Source: Hylemonella gracilis (GTDB lineage: Bacteria > Pseudomonadota > Gammaproteobacteria > Burkholderiales > Burkholderiaceae_C). Taken from it: a stretch of DNA of 64,000 nucleotides. The translations under genes were made by a program, and so were the position numbers. Shown piece by piece: positions 1 to 64,000 of this stretch. The stretch is taken from the NCBI RefSeq assembly GCF_004328645.1, contig NZ_CP031395.1, forward strand, positions 893,501 through 957,500, written 5' to 3'. Under the pieces are notes generated by a model that saw only the letters and a list, made by a program, of their open reading frames with translations, searched no databases and had not been told where the DNA came from. Each line of letters starts with the position of its first letter. Position 1 is the stretch's first letter.

Positions 1-255
1 GTCGCGCTGCTGCAGCCGCGCATCATCCTGGCCATGGGGCGCTTCGCCGTGCAGTCTCTGTTGCAGCACAGCGTGCCCGACGTGGCGACCCTGCCGCTGG
101 GGCGCTTGCGCGGCCAGGTGCACCACTACGAAGGCGTGCCCGTCGTCGTCAGCTACCACCCGGCTTACCTGCTGCGCACCCCCCAGGACAAGGCCAAGGC
201 CTGGGAAGATCTATGTTTGGCACAGTCTTTGATGGCAGACGCCAGCGCCGGATAA
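1..255 (+). CDS. Uracil-DNA glycosylase, family 4 type (C-terminal part)
   Basis: The reading frame is open from the first base, so only the last 84 residues of the protein are present. The visible part has the pattern of family 4/5 uracil-DNA glycosylases: a beta strand IILAMGRFA, then SYHPAYLLR about 55 residues from the window start. This is the motif 2 region, whose His helps hydrolyse the glycosidic bond of uracil in DNA. The N-terminal iron-sulfur cysteines expected of family 4 lie outside the window, so the exact subfamily cannot be confirmed. The frame ends in TAA at 253-255, just before the MarR gene on the same strand. Confidence 0.8.
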   Translation, partial: VALLQPRIILAMGRFAVQSLLQHSVPDVATLPLGRLRGQVHHYEGVPVVVSYHPAYLLRTPQDKAKAWEDLCLAQSLMADASAG

Positions 256-302
256 TAGTTCGCATGACGAACATGATGGACAAGTCGGAAGACAGGGACA
301 CG

Positions 303-764
303 ATGACCACCGAGAACACCTTGCCGGCCACCGCGCTGCGCCTCCACGATGAACCCGGCCATCTGATCCGCCGCGCCCAGCAGATCGCCGTGGCGCGCTT
401 CCACGAAGTGCATGGCCGGCATGTCACGCCGGTGCAGTACGCCATCCTGCGCACCCTGCAGGAAACGCCGGGCATCGACCAGGTGACGCTGGCCGACAAG
501 GTGGCGCTGGACACCTCCACCACCGCCGACATCGCCGCGCGCCTGGAGACCAAGGGCTGGATCTCGCGCGAGGTGCTGCCGCGCCGCCAGCGCAGCCTGG
601 TCCTCACGCCCGAGGGCGAGACCGTCCTGGCTGAATTGCTGCCGGGCACCTCGGCACATTGGGACAGCCTGATGAGCGCCTTGTCCAAGGACGAGCAGCG
701 CGAATTCATCCGCCTGTTGTGCAAATTCGTCGATTTGCACGACCAGCGCGATTCGGAAGAGTGA
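303..764 (+). CDS. MarR family transcriptional regulator (VanR-like by context)
   Basis: This 153-residue protein has a winged helix-turn-helix of the MarR type: helix pair around VTPVQYAILRTL, recognition helix region DTSTTADIAARLETKGWI, then a wing with PRRQRSLVLTPEG. MarR proteins are dimeric repressors released by small aromatic ligands. It lies upstream of, and in the same direction as, a vanillate-demethylase-type oxygenase, so it may control that gene. I chose the ATG at 303 because AGGGA lies six bases upstream and the length fits the family. An in-frame ATG at 264 would add 13 residues. The VanR role is inferred from position only. Confidence 0.82.
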   Translation: MTTENTLPATALRLHDEPGHLIRRAQQIAVARFHEVHGRHVTPVQYAILRTLQETPGIDQVTLADKVALDTSTTADIAARLETKGWISREVLPRRQRSLVLTPEGETVLAELLPGTSAHWDSLMSALSKDEQREFIRLLCKFVDLHDQRDSEE

Positions 765-868
765 TTGCCCACTGTTGATCTGAACGCCCGGAACTCCAGG
801 GTAAACACCAGGGAATAAAAAGCCGCAGAGGCTGGTCCGGGGATGGACAGCGTCCTAAAATACCAGTC

Positions 869-883
869 ATTCAGTATACGGAT
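869..883. promoter_or_regulatory. Imperfect palindrome upstream of the vanA-like gene
   Basis: ATTCAGTATACGGAT is an imperfect palindrome centred on GTATAC, 73 bases before the oxygenase start codon. It is followed at 897-907 by a perfect CCACC-T-GGTGG repeat. Either could be the operator of the MarR regulator encoded just upstream. No binding evidence exists; this is inferred from symmetry and position. Confidence 0.3.
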
Positions 884-955
884 TCATGATGTTCCGCCAC
901 CTGGTGGAACTGCCCAACGTGACCGGTCCCGTCTGACTCAGCCTAGGAGTACGCC

Positions 956-2038
956 ATGTCCACCGCAAGCACCTTTCCCAAGAACACCTGGTATGTCGCC
1001 GCGTCCAGCCAGGAAATCGGCGCTGACAAGCCACTGGGCCGCACGGTTTGCGGTGAGCGCATTGCCTTCTACCGCGACGCGACCGGCAAGATCGCGGCCG
1101 TGCAGGATTTCTGCCCGCACCGCGGCGCGCCCTTGTCCCTGGGCTATGTCTGCGAGGGCCAGCTGACCTGTGGTTACCACGGCCTGGTCATGGGCTGCGA
1201 CGGCAAGACCGTGTCCATGCCCGGCCAGCGCGTGCGAGGCTTTCCGGCCATCAAGAGCTTCCCCGTGACCGAGCGTTATGGCTTCGTCTGGGTCTGGACG
1301 GGCGAGGCGGCACTGGCCGACGAGGCCAAGCTGCCCGTGCTGGAGTTCTTCGACAACCCCGAATGGGCGTATGGCGGTGGCCTGTACCACATCGCCTGCG
1401 ACTACCGCTTGATGATCGACAACCTGATGGACCTGACGCACGAGACCTATGTGCACAGCAGCTCCATCGGCCAGAAGGAAATCGACGAAACGCCCTGCAA
1501 GACCACGGTCGAGGGCGACACCGTCGTCACCAGCCGCTTCATGAGTGGCATCGAAGCCCCGCCCTTCTGGAAGATGGCCCTGCGCGGCAACGGCCTGCCC
1601 GATGACCAGTTGGTGGACCGCTGGCAGATCTGCCGCTTCTCGCCGCCTAGCCACGTGATGATCGAAGTGGGTGTGGCGCTGCCGGGCCACGGTGGCTACG
1701 ACGCGCCCAACGACAAGAAGGCCTACAGCGTGGTGGTGGACTTCATCACGCCCGAGACCGAAACCTCCATCCATTACTTCTGGGGCATGGCGCGCAAGTT
1801 CAAGCCGCAGGACACCGAGTTGACGGACACCATCCGCCAGGGCCAGGGCAAGATCTTCGCCGAGGACCTGGACATGCTGGAGCGCCAGCAGAAGAACCTG
1901 CTGACTTGGCCCGAGCGTCAATTGCTGATGCTCAACATCGACGCCGGTGGCGTGCAGTCGCGCAAGATCATCGACCGCCTCATCGCGGCCGAGCGCGCGG
2001 GCGCGGCCACGCCGGCCGCCGCGCCGATCGCGGCCTGA
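956..2038 (+). CDS. vanA: Rieske aromatic-ring oxygenase, vanillate O-demethylase oxygenase subunit type
   Basis: The 360-residue protein carries a Rieske [2Fe-2S] site (C53, H55, C72, H75, in CPH...CGYH) and a mononuclear iron site in [12 protein letters not shown] (H162, H167). This is the architecture of VanA, which uses O2 and electrons from a reductase to remove a methoxy methyl group from vanillate, giving protocatechuate and formaldehyde. The start is supported by AGGAG at 942-946. VanA normally needs the ferredoxin reductase VanB. No vanB lies on either side; the next gene is pyrF. The true substrate could be another methoxylated or small aromatic acid of this oxygenase group. Confidence 0.85.
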
Positions 2039-2047
2039 TCCCCACGC

Positions 2048-2070
2048 GCCCGCCGACACCGAGGGCGGGC
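2048..2070 (+). terminator. GC hairpin after the oxygenase gene
   Basis: GCCCGCC (2048-2054) pairs with GGCGGGC (2064-2070) around a nine-base loop, ten bases after the vanA-like stop codon. There is no following T run, so it is at best a weak or factor-assisted terminator. Confidence 0.35.
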
Positions 2071-2099
2071 TGGGGCGCCCTGGTTCATACAATTGGCGC

Positions 2100-2924
2100 A
2101 TGACGTTCATCGACAAGCTGCGCGCGGCCGAGGCCCGCAACCAGTCCATGCTCTGCGTGGGGCTGGATCCGGAGCCCTCGCGCTTTCCTGGCGCCTACCA
2201 GGGCGACCCTCGCAAGATCTACGATTTCTGCGCCGCCATCGTCGATGCCACGGCCGACCTGGCCATCGCCTTCAAGCCGCAGATCGCCTACTTCGCCGCG
2301 CACCGCGCCGAGGACCAGCTTGAAAAGCTCATGGCCCATCTGCGGGCCAACGCGCCCCAGGTGCCCGTGATCCTCGACGCCAAGCGCGGCGACATCGGTG
2401 CCACAGCCGAACAGTACGCCCGCGAAGCTTTCGAACGTTACGACGCCGATGCCGTGACCCTCTCGCCCTTCATGGGCTGGGATTCGGTGCAGCCCTACCT
2501 GAAGTACGAAGGCAAGGGCGCCTTCCTGCTCTGTCGCACCTCCAACCCCGGGGGCGACGATCTGCAGAACCAGCGCCTGGCCGACCTGCCGGGCCAGCCG
2601 CGTCTGTACGAGCATGTGGCGACCCTGGCGCAAGGACCGTGGAACCTGAATGGCCAGCTCGGCCTGGTGGTGGGTGCGACCTACCCGGAAGAAATTGCCC
2701 GTGTGCGCCAGCTCGCGCCCACCCTGCCCCTGCTGATCCCCGGCGTGGGCGCGCAGGGCGGTGATGCGGTGGCCACGGTCAAGGCCGGCTGGACCAAAGA
2801 CGGGCTGATCGCCGTGAACTCCTCCCGCGCCATCCTCTATGCCTCCAGCGGCGCGGACTACGCCCAGGCCGCTCGACGCGAAGCGACCAAGACCCGCGAT
2901 CTGCTGCAGGCCGCGCGCGGCTGA
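2100..2924 (+). CDS. pyrF: Orotidine 5'-phosphate decarboxylase (type 2)
   Basis: This 274-residue cytoplasmic enzyme makes UMP from OMP, the last step of de novo pyrimidine synthesis. The signature DAKRGDIG (residues 93-100) holds the catalytic Asp/Lys pair, and the length and [12 protein letters not shown] region fit the longer type 2 family found in many proteobacteria and actinobacteria. I took the ATG at 2100 because homology to the family begins there (TFIDKL); an upstream in-frame extension overlaps the oxygenase gene and looks non-coding. It stands alone, without other pyr genes nearby. Confidence 0.96.
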
Positions 2925-2977
2925 GCCTCGCTGGCCGCTGGGTCCCACGATGACTGGACTTCCGTGCGGTATCGGCC

Positions 2978-3868
2978 ATGCAACTCAAATGGCTTGAAGA
3001 TTTCGTCACGCTCGCGCAGGCGCGAAGCTACACCCGCGCGGCCGAGTTGCGCCACGTGACCCATCCCGCCTTCGGCCGGCGCATCCGCGCGCTGGAGGTC
3101 TGGGCTGGTGCACCCCTGGTGGAGCGCGGCGCGGGACCGTTCAAGCTGACGACCGCGGGTGAGCGCTTCCTGGACACCGCGCAGCAGATGCTGTTGGGGC
3201 TGGACGCGTCGCGCGAGGAATTGCGCAGCGTGGTCGGCCGGCAAGCCCGCACGGTGACGCTGGCGACCGGCCGTACCCTGGCGCGTACCCTCGTGGCCGA
3301 CTGGCTGGTGCGCCTGCGCCCGGTGCTGCGCGATGCGGAGGTTCGGGTCCTCACGCGCTCGCTGGCCGACACGGTGTTGTTGCTGGAGCAGCACGCGGCT
3401 GATTTTTCGCTGCTCTACCACCACCCGGCCCTGGCCTTGCGCCTGGACGCCCGCCAGTTCACCCACCTGACGCTGGCCTCCGACAAGTTGGTGCCGGTGT
3501 CGCGGGTCGACGCGCAAGGCGGCGCGCTGCACGGCTTCGGTCCGCGCCCCGTGCCTTACCTGGCCTACGCGCATGGCTTGGCGCTGGGGCGCCTGGTGGA
3601 AGACCACCTGTCTCAGCACCCGCAGGCGCCAGTCTTGCAGCGGCACGTGGAGTGCGATTCGGCCGATGCGCTTTATGAATACGTACTCAAGGGCTTGGGC
3701 GTGGCTTGGCTGCCCTGGTCCATGGTGCACGCGGATTGCAAGAGCGGGCAGTTGACCATGGCGGGGGACCGGCGCATGGAGGTGCGTTTTGATGTGCGCC
3801 TGTACCGTCCCAAGCGGCGGCTCGGGCCCCTGGCCGAGCAGGTCTGGGCGGCTTTCGCAAAACGCTGA
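2978..3868 (+). CDS. LysR family transcriptional regulator
   Basis: The 296-residue protein begins with a LysR helix-turn-helix (LEDFVTLAQARSYTRAAELRHVTHPAFGRRIRALE, roughly residues 5-40, split here for reading) and continues into a periplasmic-binding-like effector domain. LysR proteins usually activate a neighbouring gene when a small ligand binds. It is followed in the same direction by a Bug-type solute receptor and a deacylase, so it may control their use, although LysR targets are more often divergent. The helix-turn-helix is slightly atypical (VTHPAFGRR in place of the common TQPAVS), which is seen in a subset of the family. No clear Shine-Dalgarno sequence precedes the ATG. Confidence 0.88.
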   Translation: MQLKWLEDFVTLAQARSYTRAAELRHVTHPAFGRRIRALEVWAGAPLVERGAGPFKLTTAGERFLDTAQQMLLGLDASREELRSVVGRQARTVTLATGRTLARTLVADWLVRLRPVLRDAEVRVLTRSLADTVLLLEQHAADFSLLYHHPALALRLDARQFTHLTLASDKLVPVSRVDAQGGALHGFGPRPVPYLAYAHGLALGRLVEDHLSQHPQAPVLQRHVECDSADALYEYVLKGLGVAWLPWSMVHADCKSGQLTMAGDRRMEVRFDVRLYRPKRRLGPLAEQVWAAFAKR

Positions 3869-3901
3869 CAGACCTTTTGCAGGCATCGATAAAGCACGAT
3901 C

Positions 3902-3920
3902 TGGTGCCGTTACGGCACCA
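3902..3920. promoter_or_regulatory. 19-bp palindrome between LysR gene and Bug receptor gene
   Basis: TGGTGCCGTTACGGCACCA is a perfect palindrome around its central T. It lies 33 bases after the LysR stop and 57 bases before the receptor start. With no T run after it, it fits an operator or mRNA hairpin better than an intrinsic terminator. Confidence 0.4.
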
Positions 3921-3976
3921 ACAAGGCGGGGCTGGCTTTGCAGAATTCGCGCAATCCCATCACAGGAACCGCCGCC

Positions 3977-4972
3977 ATGACGACCCTCCGCCGCCTCTCC
4001 CTCCTTTCCCTGGTGCCCCTGGGCGCCACCTTGTGTGGCCTCGCGCTGCTGGGGAGCCGAACCGCCCAAGCCCAGGAGGCTTATCCCAGTAAACCGATCA
4101 CCATCGTGGTGGGCTACCCCCCTGGCGGCAGCACCGACCTGACCGCGCGCACCGTGGCCACCGAACTGAGCAGCAAGCTTGGCGTGCCGGTGGTGATTGA
4201 AAACCTGGGCGGTGCCGGGGGCGCCATCGGCGCGCAGAAGGTGGCGAATGCCGCGCCTGACGGTTACACCCTGTTGGTGGGCGCCAGCAATGAGTTGGCG
4301 ATCAACAAGCTCGTGACCAAGTCGGTCCGCTACGACGTCAAGGATTTCACGGCCATCGGCCTGATCGCCTCGCAGCCGCTGGTGCTTGTGGCGTCCACCG
4401 GCGCCGGTGTGAAGAATGTGACCGAGTTCACCCGCAAAGTGAGCGAGAACCCCGGCAAGTTCAGCTACGGCAGTTCCGGCGTGGGCACCTCGCTGCACCT
4501 GGCCGGTGAGATGGTCAAGGAGCAGGGCAATCTGTCGATGACGCACATTCCCTACCGTGGCGTGGCGCCGCTGACCACCGACCTCATGGGCAACAACCTG
4601 GAATTCGGGGTGTTCGTGCTGTCCAGCGGCCTGCCGCATATCCGCAGCGGCAAGGTGATTGCCCTGGGCACCACCGAAGCCCGGCGCTCGGCGGCCGCGC
4701 CCGACATTCCGGCGCTGGCGGAATCGCCCCAGTACAAGAACGTGGACATCGGCGTGTGGTTCGCCCTGATGGCCCCCGCCCATCTGCCCAAGCCGGTGTA
4801 CAACAAGCTCAAGAAAGCCCTGAACGACTGCCTGCAATCGCCCGAGTTCCGCGAGAAGATGGTGGCCACCGGCTCCACCGTGGCGACCACCAACGTGAAC
4901 ATCGACGCGTACTGGGCCGCCGAAATCGCCAAGTACAAACGCATCGTCGAATTCGCCAAGATCGAAGAATGA
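3977..4972 (+). CDS. Bug-type (tripartite tricarboxylate transporter family) solute-binding protein
   Basis: This 331-residue periplasmic receptor has a signal peptide (Arg-rich start, hydrophobic core, cleavage likely after AQA near residue 32) and the typical Bug opening YPSKPITIVVGYPPGGSTD. Bug proteins bind carboxylated or other small polar ligands. The family is greatly expanded in Bordetella and Comamonadaceae, mostly without linked membrane genes, as here. The start at 3977 is preceded by CAGGAA. Its stop codon overlaps the start of the deacylase gene (ATGA), so the two are co-translated and probably act on the same compound. The ligand cannot be read from sequence. Confidence 0.9.
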   Translation: MTTLRRLSLLSLVPLGATLCGLALLGSRTAQAQEAYPSKPITIVVGYPPGGSTDLTARTVATELSSKLGVPVVIENLGGAGGAIGAQKVANAAPDGYTLLVGASNELAINKLVTKSVRYDVKDFTAIGLIASQPLVLVASTGAGVKNVTEFTRKVSENPGKFSYGSSGVGTSLHLAGEMVKEQGNLSMTHIPYRGVAPLTTDLMGNNLEFGVFVLSSGLPHIRSGKVIALGTTEARRSAAAPDIPALAESPQYKNVDIGVWFALMAPAHLPKPVYNKLKKALNDCLQSPEFREKMVATGSTVATTNVNIDAYWAAEIAKYKRIVEFAKIEE

Positions 4973-5952
4973 GCATCGCCCCCACGCTTCAAATGCCCGC
5001 GCGGTTCGCGTTGGCCCTCCCGGACTTGAGCACCTGGCGTGCTGGCAACACCGGCACGCCCGGGGTCTGGCAATTTGATTCCGGTCAACCGGGACGGCAC
5101 GTGATGATCAGCGCCCTGGTCCATGGCAATGAGCTGTGCGGCGCCTGGGCGCTGCTCGGTCTGCTGGAGGCGGGCGTGCGCCCGCGTCAGGGCCGCCTCA
5201 CGCTGGCCTTCTGCAACCTCGAAGCCTTCGATCGCTTTGACCCGGCGCATCACGATGCCTCGCGCCTGGTGGAGGAAGACCTGAATCGCCAGTGGCTTGA
5301 CGCGCGCATGGACGAAGGCGGCACCTTGGAGCGGCGCCGCGCTGCCGCCTTGCGTCCCTTTGTGGCCGCCGCAGACTGGCTGCTCGATCTGCACTCCATG
5401 CACGAACCTTCGGCACCCTTGCTGCTCACCGGTATCCAGTTGCGCAACCTCGCCCTGGCGCGCACGCTGCGCACGCCCGAGCATGTGGTGGTCGATGCCG
5501 GCCATCAGGACGGCGTGCGCATGCGCGACTACGGCCGGTTTGGAGAACTCGGCGACAACGGCACGCATTCGTTGCTGGTCGAATGTGGGTTTCATGGGGA
5601 TCCAGCCAGCCGGGGGGTCGCCGAAGACATCTGCAGTCGGTTCCTCGTCGCCTCCGGAGCCTTGGACATGGCCACGGCCGCGCGCCTGCTGCCCGGCTGG
5701 CTCCAGCCCGACGCACCGCGTCAATGGGTGCTGGAAGTCACCGGGCCGGTGGTCGCCACCAGTGCGAACTTCCGGTTTGCCGCGCCCTACACCGGCTTGG
5801 AGGTGATCGCCGACGCGGGAACAGTCATAGGCTGGAACGACGGGATTGCGGTCACGACGCCCTACGATGACTGCGTGCTGGTCATGCCCTCCACGCGCCA
5901 GGCGCGTGCCGGAGTCACGGTGGTGCGTTTCGCGCGCCGCCGCGTGCTCTGA
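4969..5952 (+). CDS. Succinylglutamate desuccinylase/aspartoacylase family zinc deacylase
   Basis: The 327-residue protein has the M14-like zinc site of the AstE/AspA family: HGNE (residues 52-55) for His and Glu ligands, DLHS with H142 as third ligand, and E205 in LLVECGFH as likely general base. Family members hydrolyse N-acyl amino acids such as N-succinylglutamate or N-acetylaspartate. The gene starts in a four-base overlap with the preceding Bug receptor gene, suggesting that an imported acylated amino acid or amide is deacylated. It is not next to other arginine-succinyltransferase pathway genes, so calling it astE is not justified. Confidence 0.85.
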   Translation: MSIAPTLQMPARFALALPDLSTWRAGNTGTPGVWQFDSGQPGRHVMISALVHGNELCGAWALLGLLEAGVRPRQGRLTLAFCNLEAFDRFDPAHHDASRLVEEDLNRQWLDARMDEGGTLERRRAAALRPFVAAADWLLDLHSMHEPSAPLLLTGIQLRNLALARTLRTPEHVVVDAGHQDGVRMRDYGRFGELGDNGTHSLLVECGFHGDPASRGVAEDICSRFLVASGALDMATAARLLPGWLQPDAPRQWVLEVTGPVVATSANFRFAAPYTGLEVIADAGTVIGWNDGIAVTTPYDDCVLVMPSTRQARAGVTVVRFARRRVL

Positions 5953-5988
5953 ATGCATTCAAGGCGCGGGCGCGGGGCATGACCGCTG

Positions 5989-6016
5989 GCGATGGCATCC
6001 CGATTGAGGCCATCGC
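5989..6016. terminator. Hairpin between convergent genes
   Basis: GCGATGGC (5989-5996) pairs with GCCATCGC (6009-6016) around a 12-base loop, between the convergent deacylase and thioesterase genes. There is no T run on either side, so termination function is uncertain. Confidence 0.3.
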
Positions 6017-6028
6017 AAACTTGCCGTG

Positions 6029-6469
6029 TCAGCCTGCCGAACGCGACGCGTCCAGCTGGGCCTTGGCGCGCTTGGCCAGTGCGACGGCTTCGGGCGTTTC
6101 GGGGGTCCAAGGATTGACCGGCATGGGCTTGCCGTGCGAATCCACCGAGACGAAGACGATCAGGCACTCGGTCGTGGTCTCCAGGTTTCCGCCTTTCATG
6201 TCGCCGCTGCGCACTTCGACCGAGATGTTCATGCTGGTGCTGCCGGTGTAGGCCAGCTTCGCTTCCACCTCCACCAGGTCACCGATCATGATGGGGCGGT
6301 GAAAACGGATGCCACCCACGTAGACCGTGACGCAATAACGCTTGGCCCAGCTGGTGGCGCAGGCGTAGCCGGCCTCATCGATCCATTTCATGACGGTGCC
6401 GCCGTGCACCTTGCCGCCGTAGTTGACGGTGCTGGGTTCGGCGAGAAAGCGGAGCGTGATGGAGGACAT
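6029..6469 (-). CDS. Acyl-CoA thioesterase, hotdog fold (YciA/acyl-CoA hydrolase type)
   Basis: The 146-residue protein matches the hotdog-fold acyl-CoA thioesterases: a GGKVHGGTVMKWIDEAGY stretch near the N-terminus forms the central hotdog helix with the catalytic acidic residue, followed by VGGIRFHRPIMIGDLVEV. These enzymes cleave acyl-CoA to free acid and CoA in the cytoplasm. I chose the ATG at 6469, preceded by AAGGAAA, although the frame stays open for about 100 more codons upstream; that extension is low-complexity and overlaps the arginase gene. The arginase gene lies upstream on the same strand, with 152 bases between. Confidence 0.88.
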   Translation of the reverse strand: MSSITLRFLAEPSTVNYGGKVHGGTVMKWIDEAGYACATSWAKRYCVTVYVGGIRFHRPIMIGDLVEVEAKLAYTGSTSMNISVEVRSGDMKGGNLETTTECLIVFVSVDSHGKPMPVNPWTPETPEAVALAKRAKAQLDASRSAG

Positions 6470-6621
6470 GGGTTTCCTTGCAAGAGAGGTCGGGAGTAGG
6501 ACGGGGCGCGGTGTCGTGTATGGGGCCGGGGTCGGGCGCAGCGAGATCGGAGCGGAGCGGAATCGAAGGGGCTGAGCCTGCAAGCCTGCGCAAAAAGCGG
6601 GCCAGCGCTCATGCGCGCTCG

Positions 6622-7572
6622 CTAGCCACGGTCCCGCATGAGCGTCGATTTGCCGAACAGGCTTTCCACCAGTTCCACCGCCACCTGCGCCGTGCGGTTG
6701 CGCAGGTCCAGCGCGGGGTTGAGTTCCACGATGTCCAGCGAGGCCACGCGGCCGGTGTCGGCGATCATCTCCATGCACAGCTGCGCTTCGCGGTAGGTGG
6801 GCCCGCCGGGCACCGTGGTGCCCACGCCCGGGGCGATGTCCGGGTCCAGGAAGTCCACGTCAAAGCTCACGTGCAGGTGCGTGTTGTCGTTCAGTCCGGC
6901 CAGCGCCTTGTCCATCGCCGCCCGCATGCCCACTTCGTCGATGTAGCGCATGTCATAGACCTCCAGCCCGGCCTCGCGCACGCGATGGCGTTCGCCCTCG
7001 TCCACGCTGCGGATGCCGATCTGCCGCAGGCTGGACGGGGCGATCGCGGGCACGTGGCCCGCCATGGACACCAGGGCCCGCGGGCCATCGCCGCACAGGC
7101 AGGCCACGGGCATGCCGTGCAGGTTGCCCGAGGGCGTGATGTCGTGGGTGTTGAAGTCGGCGTGCGCGTCCAGCCAAAGCACACGCAGCTGGCGGCCCGT
7201 GGCCTTGCAGTGGCGTGCCACCGCGCTGATGGAGCCGATGCCCAGGCTGTGGTCACCGCCCAGCAGCACTGGCAGCTCGCCCTCGCTCAGCGCGGTGAGG
7301 ACGGCGTCGTGCACGGCCTGGTTCCAGGCGACCACTTCGTCCAGATGGCGGTAGCCAGCCTGCGGTGGCAGACAGGGGTTGTTCGGTCCGTGCAGATTGC
7401 CCGAGTCGCGCACGGCCAGGCCGCGCCGCGCGAACATCTCGGCGATGCCCGCCACCCGCAGGGCTTCGGGGCCCATGGAGGCACCACGCGCGCCCGCGCC
7501 GATGTCGGTGGGCGCGCCGATCAAGCGCACGGCGCGCGCGGCCGGGTTGGCGTGGGAAAAGGATGCAGACAT
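6622..7572 (-). CDS. rocF: Arginase
   Basis: This 316-residue enzyme hydrolyses L-arginine to ornithine and urea. All manganese-site motifs of the ureohydrolase family are visible: GGDHS (H108), DAHADFNTH (residues 135-143) and SFDVDFLDP (D238, D240). Together with the opening LIGAPTDIGAGARGASMGPEALR these mark true arginase rather than agmatinase. No ornithine aminotransferase or urease genes are adjacent, so it may simply supply ornithine or remove excess arginine. The start ATG at 7572 fits the family start. Confidence 0.94.
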   Translation of the reverse strand: MSASFSHANPAARAVRLIGAPTDIGAGARGASMGPEALRVAGIAEMFARRGLAVRDSGNLHGPNNPCLPPQAGYRHLDEVVAWNQAVHDAVLTALSEGELPVLLGGDHSLGIGSISAVARHCKATGRQLRVLWLDAHADFNTHDITPSGNLHGMPVACLCGDGPRALVSMAGHVPAIAPSSLRQIGIRSVDEGERHRVREAGLEVYDMRYIDEVGMRAAMDKALAGLNDNTHLHVSFDVDFLDPDIAPGVGTTVPGGPTYREAQLCMEMIADTGRVASLDIVELNPALDLRNRTAQVAVELVESLFGKSTLMRDRG

Positions 7573-7685
7573 GGGGCGGGATTATCGCGGGGCGCCAACT
7601 TTACACAGGCGTCAGGAAAATGGGCTTGCAAAAGCCAGGGCCGGGTCCAATTAGATGGACCGCCAACTTATTCCGTATCCCCCTC

Positions 7686-8324
7686 ATGTCTGAACTGATC
7701 GAGCAACTGCAGTGGCGCTACGCCACCAAGAAAATGAACCCCGCCAAGGCGGTGCCCCAGGACAAGGTGGACCGCATCCTCGAGGCGGTGCGCCTGACGG
7801 CCACCTCCAGTGGCCTCCAGCCGTATGAAGTCATCGTCGTGACGAACAAGGCCGTGCGCGAAAAGATCCAGGCCATTGCCTGGAACCAGGCGCAGGTCAC
7901 CGATGGCTCGCACCTGCTGGTGTTCGCTGCGTGGGACAACTACACGGCCGAGCGCATCAACAAGATGTTTGACCTGGTCAATGCCGAACGCGGCGTTACC
8001 AATGAAGGTTTCGAGGCCTACCGCCAGAAGCTCTTGGGCGCGTACACCAACCGTCCCGCCGAGGAAAATTACGCGCACGCGGCGCGCCAGGCCTACATCG
8101 GCGTGGGCACGGCGCTGATCGCCGCGGCAGCGGAAAAGGTCGACAGCACGCCCATGGAAGGATTCGACCCGGCGGCCCTGGACGAGGTCCTGGGCCTCAA
8201 AGCGCGCGGCCTGCGCAGCGTGGTGATCATGCCCCTGGGCTACCGCGCCGATGAAGGCGATTGGCTGGTGAACCAGAAGAAGGTGCGCCGCGGCCGCGAG
8301 GACTTCGTGACCGAAGTCCGCTGA
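7686..8324 (+). CDS. Nitroreductase family NAD(P)H-dependent oxidoreductase
   Basis: The 212-residue protein is of the FMN-dependent nitroreductase/dihydropteridine-reductase type (NfsB-like). Seen features are the N-terminal YATKKMNPAKAVPQDKV region, TATSSGLQPYEVIVV (FMN-contacting SSxxxQP pattern) and the C-terminal MPLGYRADEGDW. Such enzymes reduce nitroaromatics, quinones or flavins with NAD(P)H. It stands alone and is divergent from arginase; a strong terminator follows it. The ATG at 7686 fits the usual family start; a longer open frame upstream has no homology-like content. Confidence 0.9.
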   Translation: MSELIEQLQWRYATKKMNPAKAVPQDKVDRILEAVRLTATSSGLQPYEVIVVTNKAVREKIQAIAWNQAQVTDGSHLLVFAAWDNYTAERINKMFDLVNAERGVTNEGFEAYRQKLLGAYTNRPAEENYAHAARQAYIGVGTALIAAAAEKVDSTPMEGFDPAALDEVLGLKARGLRSVVIMPLGYRADEGDWLVNQKKVRRGREDFVTEVR

Positions 8325-8367
8325 GCCGCCGTCGGCGACTCGCTTTCAGCGACGCCGCGTTGACCTC

Positions 8368-8404
8368 AAACGCCCGACCGTCACGCGCGGCCGGGCGTTT
8401 TTTC
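8368..8404. terminator. Rho-independent terminator after the nitroreductase gene
   Basis: AAACGCCCG (8368-8376) pairs with CGGGCGTTT (8392-8400), and the T run continues to 8403. It serves the + strand nitroreductase gene and overlaps the 3' end of the convergent exporter gene, for which it may also work. Confidence 0.85.
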
Positions 8405-9328
8405 TTCCTTGGTGACCAGCCAGATGCCCACGCAGACCAACAGCAAGGCCAGGCCGTTCTTCCATTCCAGGAAGCGCTCATCGAGAAAGAGCGCCGAGAG
8501 CACCGTGCCGAAGATCGGGATCATGAAGTTGAAGACCGTGATCATGCTCACCCGGTTGTGCTTGAGCAGGATGGTCCAGAGCGAGAAGGCCACCGCCGAC
8601 AGCGCCACGAGGTAGGCCAGGATGCCGAGCGCGGCTGCACTGGGCAGGTTCAGGTGTCCGCCGAAGGCAAAGCCCAGCGCCAGCAGGCCCACGCCGCCGA
8701 TGCCCAGTTGCCAGCCCGTGAGCACCACCGAGTCGATGCGTTGCGACACCTTTTTGCCGTAGATGCTGGCGGCCGAGAGCACGAAGGCCGCAATCACCAC
8801 GAAGCCTTCGCCGAGCAGGGTGAAGTCCGGGCTCAGCAGGCTGTTGTGGAAGTTCACGACCATCACGCCCAGGAAACCCACCAGACAGCCCAGGGCCTTG
8901 TTGCCGCTCAGGCGGTCGTTGCGGTAGATGAAGTGGGCGAGCAGCACGCTGAAGAACGTCCCGGTGGCGTTCATGATGGAGCTCTTCACACCCGTGGCAT
9001 AGGCCACGCCGATGTAGAAGAACACATACTGCGCCGTCGTCTGAGCCAGGCCTACCAAGGTTACCTGGCCCACGCCGCGTCGGTCGAGCGCGAACACCGG
9101 CTTGCGCGTGGCCGCCGCCACCAAGAGCAGTACAAGGCCAGCGAAGACAAAGCGCCAGCCCGCGAACACCAGCTTGGACGGAATGTCATCGGGCGCGATC
9201 TGGAACAGCGCGTAGCCGTTCTTGATGGCTGGGTAGGCGCTGCCCCAGAGCAGGCAGCACAGGGTGGCGAGCAGGAAGACGATCTTGCGGTCGGTGAAGA
9301 AGGAGGCGTGAGAGCTGGATGGAGTCAT
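8381..9328 (-). CDS. DMT superfamily (EamA-type) transporter
   Basis: This 315-residue inner-membrane protein has about ten hydrophobic segments in two EamA-like halves, with the family opening [14 protein letters not shown]. EamA carriers export metabolites or amino acids; the substrate cannot be told here. The start codon overlaps the stop of uvrA (ATGA at 9325-9328 on the minus strand), so it is likely translated from the uvrA transcript. That pairing has no clear functional meaning. Confidence 0.87.
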
Positions 9329-12300
9329 GCTTGTTTTTCGAGCAGGCGCCGCAGGTAGCGCCCTGTGTGGCTGGCCAGATTCGTGGCCAATTCTTCCGGC
9401 GTTCCTGCCCCCACCACCATCCCGCCACCCGAACCACCTTCCGGCCCCATGTCGATCAGCCAGTCCGCCGTCTTGATGACGTCGAGGTTGTGTTCGATGA
9501 TGACGATGGTGTTGCCCGCGTCGCGCAGCTGGTGCAGTACCTTGAGCAGCAGTTCGATGTCGGCGAAGTGCAGGCCGGTGGTCGGTTCGTCCAGGATGTA
9601 GAGCGTGCGGCCGGTGTCGCGCTTGCTGAGTTCCAGCGCGAGCTTGACGCGTTGCGCCTCGCCGCCGGACAGCGTGGTGGCGCTCTGGCCGAGCTGGATG
9701 TAAGAAAGGCCCACATCCAGCAAGGTCTGCAGCTTGCGGGCAATCGCGGGCACGTCCTTGAAGAAGGCGTGAGCCTGCTCGACCGTCATGTCCAGGATCT
9801 GCGCGATGTTCAGGCCCTTCCACTGCACTTCCAGGGTTTCGCGGTTGTAGCGCTGGCCGTGGCAGACGTCGCAGGGCACGTAGACATCGGGCAGGAAGTG
9901 CATCTCCACCTTCACCACGCCGTCACCCTGGCAGGCCTCGCAACGGCCGCCGGCGACGTTGAAGGAGAAACGGCCCGGTCCGTAACCGCGCTCGCGCGCG
10001 GTCGGCGTTTCGGCCATCAGATCGCGGATGGCGGTGAACAGGCCGGTGTAGGTGGCCGGGTTGCTGCGTGGCGTGCGGCCGATGGGTGACTGGTCGACGT
10101 TGATGACTTTGTCGAAGCCATCCAGGCCTTCGATGGTCTCATGTGTCGCCGGCTCGTCGTGGGCGCGGTGGATCTGCTTGGCCGCCGCCGTGTAGAGCGT
10201 GTCGTTGACCAGGGTGCTCTTGCCTGAGCCGCTGACGCCGGTCACGCAGGTCAACAAGCCCACGGGGATGTCCACCGTCACGCCCCGGAGGTTGTTTCCC
10301 GTGGCGTTGACGATGCGCAGCACGTCTTTTGTCGTCTTGTGCCGCTCGGTCGGCACGGCGATGCCGCGCGCGCCGCTGAGGTACTGGCCCGTCAGCGAGG
10401 CCGGGTTGGCCTCCACCTCGCCCGGCGTGCCTTGGGCCAGGATGCGGCCACCGTGCACGCCCGCGCCTGGGCCCAGGTCGATCACGTGGTCGGCGGCCCG
10501 GATCATGTCCTCGTCGTGCTCGACCACCAGCACGCTATTGCCGAGGTTGCGCAGGTGCTGCAGCGTGGCGATCAGGCGGTCGTTGTCGCGCTGGTGCAGG
10601 CCGATGCTGGGCTCGTCCAGCACGTACATCACGCCCGTGAGGCCGCTGCCGATCTGGCTGGCCAGCCGGATGCGCTGGGATTCACCACCCGACAGCGTGT
10701 CCGCGCTGCGGTCCAGGCTGAGGTAGGACAGGCCCACGTCGTTCAGGAACTGCAGGCGCAGGCGAATCTCGCGCACCACCTTGGCGGCGATCTCGGCCTT
10801 GGCGCCCTGCATGTGCAGTGTCTCGAAATAGGCCTGGGCCTCGCGCAGCGTCGCGCGGCTGACTTCATAGATGGCGCGCGACTGCTCGCCCTCGCCGATG
10901 CGCACGAAGCGCGCCTCGGTACGCAGGCGCGTGCCCGCGCAGACGGGGCAGGGCTGCATGCTGCGCAGCCGGCCCAGGTCTTCACGCACCAGGGCCGAGT
11001 CGGTTTCGCGCCAGCGCCGCAGCATGTTCGGCAAGATGCCTTCGAAGGCGTGCGTCTTGCTGACCTTCTTGCCCGCGAAGCTGCCGGAGCCCATGGTGTA
11101 GCTGAACTTGATCTCCTCCTCGCCCGAACCGTGCAGCAGCACATGCCGGACCTGCGCCGGCAGTTCCTCGAAAGGTATCTCGACGTTGAACTTGTAGTGC
11201 TTGGCCAGGCTTTCCACCATGGCGAAGGCCACGCTGTTGCGGCGGTCCCAGCCCTTGATGGCGCCACTCGCGAGGCTCAGGGACGGAAAGGCGACCACGC
11301 GCGCCGGGTCGAAGAATTCCTGTTGGCCGATGCCATCGCATTCGGGGCAGGCGCCCTGCGGCGAGTTGAAGGAGAACAGCCGAGGCTCCAGCTCGCCGAT
11401 GGAGTAGTTGCACAGTGGGCAGGCGTAGCGCGCGTTGAAGAGGTGTTCCTTCAGCGCGCCGTCCATCTCCACGACGATGGCGCGGCCCTCGGCCAGGTTC
11501 AGCGCCGCCTCGAAGCTCTCGGCCAGGCGCTGGCGCAGCGCCGCCGCTTCGCGGGCCTGCTCCGCGTCATCGCCTTCGGCCGCCATGCGCACGCGCAGCC
11601 GGTCGATCACCACGTCGATGTCGTGCTTCTCGGTTTTCTTGAGCGTGGGCAGGTCGTTGAAGTCGTGCACCTGCCCGTCGACGCGAAAACGCACATAACC
11701 ACGCGCCTGCATGTCGGTGAAGAGTTCGGTGAACTCGCCCTTTTTCTGCCGCGCCACCGGGGCGACCAGCATGATCCGTAAGGATTGTTCGCCCCCACGC
11801 TCGGCACTGCCGTGTCCTCGCTGCCCCCCGGGGGGCGCTCGTCGCTTGGGGCGGCCCGGCGCTCCTCGGGCGCCAGCCCCAGCACCGCGTCCACCATCTG
11901 GCTCACGGTCTGGGCCTGCAGCGGCAGGTTGTGCTCGGGGCAGTGCGGCGTGCCGGCGCGCGCGTAGAGCAGGCGCAGGTAATCGTGGATTTCCGTCACC
12001 GTGCCCACGGTGGAGCGCGGGTTGTGGCTGGTGGCCTTTTGTTCGATGGCGATGGCCGGCGACAGGCCCTCGATCAGGTCCACCTCGGGCTTGTCCATCA
12101 ACTGCAGGAACTGTCGCGCGTAGGTCGACAGGCTTTCCACGTAACGGCGCTGGCCTTCGGCGTACAGGGTGTCGAAGGCCAGGCTGGACTTGCCCGAGCC
12201 CGACAGGCCGGTGATCACCACCAGCTGGTTGCGCGGTATGTCGAGGTCGATGTTCTTGAGGTTGTGCGTGCGCGCACCACGGATGTGGATGGCCTGCTGC

Positions 12301-12353
12301 TGCAAGGCGCTGGCAAGGTAACGTCCTTCGTCGGGCGTGGCAGGCTGGTTCAT
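9325..12353 (-). pseudogene. uvrA: UvrA, excinuclease ABC subunit A, interrupted by a frameshift
   Basis: UvrA is the damage-recognition ATPase of nucleotide excision repair. The N-terminal part (12353 down to about 11840) has the first Walker [15 protein letters not shown] and reads in one frame. The rest, including zinc-finger cysteines, the signature LSGGE and the second Walker [10 protein letters not shown], reads in another. The switch equals one missing base and lies within a 70-bp repeat holding a C6G6 run (11824-11835). With one base restored, the product is about 1009 residues, slightly long for UvrA because the repeat adds about 23 codons. As written, the first frame ends at 11607, giving a useless 248-residue fragment. 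A sequencing under-call is the likeliest cause; real inactivation or -1 slippage on the G run are alternatives. Confidence 0.9.
11791..11860. repeat. 70-bp GC-rich palindromic repeat inside uvrA
   Basis: The element reads (minus strand) from a GGGCCGCCCC end through GCGCCCCCCGGGGGGC to a GTGGGGGC end, with an inner hairpin ACGGCAGTGCCG. It resembles short repeats I recall scattered between genes of Comamonadaceae. Here it lies in a coding region, between the MVDAVLGL and [11 protein letters not shown] parts of UvrA, which are nearly continuous in homologues. The recall of family spread is knowledge, not tested here. Confidence 0.7.
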
Positions 12354-12451
12354 GGGGCGTGGGCGCAGTTCGCGCGGCGGACCGGGCGGAGGGTGGGGAA
12401 TGCGAAACCCACCATGATAGAGAAATCCCCGGCCGCCCGCATGGGCCCGCT

Positions 12452-13891
12452 TCAGCCACCGGGGCGTTGCACGGTCGGGCTTGCGGACGGAGCCGGTGAC
12501 GAGGGCGGCGCGAGCACCGCGCGCACCATGTACTCGGCCAGGGCCGCGTACAGCGATCGACTGATCAGTCGCGAGATCAGGCTGGACAGCATGGCGGCGG
12601 CCATCAGGCTGAGCACCATGGCGTGGCCATCCACCATTTCCATCACGATGATGAAGGCCGTCAGCGGCGCCTGGGTCACGGCAGCCAGGAAGGCGGCCAT
12701 GCCCATGGCGATCAGCGCGGGGGCCAGACCGGCCGCGCCATCCAGCGGGAACTGCGCCACGTTGTGGCCGATGCCTGCGCCGATGGAGAGGGCCGGCGCG
12801 AAGATGCCCCCCGGCACGCCGGCCCAGGACGTGAGCCAAGTGGCGACGAACTTGAGTGTGACGTAGAAGGGCGCGGCCACGGCTTGCTGCTCGCCGGCCA
12901 GCATCTGGCGCACGGTCTCCGAGCCCGCGCCGAAGGTGGCGCCGCCCGTGACCAGGCCGATGACTGCCAGCGCCAGGCCCAGGGCCATGCCGAAGCGCAC
13001 CGGCCAGCGCGCGCGCCACCGGTTGAAGCGACTGGGCGCGCCCGTGAGCGAGGCGATCAGCAGGCGCGCGAACAGCCCGCCCAGCAGGCCGCAGGACACG
13101 GTCACCAGCAGGCCGGGCAGCAGCATGTCCCACCCCTGGCGCGGCACGTGGATGACGCCGAAGTAGGACAGGTTGCCGAAAGCCGAGACGCTCATCAGTC
13201 CCGCCAGCACGATGGCGGCCAGCACCAAGCCGCTGCTGCGCGACTCCAGCTTGCGCGACAGTTCCTCGATGGCGAACACCACGCCCGCCAGCGGCGCGTT
13301 GAAGGCCGCTGCGATGCCGGCCGCGCCGCCGGCCACCAGCAAGGCCTGGCGGTCGATGCTCGAACCCGGGCGCAGCCAGCGCCGCGCGTTCTGCATCACG
13401 CCCGCAGCCACCTGCACCGACGGGCCCTCGCGTCCCAGCGACAGGCCGGCCAGCAGGCCCGCCGCGCCGAGCCCGATCTTGCTCACGGCCAGGCGCAGGG
13501 AGACGAAACGATGGCCCGCATCGGGCGGCAACATCGGGTCCAGCGCGGCCATCACCTGCGGAATACCCGAGCCGCCCGCGCCTGGCGCGAACCGGCGGGT
13601 CAGCCAGACGATGCCGCCGGTCAGCAGCGGCATCCAGATCAGCACCGCCCAGGGCAGGGCGGCGTACAGGCCTTGGAACAAGCTGAAGGCCCCGTCGGAC
13701 AGCAGGGTGAAGCCCACCACCGCCAGCCCGGCGACCACGGCGTGGGCCAGCACGATGGCGCGCTCCAGCCATTGGCGGCCGTTGGAAAGCTCGTTCTGGA
13801 AGTTCTGCAGGAAGTCGGTCTGCGGGTCGTGGTGCGGCGCGTCGCGCGCATCGGAGCCCTGGGGCGGGCGAGGGGGCTGGGCGTCATGCAT
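12452..13891 (-). CDS. ClC-type voltage-gated chloride channel/antiporter
   Basis: The 479-residue membrane protein shows the ClC anion-pathway motifs: GSGIP (107-111), GREGP (153-157, with the gating Glu at 155) and GGIFAP in the C-terminal half. The gating glutamate suggests ability to act as a H+/Cl- antiporter, but the proton glutamate of exchangers cannot be assigned with certainty. There is no CBS domain. The start at 13891 was chosen because the 32 residues upstream are low-complexity. It sits between uvrA and the MFS gene, which are direct neighbours in many relatives as far as I recall. Confidence 0.92.
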
Positions 13892-14114
13892 CGGCGGGCA
13901 ACAGGCGAGAACGGATGAATGAGGGCGCAACGGTGCATCGGCATCGATGCTTCCGCGCAGGGCCCCTGCGCCGGTCCATTGTGACACGCGAGATCATGGA
14001 CAATGGAGGGCTGCGCCCTCACGGCGCCCTTGCTGTCCACTGTCTGCCCCCGTGCCGAGTACCTCCATCCCTTCCGTGTCCTCCTCCCCGGTGCCCGGGG
14101 CAGGGTCTACCGCG

Positions 14115-15380
14115 ATGACGGCCACGGAGCGGCGCGCCAGTTTCTCCCTGGCCGGCATCTTCGCCCTGCGCATGCTGGGCCTGTTCCTCGTCCTGCCCGT
14201 CTTCGCGCTGGAGGCGCAGCGCTACCCCGGCGGCGACAACGTGGCGCTGGTTGGCCTGGCCATGGGCATCTACGGTCTCACGCAAGCCCTGCTGCAATTG
14301 CCCTATGGCCTGGCCTCGGACCGCTATGGCCGCAAGCGCGTCATCGTGCTGGGCTTGCTGGTGTTCGCGCTCGGCAGCCTGGTCGCCGCCCTGGCCGACC
14401 ACCTGATGGGCCTCCTGGCTGGCCGAGCACTCCAGGGCGCGGGTGCCGTCTCGGCGGCGGTCTCCGCCTTGCTGGCCGACCAGACCCGCGACGCAGTGCG
14501 CACCAAGGCCATGGCCCTGGTCGGCGCCAGCATCGGGTTGATGTTCGCGCTCTCTCTGCTTCTGGCGCCGCTGCTCGCGGCCTGGATCGGCCTGAGCGGC
14601 TTGTTCTGGTTCACTGCGCTGTTGGCCTTGGGCGGCGTGGCCGTGGTGATCTGGGTTGTGCCACCCGAGGTACCGGCCGTGGTGCAAGGGGCAGAAGCTG
14701 GAGAAGCCAAGCCCGCCCCGGCTTCGCTGCGCGCGGGCCTGCGCGAGGTGCTGCGCCATCCCGGCCTGCTGCGCCTGGACGCGGGCGTTTTCCTGCTGCA
14801 TGCCGTGCAACTGGCGATGTGGATGGCCGTGCCTGCCTTGCTGTTGCGCGCGGGTCTGGAGGCGCGCCACCACTGGTGGGTCTACCTGCCCGCGGTGCTG
14901 GCTTCCTTCTTCGTGATGATGGCCACCCTGTTCCCGCTGGAAAAACGGGGCTACCTGCGTGCGGTTTTCCTGGTCGCCATCGGCCTGATCGGCCTGGCGC
15001 AGCTGGGCCTGCTGGCGGCTGTCGCGGTGCTGCCCGAGGCCAGCGCTCTGGCGACGGCTGGGGCCTGGCGTGCCGTGCTGGGCGTGGTCCTGCTTGGCCT
15101 GCTGTTGTTCGTCTTTTTCTGTGGCTTCAACGTGCTGGAAGCCACGCAGCCCAGCCTGGTGTCGCGCATCGCGCCAGCCCGCGCGCGTGGCACGGCGCTG
15201 GGCGTGTACAACGCCGTGCAGTCCCTGGGCCTGTTCGTGGGTGGCGCGGGCGGTGGCTGGCTGGCCCGGCAGGGTGGTGCGTCGGCGATCTTTCTTGCCT
15301 GCACCGCTGCCATGGGCCTGTGGCTCTGGGTGGCCTGGCCCATGAAGGTGCCGGGGCGCGGCGACGTGGGGAGCCGGTGA
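14115..15380 (+). CDS. MFS transporter, YajR-like
   Basis: The 421-residue protein has 12 predicted membrane segments. Its start (ATERRASFSLAGIFALRMLG) and loop motif A (GLASDRYGRKR) match the YajR branch of the major facilitator family, proton-driven exporters of unknown physiological substrate. The C-terminal YAM domain of E. coli YajR is absent. The start is uncertain: ATG at 14115 has no good ribosome site, and an in-frame GTG at 14052 could add 21 residues. It lies upstream of ssb in the same direction, a common Burkholderiales arrangement. Confidence 0.88.
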   Translation: MTATERRASFSLAGIFALRMLGLFLVLPVFALEAQRYPGGDNVALVGLAMGIYGLTQALLQLPYGLASDRYGRKRVIVLGLLVFALGSLVAALADHLMGLLAGRALQGAGAVSAAVSALLADQTRDAVRTKAMALVGASIGLMFALSLLLAPLLAAWIGLSGLFWFTALLALGGVAVVIWVVPPEVPAVVQGAEAGEAKPAPASLRAGLREVLRHPGLLRLDAGVFLLHAVQLAMWMAVPALLLRAGLEARHHWWVYLPAVLASFFVMMATLFPLEKRGYLRAVFLVAIGLIGLAQLGLLAAVAVLPEASALATAGAWRAVLGVVLLGLLLFVFFCGFNVLEATQPSLVSRIAPARARGTALGVYNAVQSLGLFVGGAGGGWLARQGGASAIFLACTAAMGLWLWVAWPMKVPGRGDVGSR

Positions 15381-15523
15381 AGTCCCGGGCCGCTGATCAG
15401 ACGTTCAGAATTCGCCAAGTGTGAAACATCAGGCCGTTCGGCCGCCGGGCCATTGGCGGGATAATCGGCCCCATCATGCGCAGGACCCCGCGCATTCAGG
15501 AATCTAGGAATCAGGAGTTAGCC

Positions 15524-16069
15524 ATGGCATCCGTTAACAAAGTCATCCTGGTCGGCAACTGCGGCCGCGACCCCGAAATCCGCTACCTGCCCTCGGGCGG
15601 CGCCGTGGCCAACATCAGCATCGCCACCACGAGCCGCCGCAAGGACCGCAATTCCGGTGAGATGGTCGAGGAAACGCAGTGGCACCGTGTCACTTTTTTC
15701 GAGCGCCTGGCCGAGATTGTGGGTGAGTACGTCAAGAAGGGCACGCCCATCTACGTCGAAGGTCGCCTGACCTACCGCAAATACACCGACAAGGACGGCA
15801 TCGAGAAGAATGCCACCGACATCATCGCCAGCGAAATGCAGTTGCTCGGCGGTCGCCAGGGCATGGGCAATCCGGACGAGGACGGTGGTGGCTACGGTGG
15901 CGGTGCCAGCCGCCCGCCCGCGCGCAGCGCGGCCCCATCGGGTGGTGGTCAGCAGGGCGGCGGTTACGCACGTCCTGCGGCCGCACCCCAGCGTTCGGCC
16001 CCCGCCGCCAAGCCCGCGCCGGCCGCGGGCTCGGGCTTCGACGACATGGATGACGACATCCCATTTTGA
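15524..16069 (+). CDS. ssb: Single-stranded DNA-binding protein
   Basis: This 181-residue protein has an N-terminal OB fold (about residues 1-110, opening [20 protein letters not shown]), a flexible Gly/Pro/Ala/Gln-rich linker and the acidic tip DDDIPF that recruits repair and replication partners. It works as a tetramer in replication and repair. AGGAG at 15512-15516 supports the ATG at 15524. An intrinsic terminator follows. Confidence 0.97.
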
Positions 16070-16099
16070 GTCGGAAAATTAGCTTGTCTTGCCGCTCAG

Positions 16100-16134
16100 A
16101 AGGCCCCCGCTCTCCGTGAGCAGGGGCCTTTTGC
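16100..16134. terminator. Rho-independent terminator after ssb
   Basis: A 13-position stem with one mismatch (AAGGCCCC...GCTC at 16100-16112, GAGC...GGGGCCTT at 16118-16130) and a five-base loop is followed by TT. It separates ssb from the convergent msrA gene, which stops at 16140. Confidence 0.85.
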
Positions 16135-16139
16135 GTGGT

Positions 16140-16655
16140 TCATGCCGCTTGCGCCGCACCGCGTCGCGGCAAAACCCAGTCCGGCCGCGCGAAATGGCAG
16201 GTGTAGCCCCCCGGGTGCTTTTCCAGGTAGTCCTGGTGCTCCGGTTCCGCCTCCCAGAAGTCGCCCACAGCCTCGACTTGCGTCACCACCTTGCCTGGCC
16301 ACAGGCCGGAGGCCTCGACGTCCTGGATGGTGTCGATTGCTTCGCGTCGCTGCGTTTCCGACGTGACATAGATCGCCGAGCGGTACGACGTTCCGCGGTC
16401 ATTGCCTTGCCGGTTGGGCGTGGTGGGGTCGTGGATCTGGAAGAAAAACTCCAGCAAGCGCCGGTAGCTCATCACGGCGGGATCGAAGACGATCTCGATC
16501 GCCTCGGCATGGGTACCGTGGTTGCGGTAGGTCGCGTTCGGCACGTCACCGCCCGAGTAACCCACCCGGGTCGACACCACACCGGGCATCTTGCGGATCA
16601 AGTCCTGCATGCCCCAGAAGCAGCCGCCTGCCAACACTGCGCGTTCAGTCGCCAT
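16140..16655 (-). CDS. msrA: Peptide-methionine (S)-S-oxide reductase MsrA
   Basis: The 171-residue enzyme repairs the S epimer of methionine sulfoxide in proteins. The catalytic motif GCFWG is at residues 11-15 (nucleophile C12), and [21 protein letters not shown] follows as expected (shown in part). The gene begins one base after the msrB stop, so the two form an operon covering both sulfoxide epimers. No signal peptide is visible, so it is cytoplasmic. Confidence 0.96.
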
Positions 16656-16656
16656 C

Positions 16657-17106
16657 TCAGATTTCCTCCACCTGGTTCAGGTATTCCCCATAGCCCTGCG
16701 CTTGCATGTCGTCACGGTGGACGAAACGCAAGGAGGCCGAATTGATGCAGTATCGCAGCCCGCCGCGGTCCGTTGGGCCATCGGGGAAGACGTGTCCGAG
16801 ATGGCTGTCGCCATGCACCGAGCGCACCTCCGTGCGCACCATGCCGTGGCTGACGTCGCGCAGTTCGTTCACGTACGCGGGCACGATGGGCTTGGTGAAG
16901 CTCGGCCAGCCGCAGCCGGACTCGAATTTGTCCGACGACGCGAACAAGGGTTCGCCCGAGACGATGTCGACATAGATGCCCGGCGCGTGGTTGTCCAGGT
17001 ATTCGCCGGTGCCTGGGTACTCCGTTCCGTTGCGCTGAGTCACCCGAAATTGCTCGGGGGTCAGACGGGCGATCGCTTCGGGTGCCTTGGTGTACGTCAT
17101 CTGCAT
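16657..17106 (-). CDS. msrB: Peptide-methionine (R)-S-oxide reductase MsrB, zinc-free form
   Basis: This 149-residue enzyme reduces the R epimer of methionine sulfoxide. The catalytic Cys is C120 in RYCINSASL, and C65 in SGCGWPSF is the likely resolving Cys. The two CxxC zinc-binding pairs of classical MsrB are absent: the first is replaced by DIVSGEP and the second by [11 protein letters not shown]. Zinc-free MsrB proteins are a known form. AAGG precedes the chosen ATG at 17106; an ATG two codons later is possible. It is the first gene of the msrB-msrA pair. Confidence 0.94.
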
Positions 17107-17262
17107 TCCAGTGCCTTTCGAGGTGGGGCGGGGTCTCTGCACATGGCCCCGCGCGGGGAATTTTCAAGCGGCCGCAGCGGGGCGCCGGGGGGCGTCTGGT
17201 GTGATCGTAGTCACGGTGGCGGGACAAGCTCCGCCGCGCCGTACCCTGTCGTGCCAGTGAAA

Positions 17263-17849
17263 TCAGGCACCCGGCCGGGCAGCAACTTGGGCCAGCTGGG
17301 CCTCCAGCTGCGCGATGCGCTGGTCACGTTCGTCGAGCGCGCGCTGCACATCCTCGGCTTCGAATCGCTGGGGGATGTGCTGGGGCAGTTCCAGTCGTAG
17401 GCCTCGACCCGGATCGTCATCTCGCGTCCGGGGTGTTCCGGGTCTGTGGAGTCCCGCACGCTCAGCCGGCCCAGGAGCTTCAGGCGTCGGCGACGCGCGT
17501 AGTCCATCAGGATCAAGGCCACGCGATCGTTGTTCGCCAAATTGCCGACGCTGATGAACTGCCGGTTGCCCGGCACGTCGGTGAACACCAGGGTCCGCGC
17601 ATCAACGACGCGCAGAAAGCCTGGGCGGCCACCCCGGTGCTGCACATAGGGCCAGCCCGTTTCCGACACGGTGGCCATGTAGAAGCTGCGCTGGGCCTGG
17701 ATGAAGGCCGCTTCAGACGGCCCGAGTTCAGCATGCTCAAGCTCGCCGCCCGACTCGAAGGCCCGTGCGTACTGCGCGCGACTGCCATCGCGGGCCTGAG
17801 CCGCGCGCACGGCGGGTGTGAATGTGATGTCCGCGAAAGCGTGGCTCAT
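17263..17849 (-). pseudogene. Pyridoxamine 5'-phosphate oxidase-like FMN-binding protein, frameshifted near its C-terminus
   Basis: The protein matches the PNPOx-like flavin-binding split-barrel family: RSFYMATVSETGWPYVQHRGG, FTDVPGNRQFISVGNL and DYARRRRLKLLGR. Members reduce or bind FMN/F420-like cofactors; the reaction here is unknown. After VEAYDWNCP the frame goes wrong. Restoring one base in the GGGG run at 17382-17385 (minus strand CCCC) gives QHIPQRFEAEDVQRAL and a coiled-coil-like tail ending at 17263, total about 195 residues. Without it the frame runs to 17211. The start at 17849 follows GGAGATC. A LysR gene is divergent from it and is the likely regulator. Confidence 0.82.
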
Positions 17850-17965
17850 GGTGATCTCCTGGAGGGGCGTCCGGCAGGTGGGGACGTGTGTCGCATTGTT
17901 TTTCATGTCGCCAGATTTGATAATCTGGCTGAATCAGGAATCACTTTCTCGTAAATTGGAAAGAT

Positions 17966-18898
17966 ATGGACCGATTCGACGCCATCACCGCCTTTGTGGC
18001 GGTGGCCCGAGCGGGGGGCTTCTCGGCCGCCAGCCGCGCCCTGGGCTTGCCGGTGGCGAACGTCAGCCGCAAGGTGGCCTTGCTCGAGGAAGCGCTGGGG
18101 GTGCGGCTGTTCGTGCGGACCACGCGCCACGTGGCGCTGACCGACGGTGGCCGGCGCTACCTTGAGACCTGCAGCCGGGTCATTGATGCCTTGCGGGAGG
18201 CCGACGAGGATGTCAGCGGCGAGTACCGCGAACCCAAGGGGGACTTGGTCATCACCGCGCCGCTGGGTTTCGGCCAGCAACATCTGCAGCCGGTGGTGCA
18301 CGAGTTCTTGCGCGCGTACGCACAAGTCAATGTCCACCTGCAACTGGCGGACCGCGTGCTGCCGCTGGTGGAAGAGCATGTGGACTGCGCGCTGCGCATC
18401 GGCACGCTGGCCGACAGCAGCCTGGTGGCGCGCGAACTGGGCGCCATCCGGGTCGTCGTGTGCGCGGCGCCCGCGTATCTGGAGGCGCGTGGAACGCCGC
18501 TGGATTTGTCCGCCCTCGCTGCGCACGATGGCATCAGTTGGACCGGGCTGGGGCTGCACAAGACCTGGACATTCACGCTGCGCCAGGGGGACAGGTTCAC
18601 GGAGCAGCAGGTGCCGGTGCCCGTGCGCCTGGCCACGAGCACCCCAGAGTCGGCCCTGCAGGCAGCGATCGCAGGCCTGGGCCTGGTGCAGGCCACCAGT
18701 TACCAGGTGGCACCGCATGTCGCGGCCGGGCGCCTGGTGCCGCTGCTGGTCGCCCATGACAGCGCGCCCTTGCCCGTGAATCTGGTCTATCCCAGCAAGC
18801 GGCTGATACCGCTGAAGTTGCGTGAGTTTCTGGACTTTGCCGCGCCACGCCTCGAACAACGTTTGGCCGAAGTCGAGGCGGTGATGGGCGGGCGCTGA
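17966..18898 (+). CDS. LysR family transcriptional regulator
   Basis: The 310-residue protein has an N-terminal LysR helix-turn-helix (FDAITAFVAVARAGGFSAAS and following, about residues 4-40) and an effector domain of the common AaeR/DmlR-like group. It is divergent from the FMN-binding oxidase-like gene across 116 bases, the classical LysR layout, so that gene is its probable target. The shared spacer is AT-rich for this window. The effector is unknown. Confidence 0.92.
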   Translation: MDRFDAITAFVAVARAGGFSAASRALGLPVANVSRKVALLEEALGVRLFVRTTRHVALTDGGRRYLETCSRVIDALREADEDVSGEYREPKGDLVITAPLGFGQQHLQPVVHEFLRAYAQVNVHLQLADRVLPLVEEHVDCALRIGTLADSSLVARELGAIRVVVCAAPAYLEARGTPLDLSALAAHDGISWTGLGLHKTWTFTLRQGDRFTEQQVPVPVRLATSTPESALQAAIAGLGLVQATSYQVAPHVAAGRLVPLLVAHDSAPLPVNLVYPSKRLIPLKLREFLDFAAPRLEQRLAEVEAVMGGR

Positions 18899-18963
18899 AC
18901 CGCCCCGCATCGTTCGCATGCTTGGCGCACCCGAGTCCCGGGCCCGCCGTCGCAGGCGAGGGG

Positions 18964-19626
18964 TCACACACCCAGATAGCGCCCGGGTTTGTGGTTCAGC
19001 GCCAGGAAGGCTCCCAGCGCCAGCGCGCCCAGCACGGACTGCAGCACGCGCTCGGGCGTGACGACCAGGAAGGCCAGCAGCACGATGGGCAGGTCCACCG
19101 CGAGCTGCACCTTGCCGGCCGAATAGCCGCGCTTCTGTTGCGCCCACTGGGCCAGGATGTTGACGCCACCCACGCTGGCGTGGTGGCGCAGCAGGGCCAG
19201 CAGGCCGAAACCGATCAGCAGGCCGCCCAGCACGGCAGCCAGCCAGGGGTTGACCTGGTCGAACTGCAGCACCCGGGGCGCCAGCGCCGTGAAGACGGAC
19301 ACCGCCGCCACCGAGCCCAGGCTCTTGAGTGTGAATTCCAGGCCCAACTGCTTCCAGGACAGCCAGAAGAACGGCAGGCTGAAGAGGAAGAAGCACAGGC
19401 CGAGGTTCCAGCCAAAGGCGTAGCTGGCCAGGAAGGCCAGGCCGGCCACGCCGCCGATCAGGATGCCGGCGTGCTTGAACATCACCAGGCCCAGGGCGAC
19501 GAAGAGCACGCCCGTGGTCAGGGCGATGGCGTCTTCCAGCCAGGTGTGGGGCACGGCCTGGATGGGGCTGGATGCAGCACCGGGCAGGGCGCTTTCCGGG
19601 GCACTGGGTGCGGGGTCGATTTTCAT
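18964..19626 (-). CDS. YitT family membrane protein
   Basis: This 220-residue protein has five to six hydrophobic segments with the YitT family pattern FKHAGILIGGVAGLAFL and LLRHHASVGGVNILA. The function of the family is unknown; some members are annotated as possible transporters. The frame is open up to 19842, but I chose ATG 19626 because the added N-terminus is Ala/Pro-rich, does not resemble the family, and gives an unusual length. An ATG at 19725 is also possible. No clear partner genes are nearby. Confidence 0.8.
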   Translation of the reverse strand: MKIDPAPSAPESALPGAASSPIQAVPHTWLEDAIALTTGVLFVALGLVMFKHAGILIGGVAGLAFLASYAFGWNLGLCFFLFSLPFFWLSWKQLGLEFTLKSLGSVAAVSVFTALAPRVLQFDQVNPWLAAVLGGLLIGFGLLALLRHHASVGGVNILAQWAQQKRGYSAGKVQLAVDLPIVLLAFLVVTPERVLQSVLGALALGAFLALNHKPGRYLGV

Positions 19627-19864
19627 GGCGGGTTCGTGAACCTGGGGCAGTTGCGGGATGGGCAACAGGGGCGCGGCCGGATGGGCCGCAGGGGCGGACA
19701 ACGAGGCACCCGCCACGGGTTGCATGGCGGACACGGGCGAAATTAGACACCGAAATCGCCCGGCCTGACGGGACGCCCGCCGCGCGCCGGTGGCGGTCAC
19801 GGAAAAATCACGGCCTGACTGTTGCCGGCGGGCTGCAGCCATGCCAACCCAGCCGCCCCGGGCC

Positions 19865-21589
19865 TCAGAGCGTGAACCGGTCCGACCGCGCCCGGGGCCA
19901 GTAGTAGCGGTAGACGTTGTGCAGCTTGTCCAGCTTGGCCGTATCCAGCAACTCGCCCTCTTCCAGTTGGGTGACGAGGTTGGAGAGCAGTCGCACGTCG
20001 TTCTCGTCCACCCGGCGCACGATGTGGTGGGCCGTGATTTCGTTGGGGTGCCGCAGCCCGGCAGCCTGCACCAGCTCCTTGAGCGCGTGCAGGGTGTTGT
20101 GGTGGAAGCGGTAAACCCGCTCGGCCTTGTCCGGCACCACCAGGGCGCGCTGGCGCAGCGGGTCCTGCGTGGTCACGCCCGTGGGGCAGTGGCCGGTGTG
20201 GCAGGTCTGGGCCTGGATGCAGCCCAAGGCGAACATGAAACCACGCGCCGCGTTGCACCAGTCCGCGCCCATGGCCAGGGTACGCGCGATGTCGAAGGCG
20301 CTGACCACCTTGCCCGCCGCGCCCACGCGGATGCGCCCGCGCAGGCCCGCACCCTTGAGCGTGTTATGCACCAGCAGCAGGCCCTCCTGCAGCGGCGCGC
20401 CCACGTGGTCGGAAAACTCCAGCGGCGAGGCGCCGGTGCCGCCCTCGGCGCCGTCTACCACGATGAAGTCCGGCAGGATGCCGGTCTCCAGCATGGCCTT
20501 GACGATGCCGAACCATTCCCAGGGGTGGCCCACGCAGAACTTGAAGCCCACCGGCTTGCTGCCCGAGAGTTCACGCAACTGCTCGATGAACTGCAGCAGA
20601 CCCAGCGGCGACGAGAACGCGCTGTGCGCTGGCGGTGAAATGCAGGCCAGGCCCTCAGGCACGCCGCGCGCGGCGGCGATCTCGGCCGTCACCTTGGCCG
20701 CCGGCAGGATGCCGCCATGCCCGGGCTTGGCGCCCTGGCTGAGCTTGACCTCGATCAGCTTGACCTGTGGGTCGCGCGCCTGGGCGGCGAAGCTTTGTGG
20801 GTCGAACGTGCCATCGGGGTGGCGGCAGCCAAAGTAGCCGGAGGCGATCTGCCAGATCAGGTCGCCGCCATGCACGCGGTGGTGGGCGGAGATGGAGCCC
20901 TCGCCCGTGTCGTGCGCGAAGCCGCCGCGCTTGGCGCCCGCGTTGAGCGCGAGGATGGCGTTGGCCGAGAGTGAGCCAAAGCTCATGGCCGAGATGTTGT
21001 AGACGCTCGCGTTGTAGGGGCGCTTGCGCCCCTCGCCGATGAGCACGCGGAAGTCCTGGCCGTCAATGCGCGTGGGCGCCATGGAGTGGTTGATCCACTC
21101 GTGCCCGTTGCGCGAAACGTCCAGCAGCGTGCCGAAGGGTCGGTTGTCCGGCACGCCCTTGGCGCGCTGGTAGACCAGGGAGCGCTGCGCGCGCGAAAAC
21201 GGCGCGGCCTCGTTTTCTCCCTCGATGAAGTACTGGCGGATCTCGGGCCGGATGAACTCCAGCAGAAATCGCAGGTGCCCCAGCAGCGGGTAGTTGCGCA
21301 GCACCGCATGGCGCGTCTGCACCAGGTCGCGCAGGCCAATGGCCGACAGCACCGCGCCGACCAGCGTCAGCCACAGTGGCCAGCCCAGCAGGCCCAGCAC
21401 CTGCAGCCAGCTCAGCGCGCTTGACCCGGCGCCCAGGTCTGCGTTGCCTGGGGCATGGGCACTGAATTCCAGAAAGGCTGACCAATCCCGGGCGCACAGG
21501 CCCAGGCCAATCAACAGGGCCAGCAGGCTCAGGCCCAGCGCGGCGTGGCGCAGCAGCAGTCGGACGGACTCGTTGATCGCGTGGCGCAT
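19865..21589 (-). CDS. FMN-binding glutamate synthase family protein
   Basis: The 574-residue protein has two N-terminal membrane segments (about residues 10-30 and 55-75) and then a glutamate-synthase-like (GltB alpha/beta barrel) domain. Seen motifs are ISAMSFGSLSANAI, GAKRGGFAHDTGEGSIS, the FMN-binding VVDGAEGGTGASP, and the cluster cysteines CIQAQTCHTGHCPTGV. There is no glutaminase domain, so it is not a full glutamate synthase. Such membrane-anchored ORFs are common in proteobacteria but lack a proven reaction. The ATG at 21589 is preceded by AAGGAGA. pncC lies upstream on the same strand, 31 bases away. Confidence 0.9.
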   Translation of the reverse strand: MRHAINESVRLLLRHAALGLSLLALLIGLGLCARDWSAFLEFSAHAPGNADLGAGSSALSWLQVLGLLGWPLWLTLVGAVLSAIGLRDLVQTRHAVLRNYPLLGHLRFLLEFIRPEIRQYFIEGENEAAPFSRAQRSLVYQRAKGVPDNRPFGTLLDVSRNGHEWINHSMAPTRIDGQDFRVLIGEGRKRPYNASVYNISAMSFGSLSANAILALNAGAKRGGFAHDTGEGSISAHHRVHGGDLIWQIASGYFGCRHPDGTFDPQSFAAQARDPQVKLIEVKLSQGAKPGHGGILPAAKVTAEIAAARGVPEGLACISPPAHSAFSSPLGLLQFIEQLRELSGSKPVGFKFCVGHPWEWFGIVKAMLETGILPDFIVVDGAEGGTGASPLEFSDHVGAPLQEGLLLVHNTLKGAGLRGRIRVGAAGKVVSAFDIARTLAMGADWCNAARGFMFALGCIQAQTCHTGHCPTGVTTQDPLRQRALVVPDKAERVYRFHHNTLHALKELVQAAGLRHPNEITAHHIVRRVDENDVRLLSNLVTQLEEGELLDTAKLDKLHNVYRYYWPRARSDRFTL

Positions 21590-21620
21590 GGTCGTCTCCT
21601 TGCGCTGGGGGCGCTTGTTA

Positions 21621-22127
21621 TCAGTCCAGCGTGGCCAGCAAGGCCAGCAGGCCACGCAAGGCGTGTTCGGTGGCCGTGGCGCGCACGGCGGCGCGGTCGC
21701 CCGGCAACTGCAGCCGCTCGGCGCGCAGCAGGGGCGTGCCCGTTCCCAACTGGGCACCCCAGCCGAACCAAACCGTGCCCACCGGTTTGTCGGCGCTGCC
21801 GCCCGTGGGCCCCGCGATGCCGGTGATGGCGATGGACAGCTGCGCGGCGGAACGGGCGATGGCGCCCGCGGCCATGGCCCGCGCCACCGGCTCGCTGACG
21901 GCGCCGTGCGCCTCGATCAGCGCGGCGTCCACGCCCAGCAGCTCGGTCTTGGCGGCGTTGGAGTACGTGACAAAACCGCGCTCGAACCAGGCGCTGGAGC
22001 CCGCCAGATCCGTGCAGGCCGCTGCCACCATGCCCCCCGTGCAGCTTTCCGCCGTGGCCAGCATCCAGCCGCGCGTCAGCAATTGCGCCGCGATCTGCTG
22101 AACGAAGGCGAAAGCGGATGCTGGCAT
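21621..22127 (-). CDS. pncC: Nicotinamide-nucleotide amidohydrolase PncC (CinA C-terminal domain)
   Basis: This 168-residue single-domain CinA-type protein has the signature TAESCTGGMVAAACTDLAGSSAWFERG (residues 25-51, quoted in part) and ITGIAGPTGG. PncC converts NMN to nicotinate mononucleotide, recycling NAD breakdown products. The gene follows pgpA on the same strand, an order widely kept in proteobacteria, with a repeat element between them. Confidence 0.9.
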   Translation of the reverse strand: MPASAFAFVQQIAAQLLTRGWMLATAESCTGGMVAAACTDLAGSSAWFERGFVTYSNAAKTELLGVDAALIEAHGAVSEPVARAMAAGAIARSAAQLSIAITGIAGPTGGSADKPVGTVWFGWGAQLGTGTPLLRAERLQLPGDRAAVRATATEHALRGLLALLATLD

Positions 22128-22138
22128 GGGTCTAAGCG

Positions 22139-22230
22139 GGGAACGCCGCGGAACCGGCTTTGCCGGGCCGCCAGCGTTGCCCCTTGGAGGGGGGTGGCGT
22201 AGCGAACGAAGGGCGCGGAGCCTGGGGGTG
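22139..22230. repeat. Intergenic GC-rich repeat between pgpA and pncC
   Basis: The spacer contains a hairpin CCGGC-TTT-GCCGG (22154-22166), then CGCCAGCGTTGCCCCTTGGA and a G-rich end. I recall similar elements between genes of many Comamonadaceae. It differs in sequence from the repeat in uvrA. The boundaries are approximate because only one copy of this type lies in the window. Confidence 0.55.
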
Positions 22231-22232
22231 TT

Positions 22233-22841
22233 TCATAGGCTGCGCCAGAGCGCGAGCAGCATCAGCGTGCAGAGCGCGGCCACCAGGTCGTCGAGCAGAA
22301 TGCCCCAGCCGATCTTGGTCCAGCCCCAGCGCGCGCGCGCCGGTTTGAGGCGTTCGTACAGGCGGTCGGCCCAGCCCACGGGGCCGGGTTTGACCGCGTC
22401 AAAGAAGCGGAACAGCGCGAAGGCCGCGAGCTGCTCCCAGATGCTGGCCGGCATCAGCAGCCACAGCACCAGCCAGAAGGCCACGATCTCGTCGATGACC
22501 ACGCAGCGCGGGTCGCTGCTGTGCAGGTGCTTGGCCGTGAGCGAGCCGGCCCACCAGGCCACCGGCAGCGCGATGGCCAGCAGCAGCGCCCAGCGTGCCT
22601 CGGTCATCCAGGGTTGCAGCACCAGGAAGGCGGCCCAGGCCCAGAGCGTGCCCACCGTGCCGGGCGCCTTGGGCGACAGGCCCGAGCCCAGGCCCAGCGC
22701 CAGCAAGTGGGCCGGGTGCGTCAGCAGAAAGCGCCCGTTGGCGCGCACCATGCGCAGTTGCGCGCCTTCATGCCAGCTCGGCAAGGTGGGCAGCGAGTCG
22801 TGGAAGCCGGAATCCGGTTCGGATTCTTGTGGTGTAGCCAT
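22233..22841 (-). CDS. pgpA: Phosphatidylglycerophosphatase A
   Basis: The 202-residue inner-membrane enzyme removes phosphate from phosphatidylglycerophosphate to make phosphatidylglycerol. Family marks are LGLGSGLSPKAPGTVGTL and the acidic VVIDEIVAFWL metal-binding region, with several hydrophobic segments. pgpA is usually beside thiL and pncC/cinA. Here pncC is downstream, but thiL is missing and an amidotransferase gene lies upstream. Confidence 0.93.
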   Translation of the reverse strand: MATPQESEPDSGFHDSLPTLPSWHEGAQLRMVRANGRFLLTHPAHLLALGLGSGLSPKAPGTVGTLWAWAAFLVLQPWMTEARWALLLAIALPVAWWAGSLTAKHLHSSDPRCVVIDEIVAFWLVLWLLMPASIWEQLAAFALFRFFDAVKPGPVGWADRLYERLKPARARWGWTKIGWGILLDDLVAALCTLMLLALWRSL

Positions 22842-22874
22842 GAGGGTGGATTATGGAAGCGAAAGCGGCCGTCT

Positions 22875-23636
22875 TCACTGGGGCGCGCCGTCCACGAACA
22901 CTTTCAGTTCGCCTGGGGTCAGGGGTATCCAGGTTTCGTCCTGAGTCAACGGGGTGGTGGCGACCACGACCACCCGGTCGGCGGGCGTGGTCAGCTCGGC
23001 CAGGTTCAGGCTCAGGTCTTCGTCGCGCAGCGTCACCCGCCCGAAGGGGTGCTGGCGCAGCGCGTAGCAGAGCTTGGTCGAGGCGTGCGCCCAAAGCGCT
23101 TCGCCATTGCTGAACAGGAAGTTGAAGACACCGTGGCGCGCGATGCGCGGCACCAGCTCGCCCAGGGTCAGGGTGAGTTCGGCCACGCTGGGCACGGTGG
23201 CGTGCGCCTTGGCCAGTTCCTGCATCAGCCAGCAGAAGGCGCGCTCGCTGTCGGTCTCGCCCACGGGGCGAAAGCCACCGTGCAGGCGCGGCGCGTAGTC
23301 CTTCAGGTCGCCGTTGTGGGCGAATACCCAGTAACGCCCCCAGAGCTCGCGCACGAAGGGGTGGCAGTTCTGCAGCGTCACCGCGCCTTGCGTGGCCTTG
23401 CGGATGTGGGCGATGACGTTGCGGCTCTTGATGGGGTAGTGGCGGATCAGTTCGGCCACGGGCGATTCGGCTGCGGCCTGGTGGTCCACGAAATGGCGCA
23501 CGCCCTTGTCCTCGAAGAAGGCGATGCCCCAGCCGTCTTTGTGGTGGTCGGTGCGCCCGCCGCGCTCGGCGAAGCCGCTGAAGCTGAACATCACGTCCGT
23601 CGGCGCGATGCAATTCATACCGAGTAGCTGACACAT
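22875..23636 (-). CDS. Class II glutamine amidotransferase (YafJ-like)
   Basis: The 253-residue protein starts MCQLLGMNC, with C2 as the N-terminal nucleophile of an Ntn-type glutaminase domain. HIRKATQGAV and the FAHNGDL loop line the glutamine site. No synthase domain is attached, so the ammonia acceptor is unknown; YafJ-like proteins lack a proven function. It is followed by pgpA (33-base gap) and preceded by the exporter gene on the same strand (18-base gap), so it could be co-transcribed. Confidence 0.9.
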   Translation of the reverse strand: MCQLLGMNCIAPTDVMFSFSGFAERGGRTDHHKDGWGIAFFEDKGVRHFVDHQAAAESPVAELIRHYPIKSRNVIAHIRKATQGAVTLQNCHPFVRELWGRYWVFAHNGDLKDYAPRLHGGFRPVGETDSERAFCWLMQELAKAHATVPSVAELTLTLGELVPRIARHGVFNFLFSNGEALWAHASTKLCYALRQHPFGRVTLRDEDLSLNLAELTTPADRVVVVATTPLTQDETWIPLTPGELKVFVDGAPQ

Positions 23637-23654
23637 GGCTGGGTGCCCGTGACC

Positions 23655-25229
23655 TCAATTCGCGCCGGCCGGGGGCGCGGGCCGGGCCAGGCGCGGCGTG
23701 CTCTTCATGCGCCAGGCGGCCACCATGGCCACCACGCAGAGCAGGGCCAGCATCAGGAAGGCTTCGTCGAAGGCGGCCAGTCGGGCCGGGCTGCTGGCTG
23801 CGTTCTTGAGGTTGTCGCCGTGCGCGGCGATGCGCCATTCCAGCACGATGCCGCACAGGCTCACGCCGATGGAACCGCCCAGCATGCGGATGAAGTTGAT
23901 GGCACTGGACGCCTGCGAGATGAGCTTGGGTTCCAACCCCGACATGGCACCGTTGTTCAGCGAAGGCAGGATGAAGCCCAGGCCGATGCGCCCCAGCACG
24001 GACCAGCTCACCAGCCAGAAGATGGCCGCGCCCAGGCCGAGCACCAGCATCAGCGCGAAGGACGCCGCCAGCAGACCCAGGCCCGCGCAGATCAGCACCC
24101 GGATGGGCACCCGGTCCGACAGGCGACCCGCCAGCGGAATCGTCACCGCCAGCACCAGGCCGGCCGGCAGCATGATGGTGCCCACGTGGGCGGGGGACAG
24201 GCCCTGCGCCATCTGGATATAGAGCGGCAGCAGGTAGGTGGAACCAAACAACGCCGTGCCGTAGATGAAGGCGACCAGGCTGCCTGCCGCGTAGGAGCGC
24301 GACTTGAACAGCGCCGGGTGCATCAGGGGCTGGCCGCCGCCCGGTCCGCCACCTTGTTCGGCCCCGCGCACCTGCCGGTGCTGCCAGGTCCAGAAGACGC
24401 CGAGGCAGACCGCGGCCAGGCCCAGCAGCGTCCAGGCCTGCGTGCGGTCCGCGCCATGCAGCGCGACCATGCCATTGATCAAGGCCACCGTGCCCACGCC
24501 GGACACCAGCAGGCCCGGCCAGTCCAGCCGGTTGCCGTGCCGGTCCGGCGCCACCCCGCCCGGCGCCGAGACGGGCACGTAGCGGTAGGCCAGCCACAGG
24601 GCCGCCAGGCAGAAGGGCACGACCATGAAGAAGATGGAGCGCCAGCCGAAGCCGCTGACCAGCAGGCCGCCGATGCTGGGGCCGATGGCGGGCGCCAGCA
24701 CCACGCCCATGCCGAAGATGCCGCCCGCGCGTCCGCGCTCGTGGGGGGCAAAGGCGCGCATGATGATGATGGGGGGAATCGGCTGCACGACCCCGGCGGC
24801 GATGCCCTCCACCACGCGCGCGGCCAGCACCAGCTCAAAGGTGTTCGACAGGCCGCCCACCACGCCGCCGCCCAGCAGCATCAGCATGCTGACCACATAG
24901 GTGCGGCGGTAGCCAAAGGCCGAGAGCAGCCAGGGCGTGCACAGCATGGACACCGTGGTGGCGATCATGAAGCCCGAACTGGCCCATTGGGCGCGCTCCT
25001 GCCCCAGATGGAAGTGGTGGCTCAGGTCGGGAATGGCCACGTTGACGATGGTGGACGACATGATGGACGCCATCGTCCCGATCATCACGGCCAGCAGCAG
25101 GCGCCAGCGGTAGTTTTCGCCGTAGTGGGTCTGCATCTCGGCCAGGCTGGACGGACGCGGGGTTGAGGGGGCGGTGCGCATATCGGGTGTGGGCATGGAG
25201 TTTGCCATGGCCCCGAGGGGCCGGGGCAT
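23655..25229 (-). CDS. DHA2 family (EmrB/QacA-type) MFS exporter
   Basis: The 524-residue protein has about 14 membrane segments and the DHA2 motifs SSTIVNVAIPDLSHHF and GFMIATTVSML. Such carriers pump out drugs or toxic organics using the proton gradient. Its first ATG (25229) directly follows the stop codon of the PucR-type regulator gene (TGAATG), with GAGAGG just upstream, so the two are translationally coupled; an ATG at 25208 is an alternative. The linkage suggests that it exports a compound sensed by that regulator or made by the catabolic cluster. Confidence 0.88.
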   Translation of the reverse strand: MPRPLGAMANSMPTPDMRTAPSTPRPSSLAEMQTHYGENYRWRLLLAVMIGTMASIMSSTIVNVAIPDLSHHFHLGQERAQWASSGFMIATTVSMLCTPWLLSAFGYRRTYVVSMLMLLGGGVVGGLSNTFELVLAARVVEGIAAGVVQPIPPIIIMRAFAPHERGRAGGIFGMGVVLAPAIGPSIGGLLVSGFGWRSIFFMVVPFCLAALWLAYRYVPVSAPGGVAPDRHGNRLDWPGLLVSGVGTVALINGMVALHGADRTQAWTLLGLAAVCLGVFWTWQHRQVRGAEQGGGPGGGQPLMHPALFKSRSYAAGSLVAFIYGTALFGSTYLLPLYIQMAQGLSPAHVGTIMLPAGLVLAVTIPLAGRLSDRVPIRVLICAGLGLLAASFALMLVLGLGAAIFWLVSWSVLGRIGLGFILPSLNNGAMSGLEPKLISQASSAINFIRMLGGSIGVSLCGIVLEWRIAAHGDNLKNAASSPARLAAFDEAFLMLALLCVVAMVAAWRMKSTPRLARPAPPAGAN

Positions 25230-27173
25230 TCAGCCTCTCAGGCTCCAGAGGCGCAGCGCGATGTGCATCTCGAGCGCCCGCGCAGCCTGTTCCCAACGGC
25301 CCAGCAGGTTTTCAATGGTGGCCAGGCGCTGGCGCACGGTGTTGACGTGGATGTCCAGGCGCTGGGCCGTGGTCTTGGCGTTCTGATGGCAGTCGAAATA
25401 ACAGAGCAAGGTGGCCCCGAGGTCCGTGCCGCGCTTGCGATCGTGCGCGAGCAACGGGCCGATGCTGGCGTCGACAAATTGCCCGAGACTGGTGGCATCG
25501 TGGGTCTCGAACAGGGTCGAGTACAGGGCCAGTTCATTCTGGCCAACCAGCCGGTCGTTCACGCCCAGGCGCTTGAGCACGCCCAGGGCGCGTTTGAGCG
25601 TGGCATGAAGCGCTGGCAATTCGGCCGCGGAGGCGATGGGGCGGGACAGCACGCCGCGGTGCACGGTGCCCGCCTCGCGCCGCGCCCAGGTGGACAGTGC
25701 CTGCTGCGTCTCGACGGCCTGGCTGGCACCGCAAAGCACGACCAGGTTGCCGTCGATGTCGTCAATCAGACAGGGCCCGAGGGTGCTCCTCTGCAGCAGG
25801 CGTCGCACCGCGTAGCTGGTGCTGGGGCCGTCCAGCTCGGCGAGCACCAGGGTCAGTGGCTGGCCCAGATCCAGGCCAAAGCGCTCCGAGCGATCGCGCA
25901 GCACCGCGAGTTCACCCTGTCTGGGCGACATCAGGGCGTGCATCAGGTCCGACATCTCGCGGCTGTTGCTGGCGGCCTGACGCTCCTGGGAGAGCAGCAC
26001 GATGCCGATCACGCTGGAGCAGCGCTCGAAGGTGCGCTCCGTGACATCTTCCAGCCTGCGCCGATGGAAAAGCGCCAGCGTGCCCAGCGCATCCTCCCCG
26101 CCGATGACCGGCATGACGCGGCAGATTTCGCCATCGACCTCATAGGCCTGCACGGAGCGTCCCGCCGTGCGGGCCTGACGCAGCGCGCGGGCCAGCTCGG
26201 CACTGTGCTCGCCATGCGGCTGGTAATGCAGCGCCGCGCTGCCCGCGTAGCCCTCGGCCGTACCCCGGCTGATGACCTGCGCGGCTTCGTCGAGCACCAG
26301 CAGGCTGCCGCCGAGCAGGTCGGCCACCGTCTGGCACAGGGTCGAGAGTGAGGCACCGCGCGCCAGCAAGGCGGTGATCTGCTCGTGCGCATCCGCGGCC
26401 GCCTGCACATTGCGTGCGTGCCGTTCCAGTTCCGTCCTGGCCTCGTCGGCCTTGCCCAGCGCGGCGGTGATGCGCTCGAAATCGCGTGCGTTCTTCAGGG
26501 CCACTGCCCCATGCGTGGCCAGGGTGCGCAGGATGGCGATGTTCTGCGCCGTGTGCACCCGGGCATAACGGTCGGCGGCAAAGAGCAGGCCGATCACCTC
26601 GTCCTGCCAGATCAGCGGCACGCCCACCAGGGCGCTGACGCCCTCGGCGCGGAAGATGTCGTCGAACTTCGGGTCGTGCGTGAAGCGCGTGTCGTGCAAG
26701 TAGTCCGGCGTGGTGAAGGGCATGCGCGTGGCCATGACGATGCTGGCCGTGCCGCGGTCGCTGCGGATTCGCATGGCGGTGGAGCTGCGGGTGAGTCCGC
26801 CGTCCGCCGCGAGGGCCTGGAACACGCCGCGGGCTTCGTCCAGCTCGGAAATCCAGGCCATGTCGGCGCCCAGCAGATGGCGCGTCCGTTTCACGAGGGT
26901 CGTCAGCAGGTCCGAGAGTTCGAGCCGCTCGGACAGATCCTGCGCCGACTCCATCACCGCGACCATGCCTTGCTCACGTTGCTGGAGCATTTCCAGGCGA
27001 TTGCGCACCGCCATGGCCTGGCGCACGGTTTCGACCAGGTCGGCCTTGTCCGGGCGACTCGGGGGCAGTGCCTCCACGGCAGCGAGTTGCTGCGCGAACT
27101 CTTCCGCGGCGGCCCCGCGATGCAGCAGGCCGAGCAAGGTGTTGGCAATCTGCGGGTGTTGGTCTGAATCCAA
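25230..27173 (-). CDS. GAF domain PucR/CdaR-type transcriptional regulator
   Basis: This 647-residue protein has a GAF sensor region at about residues 85-235 (SERLELSDLLTTLVKRTRHLLGAD... PLIWQDEVIGLLFAADR), a middle region, and a C-terminal PucR-type helix-turn-helix (FDCHQNAKTTAQRLDIHVNTVRQRL, about 590-620; quoted in parts). PucR proteins control catabolic operons in response to their substrate. It is divergent from the BKACE cluster across 175 bases holding a 10-bp inverted repeat, so it is the likely regulator of that cluster. The ligand is unknown. Confidence 0.88.
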   Translation of the reverse strand: MDSDQHPQIANTLLGLLHRGAAAEEFAQQLAAVEALPPSRPDKADLVETVRQAMAVRNRLEMLQQREQGMVAVMESAQDLSERLELSDLLTTLVKRTRHLLGADMAWISELDEARGVFQALAADGGLTRSSTAMRIRSDRGTASIVMATRMPFTTPDYLHDTRFTHDPKFDDIFRAEGVSALVGVPLIWQDEVIGLLFAADRYARVHTAQNIAILRTLATHGAVALKNARDFERITAALGKADEARTELERHARNVQAAADAHEQITALLARGASLSTLCQTVADLLGGSLLVLDEAAQVISRGTAEGYAGSAALHYQPHGEHSAELARALRQARTAGRSVQAYEVDGEICRVMPVIGGEDALGTLALFHRRRLEDVTERTFERCSSVIGIVLLSQERQAASNSREMSDLMHALMSPRQGELAVLRDRSERFGLDLGQPLTLVLAELDGPSTSYAVRRLLQRSTLGPCLIDDIDGNLVVLCGASQAVETQQALSTWARREAGTVHRGVLSRPIASAAELPALHATLKRALGVLKRLGVNDRLVGQNELALYSTLFETHDATSLGQFVDASIGPLLAHDRKRGTDLGATLLCYFDCHQNAKTTAQRLDIHVNTVRQRLATIENLLGRWEQAARALEMHIALRLWSLRG

Positions 27174-27229
27174 GAGCCTTCCCCTGCGGGGCGGTGAATT
27201 GATCGGTAGGAACCCTTGATATGCCTGTT

Positions 27230-27252
27230 TTTATGGCTGGAGCAGCCATAAA
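27230..27252. promoter_or_regulatory. Candidate operator between the PucR-type regulator and the catabolic cluster
   Basis: TTTATGGCTG and CAGCCATAAA form a perfect 10-bp inverted repeat with a three-base GAG spacer. An outer CCCTTG/CAAGGG pair lies at 27213-27218 and 27253-27258. It sits in the divergent spacer, 57 bases from the regulator start and 97 from the dehydrogenase start, where a binding site would be expected. Confidence 0.6.
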
Positions 27253-27348
27253 CAAGGGGGATTCTATGTGGTGCGCGCACATGGCTCCCCGTGCCGAGAT
27301 TCGGGAGACTCACGCCAGTTTCTGGCAACGAATCGACCCCTCTTCCCC

Positions 27349-28140
27349 ATGGCTTTACATGACACCCTTCGCCCCGTTCCCGGTTTGCGCGTGCTGGTCA
27401 CGGCCGGAGCCAACGGGATTGGTGCCGCGGTGGCGCGCGCCTTTCACGCCGCTGGCGCGCGTGTCCACGTCTGCGACGTGGACCGCCTGGCGATCGACCG
27501 CCTGGCGACTGAGGTGCCGGGCATCACCGGCACCATGGCCGATGCCTCGGTGGCTTCCGATGTCGACGCGGTGTTCGACGGCGTGCGCAGCCAGCTGGGC
27601 GGACTGGACGTGCTGGTCAGCAATGCCGGCATCGCGGGCCCGACCGGCGCCATCGAAGACATCGACGCCGCCGCCTGGGAGCGCACCCTGGCGGTCAACC
27701 TCGACAGCCAGTTCCACTTCGCGCGCCGCGCGGTGCCGCTGCTCAAGGCCTCCCGCAGCGGGCCGTGCCTGATCGCCATGAGCTCGGTCGCGGGACGGCT
27801 GGGTTATGCCTTCCGCACCCCGTACGCGGCGAGCAAGTGGGCGATCGTGGGCCTGACCAAGTCGCTCGCCATCGAACTGGGTCCGCAGGACATCCGCGTC
27901 AACGCCATCTTGCCGGGCGTCGTCGAGGGCGCGCGCATGGACGGCGTGATCGCGGCGCGCGCGGCGACCCTGGGCCTCAGCGTCGAGGCGATGCGCCAGC
28001 AGTACCTCGAGAAGATTTCCCTGCGCCGCATGGTCACCGCCGATGACGTGGCCGCGACGGCGCTGTTCCTGTGTTCGCCGGGCGCACGCAACCTGACCGG
28101 TCAGGTCATCAGCGTGGACGGCAACGTTGAGTACCTCTAA
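27349..28140 (+). CDS. SDR family oxidoreductase
   Basis: The 263-residue protein has the classical short-chain dehydrogenase layout: NAD(P)-binding TAGANGIG, NAG, catalytic Ser in AMSSVAGR and YAASK. It ends in a typical SDR C-terminus (GQVISVDGNVEYL). The Asp in HVCDVD after beta-2 suggests preference for NAD over NADP. It is the first gene of the long + strand catabolic cluster and probably oxidises a hydroxy group of the imported compound or an intermediate. The substrate is unknown. Confidence 0.92.
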   Translation: MALHDTLRPVPGLRVLVTAGANGIGAAVARAFHAAGARVHVCDVDRLAIDRLATEVPGITGTMADASVASDVDAVFDGVRSQLGGLDVLVSNAGIAGPTGAIEDIDAAAWERTLAVNLDSQFHFARRAVPLLKASRSGPCLIAMSSVAGRLGYAFRTPYAASKWAIVGLTKSLAIELGPQDIRVNAILPGVVEGARMDGVIAARAATLGLSVEAMRQQYLEKISLRRMVTADDVAATALFLCSPGARNLTGQVISVDGNVEYL

Positions 28141-28171
28141 CCCCTCGCTTCACAACAAAAGGAGACAGACC

Positions 28172-29407
28172 ATGAACATCCATCGCTACATTGCAGTGCC
28201 CGCGGCGCTGCTGATGGCGTGCGCCGCCCATGCAGAGCCGGTCAAGATCGCCGTGCTGGAAACCCTTTCCGGTCCGCAAGCCTCGACCGGCCAGACCTTC
28301 CGGGCCGGCGTGCGTTACGCCATCGACAAGATGAACGCCGCTGGCGGCTGGAACGGTGAGCCCGTGCAGCTGGTCGAGTACGACAACCAGGGCGGTCCGG
28401 CCGGCGCGTCGGACAAGCTCAAGGCGGCCATCGCCGACGGCGTGCAGATCGTCGTGCAGGGCGCTTCGTCGGCCATCGGCGGGCAGATCACCGAGGACGT
28501 GCGCAAGCACAACCTGCGCAATCCGGGCAAGGAAATCGTCTACATCAACGTGGGCGCCGAGGCGCTGGAACTCACGGGTGAGAAGTGCAACTTCCACCAC
28601 TTCCGCCTCACGGGCAACGCCCAGGTCCGCACCAAGGTGCTGGTGCAGGGCATGAAGCAGGCCAAGGCGCTGGGCTCCAAGGTCTATTCGATCAACCAGA
28701 ACTACTCCTGGGGTCAGGACATGGAGAACGCCATCGTGGCCAATGCGGCGGCGGGTGGCTACCAGGTGGTTGAAAAGACCTTGCACGACGTCAACAAGAT
28801 CCAGGATTTTTCGCCCTACATCGCCAAGATCAGCGCCTCGGGTGCCGAGACGGTCCTGACCGGCAATTGGTCCAACGACCTGCTGCTGATGATGAAGGCC
28901 GCCAAGGCTGCGGGCCTCAAGGCCGCGTTCGGCACGGTGTTCCTCGATCAGCCGGGCAACATCCGCAATGCGGGTGACACCGCCGTGGGGCACTTCATCG
29001 TCCACGCCTTCAACGCCGAAGCGGCCGGCGCCGAGGGGGCCCGCTTCGTGGCCGACTACACGACCAAGACCGGCCACGCTCCCGTGTTCGTCGAACCGCA
29101 GACCGTGTTCGGGCTGGACATGGTGGCCGACGCTCTCAAGCGCACCAAGCCGATGGGTGGAAAGCTGGACGTGAATGCCTTTGCCCGTGCCATGGAGACC
29201 GCGCGCATCAAGACCCCCATGGGTGAGGCCCGCATGCGCGCCGAAGACCACCAGGTGCTGCTGCCGCTGGTGGTCTCCACCGTGGCCAAGGACGCACGCT
29301 ACAAGGTGGACGACACGGAACTGGGTTTCAAGCCCGTGAAGGTGTTCAGCGCCGACGAGGCCGCCGCACCCGTGCAGTCGAGCTGCAAGATGCAGCGTCC
29401 CGCCTGA
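28172..29407 (+). CDS. Branched-chain amino acid-type ABC transporter substrate-binding protein
   Basis: This 411-residue periplasmic protein has a signal peptide (MNIHRYIAVPAALLMACAAHA, 21 residues with cleavage likely after AHA; given here in words as the first 21 residues) and a two-lobe LivJ/LivK-type fold opening EPVKIAVLETLSGPQASTGQ. AAAAGGAGA precedes the ATG at 28172. It captures the ligand for the LivHMGF-type importer encoded next. Members of this group often bind aromatic or aliphatic acids rather than branched-chain amino acids, and the catabolic neighbours support that. Confidence 0.92.
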   Translation: MNIHRYIAVPAALLMACAAHAEPVKIAVLETLSGPQASTGQTFRAGVRYAIDKMNAAGGWNGEPVQLVEYDNQGGPAGASDKLKAAIADGVQIVVQGASSAIGGQITEDVRKHNLRNPGKEIVYINVGAEALELTGEKCNFHHFRLTGNAQVRTKVLVQGMKQAKALGSKVYSINQNYSWGQDMENAIVANAAAGGYQVVEKTLHDVNKIQDFSPYIAKISASGAETVLTGNWSNDLLLMMKAAKAAGLKAAFGTVFLDQPGNIRNAGDTAVGHFIVHAFNAEAAGAEGARFVADYTTKTGHAPVFVEPQTVFGLDMVADALKRTKPMGGKLDVNAFARAMETARIKTPMGEARMRAEDHQVLLPLVVSTVAKDARYKVDDTELGFKPVKVFSADEAAAPVQSSCKMQRPA

Positions 29408-29410
29408 TCC

Positions 29411-30352
29411 ATGGAAGCCTTGCTGTTCGCGCTGCTCAATGGCGTCATCTATGGGCTGCTGCTCTTCATGGTGTCGGCAGGATTGACGCTGATCTTCGGG
29501 ATGATGGGGGTGCTCAATTTCGCCCATGCATCGTTCTACATGCTCGGCGCCTACTTCGCCTACACCTTGCAAGGCGTGCTGGGCTTCGGCCCGGCGATCG
29601 TGGCGGCGACCCTGTTGGCCGGCGGCGTGGGCGCGGTGGTGGAGCGCTTCTTCCTGCGGCGTGTCCACCACCATGGCCACGCCCATGAGCTGCTGCTCAC
29701 CTTTGGCCTGTCCTTCATCATCGCCGAGGGCATCAAGCTGCTGTTCGGCAACTTCCCGGTGAACTACCGGGTGCCTGCCGCGCTCGACGGCCCTGCCTTT
29801 GTGCTCAGCGGTCAGCAGTACCCCCTGTACCGGCTCTTGATGGGGGGCGTGGCCCTGCTCATGTTCGCGCTGCTCTACCTCCTGCTCACGCGGACCCGGG
29901 TGGGCATCATCGTGCGATCGGCCATCTACAAGCCGCGCATGGTCGAGGCGCTGGGCCACAACGTGCAGCTCGTTTTCATGGGCGTGTTCGGCGTGGGCGC
30001 GGCGCTGGCCGGCCTGGCGGGCGCCGTGGCCGGGGCGTTCTACACCACCAGTCCGAACATGGCGCTGGAAATCGGCGTCATGGTCTTTGTCGTGGTGGTC
30101 GTGGGGGGCTTGGGTTCGCTGGGCGGGGCGATGCTGGCCTCGCTGCTGATCGGCGTGCTGACCTCGGTGGCCGTGGGCATCGACAGCAGCCTGGCCGATC
30201 TGTTGGCACTCGTGGGCCTGGGCGATGGGGCGCGTGCCTTGGGTGGGCTGCTCACGCTCAAGCTCTCCAGCCTGTCCGCCACCTTGCCTTTTGTGTTGAT
30301 GCTGCTCGTCCTGCTGTTGCGGCCGCAGGGTTTGCTGGGCGACAAGACCTGA
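29411..30352 (+). CDS. Branched-chain amino acid-type ABC transporter permease (LivH type)
   Basis: The 313-residue integral membrane protein has about eight hydrophobic segments and the LivH motifs GLTLIFGMMGVLNFAHA and VVVVGGLGSLGGA. It forms half of the membrane channel with the LivM-type protein. It begins three bases after the stop of the receptor gene, so coupling is tight. Confidence 0.94.
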   Translation: MEALLFALLNGVIYGLLLFMVSAGLTLIFGMMGVLNFAHASFYMLGAYFAYTLQGVLGFGPAIVAATLLAGGVGAVVERFFLRRVHHHGHAHELLLTFGLSFIIAEGIKLLFGNFPVNYRVPAALDGPAFVLSGQQYPLYRLLMGGVALLMFALLYLLLTRTRVGIIVRSAIYKPRMVEALGHNVQLVFMGVFGVGAALAGLAGAVAGAFYTTSPNMALEIGVMVFVVVVVGGLGSLGGAMLASLLIGVLTSVAVGIDSSLADLLALVGLGDGARALGGLLTLKLSSLSATLPFVLMLLVLLLRPQGLLGDKT

Positions 30353-30360
30353 ACTTCCGC

Positions 30361-31589
30361 ATGCGTACTACTTTATCCCTTCTCCTGGGCGGCGTGATCC
30401 TGCTCCTCGCGCTGCCCAGCCTGCTGTCGGCCGCCTTGATCAACGCCGCCGTGCAGATGCTGATCGCCGCGCTGTTCGCCAGCGCCTACAGCCTGCTCGC
30501 GGGCCGTGCCGGCATGCTCTCGTTCGGCCATGCCGCGTATTTCGGTGTCGGTGCCTTCGCCGCCGTCCATGCCATGAACGCGCTGGGCGGTGCCGGGCTG
30601 CTGCCAACGCCGCTCATGCCCTTGGCCGGCGCGGCCGCGGGGCTGGCGTTTGGCGTCGTCGCGGGCTGGTTCGCCACGCAGCGCAGCGGCACGGCCTTCG
30701 CGATGATCACCCTCGCCATCGCCGAGATCCTGCACGCACTGGCGCCGCAACTCAAGGGCCTGTTCGGGGGCGAATCCGGCATCTCGGCCATGCGCATGCC
30801 GGCCTGGGGCCTGGACTTCGGGTCCAGCACCCAGGTCTATTACCTCACGCTGGGCTGGGTGCTGCTCTCACTGCTGTTGCTGTACTTCCATACCCTGACG
30901 CCCGCTGGCAGGCTGACGCTGGGCCTGCGTGAAAACAGCCATCGCCTGCGCTTCCTCGGGTATGACGTGCATGGTCTCGGTGTGTCGGCGTTCGCGATCT
31001 CGGGACTGTTCTCGGGCGTGGCCGGCGCCTTGCAGGCGGTGGCCAATGAGTCGGCGAATTACGTGGTCTTCGATGCCGGCGTTTCGGCCAGCGTCGTGCT
31101 CAACAGCTACATCGGGGGGTGGGTGTCTTTCTCGGTCCGGCCCTGGGCGCGGCCTTGATGACCTTCTTCGGGTATGCGGTGTCCGACACCACCCAGGCCT
31201 GGCTGCTCTACCAGGGCGTGCTGTTCGTGCTGGTGATGATGTTCATGCCCCAGGGCCTGGTGGGCCTGGGCGGCGCGGCGGCGCGGCGGGTCCGGCGCCT
31301 TGGCGTGGCCCGCGCGCTGCCGCTCTTGCTGGCCTGCGTGCTGGCGGCCTTGTTGCTGGCCGCAGGCGCGGTGTTCCTGGTCGAGTTGCTGCAGCGCCTG
31401 TGTTCGCATGATTACCGCGCCCTGGCGGCTCTGGCCCCGTCGTTGCCGCCCGTCACGATGTTTGGCAAGGCCTGGGCAGCCACGGGCGTGGTCACGTGGG
31501 TGTTGCCTCTGGCTTTGCTCGCCTTGGGCGGCGTGCTGCTGGTTGATGCGCAGCGGCGTCTGCGCATCAAGGAGGAGGGCCAATCATGA
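30361..31589 (+). pseudogene. Branched-chain amino acid-type ABC transporter permease (LivM type), frameshifted
   Basis: The first frame has LivM features (LAGRAGMLSFGHAAYFGVGAF) up to VVLNSYIGG. There the text turns to WVSFSVRPW and stops at 31158. Adding one G to the G6 run at 31114-31119 restores GVGVFLGPALGAALMTFFGY, which continues to 31589, about 409 residues in all. The tail after about residue 300 holds further hydrophobic segments. Since the surrounding importer genes are intact and overlap in operon style (the stop overlaps the next ATG), a read error is more likely than a true break. Confidence 0.9.
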
Positions 31590-32341
31590 GCGCGCCCATC
31601 CTGCGACTGCAAGACCTGCACAAGTCCTTTGGCGAGACCGCGATCATCCGGGGTGTGGACCTCGATCTCGCGCCCGGCGAGCGCCACGCGCTGATCGGGC
31701 CCAATGGGGCGGGCAAGTCCACGCTCTTCCATCTGATCTCGGGCAATCTGCGCCCCACGGCGGGCCGGATCATGTTTCACGGCCGCGACATCACCGGTGC
31801 CGCGCCGCGGCGCATCAACCGCATGGGACTGGCACGCTCGTTCCAGATCACCAACATCTTTCCCAAGCTCTCGGTGTTCGAGAACTTGCGCCTGGCCGTG
31901 CTGCGTCAGCAAGCATGGCCGACCGCCTTCTGGCGCCGCATCGACCGCCTGCCCGGCCTGCGCGAGGCGACGCAGCAGCTGCTGGAGCGCGTGCGCCTGC
32001 AAGCGCGCGCCCAGACGCTGGCCGGTGAGCTAAGTTACTCCGAGCAACGCTCGCTGGAGATCGCCATGACCCTGGCTTCAGACCCCCAGCTCATCCTGCT
32101 GGACGAACCCATGGCCGGTATGTCCAGCGAAGAGACCGACTACACCCTGCAACTGATCCGCGAGGTCACCGAGGGCCGCGCCCTGCTCATCGTCGAGCAC
32201 GACATGGACGTGGTCTTCAAGCTGGCCGACCGCATCAGCGTGCTGGTCTATGGCCAGGTCATCGCCACCGGAACGCCGGACGAGATCCGCCAGCATTCAG
32301 GCGTGCGCGAGGCCTACCTGGGCGAGGAGGTCGCCGCATGA
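31586..32341 (+). CDS. ABC transporter ATP-binding protein (LivG type)
   Basis: The 251-residue ATPase has Walker A GPNGAGKST (38-46), the signature LSYSEQR (149-155, a variant of LSYGEQR) and Walker B ILLDEP. It powers the importer from the cytoplasmic side. The ATG overlaps the LivM stop and its own stop overlaps the LivF start, so all four transporter parts are coupled. Confidence 0.95.
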   Translation: MSAPILRLQDLHKSFGETAIIRGVDLDLAPGERHALIGPNGAGKSTLFHLISGNLRPTAGRIMFHGRDITGAAPRRINRMGLARSFQITNIFPKLSVFENLRLAVLRQQAWPTAFWRRIDRLPGLREATQQLLERVRLQARAQTLAGELSYSEQRSLEIAMTLASDPQLILLDEPMAGMSSEETDYTLQLIREVTEGRALLIVEHDMDVVFKLADRISVLVYGQVIATGTPDEIRQHSGVREAYLGEEVAA

Positions 32342-33048
32342 CGCCGCTGCTGCAAGTCGAGAATCTGCACGCCCACTACGGCAAGAGCCACATCCTGCAG
32401 GGCGTGGCCTTCAGCGTTGGCGAGGGGGAGGTGCTGAGCCTGCTGGGGCGCAACGGCTCGGGTCGCTCCACCACGCTCAAGGCTGTGATGGGTCTGGTGC
32501 CGCCCAGCGCTGGCAGCGTGCGCCTGGCCGATCAGGAGTTGGCGGGCGCCAAGCCCAATCGCATCTGCCGCGCGGGCCTGGCCTATGTGCCGGAGGAGCG
32601 TGAGGTGTTCGCCAACCTCACGGTCGACGAAAACCTGCGCATGGGTGAACAGCCCGCCACACCCGGCGCGCCGCGCTGGACGGTGCAGCAGATGTTCGAC
32701 TATTTCCCGCGCCTCAAGGAACGGCGCCACACGCGCGCGGGCAGCCTGTCGGGTGGCGAGCAGCAGATGCTCACCATCTGCCGGTCGCTGCTGGGCAATC
32801 CCCGCGTCATCCTCATCGACGAACCCACCGAGGGCCTGGCGCCCATGATCGTCGCCCAAGTCGGTGAGTGCATCCGCGACATGCGCGCGCAAGGGGTCTC
32901 CGTCGTGCTGGTCGAACAGAAACTCGCCATTGCCCTCAAGGTGTCCGATCGTGTCTGCGTGATGGGACACGGCCGCATCGTGTTCGAGGGCGTCCCCGCA
33001 CAACTGCAATCCGATCCGGCCCTGCTCTCGCGGTGGCTGGCCGTCTAG
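32338..33048 (+). CDS. ABC transporter ATP-binding protein (LivF type) with Arg in the Walker A motif
   Basis: This 236-residue partner ATPase has signature LSGGEQQ and Walker B VILIDEP, but the Walker A reads GRNGSGRST (37-45): the invariant Lys is R43. I recall Arg variants in some LivF-like proteins of this order, where the LivG partner keeps a normal site. It starts in a four-base overlap with livG and ends 11 bases before the BKACE gene. Confidence 0.93.
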   Translation: MTPLLQVENLHAHYGKSHILQGVAFSVGEGEVLSLLGRNGSGRSTTLKAVMGLVPPSAGSVRLADQELAGAKPNRICRAGLAYVPEEREVFANLTVDENLRMGEQPATPGAPRWTVQQMFDYFPRLKERRHTRAGSLSGGEQQMLTICRSLLGNPRVILIDEPTEGLAPMIVAQVGECIRDMRAQGVSVVLVEQKLAIALKVSDRVCVMGHGRIVFEGVPAQLQSDPALLSRWLAV

Positions 33049-33059
33049 AAAGAAGCTTC

Positions 33060-33992
33060 ATGTCCGACAAAGTCATCATCTCCTGCGCCGTGACCGGCTC
33101 GGTGCACACGCCCACCATGTCGCCCTACCTGCCGATCACGCCCGAGCAGATCGCCACGCAGGCCATCGAAGCGGCCGAGGCGGGCGCCGCCATCCTGCAT
33201 CTGCACGCACGCGACCCGGTCGATGGTCGGCCCACGCCGGACCCGAAGGTGTTCGATCAGTTCGTGCCCCGCATCAAGGCCGCGACCGACGCCGTCATCA
33301 ACATCACCACCGGGGGCAGCACCCGCATGACATTGGCCGAACGCCTGGCCTACCCCCTGCAGGCCGCGCCCGAGATGTGCTCGCTCAACATGGGCTCGAT
33401 GAACTTCTCCATCCACCCCGCGGCGCGCAAGATCTCGCAGTGGCAGCACGATTGGGAGCAGCCCTACGTGGAAGGCATGGAAGACCTGATCTTCCGCAAC
33501 ACCTTCGCCGACATCAAGCACATCCTGCAGGTGCTGGGCCGCGAACGCGGCACCCGCTTTGAGTTCGAGTGCTACGACGTGGGGCACCTCTACACCCTGG
33601 CCCACTTCCGTGACGAAGGCCTGATTGACGGGCCCATCTTCCTGCAGTGCATCTTCGGCATCCTGGGAGGGCTCGGCGCCGACCCGGAGAACCTGGTGAC
33701 CATGCGCAGCACGGCCGACCGCCTGTTCGGGCGTGACGGCTACCGCTTCTCCGTGCTGGGCGCGGGGCGACACCAGATGCCGCTGCTGACCATGGCCGCC
33801 GTCATGGGGGGCAATGTGCGCGTGGGTCTGGAAGACAGCCTCTACCTTGGCAAGGGGCTGCTGGCGCGCAGCTGCGCCGAGCAGGTGCGCAAGATTCGCC
33901 GCATCCTCGACGAACTGTCGCTGGAGATCGCAACGCCCGCCGAGGCTCGCGCCATGCTGAACCTGAAGGGCGCCGACGCCGTCAACTTCTGA
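33060..33992 (+). CDS. Beta-keto acid cleavage enzyme (BKACE, DUF849 family)
   Basis: The 310-residue protein belongs to the family of 3-keto-5-aminohexanoate cleavage enzyme. These enzymes react a beta-keto acid with acetyl-CoA to give acetoacetate and a new acyl-CoA. The zinc ligands are visible: H47 and H49 in ILHLHARDP and E258 in VRVGLEDSL. NITTGGS (81-87) matches the substrate loop. Known family substrates include keto-aminohexanoate, dehydrocarnitine and beta-ketoadipate-like acids. The neighbours (importer and four dehydrogenases) suggest that the cluster makes a beta-keto acid for this step. Which acid is not readable from sequence. Confidence 0.93.
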   Translation: MSDKVIISCAVTGSVHTPTMSPYLPITPEQIATQAIEAAEAGAAILHLHARDPVDGRPTPDPKVFDQFVPRIKAATDAVINITTGGSTRMTLAERLAYPLQAAPEMCSLNMGSMNFSIHPAARKISQWQHDWEQPYVEGMEDLIFRNTFADIKHILQVLGRERGTRFEFECYDVGHLYTLAHFRDEGLIDGPIFLQCIFGILGGLGADPENLVTMRSTADRLFGRDGYRFSVLGAGRHQMPLLTMAAVMGGNVRVGLEDSLYLGKGLLARSCAEQVRKIRRILDELSLEIATPAEARAMLNLKGADAVNF

Positions 33993-34009
33993 ACCTCACC
34001 CCATCCATC

Positions 34010-34918
34010 ATGAAAAAACTGCTGCACAACCGCGTCGCCATCGTCACCGGAGCCGGAGGCGGGCTGGGCCGCGCGCACGCCCTTGAACTCGCGCGCCATG
34101 GCGCCCGTGTGATCGTCAACGACATCGCGGGCGCCACCAATGGCGCGGCTGCGCGCGCTGTGGTGGACGACATCCGCAGCGTCGGTGGCGAAGCCCATCT
34201 GCACCTGGGCGACGTCACCCGCGCCGAGGACATGCAGGCGATGGCCGACCAGGCCATGACGGCCTGGGGCCGCATCGACATCCTCGTCAACAACGCCGGC
34301 ATCCTGCGCGACAAGACCTTCGCCAAGATGCCGCTGGACGACTTCCGCCTGGTGCTGGAGGTGCATGTCATGGGCGCGGTCAACGCCACCAAGGCGGTGT
34401 GGGCACAGATGCAGAACCAACAGTACGGCCGCATCGTGATGACCACCTCGTCGTCCGGCCTGTACGGCAACTTTGGTCAGGCCAATTACGGTGCCGCCAA
34501 GATGGCCCTGGTCGGCTTCATGCAGACCCTGGCCCTCGAAGGCATGAAACGCAACATCCGTGTCAACTGCCTGGCCCCGACCGCCGCGACCGGCATGACG
34601 CATGGCGTGCTGCCGCCCGAGGTGCTCGCCAAGCTGGCGCCGGAGCAGGTCAGCCCGGCGCTGGTGCCTCTGGTGGTCGAGGACGCGCCCACCCGCATGA
34701 TCATGCTGGCGGGCGCGGGCAGTTTCGAGGCAGCCCACATCACGATGACCCAGGGCATCCACATCGCGGACGAAGCCTGTGCCGATGCCGGCGAGCTGTT
34801 GTGTGACCGCCTGGCCGACGTTCAGGACCGCAGTGGTGAGCTTGTGCCGCAATCGGGCTGGGCGCAGTACGAGCACGAGCTGAAAAAAGGCATGCCCGAG
34901 CAGGAGCTCGCATCGTGA
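34010..34918 (+). CDS. SDR family dehydrogenase, type of peroxisomal multifunctional enzyme 2 / 3-hydroxyacyl-CoA
   Basis: The 302-residue protein is a longer SDR with VTGAGGGLGRAHALELARHGARV, NNAGILRDKTFAKM and a YGAAKMALVGFM active-site helix (all quoted in part). This pattern is that of the dehydrogenase part of HSD17B4-like enzymes acting on 3-hydroxyacyl-CoA. It lies 17 bases after the BKACE gene and overlaps the next SDR gene. It may oxidise a hydroxyacyl-CoA formed by or feeding the BKACE step. Confidence 0.88.
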   Translation: MKKLLHNRVAIVTGAGGGLGRAHALELARHGARVIVNDIAGATNGAAARAVVDDIRSVGGEAHLHLGDVTRAEDMQAMADQAMTAWGRIDILVNNAGILRDKTFAKMPLDDFRLVLEVHVMGAVNATKAVWAQMQNQQYGRIVMTTSSSGLYGNFGQANYGAAKMALVGFMQTLALEGMKRNIRVNCLAPTAATGMTHGVLPPEVLAKLAPEQVSPALVPLVVEDAPTRMIMLAGAGSFEAAHITMTQGIHIADEACADAGELLCDRLADVQDRSGELVPQSGWAQYEHELKKGMPEQELAS

Positions 34919-35670
34919 GCGGCCCGTTGCAGGGGCAGATCGCCTGGGTCACGGGGGCCGGCTCGGGCATCGGGCTGGCGGGCGCGCAGGCCCTGGCCGC
35001 AGCCGGTGCGACGGTGGTGCTTTCAGGCCGGCGGGCCTCCGTGCTCGAGACCGCAGCCGAGACCGTGCGTGCGCAGGGTGGCAAAGCCGAAGTGGAAGTG
35101 CTGGACGTGAGCGATGCGACGGCCGTCTCGGCGGTGGCGGCGCGCATCCTGGCCCGCCATGCGGGGCGCATCGACGTGCTGCTCAACAGCGCGGGCACCA
35201 ACACGCCGAAGCGCTTCTGGCGCGACCAATCGGTGGAAGGCTGGCGCCAGGTGCTGGCCACCAACCTGGACAGCATCTTCTACACCACGCATGCCGTGCT
35301 GCCGGCCATGCGCGCACGCGGCGGCGGGTTGGTGATCAATGTTTCATCCTGGGCAGGCGTGCACCACCCCAAGCTCACGGGGCCGGCCTACAACGGCAGC
35401 AAGCACGCCGTCACGGCCATGACCGAAACCATCAACATGGAAGACGGGGTGCATGGCATCCGCGCCTGCTGCATTTGCCCGGCCGAGGTGGCTACGCCCA
35501 TCCTCGATACCCGCCCGGTGCCGCCCAGCGCCGAGGAACGCAGCCGAATGCTGCAACCCGACGACCTGGGGCGCACCATCCGTTTCATCGCCGAGCTGCC
35601 GCCTGGGGTCTGCATCAATCAGCTGATCATCAGCCCGGCCTGGAACCGCATGTACGTGAACGACCTCTAG
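34915..35670 (+). CDS. SDR family oxidoreductase
   Basis: The 251-residue protein has TGAGSGIGLAGAQAL for cofactor binding, LLNSAGTN, a catalytic Ser in NVSSWAG and YNGSKHA. The Arg residues in LSGRRAS after beta-2 suggest NADP preference, unlike the first SDR of the cluster. Translation starts at GTG in a GTGA overlap with the previous gene. Its C-terminus (QLIISPAWNRMYVNDL) lacks the common Gly-rich end. The substrate is unknown. Confidence 0.9.
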   Translation: MSGPLQGQIAWVTGAGSGIGLAGAQALAAAGATVVLSGRRASVLETAAETVRAQGGKAEVEVLDVSDATAVSAVAARILARHAGRIDVLLNSAGTNTPKRFWRDQSVEGWRQVLATNLDSIFYTTHAVLPAMRARGGGLVINVSSWAGVHHPKLTGPAYNGSKHAVTAMTETINMEDGVHGIRACCICPAEVATPILDTRPVPPSAEERSRMLQPDDLGRTIRFIAELPPGVCINQLIISPAWNRMYVNDL

Positions 35671-35723
35671 CCCAGTCAGCGCGGGGCAGTCGCTTGCTCA
35701 GGTGCTTGCATTGGTGAACGGAT

Positions 35724-36638
35724 ATGGACACAACGATCAAGGTAACCGTCATCGGCGCCGGCCTCATGGGGCACGGCATCGGACAGGTGTTTGCGCGCGC
35801 GGGTCACACCGTGGTGTTGAGCGACCCGAACCCGGCCGTCCTGGACCGGGCCCTGGCGCAGATACGCCAGAACCTCGCGGACGAGGGCGATGAGCCGGGG
35901 CCGGTCCTCGGGCGGATCACCACGGACGTCTCGCCGACGCGGGCGGCGGTCCATGCCGATCTGGTCATCGAGGCGGTGCCGGAGCGGCTGGCGCTGAAGC
36001 AGCAATTGTTCGAGGACGTGGCGCGTGCCGCGCCCGATCACGCCATCCTGGCGAGCAACACCTCCGTGATCCCCATCACGGACATCGGCGCCCGATTGAG
36101 CGAGCGCGCGCGCGGCCGGCTGCTCGGCACGCATTGGTGGAACCCGCCACATCTGGTGCCCCTGGTCGAGGTGGTGCGCACGGCCTACACGCGCGTGGAG
36201 GTCTTCGAGCAGATGTACCTGTGGCTGGTAGCCGTGGGCAAACGGCCCGTGAAAGTCCAGCGCGACGTGACAGGTTTCATCGGCAACCGGCTGCAGCACG
36301 CGATGTGGCGGGAAGCCATTGGCCTGATTGAAGACGGAATCTGCGACGCGGAAGCCATCGACACCGTGGTCAAGAACAGCTTTGGCTTGCGTGGCCCCGT
36401 GCTCGGCCCCATGGAGAACGCCGACCTCGTCGGCTTGGAGCTGACCCGTGATGTGCACCGCGTCATGTTCCCGGCGCTCAAGACGAATGCCGAGCCGTCT
36501 CCCCTGCTGGACCAGCTCATCGCCCAGGGTCACGTGGGCATGAAAGCCGGACAGGGCTTGCGCAGCTGGACCACCGAAAGTGCGGACCAGCTGCGCCTGG
36601 AGCTGGATCGGCATCTGCGCCGCATGGCGCGAAGTTAG
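35724..36638 (+). CDS. 3-hydroxyacyl-CoA dehydrogenase family protein
   Basis: This 304-residue enzyme has the Rossmann motif GAGLMGHGIGQVFARAG, the SNTSVIP loop and HWWNPP in place of the usual HFFNPP around the catalytic His. GKRPVKVQRDVTGFIGNRLQ opens the C-terminal helical domain (motifs given in part). The HWWNPP branch includes dehydrogenases acting on free beta-hydroxy acids as well as CoA esters. Given BKACE two genes upstream, oxidation of a beta-hydroxy acid to its beta-keto form is a reasonable inference. Confidence 0.88.
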   Translation: MDTTIKVTVIGAGLMGHGIGQVFARAGHTVVLSDPNPAVLDRALAQIRQNLADEGDEPGPVLGRITTDVSPTRAAVHADLVIEAVPERLALKQQLFEDVARAAPDHAILASNTSVIPITDIGARLSERARGRLLGTHWWNPPHLVPLVEVVRTAYTRVEVFEQMYLWLVAVGKRPVKVQRDVTGFIGNRLQHAMWREAIGLIEDGICDAEAIDTVVKNSFGLRGPVLGPMENADLVGLELTRDVHRVMFPALKTNAEPSPLLDQLIAQGHVGMKAGQGLRSWTTESADQLRLELDRHLRRMARS

Positions 36639-36749
36639 CGGCCATGCACTCAGATTCGCGCCATTCCCGCAGAACACGCGACACGTTCAGCCATCAGAAC
36701 GTCGAGGCGCGCGCCATCCCAAGAACCCGCCATGGACCAAGGAGACACT

Positions 36750-38546
36750 ATGAATGACACAAATGGACTTGTACACGCAGCCCGCTTCCGCCTGAATTGG
36801 CGCACCTGGGGTGCCTGGCTACCGCTGGCCATCGCGCTGATGTTGACGCAGGGCTGCGCCCATCAGGCCGACACGGCGACTGTCACGCAGCGTTCGACCT
36901 CGGTCGGCTCCGTGCTGGGGGTGGACCAATCCGCGTCAGAGGGGCTGTACAGCTGGAAGGGCGTGCCCTATGCCCAGCCGCCGGTGGGTGCCTTGCGCTG
37001 GAAGGCCCCGGCCGATCCGCAAGCCTGGGCTTCCGTGCGGCGCACCCAGGCGTTCGGCCCGGCCTGCGTCCAGACCGGGCGCCTGTATGGCCCCGGCCTG
37101 AACAACCGCTACGACGCCACCATCGGCGACACGTTGGGCAAGACGGTCGGTTCCGAAGACTGCCTCTACCTGAACATCTGGCAACCCTCCAAGCCGTCGT
37201 CACCGTCCGGCGCACCCCGCCCGGTCATCGTCTGGGTGTACGGCGGCAGCAACATCACGGGCTACACGGGCGATCCGGTCTACGACGGTGGCACGCTGGC
37301 CAAAACGGCCGATGCCGTGGTCGTCTCGGTCAACTACCGGCTCGGCATCTTCGGCTTCCTGAACCTGGCGCCGCTCAAGACGGGCGATGTCGCCGACGAC
37401 TCCGGCAACTTTGCCTTGCTGGACATCGTCAAGGCGCTGGAGTTTGTCCAGCGCAACATCGCGAGTTTTGGGGGTGATCCCCGGCAAGTGACGCTGATGG
37501 GCGAGTCGGCGGGAGCGGTCAACATCTATGCGCTGTTGACGTCGCCCACGGTCGCAGCGCGGTCCACGCCCTTGTTCCACCGCCTCATCGCCCTGAGCGG
37601 TGGCATTTCCACGGCGGCCAGCATGCCCGCTGGGTCCATCGCGGTGGTTCAGCCCTATGCCCTGTGGGCCGAGCGAGGCAACGCCTTGCTGGTGGAATCG
37701 CTGATCAGCGACGGAACCGCGGCCGACGAAGCCGCCGCCAAGGCCTGGATCGCGACGCGCTCACCCCAGCAGCTCGCAGCCTACCTGCGCGGCAAGTCCG
37801 CCGACGCATTGCTGACCACGGTGCGCACCCGCTTGGCGCCGCGCGGCATGGCGGCCGCCAACGTCATGCCCGACGGTGCCATCGTCGCGAGCGACCCCAT
37901 CGCCGCCATCAAGGCAGGGCGCTACGTGAAGGTGCCGGTGCTGGCCGGCAACACCCGTGACGAGGGTAAATTGTTCCCCTCGTTCTTCGCGTTGCGGCCC
38001 AGCCTGGGTGGCGTGAGCGGTCGCCTGCTGGACGACGCGGCCGTTTTTTCCCTCGCCCACCGCTACCAGCCCGACCAGTCGCCCACCACCACGGTCGAGC
38101 AATGGATACCGCAGCCCTACCTGCCGGTGGACACGCCCAAGACCGGCTTCAACGCGCGCAGTGAAGAACTCTCCAGGATCTGGTTCATGGCCTTGCGTGA
38201 CGATGTGCTCAACGCGCTGAAGTCACAGCAAGCCGGTGTGTGGCACTACCGGTTTGACTGGGACGAGCTGCCGGCCCCCTTCAACGACATCTACGGCGCC
38301 GCGCACGCCTTTGACCTGCCCTTTGTGTTCGGCAATTTCGGCCCCTCGCTGTACGCCAACATTTCCTTCACCAAGGCCAATGAGCCCGGTCGTCTGGCCT
38401 TGTCCAACGCGATGATGCGCAGTGTGGGGATGTTCGCGCGCCAGGGCGACCCCAACGACGCCAGCCTGGGCCTCACCTGGCCGCGCTGGCCGTCCTCGCT
38501 GCGCTTCGACGCCACGCCCACGGACAAGCGCATCACTGCTCAGTGA
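36750..38546 (+). CDS. Type B carboxylesterase, putative lipoprotein
   Basis: The 598-residue protein is an alpha/beta hydrolase of the carboxylesterase B family: the nucleophile elbow GESAG, an oxyanion-type VWVYGGSN (where HGGx is more usual) and EDCLYLNIW. The N-terminus has a hydrophobic segment ending LTQGC, an approximate lipobox, so it may be anchored in the outer membrane or face the periplasm. AAGGAGA is six bases before the ATG at 36750, preferred to the ATG at 36732. It probably splits an ester outside the cytoplasm to release the acid taken up by the importer. Confidence 0.88.
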   Translation: MNDTNGLVHAARFRLNWRTWGAWLPLAIALMLTQGCAHQADTATVTQRSTSVGSVLGVDQSASEGLYSWKGVPYAQPPVGALRWKAPADPQAWASVRRTQAFGPACVQTGRLYGPGLNNRYDATIGDTLGKTVGSEDCLYLNIWQPSKPSSPSGAPRPVIVWVYGGSNITGYTGDPVYDGGTLAKTADAVVVSVNYRLGIFGFLNLAPLKTGDVADDSGNFALLDIVKALEFVQRNIASFGGDPRQVTLMGESAGAVNIYALLTSPTVAARSTPLFHRLIALSGGISTAASMPAGSIAVVQPYALWAERGNALLVESLISDGTAADEAAAKAWIATRSPQQLAAYLRGKSADALLTTVRTRLAPRGMAAANVMPDGAIVASDPIAAIKAGRYVKVPVLAGNTRDEGKLFPSFFALRPSLGGVSGRLLDDAAVFSLAHRYQPDQSPTTTVEQWIPQPYLPVDTPKTGFNARSEELSRIWFMALRDDVLNALKSQQAGVWHYRFDWDELPAPFNDIYGAAHAFDLPFVFGNFGPSLYANISFTKANEPGRLALSNAMMRSVGMFARQGDPNDASLGLTWPRWPSSLRFDATPTDKRITAQ

Positions 38547-38552
38547 CGGTCG

Positions 38553-38582
38553 GGCTTGAGGGGGCGTGTTGCCCCTCAAGCC
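38553..38582. terminator. Bidirectional hairpin between convergent esterase and monooxygenase genes
   Basis: GGCTTGAGGGG (38553-38563) and CCCCTCAAGCC (38572-38582) form an 11-bp stem with an eight-base loop. It overlaps the stop codon of the minus strand gene. No long T run follows, so it may act as a weak terminator or mRNA end-protecting hairpin. Confidence 0.55.
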
Positions 38583-40252
38583 GCCCTAGCCTGCGCCGGC
38601 CTTGCCCGCGCGCCGCGCAGCATCTCCACCAGTTCGGCGGGCTCGGCCGGCAGGGCGTCGCCGCGCCAGACCACGTGCTGGTCGCTGCGGCACAGCAGCA
38701 GGGCGTGGCGGTAGGCCTCGGGCAATTGCGTTTCGCCCTGTAGGTCCAGCACGTGCAGCGGCAGGCCGCGCGCCTGGGCTGCGGTCTGCAAGGACGTGAC
38801 GTCCACGCGGGGGTCGAAGCGCAGCAGGGTGTAGCCCGGGCCGAGGGCGTCGTAGAGCGAGCGCCCGTCGTCCAGCCAGAAATGCGGCGTGCGACAGCCC
38901 GGCACGGTGGAGGGCGTGAAGCCGCCCATGGTGTAGCCGGGGGCCTGTTCTTCGTCGTCCGCGAGGATGGGCGAACCCTGGTAGAAGTAGCCGTAGTTCA
39001 GGCCGGCGCAGCAGAACTGCTGGACGTTGAGTTCGTAGGCCTCCAGTCCGATCAGGGCGCGTGACTGTTGTCCGGTCTCGCCCGGGTCTTCGATGTCCGG
39101 GGGCACGGCGCGGCGCGCCTTGATCATCTGCTGGGCGTGGTTCATCACGAAGCGCGACACCTGCTCGGTGATGGGCTGGCGCTCGGCCTGGTAGGCGTCG
39201 AGGATGCCTTCGTCGGCCCAGCCTTGCAGGCGCGCGGCCAGCAGCCAGGACAGGTTGAGCGCGTCGGCGATGCCGGCGTTCATGCCGTAGCCCGCGTAAG
39301 GCACCCACAGATGGGCCGCGTCCCCCGCGATGAAGACGCGGCCGTTGCGAAACTCCTTGGCCACCAGGCGGCGCCCGACCCAGTCTTCCTTGGAGACGAC
39401 CTCGTACTCGAAGTCAGCGCCGACGCCGAGGATGTGGCGGATCGAGGCGTCGCGGTCCACCGAATCGAACTCGGGCTCGTCCACGTTCAGGTGGTTGTGC
39501 ACCAGCCAGTTTTCCTGCCCGTCGATGGCGAACACCGTGCCGCAGCGCTGCGGGTTGACCGCGTAATAGCACCAGGCCGGTTCACCCGGCAGCAAGGCCT
39601 TGAGCCCGGGCGCGCGGATGTGGGTGGACTGCACGCGCTGGATCAGCGCCGTGCCCTCGAGCTGCGTGCCCATCTGCTTGCGCACGGTGGAGCCGCCGCC
39701 ATCGCAACCCACGAGGTAAGGCGCGCGCAGGGTGGATTCCTCCCCGCTATCGAGGCCGCGCAGTCGGGCGGACACGCCGTCGGCGTCCTGGGTGAAGTCC
39801 AGCAACTGCGTGCGGTTGCGCAGGGTCACGCCGGGCAGGGCCGCCGCGTGGTCCAGCAGGATGGGTTCCAGGTAGATCTGGTTGATGCGGTGCGGCGGCT
39901 CGGCCGTGGGCCACCAGGTGTCGGGCCCGCCCGTGGCCGTGTAGCGGTCGCGCCGGCAGGGGATGGGGATGCGCGTGAGCTCGATGCCCGTCATGCGGGT
40001 GCGGAACACCACGTCATTGGGGTAGTCCTCGGGCAGGCCGGCCGCGCGCAGCTTGGCCGCCACGCCCAGGCGGCGGAACTGCTCCATGGTGCGCGAGGAC
40101 ACATGGTTGCACTTGACGGGCGGCGGCTCGGCGTAACGGCGCTGCTCGATCACGGTCACGCGCAGGCCCCGGCCCGCCAGGTCCATGGCCAGGGTCAGGC
40201 CCACAGGGCCTGACCCCGCGATCAGCACATCGGCGTCGTAGGCATTGGTCAT
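38576..40252 (-). CDS. FAD-dependent aromatic monooxygenase (class A hydroxylase)
   Basis: The 558-residue protein has the three FAD motifs of PHBH-type hydroxylases: GSGPVG (13-18), the DG motif CDGGGS (183-188) and GDAAH (310-314). The length and the C-terminal thioredoxin-like part (FDPRVDVTSLQTAAQARGLPLHVLDL, quoted in part) put it near MhpA, resorcinol and pentachlorophenol hydroxylases. It would hydroxylate a phenolic or polyketide-like ring using NAD(P)H and O2. No ring-cleavage genes are adjacent. A LysR gene is divergent across 155 bases and likely controls it. Confidence 0.9.
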   Translation of the reverse strand: MTNAYDADVLIAGSGPVGLTLAMDLAGRGLRVTVIEQRRYAEPPPVKCNHVSSRTMEQFRRLGVAAKLRAAGLPEDYPNDVVFRTRMTGIELTRIPIPCRRDRYTATGGPDTWWPTAEPPHRINQIYLEPILLDHAAALPGVTLRNRTQLLDFTQDADGVSARLRGLDSGEESTLRAPYLVGCDGGGSTVRKQMGTQLEGTALIQRVQSTHIRAPGLKALLPGEPAWCYYAVNPQRCGTVFAIDGQENWLVHNHLNVDEPEFDSVDRDASIRHILGVGADFEYEVVSKEDWVGRRLVAKEFRNGRVFIAGDAAHLWVPYAGYGMNAGIADALNLSWLLAARLQGWADEGILDAYQAERQPITEQVSRFVMNHAQQMIKARRAVPPDIEDPGETGQQSRALIGLEAYELNVQQFCCAGLNYGYFYQGSPILADDEEQAPGYTMGGFTPSTVPGCRTPHFWLDDGRSLYDALGPGYTLLRFDPRVDVTSLQTAAQARGLPLHVLDLQGETQLPEAYRHALLLCRSDQHVVWRGDALPAEPAELVEMLRGARARPAQARAA

Positions 40253-40382
40253 CGTTGTTCTTTGGGTTCAGTCCAGCGGGATGCGGGGTGTTGAAGAAGG
40301 CGGGCCTGCGCCCGACACGGAAGCCATCTCCATGGCTGCTCACCATTGGACTCAATCCTGACCCTCAGGTAAATTCAATTTT

Positions 40383-40398
40383 TCATATCCAAATATGA
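40383..40398. promoter_or_regulatory. Candidate LysR operator
   Basis: TCATAT-CCAA-ATATGA is a perfect 16-bp palindromic site in the AT-rich spacer between the divergent monooxygenase and LysR genes, 10 bases before the LysR start codon. The AT-rich dyad and place fit a LysR recognition box, probably used for autoregulation and activation. Confidence 0.5.
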
Positions 40399-40407
40399 TT
40401 TTTCCTG

Positions 40408-41319
40408 ATGAATAAAAAACGCGCCTACTCGCCCACGCTCAAGCAGTTGCGGGCCTTCGTCGCGGTCTACCGCCTGGGCAAGCTCAGCGCGGCGGCCTCG
40501 CAGCTCTTCATCACGCAACCGGCGGTGAGCCTGCTGATCCGGCAGATGGAAGAAGGCCTGGGCGAACTGCTGTTCGATCGCACCACGCGCTCGTTGCGGC
40601 CCACCTCCGCCGCGCACGAGGCGGTGCAGATGGCCGAGCGCATCCTGCGCGACCTCGACACCCTGGGCGCTGGCCTGCAGGATTTGACGGAGCTGCGCCG
40701 CGGGCGCGTCACCGTGGTGGTCACGCCCACGCTGGCCGAAATCCTGCTACCACCCGTGGTCCGCGCCTTCCGCGCGCAGTTCCCCGACATCCGCATCGTC
40801 GTGGACGACTGCGCGCCTGACCAGTTCTATTCCCGCGTGATGAGCGAGCAGACCGACTTCGGCATCGGCGCGCCCGAGCGCCTGAGCCCGGGCGTGGAAC
40901 TGCAAACCCTGCTGCGCGACCACCTCAGCCTGGTCTGCCCGCGCGACCATCCCCTGGCCCAGCGCCGCACCCTGCGCTGGAAGGACCTGGAAGGCCTGCC
41001 CGTCATGACCGTGCGCCCGGGTTACGGCATCCGCCCGCTGATCGAGCTGTCGGCCGCGCGCGCGGGCGTGCGCCTCAACGTCACGCAGGAGGTGACCTTT
41101 CTCTCAACCGCCCTGTGGATGACGCGCAACGGCATGGAACCCATCCTCATGCCCGCGGCCTACCTCACCGACGCCCGCGACCCGGACCTCGTCGCCAAGA
41201 CCCTGACCGCGCCCAAGGTCTCGCGCGACATCCACCTGGTGCTCAAGCAGGGCCGCTCGCTCTCGGCGGCGGCGCGGCAGTTCATCGCGGTGTTGCGCAA
41301 GACGCTGGCGGCGGGGTGA
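40408..41319 (+). CDS. LysR family transcriptional regulator
   Basis: The 303-residue protein has a LysR helix-turn-helix (LKQLRAFVAVYRLGKLSAAA, TQPAVSLLIRQME) and an effector domain of the CbbR/CysB-like length. It is divergent from the flavin monooxygenase gene and likely activates it when an aromatic ligand is present. No other target is suggested by position. Confidence 0.92.
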   Translation: MNKKRAYSPTLKQLRAFVAVYRLGKLSAAASQLFITQPAVSLLIRQMEEGLGELLFDRTTRSLRPTSAAHEAVQMAERILRDLDTLGAGLQDLTELRRGRVTVVVTPTLAEILLPPVVRAFRAQFPDIRIVVDDCAPDQFYSRVMSEQTDFGIGAPERLSPGVELQTLLRDHLSLVCPRDHPLAQRRTLRWKDLEGLPVMTVRPGYGIRPLIELSAARAGVRLNVTQEVTFLSTALWMTRNGMEPILMPAAYLTDARDPDLVAKTLTAPKVSRDIHLVLKQGRSLSAAARQFIAVLRKTLAAG

Positions 41320-41379
41320 AGGGGCTAAAGCCCGTGGCGCCCGCATTGCGGGGGGCTTCGTCGCCGGTGAAAATGAGCC

Positions 41380-41667
41380 ATGCAAAGCAAGACCTTCACC
41401 AGCGGCCGTTTTCGCCGCGCCGATTACGACGAAACCACCCAGCAGCTGGACCTGCACCGCGACGACAAGACGGTGCTGGCTTACAAGCAGGTGCCGCTGG
41501 AAGTGTTTCGCCGGCTCTGCAGCGCGCCCAATCCGACCACGTATTGGGAGGATCGGATTGCGGAGGAATATCCGAAGGGGGTGGCGATGGGCAAGAGTGA
41601 CGGCAAGGGAGGTAGCGGCGAGGAATCGGAAGCGGCGCAGAAACTCAGAGGGTTGTTTGGGGAGTAA
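41380..41667 (+). CDS. Small KTSC-domain protein
   Basis: This 95-residue protein fits the KTSC domain pattern: a short beta-rich unit with YDETTQQLDLHRDDKTVLAYKQVPLEVFRRL, then a conserved YW/RI..YP end (quoted in part). KTSC domains occur alone or on larger proteins, with unknown function. A Gly/Ser/Glu-rich tail follows residue 70. Its stop codon lies inside an inverted repeat that precedes the restriction gene. Whether it belongs to the defence unit is unclear. Confidence 0.7.
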   Translation: MQSKTFTSGRFRRADYDETTQQLDLHRDDKTVLAYKQVPLEVFRRLCSAPNPTTYWEDRIAEEYPKGVAMGKSDGKGGSGEESEAAQKLRGLFGE

Positions 41668-41689
41668 ACGTAGGTCGTTTACTTAGAAT
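41663..41689 (+). promoter_or_regulatory. Inverted repeat and possible -10 element before the restriction gene
   Basis: AGTAAACG (41663-41670) and CGTTTACT (41676-41683) form an 8-bp inverted repeat with spacer TAGGT, directly followed by TAGAAT (41684-41689), a possible -10 box. Its position suits an operator for the res gene, which starts at 41758. It could also act as a hairpin after the KTSC stop codon. Confidence 0.45.
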
Positions 41690-41757
41690 GGAAAACAAAA
41701 CAAACGATCTCATTTGGCGTCCGGGGTGGCGGCAAACTTCAAGGGAGTCAATTTCGC

Positions 41758-44700
41758 GTGTCGTCAGAATTCTTCAAAAAGCCCATCCTCAACTCGCCAT
41801 ACGCCTATCCTGGGCGGCATTGGGAGTTGGACCCCAGTGGGCAACCTACCCAGCGCATCAAGGATTCCCGGCGTCGGGCTGAGTTCATCACCCCCATTCC
41901 CAAGCCCAAAAAGCTGAAGGGCCAGGTCCAGCAGACCGAACTTGGGCTGGGCAGCAACGTTTCGGACGAGAACCAGCAATACCACTCGGCAATCATCAAC
42001 GGCGTGCGAGCCGAAGTGGACAAATGGCGCGCCATTCCTAATCCCGCCGATTGGGGCGTGACGCCCGAAACCGCCCGTTTGCTTCAGCACTGGCGTAGCC
42101 ATCCTTTCAGCGGGGTGCGGCCTTTTTTCTGCCAGGTGGAGGCGGTGGAAACCGCGATTTGGCTGACCGAAGTTGCGCCCAACCGGGGCAAGGTGGGGCA
42201 GACCTTTCTGGATCACCTGCAAAGCGCCAACGACGACGCCAACCCTGGCTTGATGCGGCTGGCGCTCAAGCTGGCCACGGGTGCCGGCAAGACCACGGTC
42301 ATGGCCATGCTCATCGCCTGGCAGACCATCAACGCCGTGCGGCGCCCCACCAGCAAGAAGTTCACACGCGGCTTCCTGGTGGTGGCTCCCGGCCTCACCA
42401 TCAAGGACCGGCTGCAGGTACTGCAGCCGCATGACCCCAACAGCTACTACGCCAGCCGCGAACTCGTGCCCAGTGACATGATGACCGACCTGGGCAAAGC
42501 CAAGATCGTCATCACCAACTACCACGCCTTCAAGCTGCGCGAGCGCATGGAGCTGTCCAAGGGCGGGCGCCTGCTGTTGCAAGGTCGGGGTGGTGAAGAG
42601 CTCAACACGCTGGAGACCGAAGGCCAGATGCTGCAACGTGTCATGCCTGAACTCATGGGCTTGTCCAGCGTCATGGTCATCAACGACGAGGCCCACCACT
42701 GCTACCGCGAAAAGCCCAAGGCGGAAACCACCGAGACAGACGACGAACTTTCAGGCGACGAAAAGAAAGAAGCTGAGGAGAACAACGAAGCCGCTCGCCT
42801 GTGGATCTCTGGCCTGGAGGCCGTGAACCGCAAGCTGAGCGTCACGCGCGTCATGGACCTCTCGGCCACGCCCTTTTTTCTGCGCGGCTCGGGTTATGTG
42901 GAAGGTACCCTCTTCCCTTGGACCATGAGCGACTTCTCCCTCATGGATGCCATCGAATGCGGCATCGTCAAGCTTCCCCGTGTGCCTGTCGCCGACAACC
43001 TGCCCGGTGCCAGCAAGGATGATCTGCCGGTGTTCCGTAATCTATGGGAAAACATCCGCAAGGACATGCCCAAGAAGGGCAGGGGCAAGTCCGAGGGGCT
43101 GGACCCGCTCAAGTTGCCCACCCGCCTGCAGACCGCGCTGGAAGCTCTGTACGGCCACTACCAGCTGACTTACGAGTTGTGGCGCAAGGCGGGCATCACC
43201 GTGCCCCCTTGCTTCATCGTGGTGTGCAACAACACGTCCACATCCAAGCTGGTCTACGACTACATCTCTGGCTTTCAGCGCCAGAACGCCGACGGCACCC
43301 CCACTGTGGTCAACGGTCGCTTGAGCCTGTTCCGCAACTTTGACGATGCGAACCAGCCGCTGCCGCGCCCGCGCACCCTGCTGATCGACAGCGAACAGCT
43401 GGAATCCGGCGAGGCCTTGGACGACAACTTCCGCGCGATGGCGGGGCCGGAGATTGAGCAGTTTCGTCATGAAATCCTGGAGCGTGGCGGCAAACTGGCC
43501 GATGAGTTGAAGAGTGGCAAGGAGCTGGACGACGCGGCCATCCTCCGCGAAGTGATGAACACCGTGGGCAAGCCCGGCAGGCTCGGTGAATCCATCCGCT
43601 GCGTGGTCTCCGTCTCCATGCTCACCGAAGGGTGGGACACCAACACCGTGACTCACGTCTTGGGCGTGCGCGCCTTCGGTACCCAGTTGCTGTGTGAGCA
43701 GGTGATTGGTCGTGCCTTGCGCCGCCAGTCTTACGACCTCAATGACGAGGGGCTGTTCAACGTCGAATACGCCGACGTGCTCGGCATTCCCTTCAATTTC
43801 AATGCCGAGCCGGTCGTCGCCCCGCCGCAACCGCCACGCGACACGGTACAGGTCAAGGCCGTCAAACCCGATCGGGACCATCTGGAAATCCGATTCCCTC
43901 GCGTAGAAGGCTACCGGGTGGAGTTGCCCGAAGAGCGCATCACCGCGCATTTCACGGAAGATTCGACGCTTAGGCTCACGCCTGAACTGGTGGGGCCGTC
44001 CCGCACACACAACGCCGGCATCATCGGTGAAGGTGTTGATCTTGACTTGAAGCATCTGGGGGACATGCGGCAGCCCACGCTGCTCATGCACCTCACCAAG
44101 CATCTGCTCAGCACCCAGTACCGCGACCCCAATGGTGAGTTGAAGCTACACCTCTTCGGTCAACTCAAGCGCATTGCCAAGGACTGGCTGGACCAGCACC
44201 TGATCTGCCTTGGCAATACCTTCCCAGCCCAGCTGATGTACTTACAGCTGGCCGATATGGCCTGCGAGAAGATCACCGCAGCCATCAATCGGGCGCACAT
44301 CGAAGCGGGCGAAAGCTACATTCGCGCCCTGCTTGACCCGTACAACCCGGTGGGCACGACCCGGTATGTGAACTTCAACACCTCCAAGACGACGCGCTGG
44401 GACACGAGCGGGATGTCGGTGGGCGGCCCCAAGTGCCACCTCAACTGGATCATCACCGACAGCGACTGGGAGGCTGAGTTCTGCCGTGTCGCCGAGGCTC
44501 ATCCCCAAGTGCTGGCCTATGTGAAGAACCACAACCTTGGTTTTGAAGTGCCCTACCTCATGGCGGGCGAGGCGCGCCGTTACCGGCCGGATTTCATCTT
44601 GCGTGTGGACGATGGCCATGGGCCGGACAAGCCGCTGAACCTCATCGTCGAAATCAAGGGCTACCGGGGCGAAGACGCGAAGGTCAAGAAAGAGACGATG

Positions 44701-44865
44701 CAGGTGTATTGGCTGCCCGGCGTCAATGCCCTGGGCACCCACGGCCGGTGGGCCTTTGCCGAATTCAGCGAGGTCTATGCCATGCAGGACGACTTTGCCC
44801 AGGAGATGGCGAGGGCCTTTGATCAGCTGGTTGAAAACAGCATCACCGCAAGGGAGGCGATATGA
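41758..44865 (+). CDS. Type III-like restriction subunit (DEAD/DEAH helicase with C-terminal nuclease)
   Basis: The 1035-residue protein is a Res subunit. It has helicase motif I ATGAGKTT (173-180), motif II NDEAHH (309-314), DLSATP (367-372) and motif VI EQVIGRALRR (about 646-655). Near the C-terminus, RYRPDF (about 941) and IVEIKGY (about 963) give a PD-(D/E)XK nuclease. It would track along and cut DNA when unmethylated sites are met, working with Mod. Start is GTG with AAGGGAG at 41741-41747. It is the first gene of a res-NYN-mod set; classical Type III systems have mod first. It resembles the group named after a Bordetella petrii restriction endonuclease. Confidence 0.9.
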   Translation: MSSEFFKKPILNSPYAYPGRHWELDPSGQPTQRIKDSRRRAEFITPIPKPKKLKGQVQQTELGLGSNVSDENQQYHSAIINGVRAEVDKWRAIPNPADWGVTPETARLLQHWRSHPFSGVRPFFCQVEAVETAIWLTEVAPNRGKVGQTFLDHLQSANDDANPGLMRLALKLATGAGKTTVMAMLIAWQTINAVRRPTSKKFTRGFLVVAPGLTIKDRLQVLQPHDPNSYYASRELVPSDMMTDLGKAKIVITNYHAFKLRERMELSKGGRLLLQGRGGEELNTLETEGQMLQRVMPELMGLSSVMVINDEAHHCYREKPKAETTETDDELSGDEKKEAEENNEAARLWISGLEAVNRKLSVTRVMDLSATPFFLRGSGYVEGTLFPWTMSDFSLMDAIECGIVKLPRVPVADNLPGASKDDLPVFRNLWENIRKDMPKKGRGKSEGLDPLKLPTRLQTALEALYGHYQLTYELWRKAGITVPPCFIVVCNNTSTSKLVYDYISGFQRQNADGTPTVVNGRLSLFRNFDDANQPLPRPRTLLIDSEQLESGEALDDNFRAMAGPEIEQFRHEILERGGKLADELKSGKELDDAAILREVMNTVGKPGRLGESIRCVVSVSMLTEGWDTNTVTHVLGVRAFGTQLLCEQVIGRALRRQSYDLNDEGLFNVEYADVLGIPFNFNAEPVVAPPQPPRDTVQVKAVKPDRDHLEIRFPRVEGYRVELPEERITAHFTEDSTLRLTPELVGPSRTHNAGIIGEGVDLDLKHLGDMRQPTLLMHLTKHLLSTQYRDPNGELKLHLFGQLKRIAKDWLDQHLICLGNTFPAQLMYLQLADMACEKITAAINRAHIEAGESYIRALLDPYNPVGTTRYVNFNTSKTTRWDTSGMSVGGPKCHLNWIITDSDWEAEFCRVAEAHPQVLAYVKNHNLGFEVPYLMAGEARRYRPDFILRVDDGHGPDKPLNLIVEIKGYRGEDAKVKKETMQVYWLPGVNALGTHGRWAFAEFSEVYAMQDDFAQEMARAFDQLVENSITAREAI

Positions 44866-44900
44866 GAACACTATTGGCGATGGCAGCAACTGCGCCGTTG

Positions 44901-44930
44901 AACCATTTTGTTGACGGCAACAAAATGGTT
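44901..44930. promoter_or_regulatory. 30-bp perfect hairpin between res and the NYN gene
   Basis: AACCATTTTGTTG (44901-44913) and CAACAAAATGGTT (44918-44930) form a 13-bp perfect stem with an ACGG loop. It lies 36 bases after the res stop. There is no T run, so it may be an operator or RNA processing/stability signal rather than a terminator. Confidence 0.65.
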
Positions 44931-44963
44931 AGCTGTCATCTTTGTGCCGTATGGGGATGGATT

Positions 44964-44972
44964 TGCTATACT
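44964..44972 (+). promoter_or_regulatory. Possible extended -10 promoter for the NYN and mod genes
   Basis: TGCTATACT is a good extended -10 (TGn plus TATACT), about 105 bases before the NYN start and 33 bases after the 30-bp hairpin. A weak TTGTGC at 44942-44947 could serve as -35 (19-base spacing). It suggests that NYN and mod can be expressed apart from res. Confidence 0.45.
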
Positions 44973-45076
44973 GCGCAGCACATCCGCCCCTTGGCAGTAA
45001 GCCCTCTCACCTATCCTGAGAGTGTGCCGAACCCCTGGGGCTGTTTCATTTCTGGCCTTAGCCGCGCGAGGCCGGT

Positions 45077-45928
45077 ATGAGCTCCGGCCAGATTGCCATA
45101 CTGATCGATGGTGGCTTCTTCCTCAAACGCCTGAGCAGGCTGGTCGAGGCTGGCCAGTGTGACACGCCAGATCAAATCGCGCGCTGCGTACGCAAGCTTT
45201 GCTTCAACCACATCATGCGGCTGAAGGGGGGCAGCGGAAAGCTGTGGCAGCAGCATTTGTATCGCTGCTTCTTCTACGATGCCCAGCCCTATGACGGTAA
45301 GGCGCATCATCCCGTTTCGAATAAGTCCATCGACTTTGCCAAGTCGGATGTGGCTCAGCAGAGGCATTCATTGTTCGATCAGTTGCGCAAGGAGCGCAAG
45401 GTCGCGTTGCGTTTGGGCAAAGTCAATCGAGACCACGACTGGACGCTGTCGCCGCGTCTGACCAAATCCATCCTCAAGACCCGTCAAGCTCTCGCACCTT
45501 TGCAAGCTCTGCAGCAGCAACTGCCCGCAGGGGCGAACCCCCAAGCTGTTCAGCTTCAGCTCAGTGCCGCCGAGGCTCAACAGCTCCTGCAGACGTACAA
45601 CTTCTGGCAGGGCATTCAGGCGGGTGACGTGAGCCTAGGGCTGCGTCAGAAGGGCGTGGATATGCGCATCGCCATTGACATCGCCAGCCTGACCTTAAAA
45701 AAGCAGGTCAGCACCATCATCCTTGTTGCGGGTGACAGCGACTTTGTGCCCGCCGCCAAGTTGGCGCGCAGGGAAGGTATGGAGTTCATCCTTGATCCGT
45801 TGTGGCAGAACATCAACGACGATCTATTCGAGCACATTGATGGATTGCAGTCAGGCTTCAAACGCCCCGGGACAGAACAAGCGACAGCTCCCCTGCCCCA
45901 GGCAGTGCCTGACCAGCCTGCAACTTAG
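45077..45928 (+). CDS. NYN domain (PIN-like) putative ribonuclease within the restriction-modification locus
   Basis: This 283-residue protein has the NYN/LabA-type nuclease layout: IAILIDGGFF with D11, KGVDMRIAIDIASL with D195 and D201, and VAGDSDFVPAAKLARREGM with D220 and D222. These acidic residues form the metal site of PIN-like RNases. A Gln/Ala-rich helical insert (about 135-185) interrupts the domain. It is encoded between res and mod. GAGG five bases before the ATG lies within a small GGCCT/AGGCC hairpin (45054-45073), which may lower translation. Base composition is more even than in the neighbouring mod gene. A defence or toxin-like role is inferred from location only. Confidence 0.87.
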   Translation: MSSGQIAILIDGGFFLKRLSRLVEAGQCDTPDQIARCVRKLCFNHIMRLKGGSGKLWQQHLYRCFFYDAQPYDGKAHHPVSNKSIDFAKSDVAQQRHSLFDQLRKERKVALRLGKVNRDHDWTLSPRLTKSILKTRQALAPLQALQQQLPAGANPQAVQLQLSAAEAQQLLQTYNFWQGIQAGDVSLGLRQKGVDMRIAIDIASLTLKKQVSTIILVAGDSDFVPAAKLARREGMEFILDPLWQNINDDLFEHIDGLQSGFKRPGTEQATAPLPQAVPDQPAT

Positions 45929-45978
45929 TTAACGGAATGCTGTCCACCTTTATCGGCAAAGGCTTTTAGTCAAAGAAC

Positions 45979-48921
45979 ATGGCCACCCGCAAACCCAAAG
46001 CCCCGCTTCAGGTCGAATCCCTCAAGCACGACGACGCCACGCGCAAGAACATTCCCACGGCGGAATACCAGAGCATCCTGCGCGACGAGGACAAGGCCCC
46101 CATCCGCGTGGCCTACGAGCGCCGCAACCAGGACCTGGACCCGCAACTCGTCTGGCGCGGCAAGGACGTGCAGGACTGGAGCGATCTGGTCGTCCACGCT
46201 CCGCCGCTCTACATCCAGGAAAAAGTCCACCCCAAGGTGCTGATCGACGACCTGAAGCGCCAGACCGAGGCCGCCCAGACCGCAGCCGCCACCCAGCAGC
46301 CGGGGTTTGTGGCGGATTTGTTTGCCGACTTCAACGGCCTGCCCAGCAATGAGGCCAAGACCGAGTTCTACCAGCACGATGCCCACTGGGCCAACCGCAT
46401 GATCCTGGGCGACAGCCTGGCCGTCATGGGCAGCCTGGCCGAGCGCGAGGGCCTGCGCGGCAAGGTGCAGTGCATCTACTTCGACCCGCCCTACGGCATC
46501 AAATTCAACAGCAACTTCCAGTGGAGCACCACCAGCCGCGACGTGAAAGACGGCAACGCCGGGCACATCACCCGCGAGCCCGAACAGGTCAAAGCCTTTC
46601 GCGACACCTGGCGTGACGGCATCCATTCCTACTTGACCTATCTGCGTGATCGCCTGACCGTGGCACGCGATCTGTTGACCGAGAGTGGCTCGATCTTTGT
46701 GCAGATCGGGGATGAGAACGTGCACCGGGTGCGGTCTGTGATGGATGAGGTGTTTGGGGATGAGAACCTTGTCACCCAAATTGCTTTTAGGACTACAACG
46801 GGACGTGCGAGCGATAGTTTGGCCGCGGCCTCTAACTATCTTCTGTGGTACGCAAAAAAGCGTACCGTCATGAAATATCGACCGCTATTTCAAGATAAAT
46901 CTGCAGGCTCATCTACTGATCAGGTTTATTCATTGATTCGCTTCGACGATGGAAGAAGTCAGAGAATGACGCCGGATCAAAGAAATGGAAATGAGTCTTT
47001 GCCAGAGGGCGCTCGCCAATTTCGACCCGACAACATTACTAGCTCGCGTCCTGCCGGCGAGAGCGATGTGCGGGAGTTCTATTTTCAAGGCCGAACGTAC
47101 ACGCCAGGCAAAGGTACTTTTAAATCAGACATGCTCGGTCTGAATAGACTTGCAAAGTCCTTGCGTTTATGGCCGACGGTGGGAAGTACGGTTCAATACA
47201 TACGATATCTAAACGATTTTCCCGTAATTCCGTTTTCGAACATATGGACTGATACAGGAACCGGATCGTTCACAGAAGATAAGGTTTACGTAGTTCAGAC
47301 AGGGTCAAAGGTTATAGAGCGCTGCATGCTGATGGTCACAGACCCCGGCGACCTCGTACTCGACCCGACCTGCGGAAGCGGAACGAGCGCCTACGTAGCC
47401 GAACAATGGGGTCGTCGCTGGATCACCATTGACACCTCGCGTGTTGCTCTGGCCTTGGCCCGGGCGCGCATCATGGGTGCGCGTTATCCCTATTACCTGC
47501 TGGCGGATAGCCCGGAGGGACAACTGAAAGAAGCCGAGGTCACACGCAGCGCGTTGTCTTCCCGCGTCACGCGCGGCAACATCGCCCACGGTTTTGTCTA
47601 CGAGCGGGTGCCTCACATCATGCTCAGTTCGATCACGAAGAACGCTGAGGTAGACGTGATCTGGGAAAAGTTCCATGCGGTTCTGGAACCACTGCGCGTG
47701 AAGCTCAACGAGTTGGCCGAGCAGCAATGGCAGGAATGGGACGTGCCGCGCGACATCGAGCCGCACATTCCTTCTTGGCTGATCAGCGGCTTTCAACAGC
47801 GGGTCACGACGACACCTGTAGACCGCAATGCACGCGTGCAAGAAATCCGGAAGCTGCACGCCGACTGGTGGGCACAGCGCATCGCCCGGCAAAAGGAAAT
47901 CGACGCTTCCATTGCCGCGAAGGCCGAGTTCGAGTTTCTCTACGACAAGCCGTACGAGGACAAGAAGAAGGTGCGCGTGGCCGGCCCCTTCACCGTGGAA
48001 AGCCTCTCGCCCCATCGCACACTGGGCGTGGACGAAAACGGCGATGTGATGGACGGCAACAAGGCCGCCGAACCCGAAGCCGGCTACGGCGGCACCAGCG
48101 TGCGTGATTTCGCCGCCATCATCCTGGAAAACCTGCGCACGGCGGGTGTGCAGCAGGCGCACAAGCAGGATCGCATCAGCTTCACCTCGCTCACGCCCTG
48201 GCCGGGCAGTTATGTGTGTGGGGAGGGGCGTTATATCGAAGGTCGAGGCGAAGGCGAAAGCGGCGCCGAAAAGCGCGCTGCCATCTTCATCGGCCCCGAG
48301 TTCGGCACCGTCTCGCGGCCTGATCTGGTGAGCGCCGCCAAGGAGGCGGGCGATGCCGGTTTTGACGTGCTGGTGGCCTGCGCCTTCAACTACGACGCGC
48401 ACAGCAGCGAGTTCGAGAAGCTGGGGCGCATTCCTGTGCTGAAAGCGCGCATGAACGCCGATCTGCACATGGCCGAAGACCTCAAGAACACGGGCAAGGG
48501 CAACCTCTTCGTGATCTTTGGCGAGCCGGACATCACCATCCTGGATGCCGCCACCGACCAGCCGCTCAAGGCCGGTGAGCGGGCCACCGGCGAACTGAAA
48601 GTCAAGGTCAACGGCGTGGACGTGTTCGACCCCAGCACGGGCGAAGTGCGCAGCGACGGCGCCGACGGCATCGCCTGCTGGTTCATCGACACCGACTACA
48701 ACGAAGAAAGCTTCTTCGTTCGCCACGCCTACTTCCTCGGCGCCAACGACCCTTACAAATCCCTCAAGACCACGCTCAAGGCTGAAATCAATCAGGAAGC
48801 CTGGGATTCGCTCAACAGCGACGTGTCACGCCCCTTCGACAAGCCGAGCAGCGGTCGCATCGCTGTGAAAGTGATCAACCATTTGGGGGATGAGGTGATG
48901 AAGGTGTTCAGGGTTGCTTAA
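45979..48921 (+). CDS. Type III-like adenine-N6 DNA methyltransferase (Mod), long form
   Basis: The 980-residue protein is a beta-class DNA methyltransferase: catalytic DPPY (about 169-172) comes before the AdoMet-binding DPTCGSGTS (about 462-470), with the target-recognition region between. It would methylate adenines, protecting host DNA from Res. The first 100 residues are hydrophilic, and about 380 residues after the catalytic core form a separate region with FIGPEFGTVSRPDLV, VLKARMNADLHM and FVIFGEPDI, seen in long Mod-like proteins but of unknown role. The recognition region (bases about 46775-47330) is AT-richer than its flanks, suggesting a swapped specificity module. Confidence 0.92.
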   Translation: MATRKPKAPLQVESLKHDDATRKNIPTAEYQSILRDEDKAPIRVAYERRNQDLDPQLVWRGKDVQDWSDLVVHAPPLYIQEKVHPKVLIDDLKRQTEAAQTAAATQQPGFVADLFADFNGLPSNEAKTEFYQHDAHWANRMILGDSLAVMGSLAEREGLRGKVQCIYFDPPYGIKFNSNFQWSTTSRDVKDGNAGHITREPEQVKAFRDTWRDGIHSYLTYLRDRLTVARDLLTESGSIFVQIGDENVHRVRSVMDEVFGDENLVTQIAFRTTTGRASDSLAAASNYLLWYAKKRTVMKYRPLFQDKSAGSSTDQVYSLIRFDDGRSQRMTPDQRNGNESLPEGARQFRPDNITSSRPAGESDVREFYFQGRTYTPGKGTFKSDMLGLNRLAKSLRLWPTVGSTVQYIRYLNDFPVIPFSNIWTDTGTGSFTEDKVYVVQTGSKVIERCMLMVTDPGDLVLDPTCGSGTSAYVAEQWGRRWITIDTSRVALALARARIMGARYPYYLLADSPEGQLKEAEVTRSALSSRVTRGNIAHGFVYERVPHIMLSSITKNAEVDVIWEKFHAVLEPLRVKLNELAEQQWQEWDVPRDIEPHIPSWLISGFQQRVTTTPVDRNARVQEIRKLHADWWAQRIARQKEIDASIAAKAEFEFLYDKPYEDKKKVRVAGPFTVESLSPHRTLGVDENGDVMDGNKAAEPEAGYGGTSVRDFAAIILENLRTAGVQQAHKQDRISFTSLTPWPGSYVCGEGRYIEGRGEGESGAEKRAAIFIGPEFGTVSRPDLVSAAKEAGDAGFDVLVACAFNYDAHSSEFEKLGRIPVLKARMNADLHMAEDLKNTGKGNLFVIFGEPDITILDAATDQPLKAGERATGELKVKVNGVDVFDPSTGEVRSDGADGIACWFIDTDYNEESFFVRHAYFLGANDPYKSLKTTLKAEINQEAWDSLNSDVSRPFDKPSSGRIAVKVINHLGDEVMKVFRVA

Positions 48922-48946
48922 AGCTGGTGGCGCCTTGATGGATGCA

Positions 48947-49007
48947 CATGTCGCAAAAATCGAGAAACGCCACCACGTTTGCGTGACATGTCGCTGATGA
49001 CGACATG
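48947..49007. repeat. CATGTCG repeats downstream of mod
   Basis: CATGTCG occurs at 48947-48953 and 48987-48993, and its inverse CGACATG at 49001-49007. The last two form a 7-bp hairpin with loop CTGATGA. The set lies between the convergent mod and acyltransferase-like genes and may end transcription or mark an old boundary. Confidence 0.4.
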
Positions 49008-49048
49008 AATCAGGACGCTTTGTTAAAAGCTGATGCTGCGGGCTTACC

Positions 49049-49840
49049 TCACGCAGTAAGTGCAGACTGGACCAGCAACATGCAGCCCATCAACACCGGC
49101 TGGTGCAGCATGTAAAAACTCAAGGACCAACGCCCCAACAGCGCCAGCGGGGCCAAACCTTGCGGCAGCGCGCCGCCCAGCAGGGGTGCTGCGCGCTTGC
49201 CTTGGGTACGCGCCAGCAGCCAACGGCCCAGCCCGTAACCCCAGAGCATCACACCCAGCCAGGGCAAGAGGGGCACGTAGTCTTCGGTGATGGGTTTGTG
49301 CGTCACCAGGCCCAGCCAGTTGGTCCAGCGCGTGTCAAAAAAGGGGTGTTGCACGAACTGCGGCAGCAGCACGGCCAGGAGGCCGAGCAGGGCGCAGTGC
49401 CAGGGTTGCAGGCGCGGCCCGGCCCAGCGCAGGAGCAGCAGCATCACGGCCATGGCATGCAGCACGCCGAAGGTGATGAAACTGCCTGGGAACATGAACC
49501 ACGAGCCCAGGGACACGAGCAGCGCGCAGCCTGCGATCTGCGCCCAGCGTTTCCAGAAGCGCGGCCAGCCGATGTTTTGGGAATGGGCCAGCGCCTGCCC
49601 CAGGCCCGCGCACAGCAGGAAGAGGCTGACGATGAGCGTGCGCTGCGTGGTCCAGAACGGGTCGCGGTAGAAATCGGCCTTCAGCCAACCGAAGTAGGCC
49701 AGGTCAAAGCAGGCGTGGAACGCCGCCATCCACAACAAGGCCGCGCCGCGCAGGGCGTCCAGGCGCGGCAGGCGCAGCGGTGATTTGGAGGAAGACGCGG
49801 TGCGTGACGAGGCAGAGGCGGATGAACGTGCGGGCTTCAT
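49049..49840 (-). CDS. Heparan-alpha-glucosaminide N-acetyltransferase-like membrane protein (DUF1624)
   Basis: The 263-residue protein has about seven membrane segments and the family opening RLDALRGAALLWMAAFHACFD, with a His in the first membrane helix that is conserved in this acyltransferase group. Bacterial members are thought to acylate sugars or lipids at the membrane, but no reaction is known for this form. The first 20 residues are Ser/Ala/Arg-rich. It stands convergent to mod and marks the right edge of the defence island. Confidence 0.87.
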   Translation of the reverse strand: MKPARSSASASSRTASSSKSPLRLPRLDALRGAALLWMAAFHACFDLAYFGWLKADFYRDPFWTTQRTLIVSLFLLCAGLGQALAHSQNIGWPRFWKRWAQIAGCALLVSLGSWFMFPGSFITFGVLHAMAVMLLLLRWAGPRLQPWHCALLGLLAVLLPQFVQHPFFDTRWTNWLGLVTHKPITEDYVPLLPWLGVMLWGYGLGRWLLARTQGKRAAPLLGGALPQGLAPLALLGRWSLSFYMLHQPVLMGCMLLVQSALTA

Positions 49841-49911
49841 GCGCGCACTGTAGCGTGCGGCATTCCGTGCCGCGGCATCACGCCGTGGCCTTCATCGTCA
49901 GGCCGCCGCGC

Positions 49912-50520
49912 TCAGCGCCCGCTCGCGTATTCCAGTTCAAACAGCGGCGTCGTGGTCTGCCGGCTGAGCCAGACGCCGCCGCCCACCTCGGTGAACCCTT
50001 CCAGCAAGCCGCGCCGGTAGAGCTGGGCGCGGTGGCGAAACAGGCGCTGGTCGGTCAGCGTGTCGTCGACGATGTCGCGCTCGTAGTCCTCGCGCGTCAC
50101 GGCCTCTAGGTACAAGGCGCCGCGGCTCAGCGTGGCGAGGTTGTGCAGCGCCAGCTTGAGGTCGGCGGCGCTCAGGTAGGGCAGCACGCCCTGGCAGATC
50201 ACCAGGTCAAAAGGCTCGGTGCTGCGGTAGTCGACCACCGAGCCGCGCTCCCAGCCGTAGCGCGCGCACAGGTACTCGCTGTACTCCACGCCGTGGTAAT
50301 GCGCTTCAGGGTAGTGCCGGGCCACCACGTCGCGCCACAGGCCGATGCCACAGCCCACATCCAGCACACGCCGCACCGGCACGCGCAGGTACTTGAGGTA
50401 GCTGCACACAAAGGTGCCCAGCCGTTCAAGATGGCTCGGGTCCACCACGCGGGTCTTCTTGTCGAAGTAGTAGCGTTGGTAGTAGACCTCGTCGAACCAT
50501 GTTTCACTGGCAGATTGCAC
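49912..50520 (-). CDS. Class I SAM-dependent methyltransferase
   Basis: The 202-residue protein has AdoMet motif I VLDVGCGIGLWRDV, HGVEYSEYLCARYG as motif II, and DLVICQGVLPYL as motif IV. The substrate is unknown. I chose the GTG at 50520, with AGGAA five bases upstream, because the open frame upstream to 50610 is low-complexity. The N-terminal part (DEVYYQRYYFDKKTRV) is rich in Tyr and is typical of a small proteobacterial subgroup. Confidence 0.85.
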   Translation of the reverse strand: MQSASETWFDEVYYQRYYFDKKTRVVDPSHLERLGTFVCSYLKYLRVPVRRVLDVGCGIGLWRDVVARHYPEAHYHGVEYSEYLCARYGWERGSVVDYRSTEPFDLVICQGVLPYLSAADLKLALHNLATLSRGALYLEAVTREDYERDIVDDTLTDQRLFRHRAQLYRRGLLEGFTEVGGGVWLSRQTTTPLFELEYASGR

Positions 50521-50608
50521 GCTTGTTCCTTGTTGTCGCTGCGCCCGAAGGGGCGCCAACGGCGAGTATGACCCAGGGGCGCGCGCTCGCTTCACGTTGG
50601 CGAGGTGC

Positions 50609-50637
50609 AAAAAAAAACGGCGCCCGCGGGCGCCGTT
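50609..50637 (-). terminator. Rho-independent terminator of malate synthase G gene
   Basis: A 22-base perfect palindrome (50616-50637, AACGGCGCCC then GCGGGCGCCGTT) is followed on the minus strand by nine T residues (A run at 50609-50617). It lies 27 bases after the glcB stop. Confidence 0.93.
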
Positions 50638-50663
50638 CTCTCCTCAACTCGCTTCTTGTGGGA

Positions 50664-52928
50664 TCAAGCCGAGGCCTTGACCTTCAAGCGCCAGGCATGC
50701 AGCAGCGGCTCGGTGTAGCCGTTGGGCTGTTCCAGGCCCTTGAACACCAGGTCGGTGGCGGCCTTGTAGGCCATGGACGTTTCAAAGTTGCCGGCCATGC
50801 GCTTGTAGAGCGGGTCACTCTTGTTCTGCTCGTCCACCACGGCGGCCATGCGCTCGAAGGCGGCGCGCACCTGGCTCTCGGTCACCACGCCGTGCAGCAG
50901 CCAATTGGCGATGTGCTGGCTGCTGATGCGCAGGGTGGCGCGGTCTTCCATCAGGCCGATGTTGTGGATGTCGGGCACCTTGGAGCAGCCCACGCCCTGG
51001 TCGATCCAGCGCACCACGTAGCCCAGAATGCCCTGGCAGTTGTTGTCGATTTCCTGCTGGATCTCGGTGGCGGTCCAGGGGGCCTTCATGCCGGGCTTGC
51101 CGGCCACGGGCACGGTCAGCAGGCGGGCCAGTTCCTTGGCTTCGGTCTGCTTGAAGGTCTTGGCCGTGGCCTGCTTCTCCAGGCTGTCCTGCAGCGCGGC
51201 CACGTTGACCTGGTGGTAGTGCAGCGCGTGCAGGGTGGCGGCGGTGGGGCTGGGCACCCAGGCGGTGTTGGCACCGGCCAGCGGGTGCACGATCTTCTGC
51301 TTGAGCATGGCGGCCATCAGGTCGGGCATGGCCCACATGCCCTTGCCGATCTGTGCGCGGCCCTTGAGGCCGGTGGCCAGCCCGACCAGCACATTGAGTT
51401 TTTCGTAGGCGTCGATCCAGGCGGTGCCCTTCATCGCGGCCTTGCGGATCATGGGGCCGGCGTGCATGGCGGTGTGCATCTCGTCGCCCGTGCGATCGAG
51501 GAAGCCGGTGTTGATGAAGGCCACGCGGCTCTTGGCGGCGGCGATGCAGGCCTTGAGGTTGACGCTGGTGCGGCGCTCTTCGTCCATGATGCCCAGCTTC
51601 ACCGTGTTCTCGGGTAGGCCCAGCAGGGCCTCGACACGGGCGAACAGCTCGGAGGCGAAGGCCGCTTCCTCGGGGCCGTGCATCTTGGGCTTGACGATGT
51701 AGATGCTGCCGGTGCGCGAGTTGCGCACGTAGTTTTTCGTCAGGCCTTGCAGGTCGTGCAGGGCGATGGCCGTGGTGATGACCGCGTCCATGATGCCTTC
51801 ATGCATGTCGCTGCCGTCGCCATAGCGGATGGCCGGGTGCGTCATCAGGTGGCCCACATTGCGCACGAAGAGCAGGCTGCGGCCGTGCAGCTTGATCTCT
51901 TCGCCGTTCGCGCCCTGGTAGACGCGGTCGGGGTTGAGGCGGCGCGTGAAGCTCTTGCCGCCCTTGCTGACGGTTTCGGTCAGCGTGCCCTTGAGGATGC
52001 CCAGCCAGTTCTCGTAGGCCAGCACCTTGTCTTCGGCGTCCACCACGGCCACGGAGTCTTCCAGGTCCAGGATGGTGGAGAGCGCGGCTTCGACCAGCAG
52101 GTCGCTCACGCCGGCGGGGTCGCTCTGGCCGATGGGCGTGTCACGGTCGATCTGGATTTCGATGTGGATGCCGTTGTTGCGCAGCAGGATGGCGCTGGGC
52201 GTGGCGGCGCTACCTTGGTAGCCGATGAACTTGCCCGCTTCGGCCAGCGTGGCTTCCCGGCCGTCCTTGAGCGTGACGATCAGCTTGCCGCCCAGCACGG
52301 CGTAGCCCTTGGAGCCCACGTGCGAAGCCGGCTTGCCTTGTGTGGCAGCCAGCGGGGCCACGCGGTCCAACACGTGGCGCGCGTACGCGATCACCTTGGC
52401 GCCGCGCACCGGGTTGTAGCCCTTGCCGTCCGGGCCGGTCTTGGTGGCGCCTTTGTCCTCAGGCAAGGCATCGGTGCCGTAGAGCGCGTCGTAGAGCGAG
52501 CCCCAGCGCGCATTGGCCGCGTTGAGCGCGTAGCGCGCGTTCAGGATGGGCACCACCAGCTGCGGGCCGGCCTGCACGGCCAGTTCGGCGTCGACGTTGG
52601 TCGTGTCGCAGTGCACGTCCTTCGGCGCGGGCACCAGGTAGCCGATTTTTTCCAGGAAGGCCTGGTAGGCCTTCATGTTCTTCCCGGCCGTGATGGGCCC
52701 GGGGTTGGCTTTATGCCAGGCGTCCAGCTCTTCCTGCAGCTTGTCGCGTTTCTTGAGCAGGGCGGCGTTCTTGGGGCCGAGGTCACGCGCGATGGCGTCG
52801 AAACCGGCCCAGAACTTGGCGCTGTCCACGCCTGTGCCGGGCAGCACTTGCTGTTCAACGAAACGGTGCAGCGCGGTCGCGACCTGCAGGCTGTGGACGC
52901 GGGTGAATTCGGGGGTGGGTGTCGTCAT
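50664..52928 (-). CDS. glcB: Malate synthase G
   Basis: The 754-residue enzyme condenses glyoxylate with acetyl-CoA to malate, the second glyoxylate-shunt step. It has the G-isoform length and sequence: [19 protein letters not shown], the catalytic-core [11 protein letters not shown], and [13 protein letters not shown] with the C-terminal [14 protein letters not shown] (motifs quoted in part). The ATG at 52928 is preceded by GGAGGTCCGCC. It is not linked to isocitrate lyase. A LysR gene is divergent across 172 bases and probably regulates it. Confidence 0.95.
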
Positions 52929-53018
52929 GGCGGACCTCCGGGGGGCAAAGACAGAAGGGGGCAGACAGGGCGCAGCACGCAAGGTGCGCCTGTTTTTTTT
53001 CGATGCCGAACTGTATTT

Positions 53019-53075
53019 GATACTTGGTCATTCATTAATCAATAAATAATCTCGATATTCGGAACAAAAAGTATC
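53019..53075. promoter_or_regulatory. AT-rich divergent control region with spaced inverted repeat
   Basis: GATACTT (53019-53025) and AAGTATC (53069-53075) form an inverted repeat spaced by 43 bases, around a strongly AT-rich core (53030-53055). The region lies between glcB and the divergent LysR gene and is the probable regulator-binding and promoter area. Confidence 0.4.
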
Positions 53076-53100
53076 GAATCAAGGCGGAGTCGAGGCGGAC

Positions 53101-54090
53101 ATGGACAAACTCAAGCAGATGGAATCCTTCGTGGCCGTGGCCACGCGCGGCAGCCTGACGGCGGCGGCACGGGCCGAGGGCGTGGCCCCGGCCATCATGG
53201 GCCGCCGCCTGGACGCGCTGGAAGAACGCCTGGGCGTCAAGCTGCTGCTGCGCACCACGCGGCGGCTCTCGCTCACGCACGAGGGCAGCGCCTTTCTGGA
53301 GGAATGCCAGCGCCTGCTGGCCGACATCGCCACGGCCGAGGCCGGCGTGTCGGCTGGCGGCGTGAAAGCCAGTGGCCACTTGCGTGTGACGGCCCCCGCC
53401 GGTTTTGGCCGTCGCCACGTGGCGCCCCTGGTGCCGCGCTTTCGCGAGCTGCATGCCGACGTGACGATCTCGCTCAATCTGAGCGACCGGGTGGTGGACA
53501 TGGCGCGCGAGGGCTATGACTGTGCCGTGCGCGTGGGGGATCTGCCGGATTCATCCCTGGTCAGTGTGCGCCTGGCCGACAACCGGCGGCTCTGCGTCGC
53601 CACGCCCGAATACCTGAAGCGCCACGGCACACCGCGAACCCCGCAGGACCTGGCGCGCTTCGATTGCCTGGTGCTGTCCAGCGAGGCGTCGCAGACGCGG
53701 GGCTGGGCTTTCCGTATGCCAGGCAAGGGTGAAGGCTCGGTACAGGAACCGAGCGAAGACGCGCAGGACACGGGTGTGGAAAACGGGGCCGGGGCCAGCG
53801 GGGAACTCATCCACTACCGCCCCCAGGGGCCGCTCGATTGCTCGGACGGGCAGGTGCTGCACGACTGGTGCCTGGCCGGTTACGGCATCGCCTGGCGCAG
53901 CACCTGGGAGGTGGAGGAAGACGTGAGCGCGGGCCGCCTGGTGCCCGTGCTGGAGGACTACGCCGCGCCGCCCAATGGCATCTACGTCGTCTTTCCGCAG
54001 CGCAAGCACCTGCCGCTGCGCCTGCGCCTGTGGCTGGATTTCCTGAAGCACCACTACGGCCAGCCTGCCTTCTGGCAATCCCGTCGCTGA
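53101..54090 (+). CDS. LysR family transcriptional regulator
   Basis: This 329-residue protein has the usual LysR helix-turn-helix (MDKLKQMESFVAVATRGSLT, AAARAEGVAPAIMGRRLDAL) and effector domain. Around residues 205-235 there is an extra hydrophilic stretch (GEGSVQEPSEDAQDTG) not usual in the family, which makes it about 25 residues long for this group. It is divergent from glcB and likely controls it, perhaps sensing a C2 or aromatic intermediate. A bidirectional terminator follows. Confidence 0.92.
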   Translation: MDKLKQMESFVAVATRGSLTAAARAEGVAPAIMGRRLDALEERLGVKLLLRTTRRLSLTHEGSAFLEECQRLLADIATAEAGVSAGGVKASGHLRVTAPAGFGRRHVAPLVPRFRELHADVTISLNLSDRVVDMAREGYDCAVRVGDLPDSSLVSVRLADNRRLCVATPEYLKRHGTPRTPQDLARFDCLVLSSEASQTRGWAFRMPGKGEGSVQEPSEDAQDTGVENGAGASGELIHYRPQGPLDCSDGQVLHDWCLAGYGIAWRSTWEVEEDVSAGRLVPVLEDYAAPPNGIYVVFPQRKHLPLRLRLWLDFLKHHYGQPAFWQSRR

Positions 54091-54110
54091 GTCGCGCTTC
54101 GCGGCGCGCC

Positions 54111-54148
54111 AAAAAAGCAAACCCCGGGCGCTCGCGCGTCCGGGGTTT
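54111..54148. terminator. Bidirectional Rho-independent terminator
   Basis: A 13-bp stem (arms 54119-54131 and 54136-54148, starting AAACCCCGGG) with a four-base loop. For the minus strand an A6 run at 54111-54116 supplies the T tract. It separates the LysR gene from the convergent psiF-like gene. Confidence 0.85.
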
Positions 54149-54172
54149 GTGGGGAAGGAAGCAGCGAAGTGC

Positions 54173-54457
54173 TTACTTCTTCGCGGGGGCGGCTTGCTGG
54201 TCAGCCATGCACTTCTTCACATGGCTGTTCTTCGCGGCGCCGGCCAGCTTCTTGTCGGCGGCGGACTTTTCGCACATTGCGTTGGCATTGGACTGGGCGT
54301 CGGCCACGCATTTCTTCTCGAAGCTGGTCTTGGCGGCGCCGGCCAGTTTCTTCTCGGCGGACTGGGCCGCGCAGGTGGAGGCGTAGTCCTGGGCCTGAGC
54401 GGCGGTGCCGAAACTCAGGGCCAGGCCGAGGGCGAGCAGAGAGAGCAATTTTTTCAT
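54173..54457 (-). CDS. psiF: PsiF repeat protein (phosphate starvation-inducible type)
   Basis: This 94-residue exported protein has a signal peptide (first 22 residues, cleavage likely after AQA) and two PsiF repeats with paired cysteines: C29...C50 and C62...C83, each containing KKLAGAAK. The E. coli homologue is induced by phosphate starvation; its role is unknown. The high Lys and Ala content and duplicated unit fit the family well. The gene stands alone. Confidence 0.9.
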   Translation of the reverse strand: MKKLLSLLALGLALSFGTAAQAQDYASTCAAQSAEKKLAGAAKTSFEKKCVADAQSNANAMCEKSAADKKLAGAAKNSHVKKCMADQQAAPAKK

Positions 54458-54611
54458 GATGTCTTTTGTCTCAAGGAGTGGATGTTTGGGGCGTCCGGGA
54501 TGGATACCCGGGGCGGGAGTCTAGCGCTTTGCCGTGACAGGCCGCCACCCCTTGTTTTTGCGCCGTCCTTGTGTCGACAGTCCTCGCGTCACCAAATGCT
54601 ACGTGACACGC

Positions 54612-55592
54612 TCAGTTCGTTGCTTCGAAGCCGGTGGCTTTGATGATGCGCGCCCAGCGTTCCGTTTCGACGTTCATCTTGCGCATGAACTTGTCACCGC
54701 AGACGTCGGGGCTGGCGTCCAAGCCAGAAGCGGCCATGCGGGCTTGGAATTCCGGCGAGGCCAGCACGCGCTGGTGCGCCTGAGTCAGCTTGCTGACGAT
54801 GGCGGGCGGCAGGTTCTTGGGGCCTGACAGGCCGAACCAGACCGTGGTGGTGAGCTGGGGCAGGCCGAGTTCCGCCACGGTGGGTACGTTCGGCAGCTGG
54901 GCCACGCGTTTCTCGCTGGTGACGGCGTAAGCGGTGAGCTTGCCGGCTTTGATGTGCGGGTTGGCCGTGGCGACTTGCACGAAACCCAGCGGCGCCATGT
55001 CCGCCAGCATGTCGTTGATCTGCTGCGGGCTGCTCTTGTATGGGATGTGGGTCATCTCGGTCTTGAGCGCCTCGCTGAGCTGGTAGCCCAGGAAGTGCGC
55101 GGGCGAGCCCAGGGAGTAGGACGAGTAGATGGGCGGTGTCTTCTGGGCCTTGATCCAAGTCGCCAGTTCGCCGTAGTTCTTGGTGCCCAGGCTGGGGTTG
55201 CTGGCCAGCACCAGGGCCGCTTCCACGCCCTGGCAGATCTGCGTGAAATCGCTGGCCTTGTACTGTGCCTTGGGGTTGGCGTTGGGGGTGATGGTCATCA
55301 TGCCGGCGGTGTTGACCAGTAGGGTGTAGCCATCTGCCGGGGCACGCATGATCTGCTGCGCGCCGATCATGCCGCCGGCCGCGGGTGAGTTTTCCACCAC
55401 CAGGGGCTGGCCCAGCAGTTGGCCCAATTGCTCGGCCAGGGCACGGGCATAGACATCGGGCGGGCCGCCGGCCGTGGATGGCGCGATCAGCTTGATGGGC
55501 TTGGTGGGCCAGGCCTGGGCATGGCTGACGTTCTGCGCGAAGGCGAGCGCGCCGAGCAACAGCGGGATGGCCAAGGTCTTGAAATTCTTCAC
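54612..55592 (-). CDS. Bug-type (tripartite tricarboxylate transporter family) solute-binding protein
   Basis: The 326-residue periplasmic receptor has a signal peptide (cleavage likely after SHA or AQA, residue 24-26) and the family opening AWPTKPIKLIAPSTAGGPPDV. It lies 33 bases downstream of the sulfatase gene on the same strand, so both are probably one unit, and it may bind the sulfate ester or the product handled by the sulfatase. No membrane genes of this transporter family are nearby. The ligand is unknown. Confidence 0.9.
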   Translation of the reverse strand: MKNFKTLAIPLLLGALAFAQNVSHAQAWPTKPIKLIAPSTAGGPPDVYARALAEQLGQLLGQPLVVENSPAAGGMIGAQQIMRAPADGYTLLVNTAGMMTITPNANPKAQYKASDFTQICQGVEAALVLASNPSLGTKNYGELATWIKAQKTPPIYSSYSLGSPAHFLGYQLSEALKTEMTHIPYKSSPQQINDMLADMAPLGFVQVATANPHIKAGKLTAYAVTSEKRVAQLPNVPTVAELGLPQLTTTVWFGLSGPKNLPPAIVSKLTQAHQRVLASPEFQARMAASGLDASPDVCGDKFMRKMNVETERWARIIKATGFEATN

Positions 55593-55625
55593 GGTGAGTT
55601 CCTCTTCGGGTTGGGGAAATGGAGG

Positions 55626-56948
55626 TCAGCGCTGGGGCATGTCTTTGTACGAATAGCCCAGGCTGACCGCGGCGTCTTCGGGGATGGCGGGCACGGTGGT
55701 GTTCCAGGTCAACCAATCCTGGCGCATGGCTTCGAGGCGCTCGGGCTGCCGGTGCGCCAGGTTGGCGCGCTCGCGCGCGTCGGCGCGGATGTCGAACAGG
55801 TAGTCGTTGCCGTCTACCTGCAGGTACTTCCAATCCCCACGCCGCAGCGCACGCTGCTTGCGGTGGTTCATGCGCCAGTAGAGCGGGCGCTCGAAGTGGT
55901 GGCCGGGGTCGCGCAGCACCGGCGCCAGCGAGACGCCATCGATCGGGTAGTCCGGGTGGGCCCGGCCACCGCCGAGCTCCAGCAGGGTGGCCGACCAGTC
56001 CATGGTCATGCAGTGCTGCGCGCTCACGCTGCCGGCCGGAATCACGGCCGGCCAGTGCGCGACCCAGGGTACGCGGATGCCACCTTCGGTCAGGTCCATC
56101 TTGCCGCCGACCAGGGGCCAGTTGTCGGAGAAGCGCTCGCCGCCGTTGTCGCTGGTGAAGACGATGAGGGTGTTGTCCAGCAGACCTTGCGCGCGCAGGG
56201 TGGCCACGAGCTGGCCGATGCCCTCGTCCATGTGGTGGATCATGCGGCGGTAGGTCTCGACGTTGCCGCCGTCGAGGTGGAAGAGGTTGCTTGCCACCTC
56301 GGCGGCCAGGTGCGCGTCGTCGCGCGTTTCCCAGGGCCAGTGTGGCGCGGTGTAGTGCAGGCTCAGGAAGAAAGGCTGGCCGTCGCGGGCCCGTGGCGCC
56401 TGGCGCGTCACGTAGTCGGTGGCGCGTCGCGAGAGCAGATCGGTCAGGTAGCCAATTTCATGGTGCTCCTCCTCGCCGAGGAAGAGGTCATGGTCACCCC
56501 GACCCGAGCAATGCGTGAAGTAATCCGCGCCGCCGGCCATGATGCCGTAGAACTCGTCGTAACCCGAACGCAGCGGCCCAAAGGCGGGCGGGTAGCCCAG
56601 GTGCCACTTGCCCACCAATGCGGTGGTGTAACCGGCCTCGCGCAGCAACGAGGGCAGGGTGGGCATGTCCGTGGGCAGGCCCAGTTTGGGATTGCCCTTG
56701 CTCTTGCTGTTGATGGGCTCTTCCATTCCGCCGCGCAGGCGGTACTGGTAGCGCATGGTCATCAGCGCGAAGCGGGTGGGCGAGCATACCGGGGAGTTGG
56801 CGTAGCCCTCGCTCAGGCGCAGCCCGCCGGCGGCCAGGGCGTCGATGTTGGGAGAGACGGGGCCGAAGGCGGCGTCCCGACCGCCGTAGCAGCCCAGGTC
56901 GGCGTAGCCCAGATCGTCCGCGACGATGTAGATCAGATTCGGTTTCAT
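55626..56948 (-). CDS. Sulfatase (formylglycine-dependent, arylsulfatase type)
   Basis: The 440-residue enzyme has D11-D12 near the N-terminus (IVADDLGYADLGC) for the calcium site and CSPTR (55-59), where C55 is turned into formylglycine by a maturase. GKWHLG and TSDNGG match other conserved sulfatase parts. It would hydrolyse a sulfate ester, giving sulfate and an alcohol. No signal peptide is seen, so it works in the cytoplasm. No formylglycine-generating enzyme is encoded nearby. It is paired with a Bug receptor and divergent from a LysR gene. Confidence 0.92.
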   Translation of the reverse strand: MKPNLIYIVADDLGYADLGCYGGRDAAFGPVSPNIDALAAGGLRLSEGYANSPVCSPTRFALMTMRYQYRLRGGMEEPINSKSKGNPKLGLPTDMPTLPSLLREAGYTTALVGKWHLGYPPAFGPLRSGYDEFYGIMAGGADYFTHCSGRGDHDLFLGEEEHHEIGYLTDLLSRRATDYVTRQAPRARDGQPFFLSLHYTAPHWPWETRDDAHLAAEVASNLFHLDGGNVETYRRMIHHMDEGIGQLVATLRAQGLLDNTLIVFTSDNGGERFSDNWPLVGGKMDLTEGGIRVPWVAHWPAVIPAGSVSAQHCMTMDWSATLLELGGGRAHPDYPIDGVSLAPVLRDPGHHFERPLYWRMNHRKQRALRRGDWKYLQVDGNDYLFDIRADARERANLAHRQPERLEAMRQDWLTWNTTVPAIPEDAAVSLGYSYKDMPQR

Positions 56949-57020
56949 GCGCGGGCCAGCTTAGGCAGCATAAAACCATCTGTAAAATTGAAAATCGACC
57001 TTTTGAACTAAAAAAAACCG

Positions 57021-57923
57021 ATGGATCCACGCCATCTGGTCCAACTGGCGACCATCCTCGAAAAGGGTTCGATCACCCAGGCCAGTCGCCATCTGCACCT
57101 GACCCAGCCCACGCTGACGCACAACATGCAGACGCTGGAGATGCAGGCCGGCGGGACTTTGTTCGAGCGCAGCCGCTTCGGTGTGCGCAGCACGCCCCTG
57201 GGCGAAATGCTGGCGCGCGAAGGCCGTGCCATCGCCCGCCGTTTGCAGGATGCAAGCGAGGTCGGCGCGCGCCATCGCGGGGGGCTGAACCGGCAACTGC
57301 GTCTGGGCAGCGGCCCCATCGTCGGGGCGGCCCTGCTGCCGGGTTTGGTGCAGGTGCTGCAGCGGCAATTTCCCGACATGGCCTTGCGCGTGCAGAGCGA
57401 CCGGCCGCACCTGCTGGTCGAGCAACTCATCGACGGTCGGCAGGACCTGGTGATTGCGCCCTCCTGGCTGGACAAACCGCCGCCGGGCATCGAGCGCTGC
57501 CTGATGGTCAAGGACGACCTGGGTGTCTATTGCGGCGCCGCGCACCCCTTGGCCGCGCGCGGGCGGCTGGACCCGGGCGACGCGGACGGCATGCCGTGGA
57601 TCAGCCTGGGCACGGCCTCGCCCTTCGACCAGGCCGTGGGCGAGATGCTGCGCGTCGCTGGCGTGGAGAGTCCGCGCAATGACATTGCCGTGCTGGGCGA
57701 GGCGTTCGTGCTGCTGCGCATCCTGAGCGCGGGCGGGCACCTTTCGGTGCTGCCGCACTACCCCATGCGCTTGCTGCAGGCGCAGTTTCCAGTCACGGAG
57801 CTGAAGCTGTCGGTGCCGTCCCAGCCGCGTCCCATTTACCTTTGGTGCCGCGCGCCCTTGCTGGAAGACCCGCGTTTCCTGGCGATCCGGGACGCCATCC
57901 TGGCCTACGCGGCCTCGCTCTGA
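57021..57923 (+). CDS. LysR family transcriptional regulator
   Basis: The 300-residue protein has a LysR helix-turn-helix (LVQLATILEKGSITQASRHL, TQPTLTHNMQTLE) and an effector domain. It is divergent from the sulfatase gene across 72 bases, so the sulfatase-receptor pair is its likely target. The short AT-rich spacer (CTGTAAAATTGAAAATCGAC region) must hold both promoters. There is no strong ribosome-binding site before its ATG. Confidence 0.9.
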   Translation: MDPRHLVQLATILEKGSITQASRHLHLTQPTLTHNMQTLEMQAGGTLFERSRFGVRSTPLGEMLAREGRAIARRLQDASEVGARHRGGLNRQLRLGSGPIVGAALLPGLVQVLQRQFPDMALRVQSDRPHLLVEQLIDGRQDLVIAPSWLDKPPPGIERCLMVKDDLGVYCGAAHPLAARGRLDPGDADGMPWISLGTASPFDQAVGEMLRVAGVESPRNDIAVLGEAFVLLRILSAGGHLSVLPHYPMRLLQAQFPVTELKLSVPSQPRPIYLWCRAPLLEDPRFLAIRDAILAYAASL

Positions 57924-58062
57924 CGCAGCGCTTGCGCGGCGCAGTGCGCAGGCGGCGCTGCCCTTGGCGCGGTAAGCCCCGTGACAAAGGCCGCCCGCAG
58001 CGGCATCCACCCGGGCCTGCTGCCGGCGGCTCAGCGCATGACGGGACGTGAGCCGGGCGAGT

Positions 58063-58710
58063 TCAGAACAGGCTGGTCACCAGCCACAGCGCGGTGCCCC
58101 ACATCATCAGCGCGACCAGGCCGTCCAGCGCGCGCCAGACCGCGACCGAGTTCAAGCGCCGGCCCAGCCAGAACAGGGTCAGGCCCAGTCCGGCGAACCA
58201 CAGCAGCGAGCCGGTGGCGGCACCCAGGCCGAAAACGGCGCGTCCCGGACCGCCGTCCAGGCCATAGGCCAGGGAGGCCGTGCCGATCAGCACCGCCGTG
58301 TCCAGCCAGGCATGCGGGTTGAGCCAGGAGAAGGCCAGCGCCGCCAGCACGGCCTGACGGCGGGTCATGGCCGGTGGCTGGAGCGCGGCGGCTTGCAGGT
58401 CCACCGCGACCGGGCGCAGGAAGCGCCGCATCGCTTGCCAGCCGTAGACCGCGAGGAAGAGCGCACCCGCACCGATCAAGGCGCCATGCAGCTTGTCGGA
58501 CAGACCGCCGAGCTGCGCCAGGCCCGCCACGCCCAAAGCGATCAGCACCACGTCGGCCAGCACGCAGATGGCGACGGTCAGGGCCAGGTGCTGGCGCTGC
58601 AGGCCCATGCGCAGCACATGGGCGTTCTGCGGGCCGATGGCCATGATGAGCGACAGGCTCAGCACCATGCCGGACAGGAAGGCGGGAGACATAGGCAGGG
58701 CGAAGGACAT
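58063..58710 (-). CDS. LysE/ArgO family amino acid exporter
   Basis: This 215-residue inner-membrane protein has six hydrophobic segments and the LysE/ArgO opening LSLIMAIGPQNAHVLRMGL plus FSWLNPHAWLDT (motifs in part). It exports basic amino acids such as arginine or lysine. ATG 58710 with AGGTG upstream is preferred to the TTG at 58731. The divergent ArgP-like regulator supports an ArgO-type role, as ArgP activates argO/lysE in other bacteria. Confidence 0.92.
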   Translation of the reverse strand: MSFALPMSPAFLSGMVLSLSLIMAIGPQNAHVLRMGLQRQHLALTVAICVLADVVLIALGVAGLAQLGGLSDKLHGALIGAGALFLAVYGWQAMRRFLRPVAVDLQAAALQPPAMTRRQAVLAALAFSWLNPHAWLDTAVLIGTASLAYGLDGGPGRAVFGLGAATGSLLWFAGLGLTLFWLGRRLNSVAVWRALDGLVALMMWGTALWLVTSLF

Positions 58711-58817
58711 GGGGACACCTGGGAAGGACAAACCGGCGTCTGAGGACAGGAAAAAGAAAGGCTCAGGCGCCGCAAGACAATGGCCCGCAGTATGCCCATG
58801 GCCTTTGTTTTGTTTAA

Positions 58818-58835
58818 TACTTTTAATTTAAAGTA
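58818..58835. promoter_or_regulatory. Candidate ArgP-type binding site
   Basis: TACTTT-TAATTT-AAAGTA is a perfect 18-bp dyad in the AT-rich spacer between the divergent exporter and LysR genes. It contains T-N11-A type spacing typical for LysR boxes, at 108 bases from the exporter start and 78 from the regulator start. Confidence 0.5.
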
Positions 58836-58912
58836 GATAAACTAAAAAATTAATTGAGTAAATGCGACGCTCAATCCGTCGCGTTTTCTGTTGCCCTGCC
58901 AGGAGCCCGACC

Positions 58913-59839
58913 ATGCTGGATGCCAAACAACTGGATGCCCTGGCCGCCGTGGTCGAGCACGGCGGCTTTGGTCCCGCCGCGCAGGCCCTGCACCTGACGC
59001 TGGCTGCCATTTCCCTGCGCATCAAGTCGCTGGAGGCCGAGCTCGGCCGGCGCCTGCTGGTGCGGGGCAAAACGGTGCGCGCCACGGCGGCCGGGCAGGC
59101 CCTGCTGGCGCATGTGAAGCAGGTCAGGGCCATGGAAGCCGACTTGCTCGCCACCTTGCAGGGCGCGGGCAGCGTGGACGGCGGCGCCGGCAGCCGCGCC
59201 TGGCAGACCCTGCCGGTGGCCATCAACGCCGATTCGGTGGCGAGCTGGTTTCTGCCTGGGGTCGCGCCGGTCCTGGCGCGCCAACGCCTGTTGCTCGACA
59301 TCATGATCGACGACCAGGACCATACGCACGACGCACTCAAGAGCGGGGATGTGCTGGGCTGTGTCACCACGCTGGCCGCACCGCTGCGTGGCTGCCTCGC
59401 CGAGCCGCTGGGCGTGCTGCGCTACCACGGCGTGGCCGCGCCCGCGCTGGCGCGGGAATGCCGCGATCGTCAGGGCCAGCTTTCCGTCCACCAGTTGCTG
59501 GCGCAGCCGGCCATCATCTTCAACCGCAAGGACGCGCTGCAGGACACTTACCTGGAACAGCATTTCGACCTGCGCCAGCCGCCCTATCCGCGCCACTACG
59601 CGCCCTCGGTGGAAGCCTTCGACACCGCCATCGCCCTGGGCCTGGGCTGGGGCATGGTGCCCGCGCACACGCTGGCGGCCCGGCGTGACAAGGCGGAGGG
59701 CGCCTTCGAGGAGCTGCTGCCCGGCGCGACGGTGGACGTGGCGCTGTACTGGCAGCACTGGGCACGTGAATCACCCTCCGCGCAGATGTTGACGGCGGCC
59801 GTCAAGCAGGCGGCGCGCAAGCTGGATGGAGGGGGGTAA
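58913..59839 (+). CDS. argP: ArgP-type LysR transcriptional regulator
   Basis: The 308-residue protein matches the ArgP/LysG branch of LysR regulators: the start MLDAKQLDALAAVVEHGGFG, then AAQALHLTLAAISLRIKSLE and RLLVRG. ArgP senses arginine and lysine and turns on the exporter gene, which is divergent here. AGGAG is eight bases before the chosen ATG at 58913; the open frame upstream is AT-rich leader. The symbol rests on family and context, not on proof. Confidence 0.87.
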   Translation: MLDAKQLDALAAVVEHGGFGPAAQALHLTLAAISLRIKSLEAELGRRLLVRGKTVRATAAGQALLAHVKQVRAMEADLLATLQGAGSVDGGAGSRAWQTLPVAINADSVASWFLPGVAPVLARQRLLLDIMIDDQDHTHDALKSGDVLGCVTTLAAPLRGCLAEPLGVLRYHGVAAPALARECRDRQGQLSVHQLLAQPAIIFNRKDALQDTYLEQHFDLRQPPYPRHYAPSVEAFDTAIALGLGWGMVPAHTLAARRDKAEGAFEELLPGATVDVALYWQHWARESPSAQMLTAAVKQAARKLDGGG

Positions 59840-60116
59840 AAAGATCCCCGCCGGGCTGGAGGAGAACGGGGAGAGGTGCCGCGGCGGGGTTCAAGGACAG
59901 AAGCGGTCCAGGCCACGCTCGGGGAGAAACGGGCTCCGAACCGCTGCCCAGCATAGGCATTCGGCGTTCCAGCGTAAGAGTCGGCCGATTTTGATTGTGT
60001 GCCCTTTGGCGGCCACGGCGCCGTTCTGCGTCCAAGCGTAAGTTTGGTGTGCGTTGGGCACCGGCATGCCGTGCGCCGTGGGACGCGCAGGGCCCGGTCA
60101 GTAGAATCACCCCCCT
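59840..60116. other. Non-coding spacer between argP and argS
   Basis: This 277-base gap is the longest in the window. It holds one long-loop hairpin (CCCCGCCG at 59846-59853 with CGGCGGGG at 59882-59889) and presumably the argS promoter, but I see no convincing -35/-10 pair, small gene or RNA gene in it. Confidence 0.4.
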
Positions 60117-61802
60117 ATGTTGTCCGTCAAAAACGAGCTGCTCCAGACCCTGTCCATCGTGCTGGAACAGTTGTTGCCCGGCGCGGGCGCCCGCGCGGCG
60201 TTCGAGTCGCCCAAGCTGGCCGAGCACGGCGATCTGGCCACCACCGCCGCCATGCAGATCGCCAAGCCACTCAAGCAGCCGCCCCGCCAGGTTGCCGAGG
60301 AGCTGCGGCGTGCCCTGCTGGCCATGCCCGCCTTTTCCATCTGGGTCGAGGCGGTGGAAATCGCCGGGCCTGGCTTCATCAACATCCGGCTCAAGCCCGC
60401 CGCCAAGCAGGAAATCGTGCGCGAGGTGCTGGGTGCGGGCGAACGCTATGGCCGCCAGACGCCGAATGGCCAGCGCATGATGGTGGAGTTCGTCTCCGCC
60501 AACCCGACCGGGCCGCTGCACGTGGGCCACGGGCGCCAGGCCGCCCTGGGAGACGCCATCTCCAACCTCTACGCCACCCAGGGCTGGGAGGTGTACCGCG
60601 AGTTCTATTACAACGACGCGGGCGTGCAGATCCAGACCCTGGCCGTGAGCGTGCAGGCGCGCGCGCGCGGCCTCAAGCCCGGCGACCCGGGCTGGCCCGA
60701 GAGTGCCTACAACGGCGACTACATCGCCGACATCGCGGCCGACTTCATGGCCGGCAAGACCGTGCAGGCCGACGACCGCAGCTACACGGCCAGCGGCCAG
60801 GTGGACGACCTGGACAGCATGCGCCTGTTCGCCGTGGCCTACCTGCGCCACGAGCAGGACCTGGACCTGCAGGCCTTCAACCTGCGTTTCGACAACTACT
60901 ACCTGGAGTCCAGCCTCTACACCAGCGGCAAGGTGGACACCACGGTCGAGAAACTGCGCGCCGCCGGCAAGACCTACGAGCAGGACGGCGCGCTCTGGCT
61001 GCGCAGCACCGACTACGGCGACGACAAAGACCGCGTCATGCGCAAGGGCGACGGCAGCTACACCTACTTCGTGCCGGACGTGGCCTACCACATCAGCAAG
61101 TGGGAGCGCGGTTTCCAGAAGGTCGTCAACATCCAGGGCACGGACCACCACGGCACCATCGCACGCGTGCGCGCCGGCCTGCAGGCGGCGGGCGTTGGCA
61201 TTCCCCAGGGCTACCCCGACTATGTGCTGCACACCATGGTGCGCGTGGTGCGCGGTGGCGAGGAGGTCAAGATCAGCAAGCGCGCGGGGTCCTACGTGAC
61301 GCTGCGCGACCTGATCGAATGGACCAGCAAGGACGCCGTGCGTTTCTTCCTGCTCAGCCGCAAGCCCGACACGGAGTACACCTTCGATGTCGACCTGGCC
61401 GTGCAGAAGAACAACGACAACCCGGTTTACTACGTGCAGTACGCGCATGCGCGCATCTGTTCCGTGTTGGCGGCCTGGCGCGAGAAGGAGGGCGGCGACC
61501 CGGTGACCCTGCGCGACGCCGACCTGGCCGCACTGGACACGTCGGCCGCGCACACGCTGATGCTCAAGCTCGCCCAGTACCCGGACATGCTGACCGGTGC
61601 CGCGCGCGATTTCGCCCCGCACGATGTGGCTTTTTACCTGCGTGATCTCGCGGCCAGTTACCACAGCTACTATGATGCCGAGCGCATTCTTGTGGAGGAC
61701 GAGGCCGTCAAGCGTGCCCGCCTGGCCCTGGTGGCCGCCACCGCGCAGGTGCTGCGCAACGGCTTGGCCGTGTTGGGCGTGAGCGCTCCCGTGAAGATGT
61801 GA
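60117..61802 (+). CDS. argS: Arginyl-tRNA synthetase
   Basis: The 561-residue class I enzyme charges tRNA-Arg. It shows the ArgRS version of the HIGH motif in [13 protein letters not shown] (128-140) and KISKRAG as the KMSKS-like loop. The N-terminal tRNA-binding Add1 domain (about 1-100) and C-terminal helical anticodon domain ([16 protein letters not shown] region) are complete. It starts a conserved block with the SPOR and dsbA genes downstream. Confidence 0.97.
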
Positions 61803-61807
61803 GCGCA

Positions 61808-61835
61808 GGGCGCGACCCTCCCCTGGTTCGCGCCC
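61808..61835 (+). terminator. Hairpin after argS
   Basis: GGGCGCGA (61808-61815) and TCGCGCCC (61828-61835) form an 8-bp stem five bases after the argS stop. Only a short mixed T stretch follows, so it may attenuate rather than stop transcription into the SPOR gene. Confidence 0.45.
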
Positions 61836-61884
61836 GCCCCGTATCTTTCGCTTCATTGAATTTTCTGCAACCCATTCCTGCGAT

Positions 61885-62469
61885 ATGAACAAGCAACGCG
61901 GCAGCACGCTACTCGGTTTCATCATCGGCGTCGTCGTCGGCCTGGCCGTGGCGCTGCTGGTCGCGCTTTACGTGACCAAGACGCCGGTGCCCTTCATGAA
62001 CAAGGGCCAGAACCGCACGCCAGAACAGGATGCGGCCGAGTTGGAGCGCAACAAGGACTGGAAGCCCAACGCGCCCCTGGCGACCAAGACCCGTCCCGCG
62101 CCGCCACCCGCCGAACCCGAGGCGGCTGTGCCCGCGCCCGTGACGGTGCCTGCCGCCAAGTCGGCCGATCCGCTGGGTGATCTGGCGCGCGCCAAGATCA
62201 ACGAGGACAACAAGGCAGCCAACCCCAACATGCTGGCCTACTACATCCAGGTGGGTGCCTATTACAAGCCCGAGGACGCCGAAGCCCAGCGTGCGCGCCT
62301 TTCCCTGACCGGCGTGCAGGCGCGCGTCCTGCGGGCCGAGGATGCCTCCGGTCGGCTGATCTACCGCGTGCGCGTGGGCCCTTACGAGCGCAAGGAAGAC
62401 GCCGATCGCGCCGAAAGCCAGCTCAAGGCTGCGGGTCAGCAGACCGCCCAGGTGCGCGGCCAGCGCTGA
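61885..62469 (+). CDS. SPOR domain-containing membrane protein
   Basis: This 194-residue protein has a short cytoplasmic start, one membrane segment (about residues 10-29), a Pro/Ala-rich periplasmic linker and a C-terminal SPOR domain (about 112-190; YYIQVGAYYKPEDAEAQRAR, then YRVRVGPY). SPOR domains bind denuded glycan strands of septal peptidoglycan, so it is FtsN-like in layout, though whether it is the cell-division FtsN is not clear. The argS-SPOR-dsbA order is common in Burkholderiales. Confidence 0.93.
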   Translation: MNKQRGSTLLGFIIGVVVGLAVALLVALYVTKTPVPFMNKGQNRTPEQDAAELERNKDWKPNAPLATKTRPAPPPAEPEAAVPAPVTVPAAKSADPLGDLARAKINEDNKAANPNMLAYYIQVGAYYKPEDAEAQRARLSLTGVQARVLRAEDASGRLIYRVRVGPYERKEDADRAESQLKAAGQQTAQVRGQR

Positions 62470-62540
62470 GCCCGTCCGGTCGTTTGCCCGCGCGCGACCC
62501 AACCCAGCAAATCAAACCGCGATCAGGAGTCCCGATCACC

Positions 62541-63209
62541 ATGCAACGCCGTGAATTTACCCGTGCCCTGACCGCCGCCGGCCTGGGCAGTGCCGTCGCC
62601 CTGCCGGCCACTTTTCCCCTGAACGCATCGGCGCAGGGCGCAGGCTTCGAAAGTGGTCGCGACTACCTGCCGCTCAAGCAGACCGCGCCCGTGGAAACGC
62701 CGGCAGGCCAGATCGAGGTGGTCGAGTTCTTCTCTTACTACTGCCCGCACTGCAACGCCTTCGAGCCCACATTGGAGGCCTGGAGCCGCCGCCTGCCCAA
62801 GGACGTGGTGCTGCGTCGCGTGCCCGTGGCCTTCGTGGGCCCCCGCCCGGAAACCCGCCAGCGTCTTTTCTATGCGCTGGAAGCCCTGGGCAAGTTGAAT
62901 CAGTTGCATGCCAAGGTGTTCCGCGCCGTGCATGTGGATCGTCAGCGTCTGGAGGATCCCGCCGGCATTGCCGACTGGCTCGCGACCCAGGGCGTGGACA
63001 AGAAGCAGTTCACGGACGCGTACAACTCCTTCAGCGTTGCGGCCAAGGTCGGGCGCGCCAACCAGTTGGTGAGCGCCTACCAAGTGGACGGCGTGCCGGC
63101 GCTGGGCGTGGCGGGCCGCTATTACACCGACGCGTCGCTCACGCGCAGCATGGAGCGCTCGCTCCAGGTCGTCGATTTCCTCGCTGGCGAAGTGAAGAAG
63201 GGTCGCTGA
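62541..63209 (+). CDS. dsbA: Thiol:disulfide interchange protein DsbA/DsbL type
   Basis: The 222-residue periplasmic oxidase has the active site CPHC (C68-C71) in FFSYYCPHCNAFEP, and cis-proline loop VDGVPALG. It introduces disulfide bonds into exported proteins. The N-terminus has RREFTRAL followed by a hydrophobic stretch, which resembles a Tat-type signal more than a plain Sec signal, with cleavage likely after ASA. The ATG at 62541 is preceded by AGGAG. It follows the SPOR gene by 71 bases. Confidence 0.94.
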   Translation: MQRREFTRALTAAGLGSAVALPATFPLNASAQGAGFESGRDYLPLKQTAPVETPAGQIEVVEFFSYYCPHCNAFEPTLEAWSRRLPKDVVLRRVPVAFVGPRPETRQRLFYALEALGKLNQLHAKVFRAVHVDRQRLEDPAGIADWLATQGVDKKQFTDAYNSFSVAAKVGRANQLVSAYQVDGVPALGVAGRYYTDASLTRSMERSLQVVDFLAGEVKKGR

Positions 63210-63313
63210 CGCGGCGTCTGCCCGCGGCGGCAGAAAAAACAAAGGACGTGCAGTGGCTCCGCGCTTTGACGCTTCCTCACGTCCGCCCCAACCCGTGATC
63301 TGACGCACCGCGC

Positions 63314-64000
63314 ATGGTTCACCTGTCCAATGACGCCGCGATGCTGGTGCGCGTCGTGCGTACCGAGGGGTCCGCTCCGCGCGACGTGGGCGCGTGGATG
63401 CTGGTCGAGTTCGTCCCTACCACGGGTGCCGCTGACGAGTTCACCGCTGCGGGCGTCAAGGTGACGGGCACGATAGGCGGGGGGCACCTGGAATTCGAAG
63501 CCATTGCCTTTGCCCGGGCCTTGCTGGCCGGCAAGACAGCACTCCCCGACAAAGACCAGCGCAAAGCGCTGGGCCCTAGCCTGGGCCAATGCTGCGGTGG
63601 CGTGGTCTGGCTGCGGTATGAGTTGCTGGACGCGAGGGATGCGCAGTCCCAGGCGTTACGCCTGCGCACCGCCGCTGCGGCCACCTTGCCGGTGGCGCTT
63701 TTCGGCGGCGGTCATGTGGGCCAGGCCTTGGCCCGGTTGCTGGCGGGCCTGCCTTTCGCGCTGCACTGGATCGACAGCCGGGAAGGCATCTTTCCCGCCG
63801 ACATCACGGCGGGCGCCGTGCGTTTGCGTTGTGAGCATTCAGATCCGGTGCACGCCGCCGTGCGGGATTTGCTGCCCGGCAGCGCCGTGCTGATCATGAG
63901 CTTCAGCCACGCGGAAGACTTGGACATCCTGGCCGCCTGCCTCACGCGTGCGCGGGAGCAGAACGACCTGCCCTACATCGGCCTGATTGGCAGCCGCAGC
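63314..64000 (+). CDS. xdhC: Xanthine dehydrogenase accessory protein XdhC (N-terminal part)
   Basis: The frame is open from the ATG at 63314 to the window end (229 residues), so the C-terminus is missing. It has the XdhC marks: RTEGSAPRDVGAWMLV, TGTIGGGHLEFEA and LGQCCGGVVWL, then a Rossmann-like ALFGGGHVGQALARLL. XdhC binds molybdenum cofactor, helps its sulfuration and inserts it into xanthine dehydrogenase. The other xdh genes are not in the window; relatives often have xdhAB nearby. The start is slightly later than usual for the family, so a few N-terminal residues may be mis-set. Confidence 0.92.
   Translation, partial: MVHLSNDAAMLVRVVRTEGSAPRDVGAWMLVEFVPTTGAADEFTAAGVKVTGTIGGGHLEFEAIAFARALLAGKTALPDKDQRKALGPSLGQCCGGVVWLRYELLDARDAQSQALRLRTAAAATLPVALFGGGHVGQALARLLAGLPFALHWIDSREGIFPADITAGAVRLRCEHSDPVHAAVRDLLPGSAVLIMSFSHAEDLDILAACLTRAREQNDLPYIGLIGSRS

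What the first reader, a model, noticed from the sequence alone, without database searches (positions are those of the whole stretch)
41758..48921. Restriction-modification locus with a NYN-domain nuclease between res and mod
The order res-NYN-mod differs from classical mod-res Type III systems. The middle gene encodes a PIN-like nuclease with its acidic residues intact (D11, D195, D201, D220, D222). It could be an RNA-cutting arm acting when DNA restriction fails, or a regulator of the mod transcript. I do not know of a described system with this trio.
Basis: partly seen in the sequence, partly recalled or inferred. Interest (0 to 1): 0.8.

Follow-up and report, generated by a model that had tools for sequence, protein, structure and literature searches.

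The report
RNA-leashed nuclease inside a restriction system
The gene between the restriction and modification genes is an RNA-cutting-type enzyme that comes with its own small folded RNA, and some viruses of bacteria carry that kind of RNA without the enzyme, which suggests a poison-and-antidote defence module with an RNA antidote.

Summary
It precedes the gene in 79 of 80 NYN loci (the 80th contig is cut there), has compensatory changes in 10 of 14 pairs, follows promoter-like signals, matches nothing in Rfam, and goes with NYN, not with the restriction system. RM linkage of NYN changes repeatedly, and the res-mod gap is a cargo slot that elsewhere holds PIN toxin-antitoxin genes. NYN also sits in plasmids and prophages. 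Such RNAs occur without NYN in phages: two Chaseviridae carry an E. coli prophage's RNA at 98% identity where the four relatives opened have a tRNA or tRNA-like gene. Best reading: an RNase toxin restrained by its own small RNA (type III-like toxin-antitoxin), parked between res and mod as guard or addiction module, with phages copying the RNA as counter-defence. Toxicity, binding and neutralisation are inferred. Nine of 21 strong genomic RNA matches lack NYN, so a cis-regulatory role stays open.

The parts
44981..45052 (+). Structured small RNA (short class): closing stem GCCCC/GGGGC plus GG/CC, internal loop with AGUA and GAA strands, inner hairpin, short U-rich tail; proposed RNA antitoxin of NYN
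   Evidence: 79 of 80 NYN loci have it (69 by pattern, 10 read by eye); 10 of 14 pairs with two-sided changes, 97.5% of cells paired, 0 of 500 shuffles as high; no Rfam match at E <= 1, only chance-level ones at E <= 10
44967..44972 (+). TATACT, likely -10 hexamer of the RNA/NYN(/mod) promoter; the window's own -35 is weak
   Evidence: Read from the sequence at the place of the -10 signal in the profile of 61 upstream regions. The strict sigma-70 scan found no promoter here.
45077..45928 (+). NYN (PIN-like) predicted RNase, proposed toxin/effector
41758..44865 (+). res: BPTD_3080 family restriction endonuclease (helicase plus C-terminal nuclease)
   Evidence: NF046055 1333.7 bits; ResIII and a sub-threshold RE_endonuc match
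45979..48921 (+). mod: N6/N4 DNA methyltransferase of type III kind
   Evidence: PF01555; PDLC03632 MTase_III 1429.6 bits
44901..44930 (+). Perfect 13-bp inverted repeat between res and the RNA promoter; role unknown
   Evidence: also between res and the RNA in L004 and L027

Best explanation
The RNA at 44981-45052 and the NYN gene form a self-contained toxin-antitoxin-like module. The RNA is made from its own promoter, mostly ends at its own closing stem and U-rich tail, and so is made in excess over the read-through transcript that carries NYN (and here mod). The folded RNA binds the NYN RNase and keeps it inactive. When a phage shuts down or degrades host RNA, or when the locus is lost, the short-lived RNA runs out and the stable NYN cuts cellular or phage RNA. 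In this genome the module sits in the cargo slot between res and mod, where it would guard the restriction system against loss or inhibition and add an RNA-directed second line. Some phages carry the RNA alone and would use it to block NYN. Shown by sequence: the parts, their conservation, the constant RNA-NYN pairing, repeated gain and loss of RM linkage, and RNA copies in phages without NYN. Inferred: toxicity, RNA-protein binding, neutralisation, trigger, and the guard role.
For: RNA before NYN in 79 of 80 genome loci. Covariation in 10 of 14 pairs, 0 of 500 shuffles as high. Profile of 61 upstream regions: T-T-G preferred at -36 to -34 (35, 30, 25 of 61), T, A..A, T at -14 to -9 (T 47 of 61 at -9), A at -1 (36 of 61), so transcription would start at the RNA's first bases. 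Promoter, RNA, terminator-like end, then RNase gene is the layout of type III TA operons (PMC5086642, passages). Among 36 res loci the RNA model rings only in the 6 with NYN. RNA class (short/long, labelled by me for genome loci only) changes once on the NYN tree, RM state 15 times. NYN in places typical of exclusion genes: in lambda-like ev099 next to the LexA-family repressor, in Streptococcus phage Javan85 between an XRE-type regulator and the integrase. The res-mod slot holds DUF2281 plus PIN in L340 and PIN in L341, UPF0175 plus DUF3368 on plasmid pAQ5. RNA without NYN on viral contigs: L311 (R1 E 2.6e-14 for 0.74 Mb), L136/L152 (E 9e-8), L255 (E 5.4e-10); NYN found in 0 of these 4 records (records may be fragments). 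BSBP01 and 2KOFFS carry the ev099 RNA at 98.4% over 61-62 nt in sequence of their own phage kind and are not among the 15 phage records with a NYN match; at that site four relatives opened have a tRNA or tRNA-like gene (ARAGORN calls one in 2 of 4; the other two by eye). NYN stays open beside res/mod remnants in L019 and L032. Precedent for phage RNA mimics: PhiTE (PMC3475682, passages).
Against: No expression, toxicity or binding data. The RNA is one unit, with no tandem repeats and no pseudoknot shown. Of 21 genomic RNA matches at E <= 1e-6, 11 have NYN next, 1 a decayed NYN and 9 not: DUF3800, DUF433, DUF2281, an IrrE-DUF4411 pair, one unnamed gene (G219) and four that I could not resolve (G186, G332, G394, G408); this fits a regulatory cassette as well. 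The window's own U-run is weak (GGGGCUGUUUC), and the strict scan scored no promoter, and no terminator at the RNA. One phage RNA class (class 4) lacks a U-run. In L112 NYN is decayed with the RNA kept; in E. coli 274 genomes hold the RNA but only 73 match most of RNA plus NYN, and in one O157 genome IS1203 cuts NYN, so NYN is often dispensable. Two of the four phage relatives show no tRNA that ARAGORN accepts.
Confidence: 0.55

Rival explanations
1. The RNA is a cis-acting attenuator or riboswitch-like leader: its closing stem is a terminator, and a signal (metabolite, host factor or NYN itself) decides read-through into NYN and, here, mod. It does not act in trans.
For: Promoter-RNA-U-run-gene layout; much the same RNA stands before DUF3800, DUF433, DUF2281 and IrrE-DUF4411 genes where no NYN follows.
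Against: Phage copies without NYN: in L311 it lies in the gap between a terminase and a DUF4055 gene on the opposite strand; BSBP01 and 2KOFFS hold it where relatives have a tRNA or tRNA-like gene, in front of a small gene without known link to NYN. The short and long RNA classes follow the NYN tree.
Confidence: 0.22
2. RNA and NYN form a ribonucleoprotein effector: the RNA is a positive cofactor or trigger sensor that NYN needs for activity, and phage copies are decoys or triggers.
For: Near-invariant pairing (79 of 80); invariant basic residues R63, R112, K192, R197, K228, R231 in NYN; internal loop AGUA and GA kept in 90% or more of the short class.
Against: No variable guide-like segment in the RNA. 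The layout (RNA first, protein by read-through) fits inhibition better. No direct test.
Confidence: 0.13
3. A PrrC-like arrangement: NYN is held silent by the Res/Mod proteins and released when restriction fails; the RNA is incidental.
For: Recurrent res-NYN-mod order; PrrC inside EcoprrI is a precedent (PMC3710099, passages); NYN also in a helicase-NYN-N6 methylase locus of Thermus and after an SNF2 gene on a Campylobacter plasmid.
Against: 27 of 80 NYN loci with at least 1.5 kb on each side show neither res nor mod yet have the RNA, as do many NYNs on viral contigs (37 of 80 by R1 at E <= 0.01).
Confidence: 0.06
4. NYN trims its own leader: the RNA is only a cleavage site for autoregulation of NYN-mod expression, with no defence role.
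For: RNA and NYN are adjacent and the RNA class follows the NYN tree.
Against: RNA alone in phages; NYN in prophage positions used by exclusion genes.
Confidence: 0.04

Closest known systems
Type III toxin-antitoxin systems (ToxIN, CptIN, TenpIN)
   Same: RNA upstream of an RNase gene behind one promoter, terminator-like end between them; a phage can carry the RNA as a mimic (PMC5086642 and PMC3475682, passages).
   Different: Toxin fold is NYN/PIN-like, the RNA is one unit rather than tandem repeats, no pseudoknot shown; sequence not in Rfam.
AbiF with RNA RCd22 (Clostridioides difficile prophage)
   Same: Prophage-borne toxic protein neutralised by an associated structured RNA acting in cis and in trans (PMC12373285, passages).
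   Different: Abi_2/AbiD/F protein linked to ancestral Cas13, two RNA motifs; not a NYN protein.
DUF3800 RNA motifs (Rfam RF02969 DUF3800-I and others; the 2017 paper of Weinberg is recalled, not held)
   Same: Structured RNAs reported as associated with DUF3800 proteins (PMC10910872, passages); our model R1 also rings before a DUF3800 gene (L083).
   Different: No Rfam DUF3800 model matched the window or L083; RF02969 rang in 0 of 150 genomes, but also in 0 of 14 controls, so that search shows nothing.
EcoprrI-PrrC
   Same: Toxic RNase inside a restriction-modification operon as second line (PMC3710099, passages).
   Different: PrrC is a HEPN nuclease in a type Ic operon held by the RM complex; here a NYN nuclease with its own RNA, often without RM.
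BPTD_3080 family restriction system
   Same: Res meets the NCBIfam equivalog model; res-mod order as in relatives.
   Different: The cargo between res and mod differs from locus to locus; here NYN with its RNA.

Membership tests
Type III toxin-antitoxin (ToxIN/CptIN/TenpIN) | RNA gene directly upstream of the toxin gene, shared promoter, terminator-like end between | tested here: met
   79 of 80 loci, promoter profile, U-run after the closing stem in most aligned sequences; weak in the window itself
Type III toxin-antitoxin (ToxIN/CptIN/TenpIN) | Antitoxin RNA made of tandem repeats | tested here: not met
   No repeat of the unit at 44840-45120
Type III toxin-antitoxin (ToxIN/CptIN/TenpIN) | ToxN-type toxin fold | tested here: not met
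Type III toxin-antitoxin (ToxIN/CptIN/TenpIN) | Pseudoknotted antitoxin | not tested
   Only nested structure was modelled
Type III toxin-antitoxin (ToxIN/CptIN/TenpIN) | RNA neutralises a toxic RNase by direct binding | not testable with these tools
   Needs bench work
NYN (PIN-like) nucleases | Conserved acidic site and PIN-like fold | tested here: met
BPTD_3080 restriction endonuclease (NF046055) | Score above the curated cut-off of 800 bits | tested here: met
   1333.7 bits
Rfam DUF3800 RNAs | Match to an Rfam DUF3800 model | tested here: not met
   None in the window or in L083
PrrC-like RM-embedded anticodon nuclease | HEPN-type RNase | tested here: not met
   NYN by Pfam and by fold
PrrC-like RM-embedded anticodon nuclease | Activity controlled by the RM complex | not testable with these tools
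   NYN occurs without res and mod in 27 of 80 loci, which makes it unlikely as a rule

The most novel reading that the evidence does not exclude
A widespread, undescribed class of RNA-antitoxin defence modules: NYN RNase toxins each leashed by a dedicated small structured RNA (at least four RNA shapes), carried by plasmids, prophages and the res-mod slot of restriction systems, and countered by phages that carry the RNA alone, in two coliphages apparently in exchange for a tRNA gene.
Probability: 0.5. Interest if true: 0.9.

Novelty: new variant of a known kind. Interest (0 to 1): 0.83.

Why it matters
If right, a large family of NYN/LabA-type proteins (7312 of the 8000 candidates scored had E <= 0.001; where a source names the listed ones the names are 'NYN domain-containing' or 'LabA/DUF88') gains a partner, a likely function and a testable switch. 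It gives RNA-antitoxin systems a new toxin fold, shows restriction operons as carriers of exchangeable guard modules, and offers examples of phages that hold a defence system's RNA on its own. The E. coli prophage copy and the Chaseviridae copies make it testable with ordinary laboratory strains.

Tried and rejected
Known riboswitch or Rfam RNA: no match at E <= 1 on 7.9 kb and four chance-level hits at E <= 10 on 117 bases. DUF3800-I RNA in 150 genomes of the order: none, but the controls were silent too, so this shows nothing. RNA belonging to the restriction system: rejected, the model rings only in the 6 of 36 res loci that have NYN. Guide RNA: no variable segment. NYN relatives in the PDB by sequence: one chance-level hit; only 1 Foldseek hit under E 0.001, the fold rests on VIA-align. 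Strict promoter/terminator scan of the window: no promoter, no terminator at the RNA. Crude test for a long stem plus U-run: 60 of 78 genome and 52 of 74 viral NYN leaders against 42 of 337 other ORF leaders; after shuffling 23, 19 and 34. HEC-09 and NYN models of PADLOC match only weakly; the main text of the PADLOC paper holds neither word. blastn of the L136 and L311 RNAs against 50,697 phage records: no match. Literature: searches with NYN, DUF88 or DUF3800 and toxin-antitoxin, restriction, RNA or defence terms (listings) and one on restriction systems with embedded toxin-antitoxin genes (listing) showed no description of this module; passages of two hits were looked at for NYN. The library holds only CC-licensed PMC papers and no preprints.

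Rows dropped: L042 (contig cut inside NYN), L071 (copy of L069) and L080 (odd RNA; rings with R2) were left out of A1/A2. The RNA in 10 of the 79 loci was missed by my regular expression and read by eye in its printout. RNA matches with E > 1e-6 are not among the 21; L124 (G408) could not be read because its locus is cut by the contig end. L311, L136/L152 and L255 come from pattern scans whose other hits were mostly chance: 5 of 79 new loci rang (3 of these are NYN phages already held); of the 25 loci I passed on only the three that looked like the RNA (L136, L151, L152), and all three rang. Of the 45 records only four relatives were opened at the RNA site. The alignment A3 used 78 of the 116 non-redundant NYN sequences plus the window. 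R1 and R2 were built from NYN loci, so they cannot test on those loci whether the RNA is there.

Full report

What was missed. Printing the DNA before each of 80 NYN relatives showed a block of about 65 nt directly in front of the gene. In the window it is 44981-45052, CATCCGCCCCTTGGCAGTAAGCCCTCTCACCTATCCTGAGAGTGTGCCGAACCCCTGGGGC followed by a short U-rich tail. It is present in 79 of 80 loci; the 80th contig is cut inside NYN. A short class (61 sequences, window included) and a long class (17) were aligned. On the short class 10 of 14 pairs show changes on both sides and 97.5% of cells pair; none of 500 shuffles and no slid version comes near. In the long class 12 of 22 predicted pairs have two-sided changes. 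Upstream, the 61 sequences share -35-like and -10-like signals at fixed distance, so the RNA would start the transcript; the window's own -35 is poor and a strict scan misses it. Rfam has no such family.

The RNA belongs to NYN, not to the restriction system. In a census with NF046055, 35 of 398 genomes matched at E <= 1e-30, 27 above the cut-off. Of 30 loci read, some of them fragments, 6 have NYN beside res: the window, four more with res-NYN-mod (L335, L336, L337, L356) and L353 with NYN before res. Among 36 res loci (these 30 plus 6 from plasmids) the RNA model rings in exactly those 6. Other loci have res followed directly by mod (L333, L342, L347), DUF2281 plus PIN (L340; PIN also in L341), single other genes, or on a cyanobacterial plasmid UPF0175 plus DUF3368. 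On the NYN tree the RM label changes 15 times (at least 10 forced), the RNA class once. Of the 80 NYN loci, 24 have near-full res and mod, 12 both in part, 7 one, 27 neither with at least 1.5 kb on each side, 8 lie too near an end and 2 were not placed. In L019 and L032 res and mod are remnants but NYN is open; in L112 NYN is decayed while the RNA is intact.

A mobile defence-like module. NYN relatives lie on plasmids (162 records, 134 of them Campylobacter) and in phages (15 records; the best 80 of 90 viral contigs). In the lambda-like phage ev099 NYN follows the LexA-family repressor gene, the place where lambda has rexAB (recalled). In Streptococcus phage Javan85 it lies between an XRE-type regulator and the integrase. 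Model R1 at E <= 0.01 rings in front of NYN in 37 of the 80 viral loci, and two further RNA shapes occur, with 7 of 17 and 3 of 12 pairs covarying in 7 distinct sequences each.

RNA without NYN in phages. Pattern scans followed by R1 gave L311, where the RNA lies on the opposite strand between a terminase and a DUF4055 gene (E 2.6e-14); L136/L152, near a terminase-like gene (sub-threshold Terminase_3) and with its own following hairpin (E 9e-8); and L255, a sequence also found in genome G219 as L085 (E 5.4e-10). None of the four records has a NYN match, though records may be fragments and the search had no positive control. Searching with the ev099 RNA found two Chaseviridae phages, BSBP01 and 2KOFFS, with 61-62 nt at 98.4% identity and no NYN. 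Four relatives opened have another RNA gene at that spot: ARAGORN calls a tRNA in L366 (595-689) and L369 (414-505), exactly between the aligned flanks, and none in L367, L368, L363 or L364; L367 and L368 show a similar tRNA-like sequence by eye. The pieces next to it align at 94-100% in L366, L367 and L369; L368 aligns at 84% throughout. The two phages therefore seem to have exchanged a tRNA gene for the RNA. That Chaseviridae are virulent is recalled. The PhiTE pseudo-ToxI story (PMC3475682, passages) is the nearest precedent.

What speaks against. Of 21 genomic RNA matches at E <= 1e-6, 11 have NYN next, 1 a decayed NYN, and 9 other sequence: DUF3800, DUF433, DUF2281 and IrrE-DUF4411 genes, one unnamed gene, and four unresolved. 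Either the RNA also serves other toxin families, or these are leftover or anti-addiction copies, or the RNA is a general regulatory cassette. In E. coli 274 of 5426 genomes hold the ev099-type RNA but only 73 match most of RNA plus NYN; in one O157 genome IS1203 interrupts NYN. No experiment bears on toxicity or binding.

Mechanism. I favour an RNA-leashed RNase: RNA in excess, NYN from read-through, release when the RNA decays. The place between res and mod would make it a guard or addiction module for the restriction system, like the PIN genes found in the same slot. Confidence about 0.55; the cis-attenuator reading gets 0.22.

Relation to the known. [quoted passage not shown] AbiF with RCd22 (PMC12373285, passages) shows that other folds can be restrained in this way. 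PrrC in EcoprrI (PMC3710099, passages) shows an RNase inside a restriction operon. The searches listed in Tried and rejected found no description of a NYN-RNA pair in the library held.

Noticed in passing
window 44901-44930; L004:9155-9180; L027:4361-4386: Perfect 13-bp inverted repeat AACCATTTTGTTG-ACGG-CAACAAAATGGTT between res and the RNA, the only copy in the own genome, and also between res and the RNA in a Hydrogenophaga MAG and a Verrucomicrobiales MAG.
   Followed up: partly
window 41380-41667: Small KTSC-domain gene (PF13619) just upstream of res; no match to it in the 80 NYN loci at E <= 1e-6.
   Followed up: no
L083:871-1573: Next to the RNA before a DUF3800 gene there is an array of spaced repeats weakly matching a CRISPR repeat model (27.4 bits, gathering score 48).
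   Followed up: no
L340, L341 (L358 and L359 by eye only); L244:8612-9356: The res-mod gap of BPTD_3080 systems is a cargo slot that repeatedly holds PIN-type toxin or toxin-antitoxin genes.
   Followed up: partly
L363 about 2501-2562; L364:3-63; L366:595-689; L369:414-505: A tRNA locus near the spanin genes of Chaseviridae phages seems to be swapped for the NYN-type RNA in BSBP01 and 2KOFFS.
   Followed up: yes
L117:1501-2930; L084:1501-1838: The RNA also stands before an IrrE-like/DUF4411 gene pair (L117) and before a DUF433 gene (L084).
   Followed up: partly
L365:2501-4198: In E. coli O157:H7 TW14359 the prophage NYN is shortened by an IS1203 insertion while the RNA is intact.
   Followed up: no
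window 44996-44999 with 45029-45031: The RNA's internal loop has AGUA and GAA strands, like the bulged-G (loop E) motif of the ribosomal sarcin-ricin loop (motif recalled); it could mimic the target of NYN.
   Followed up: no
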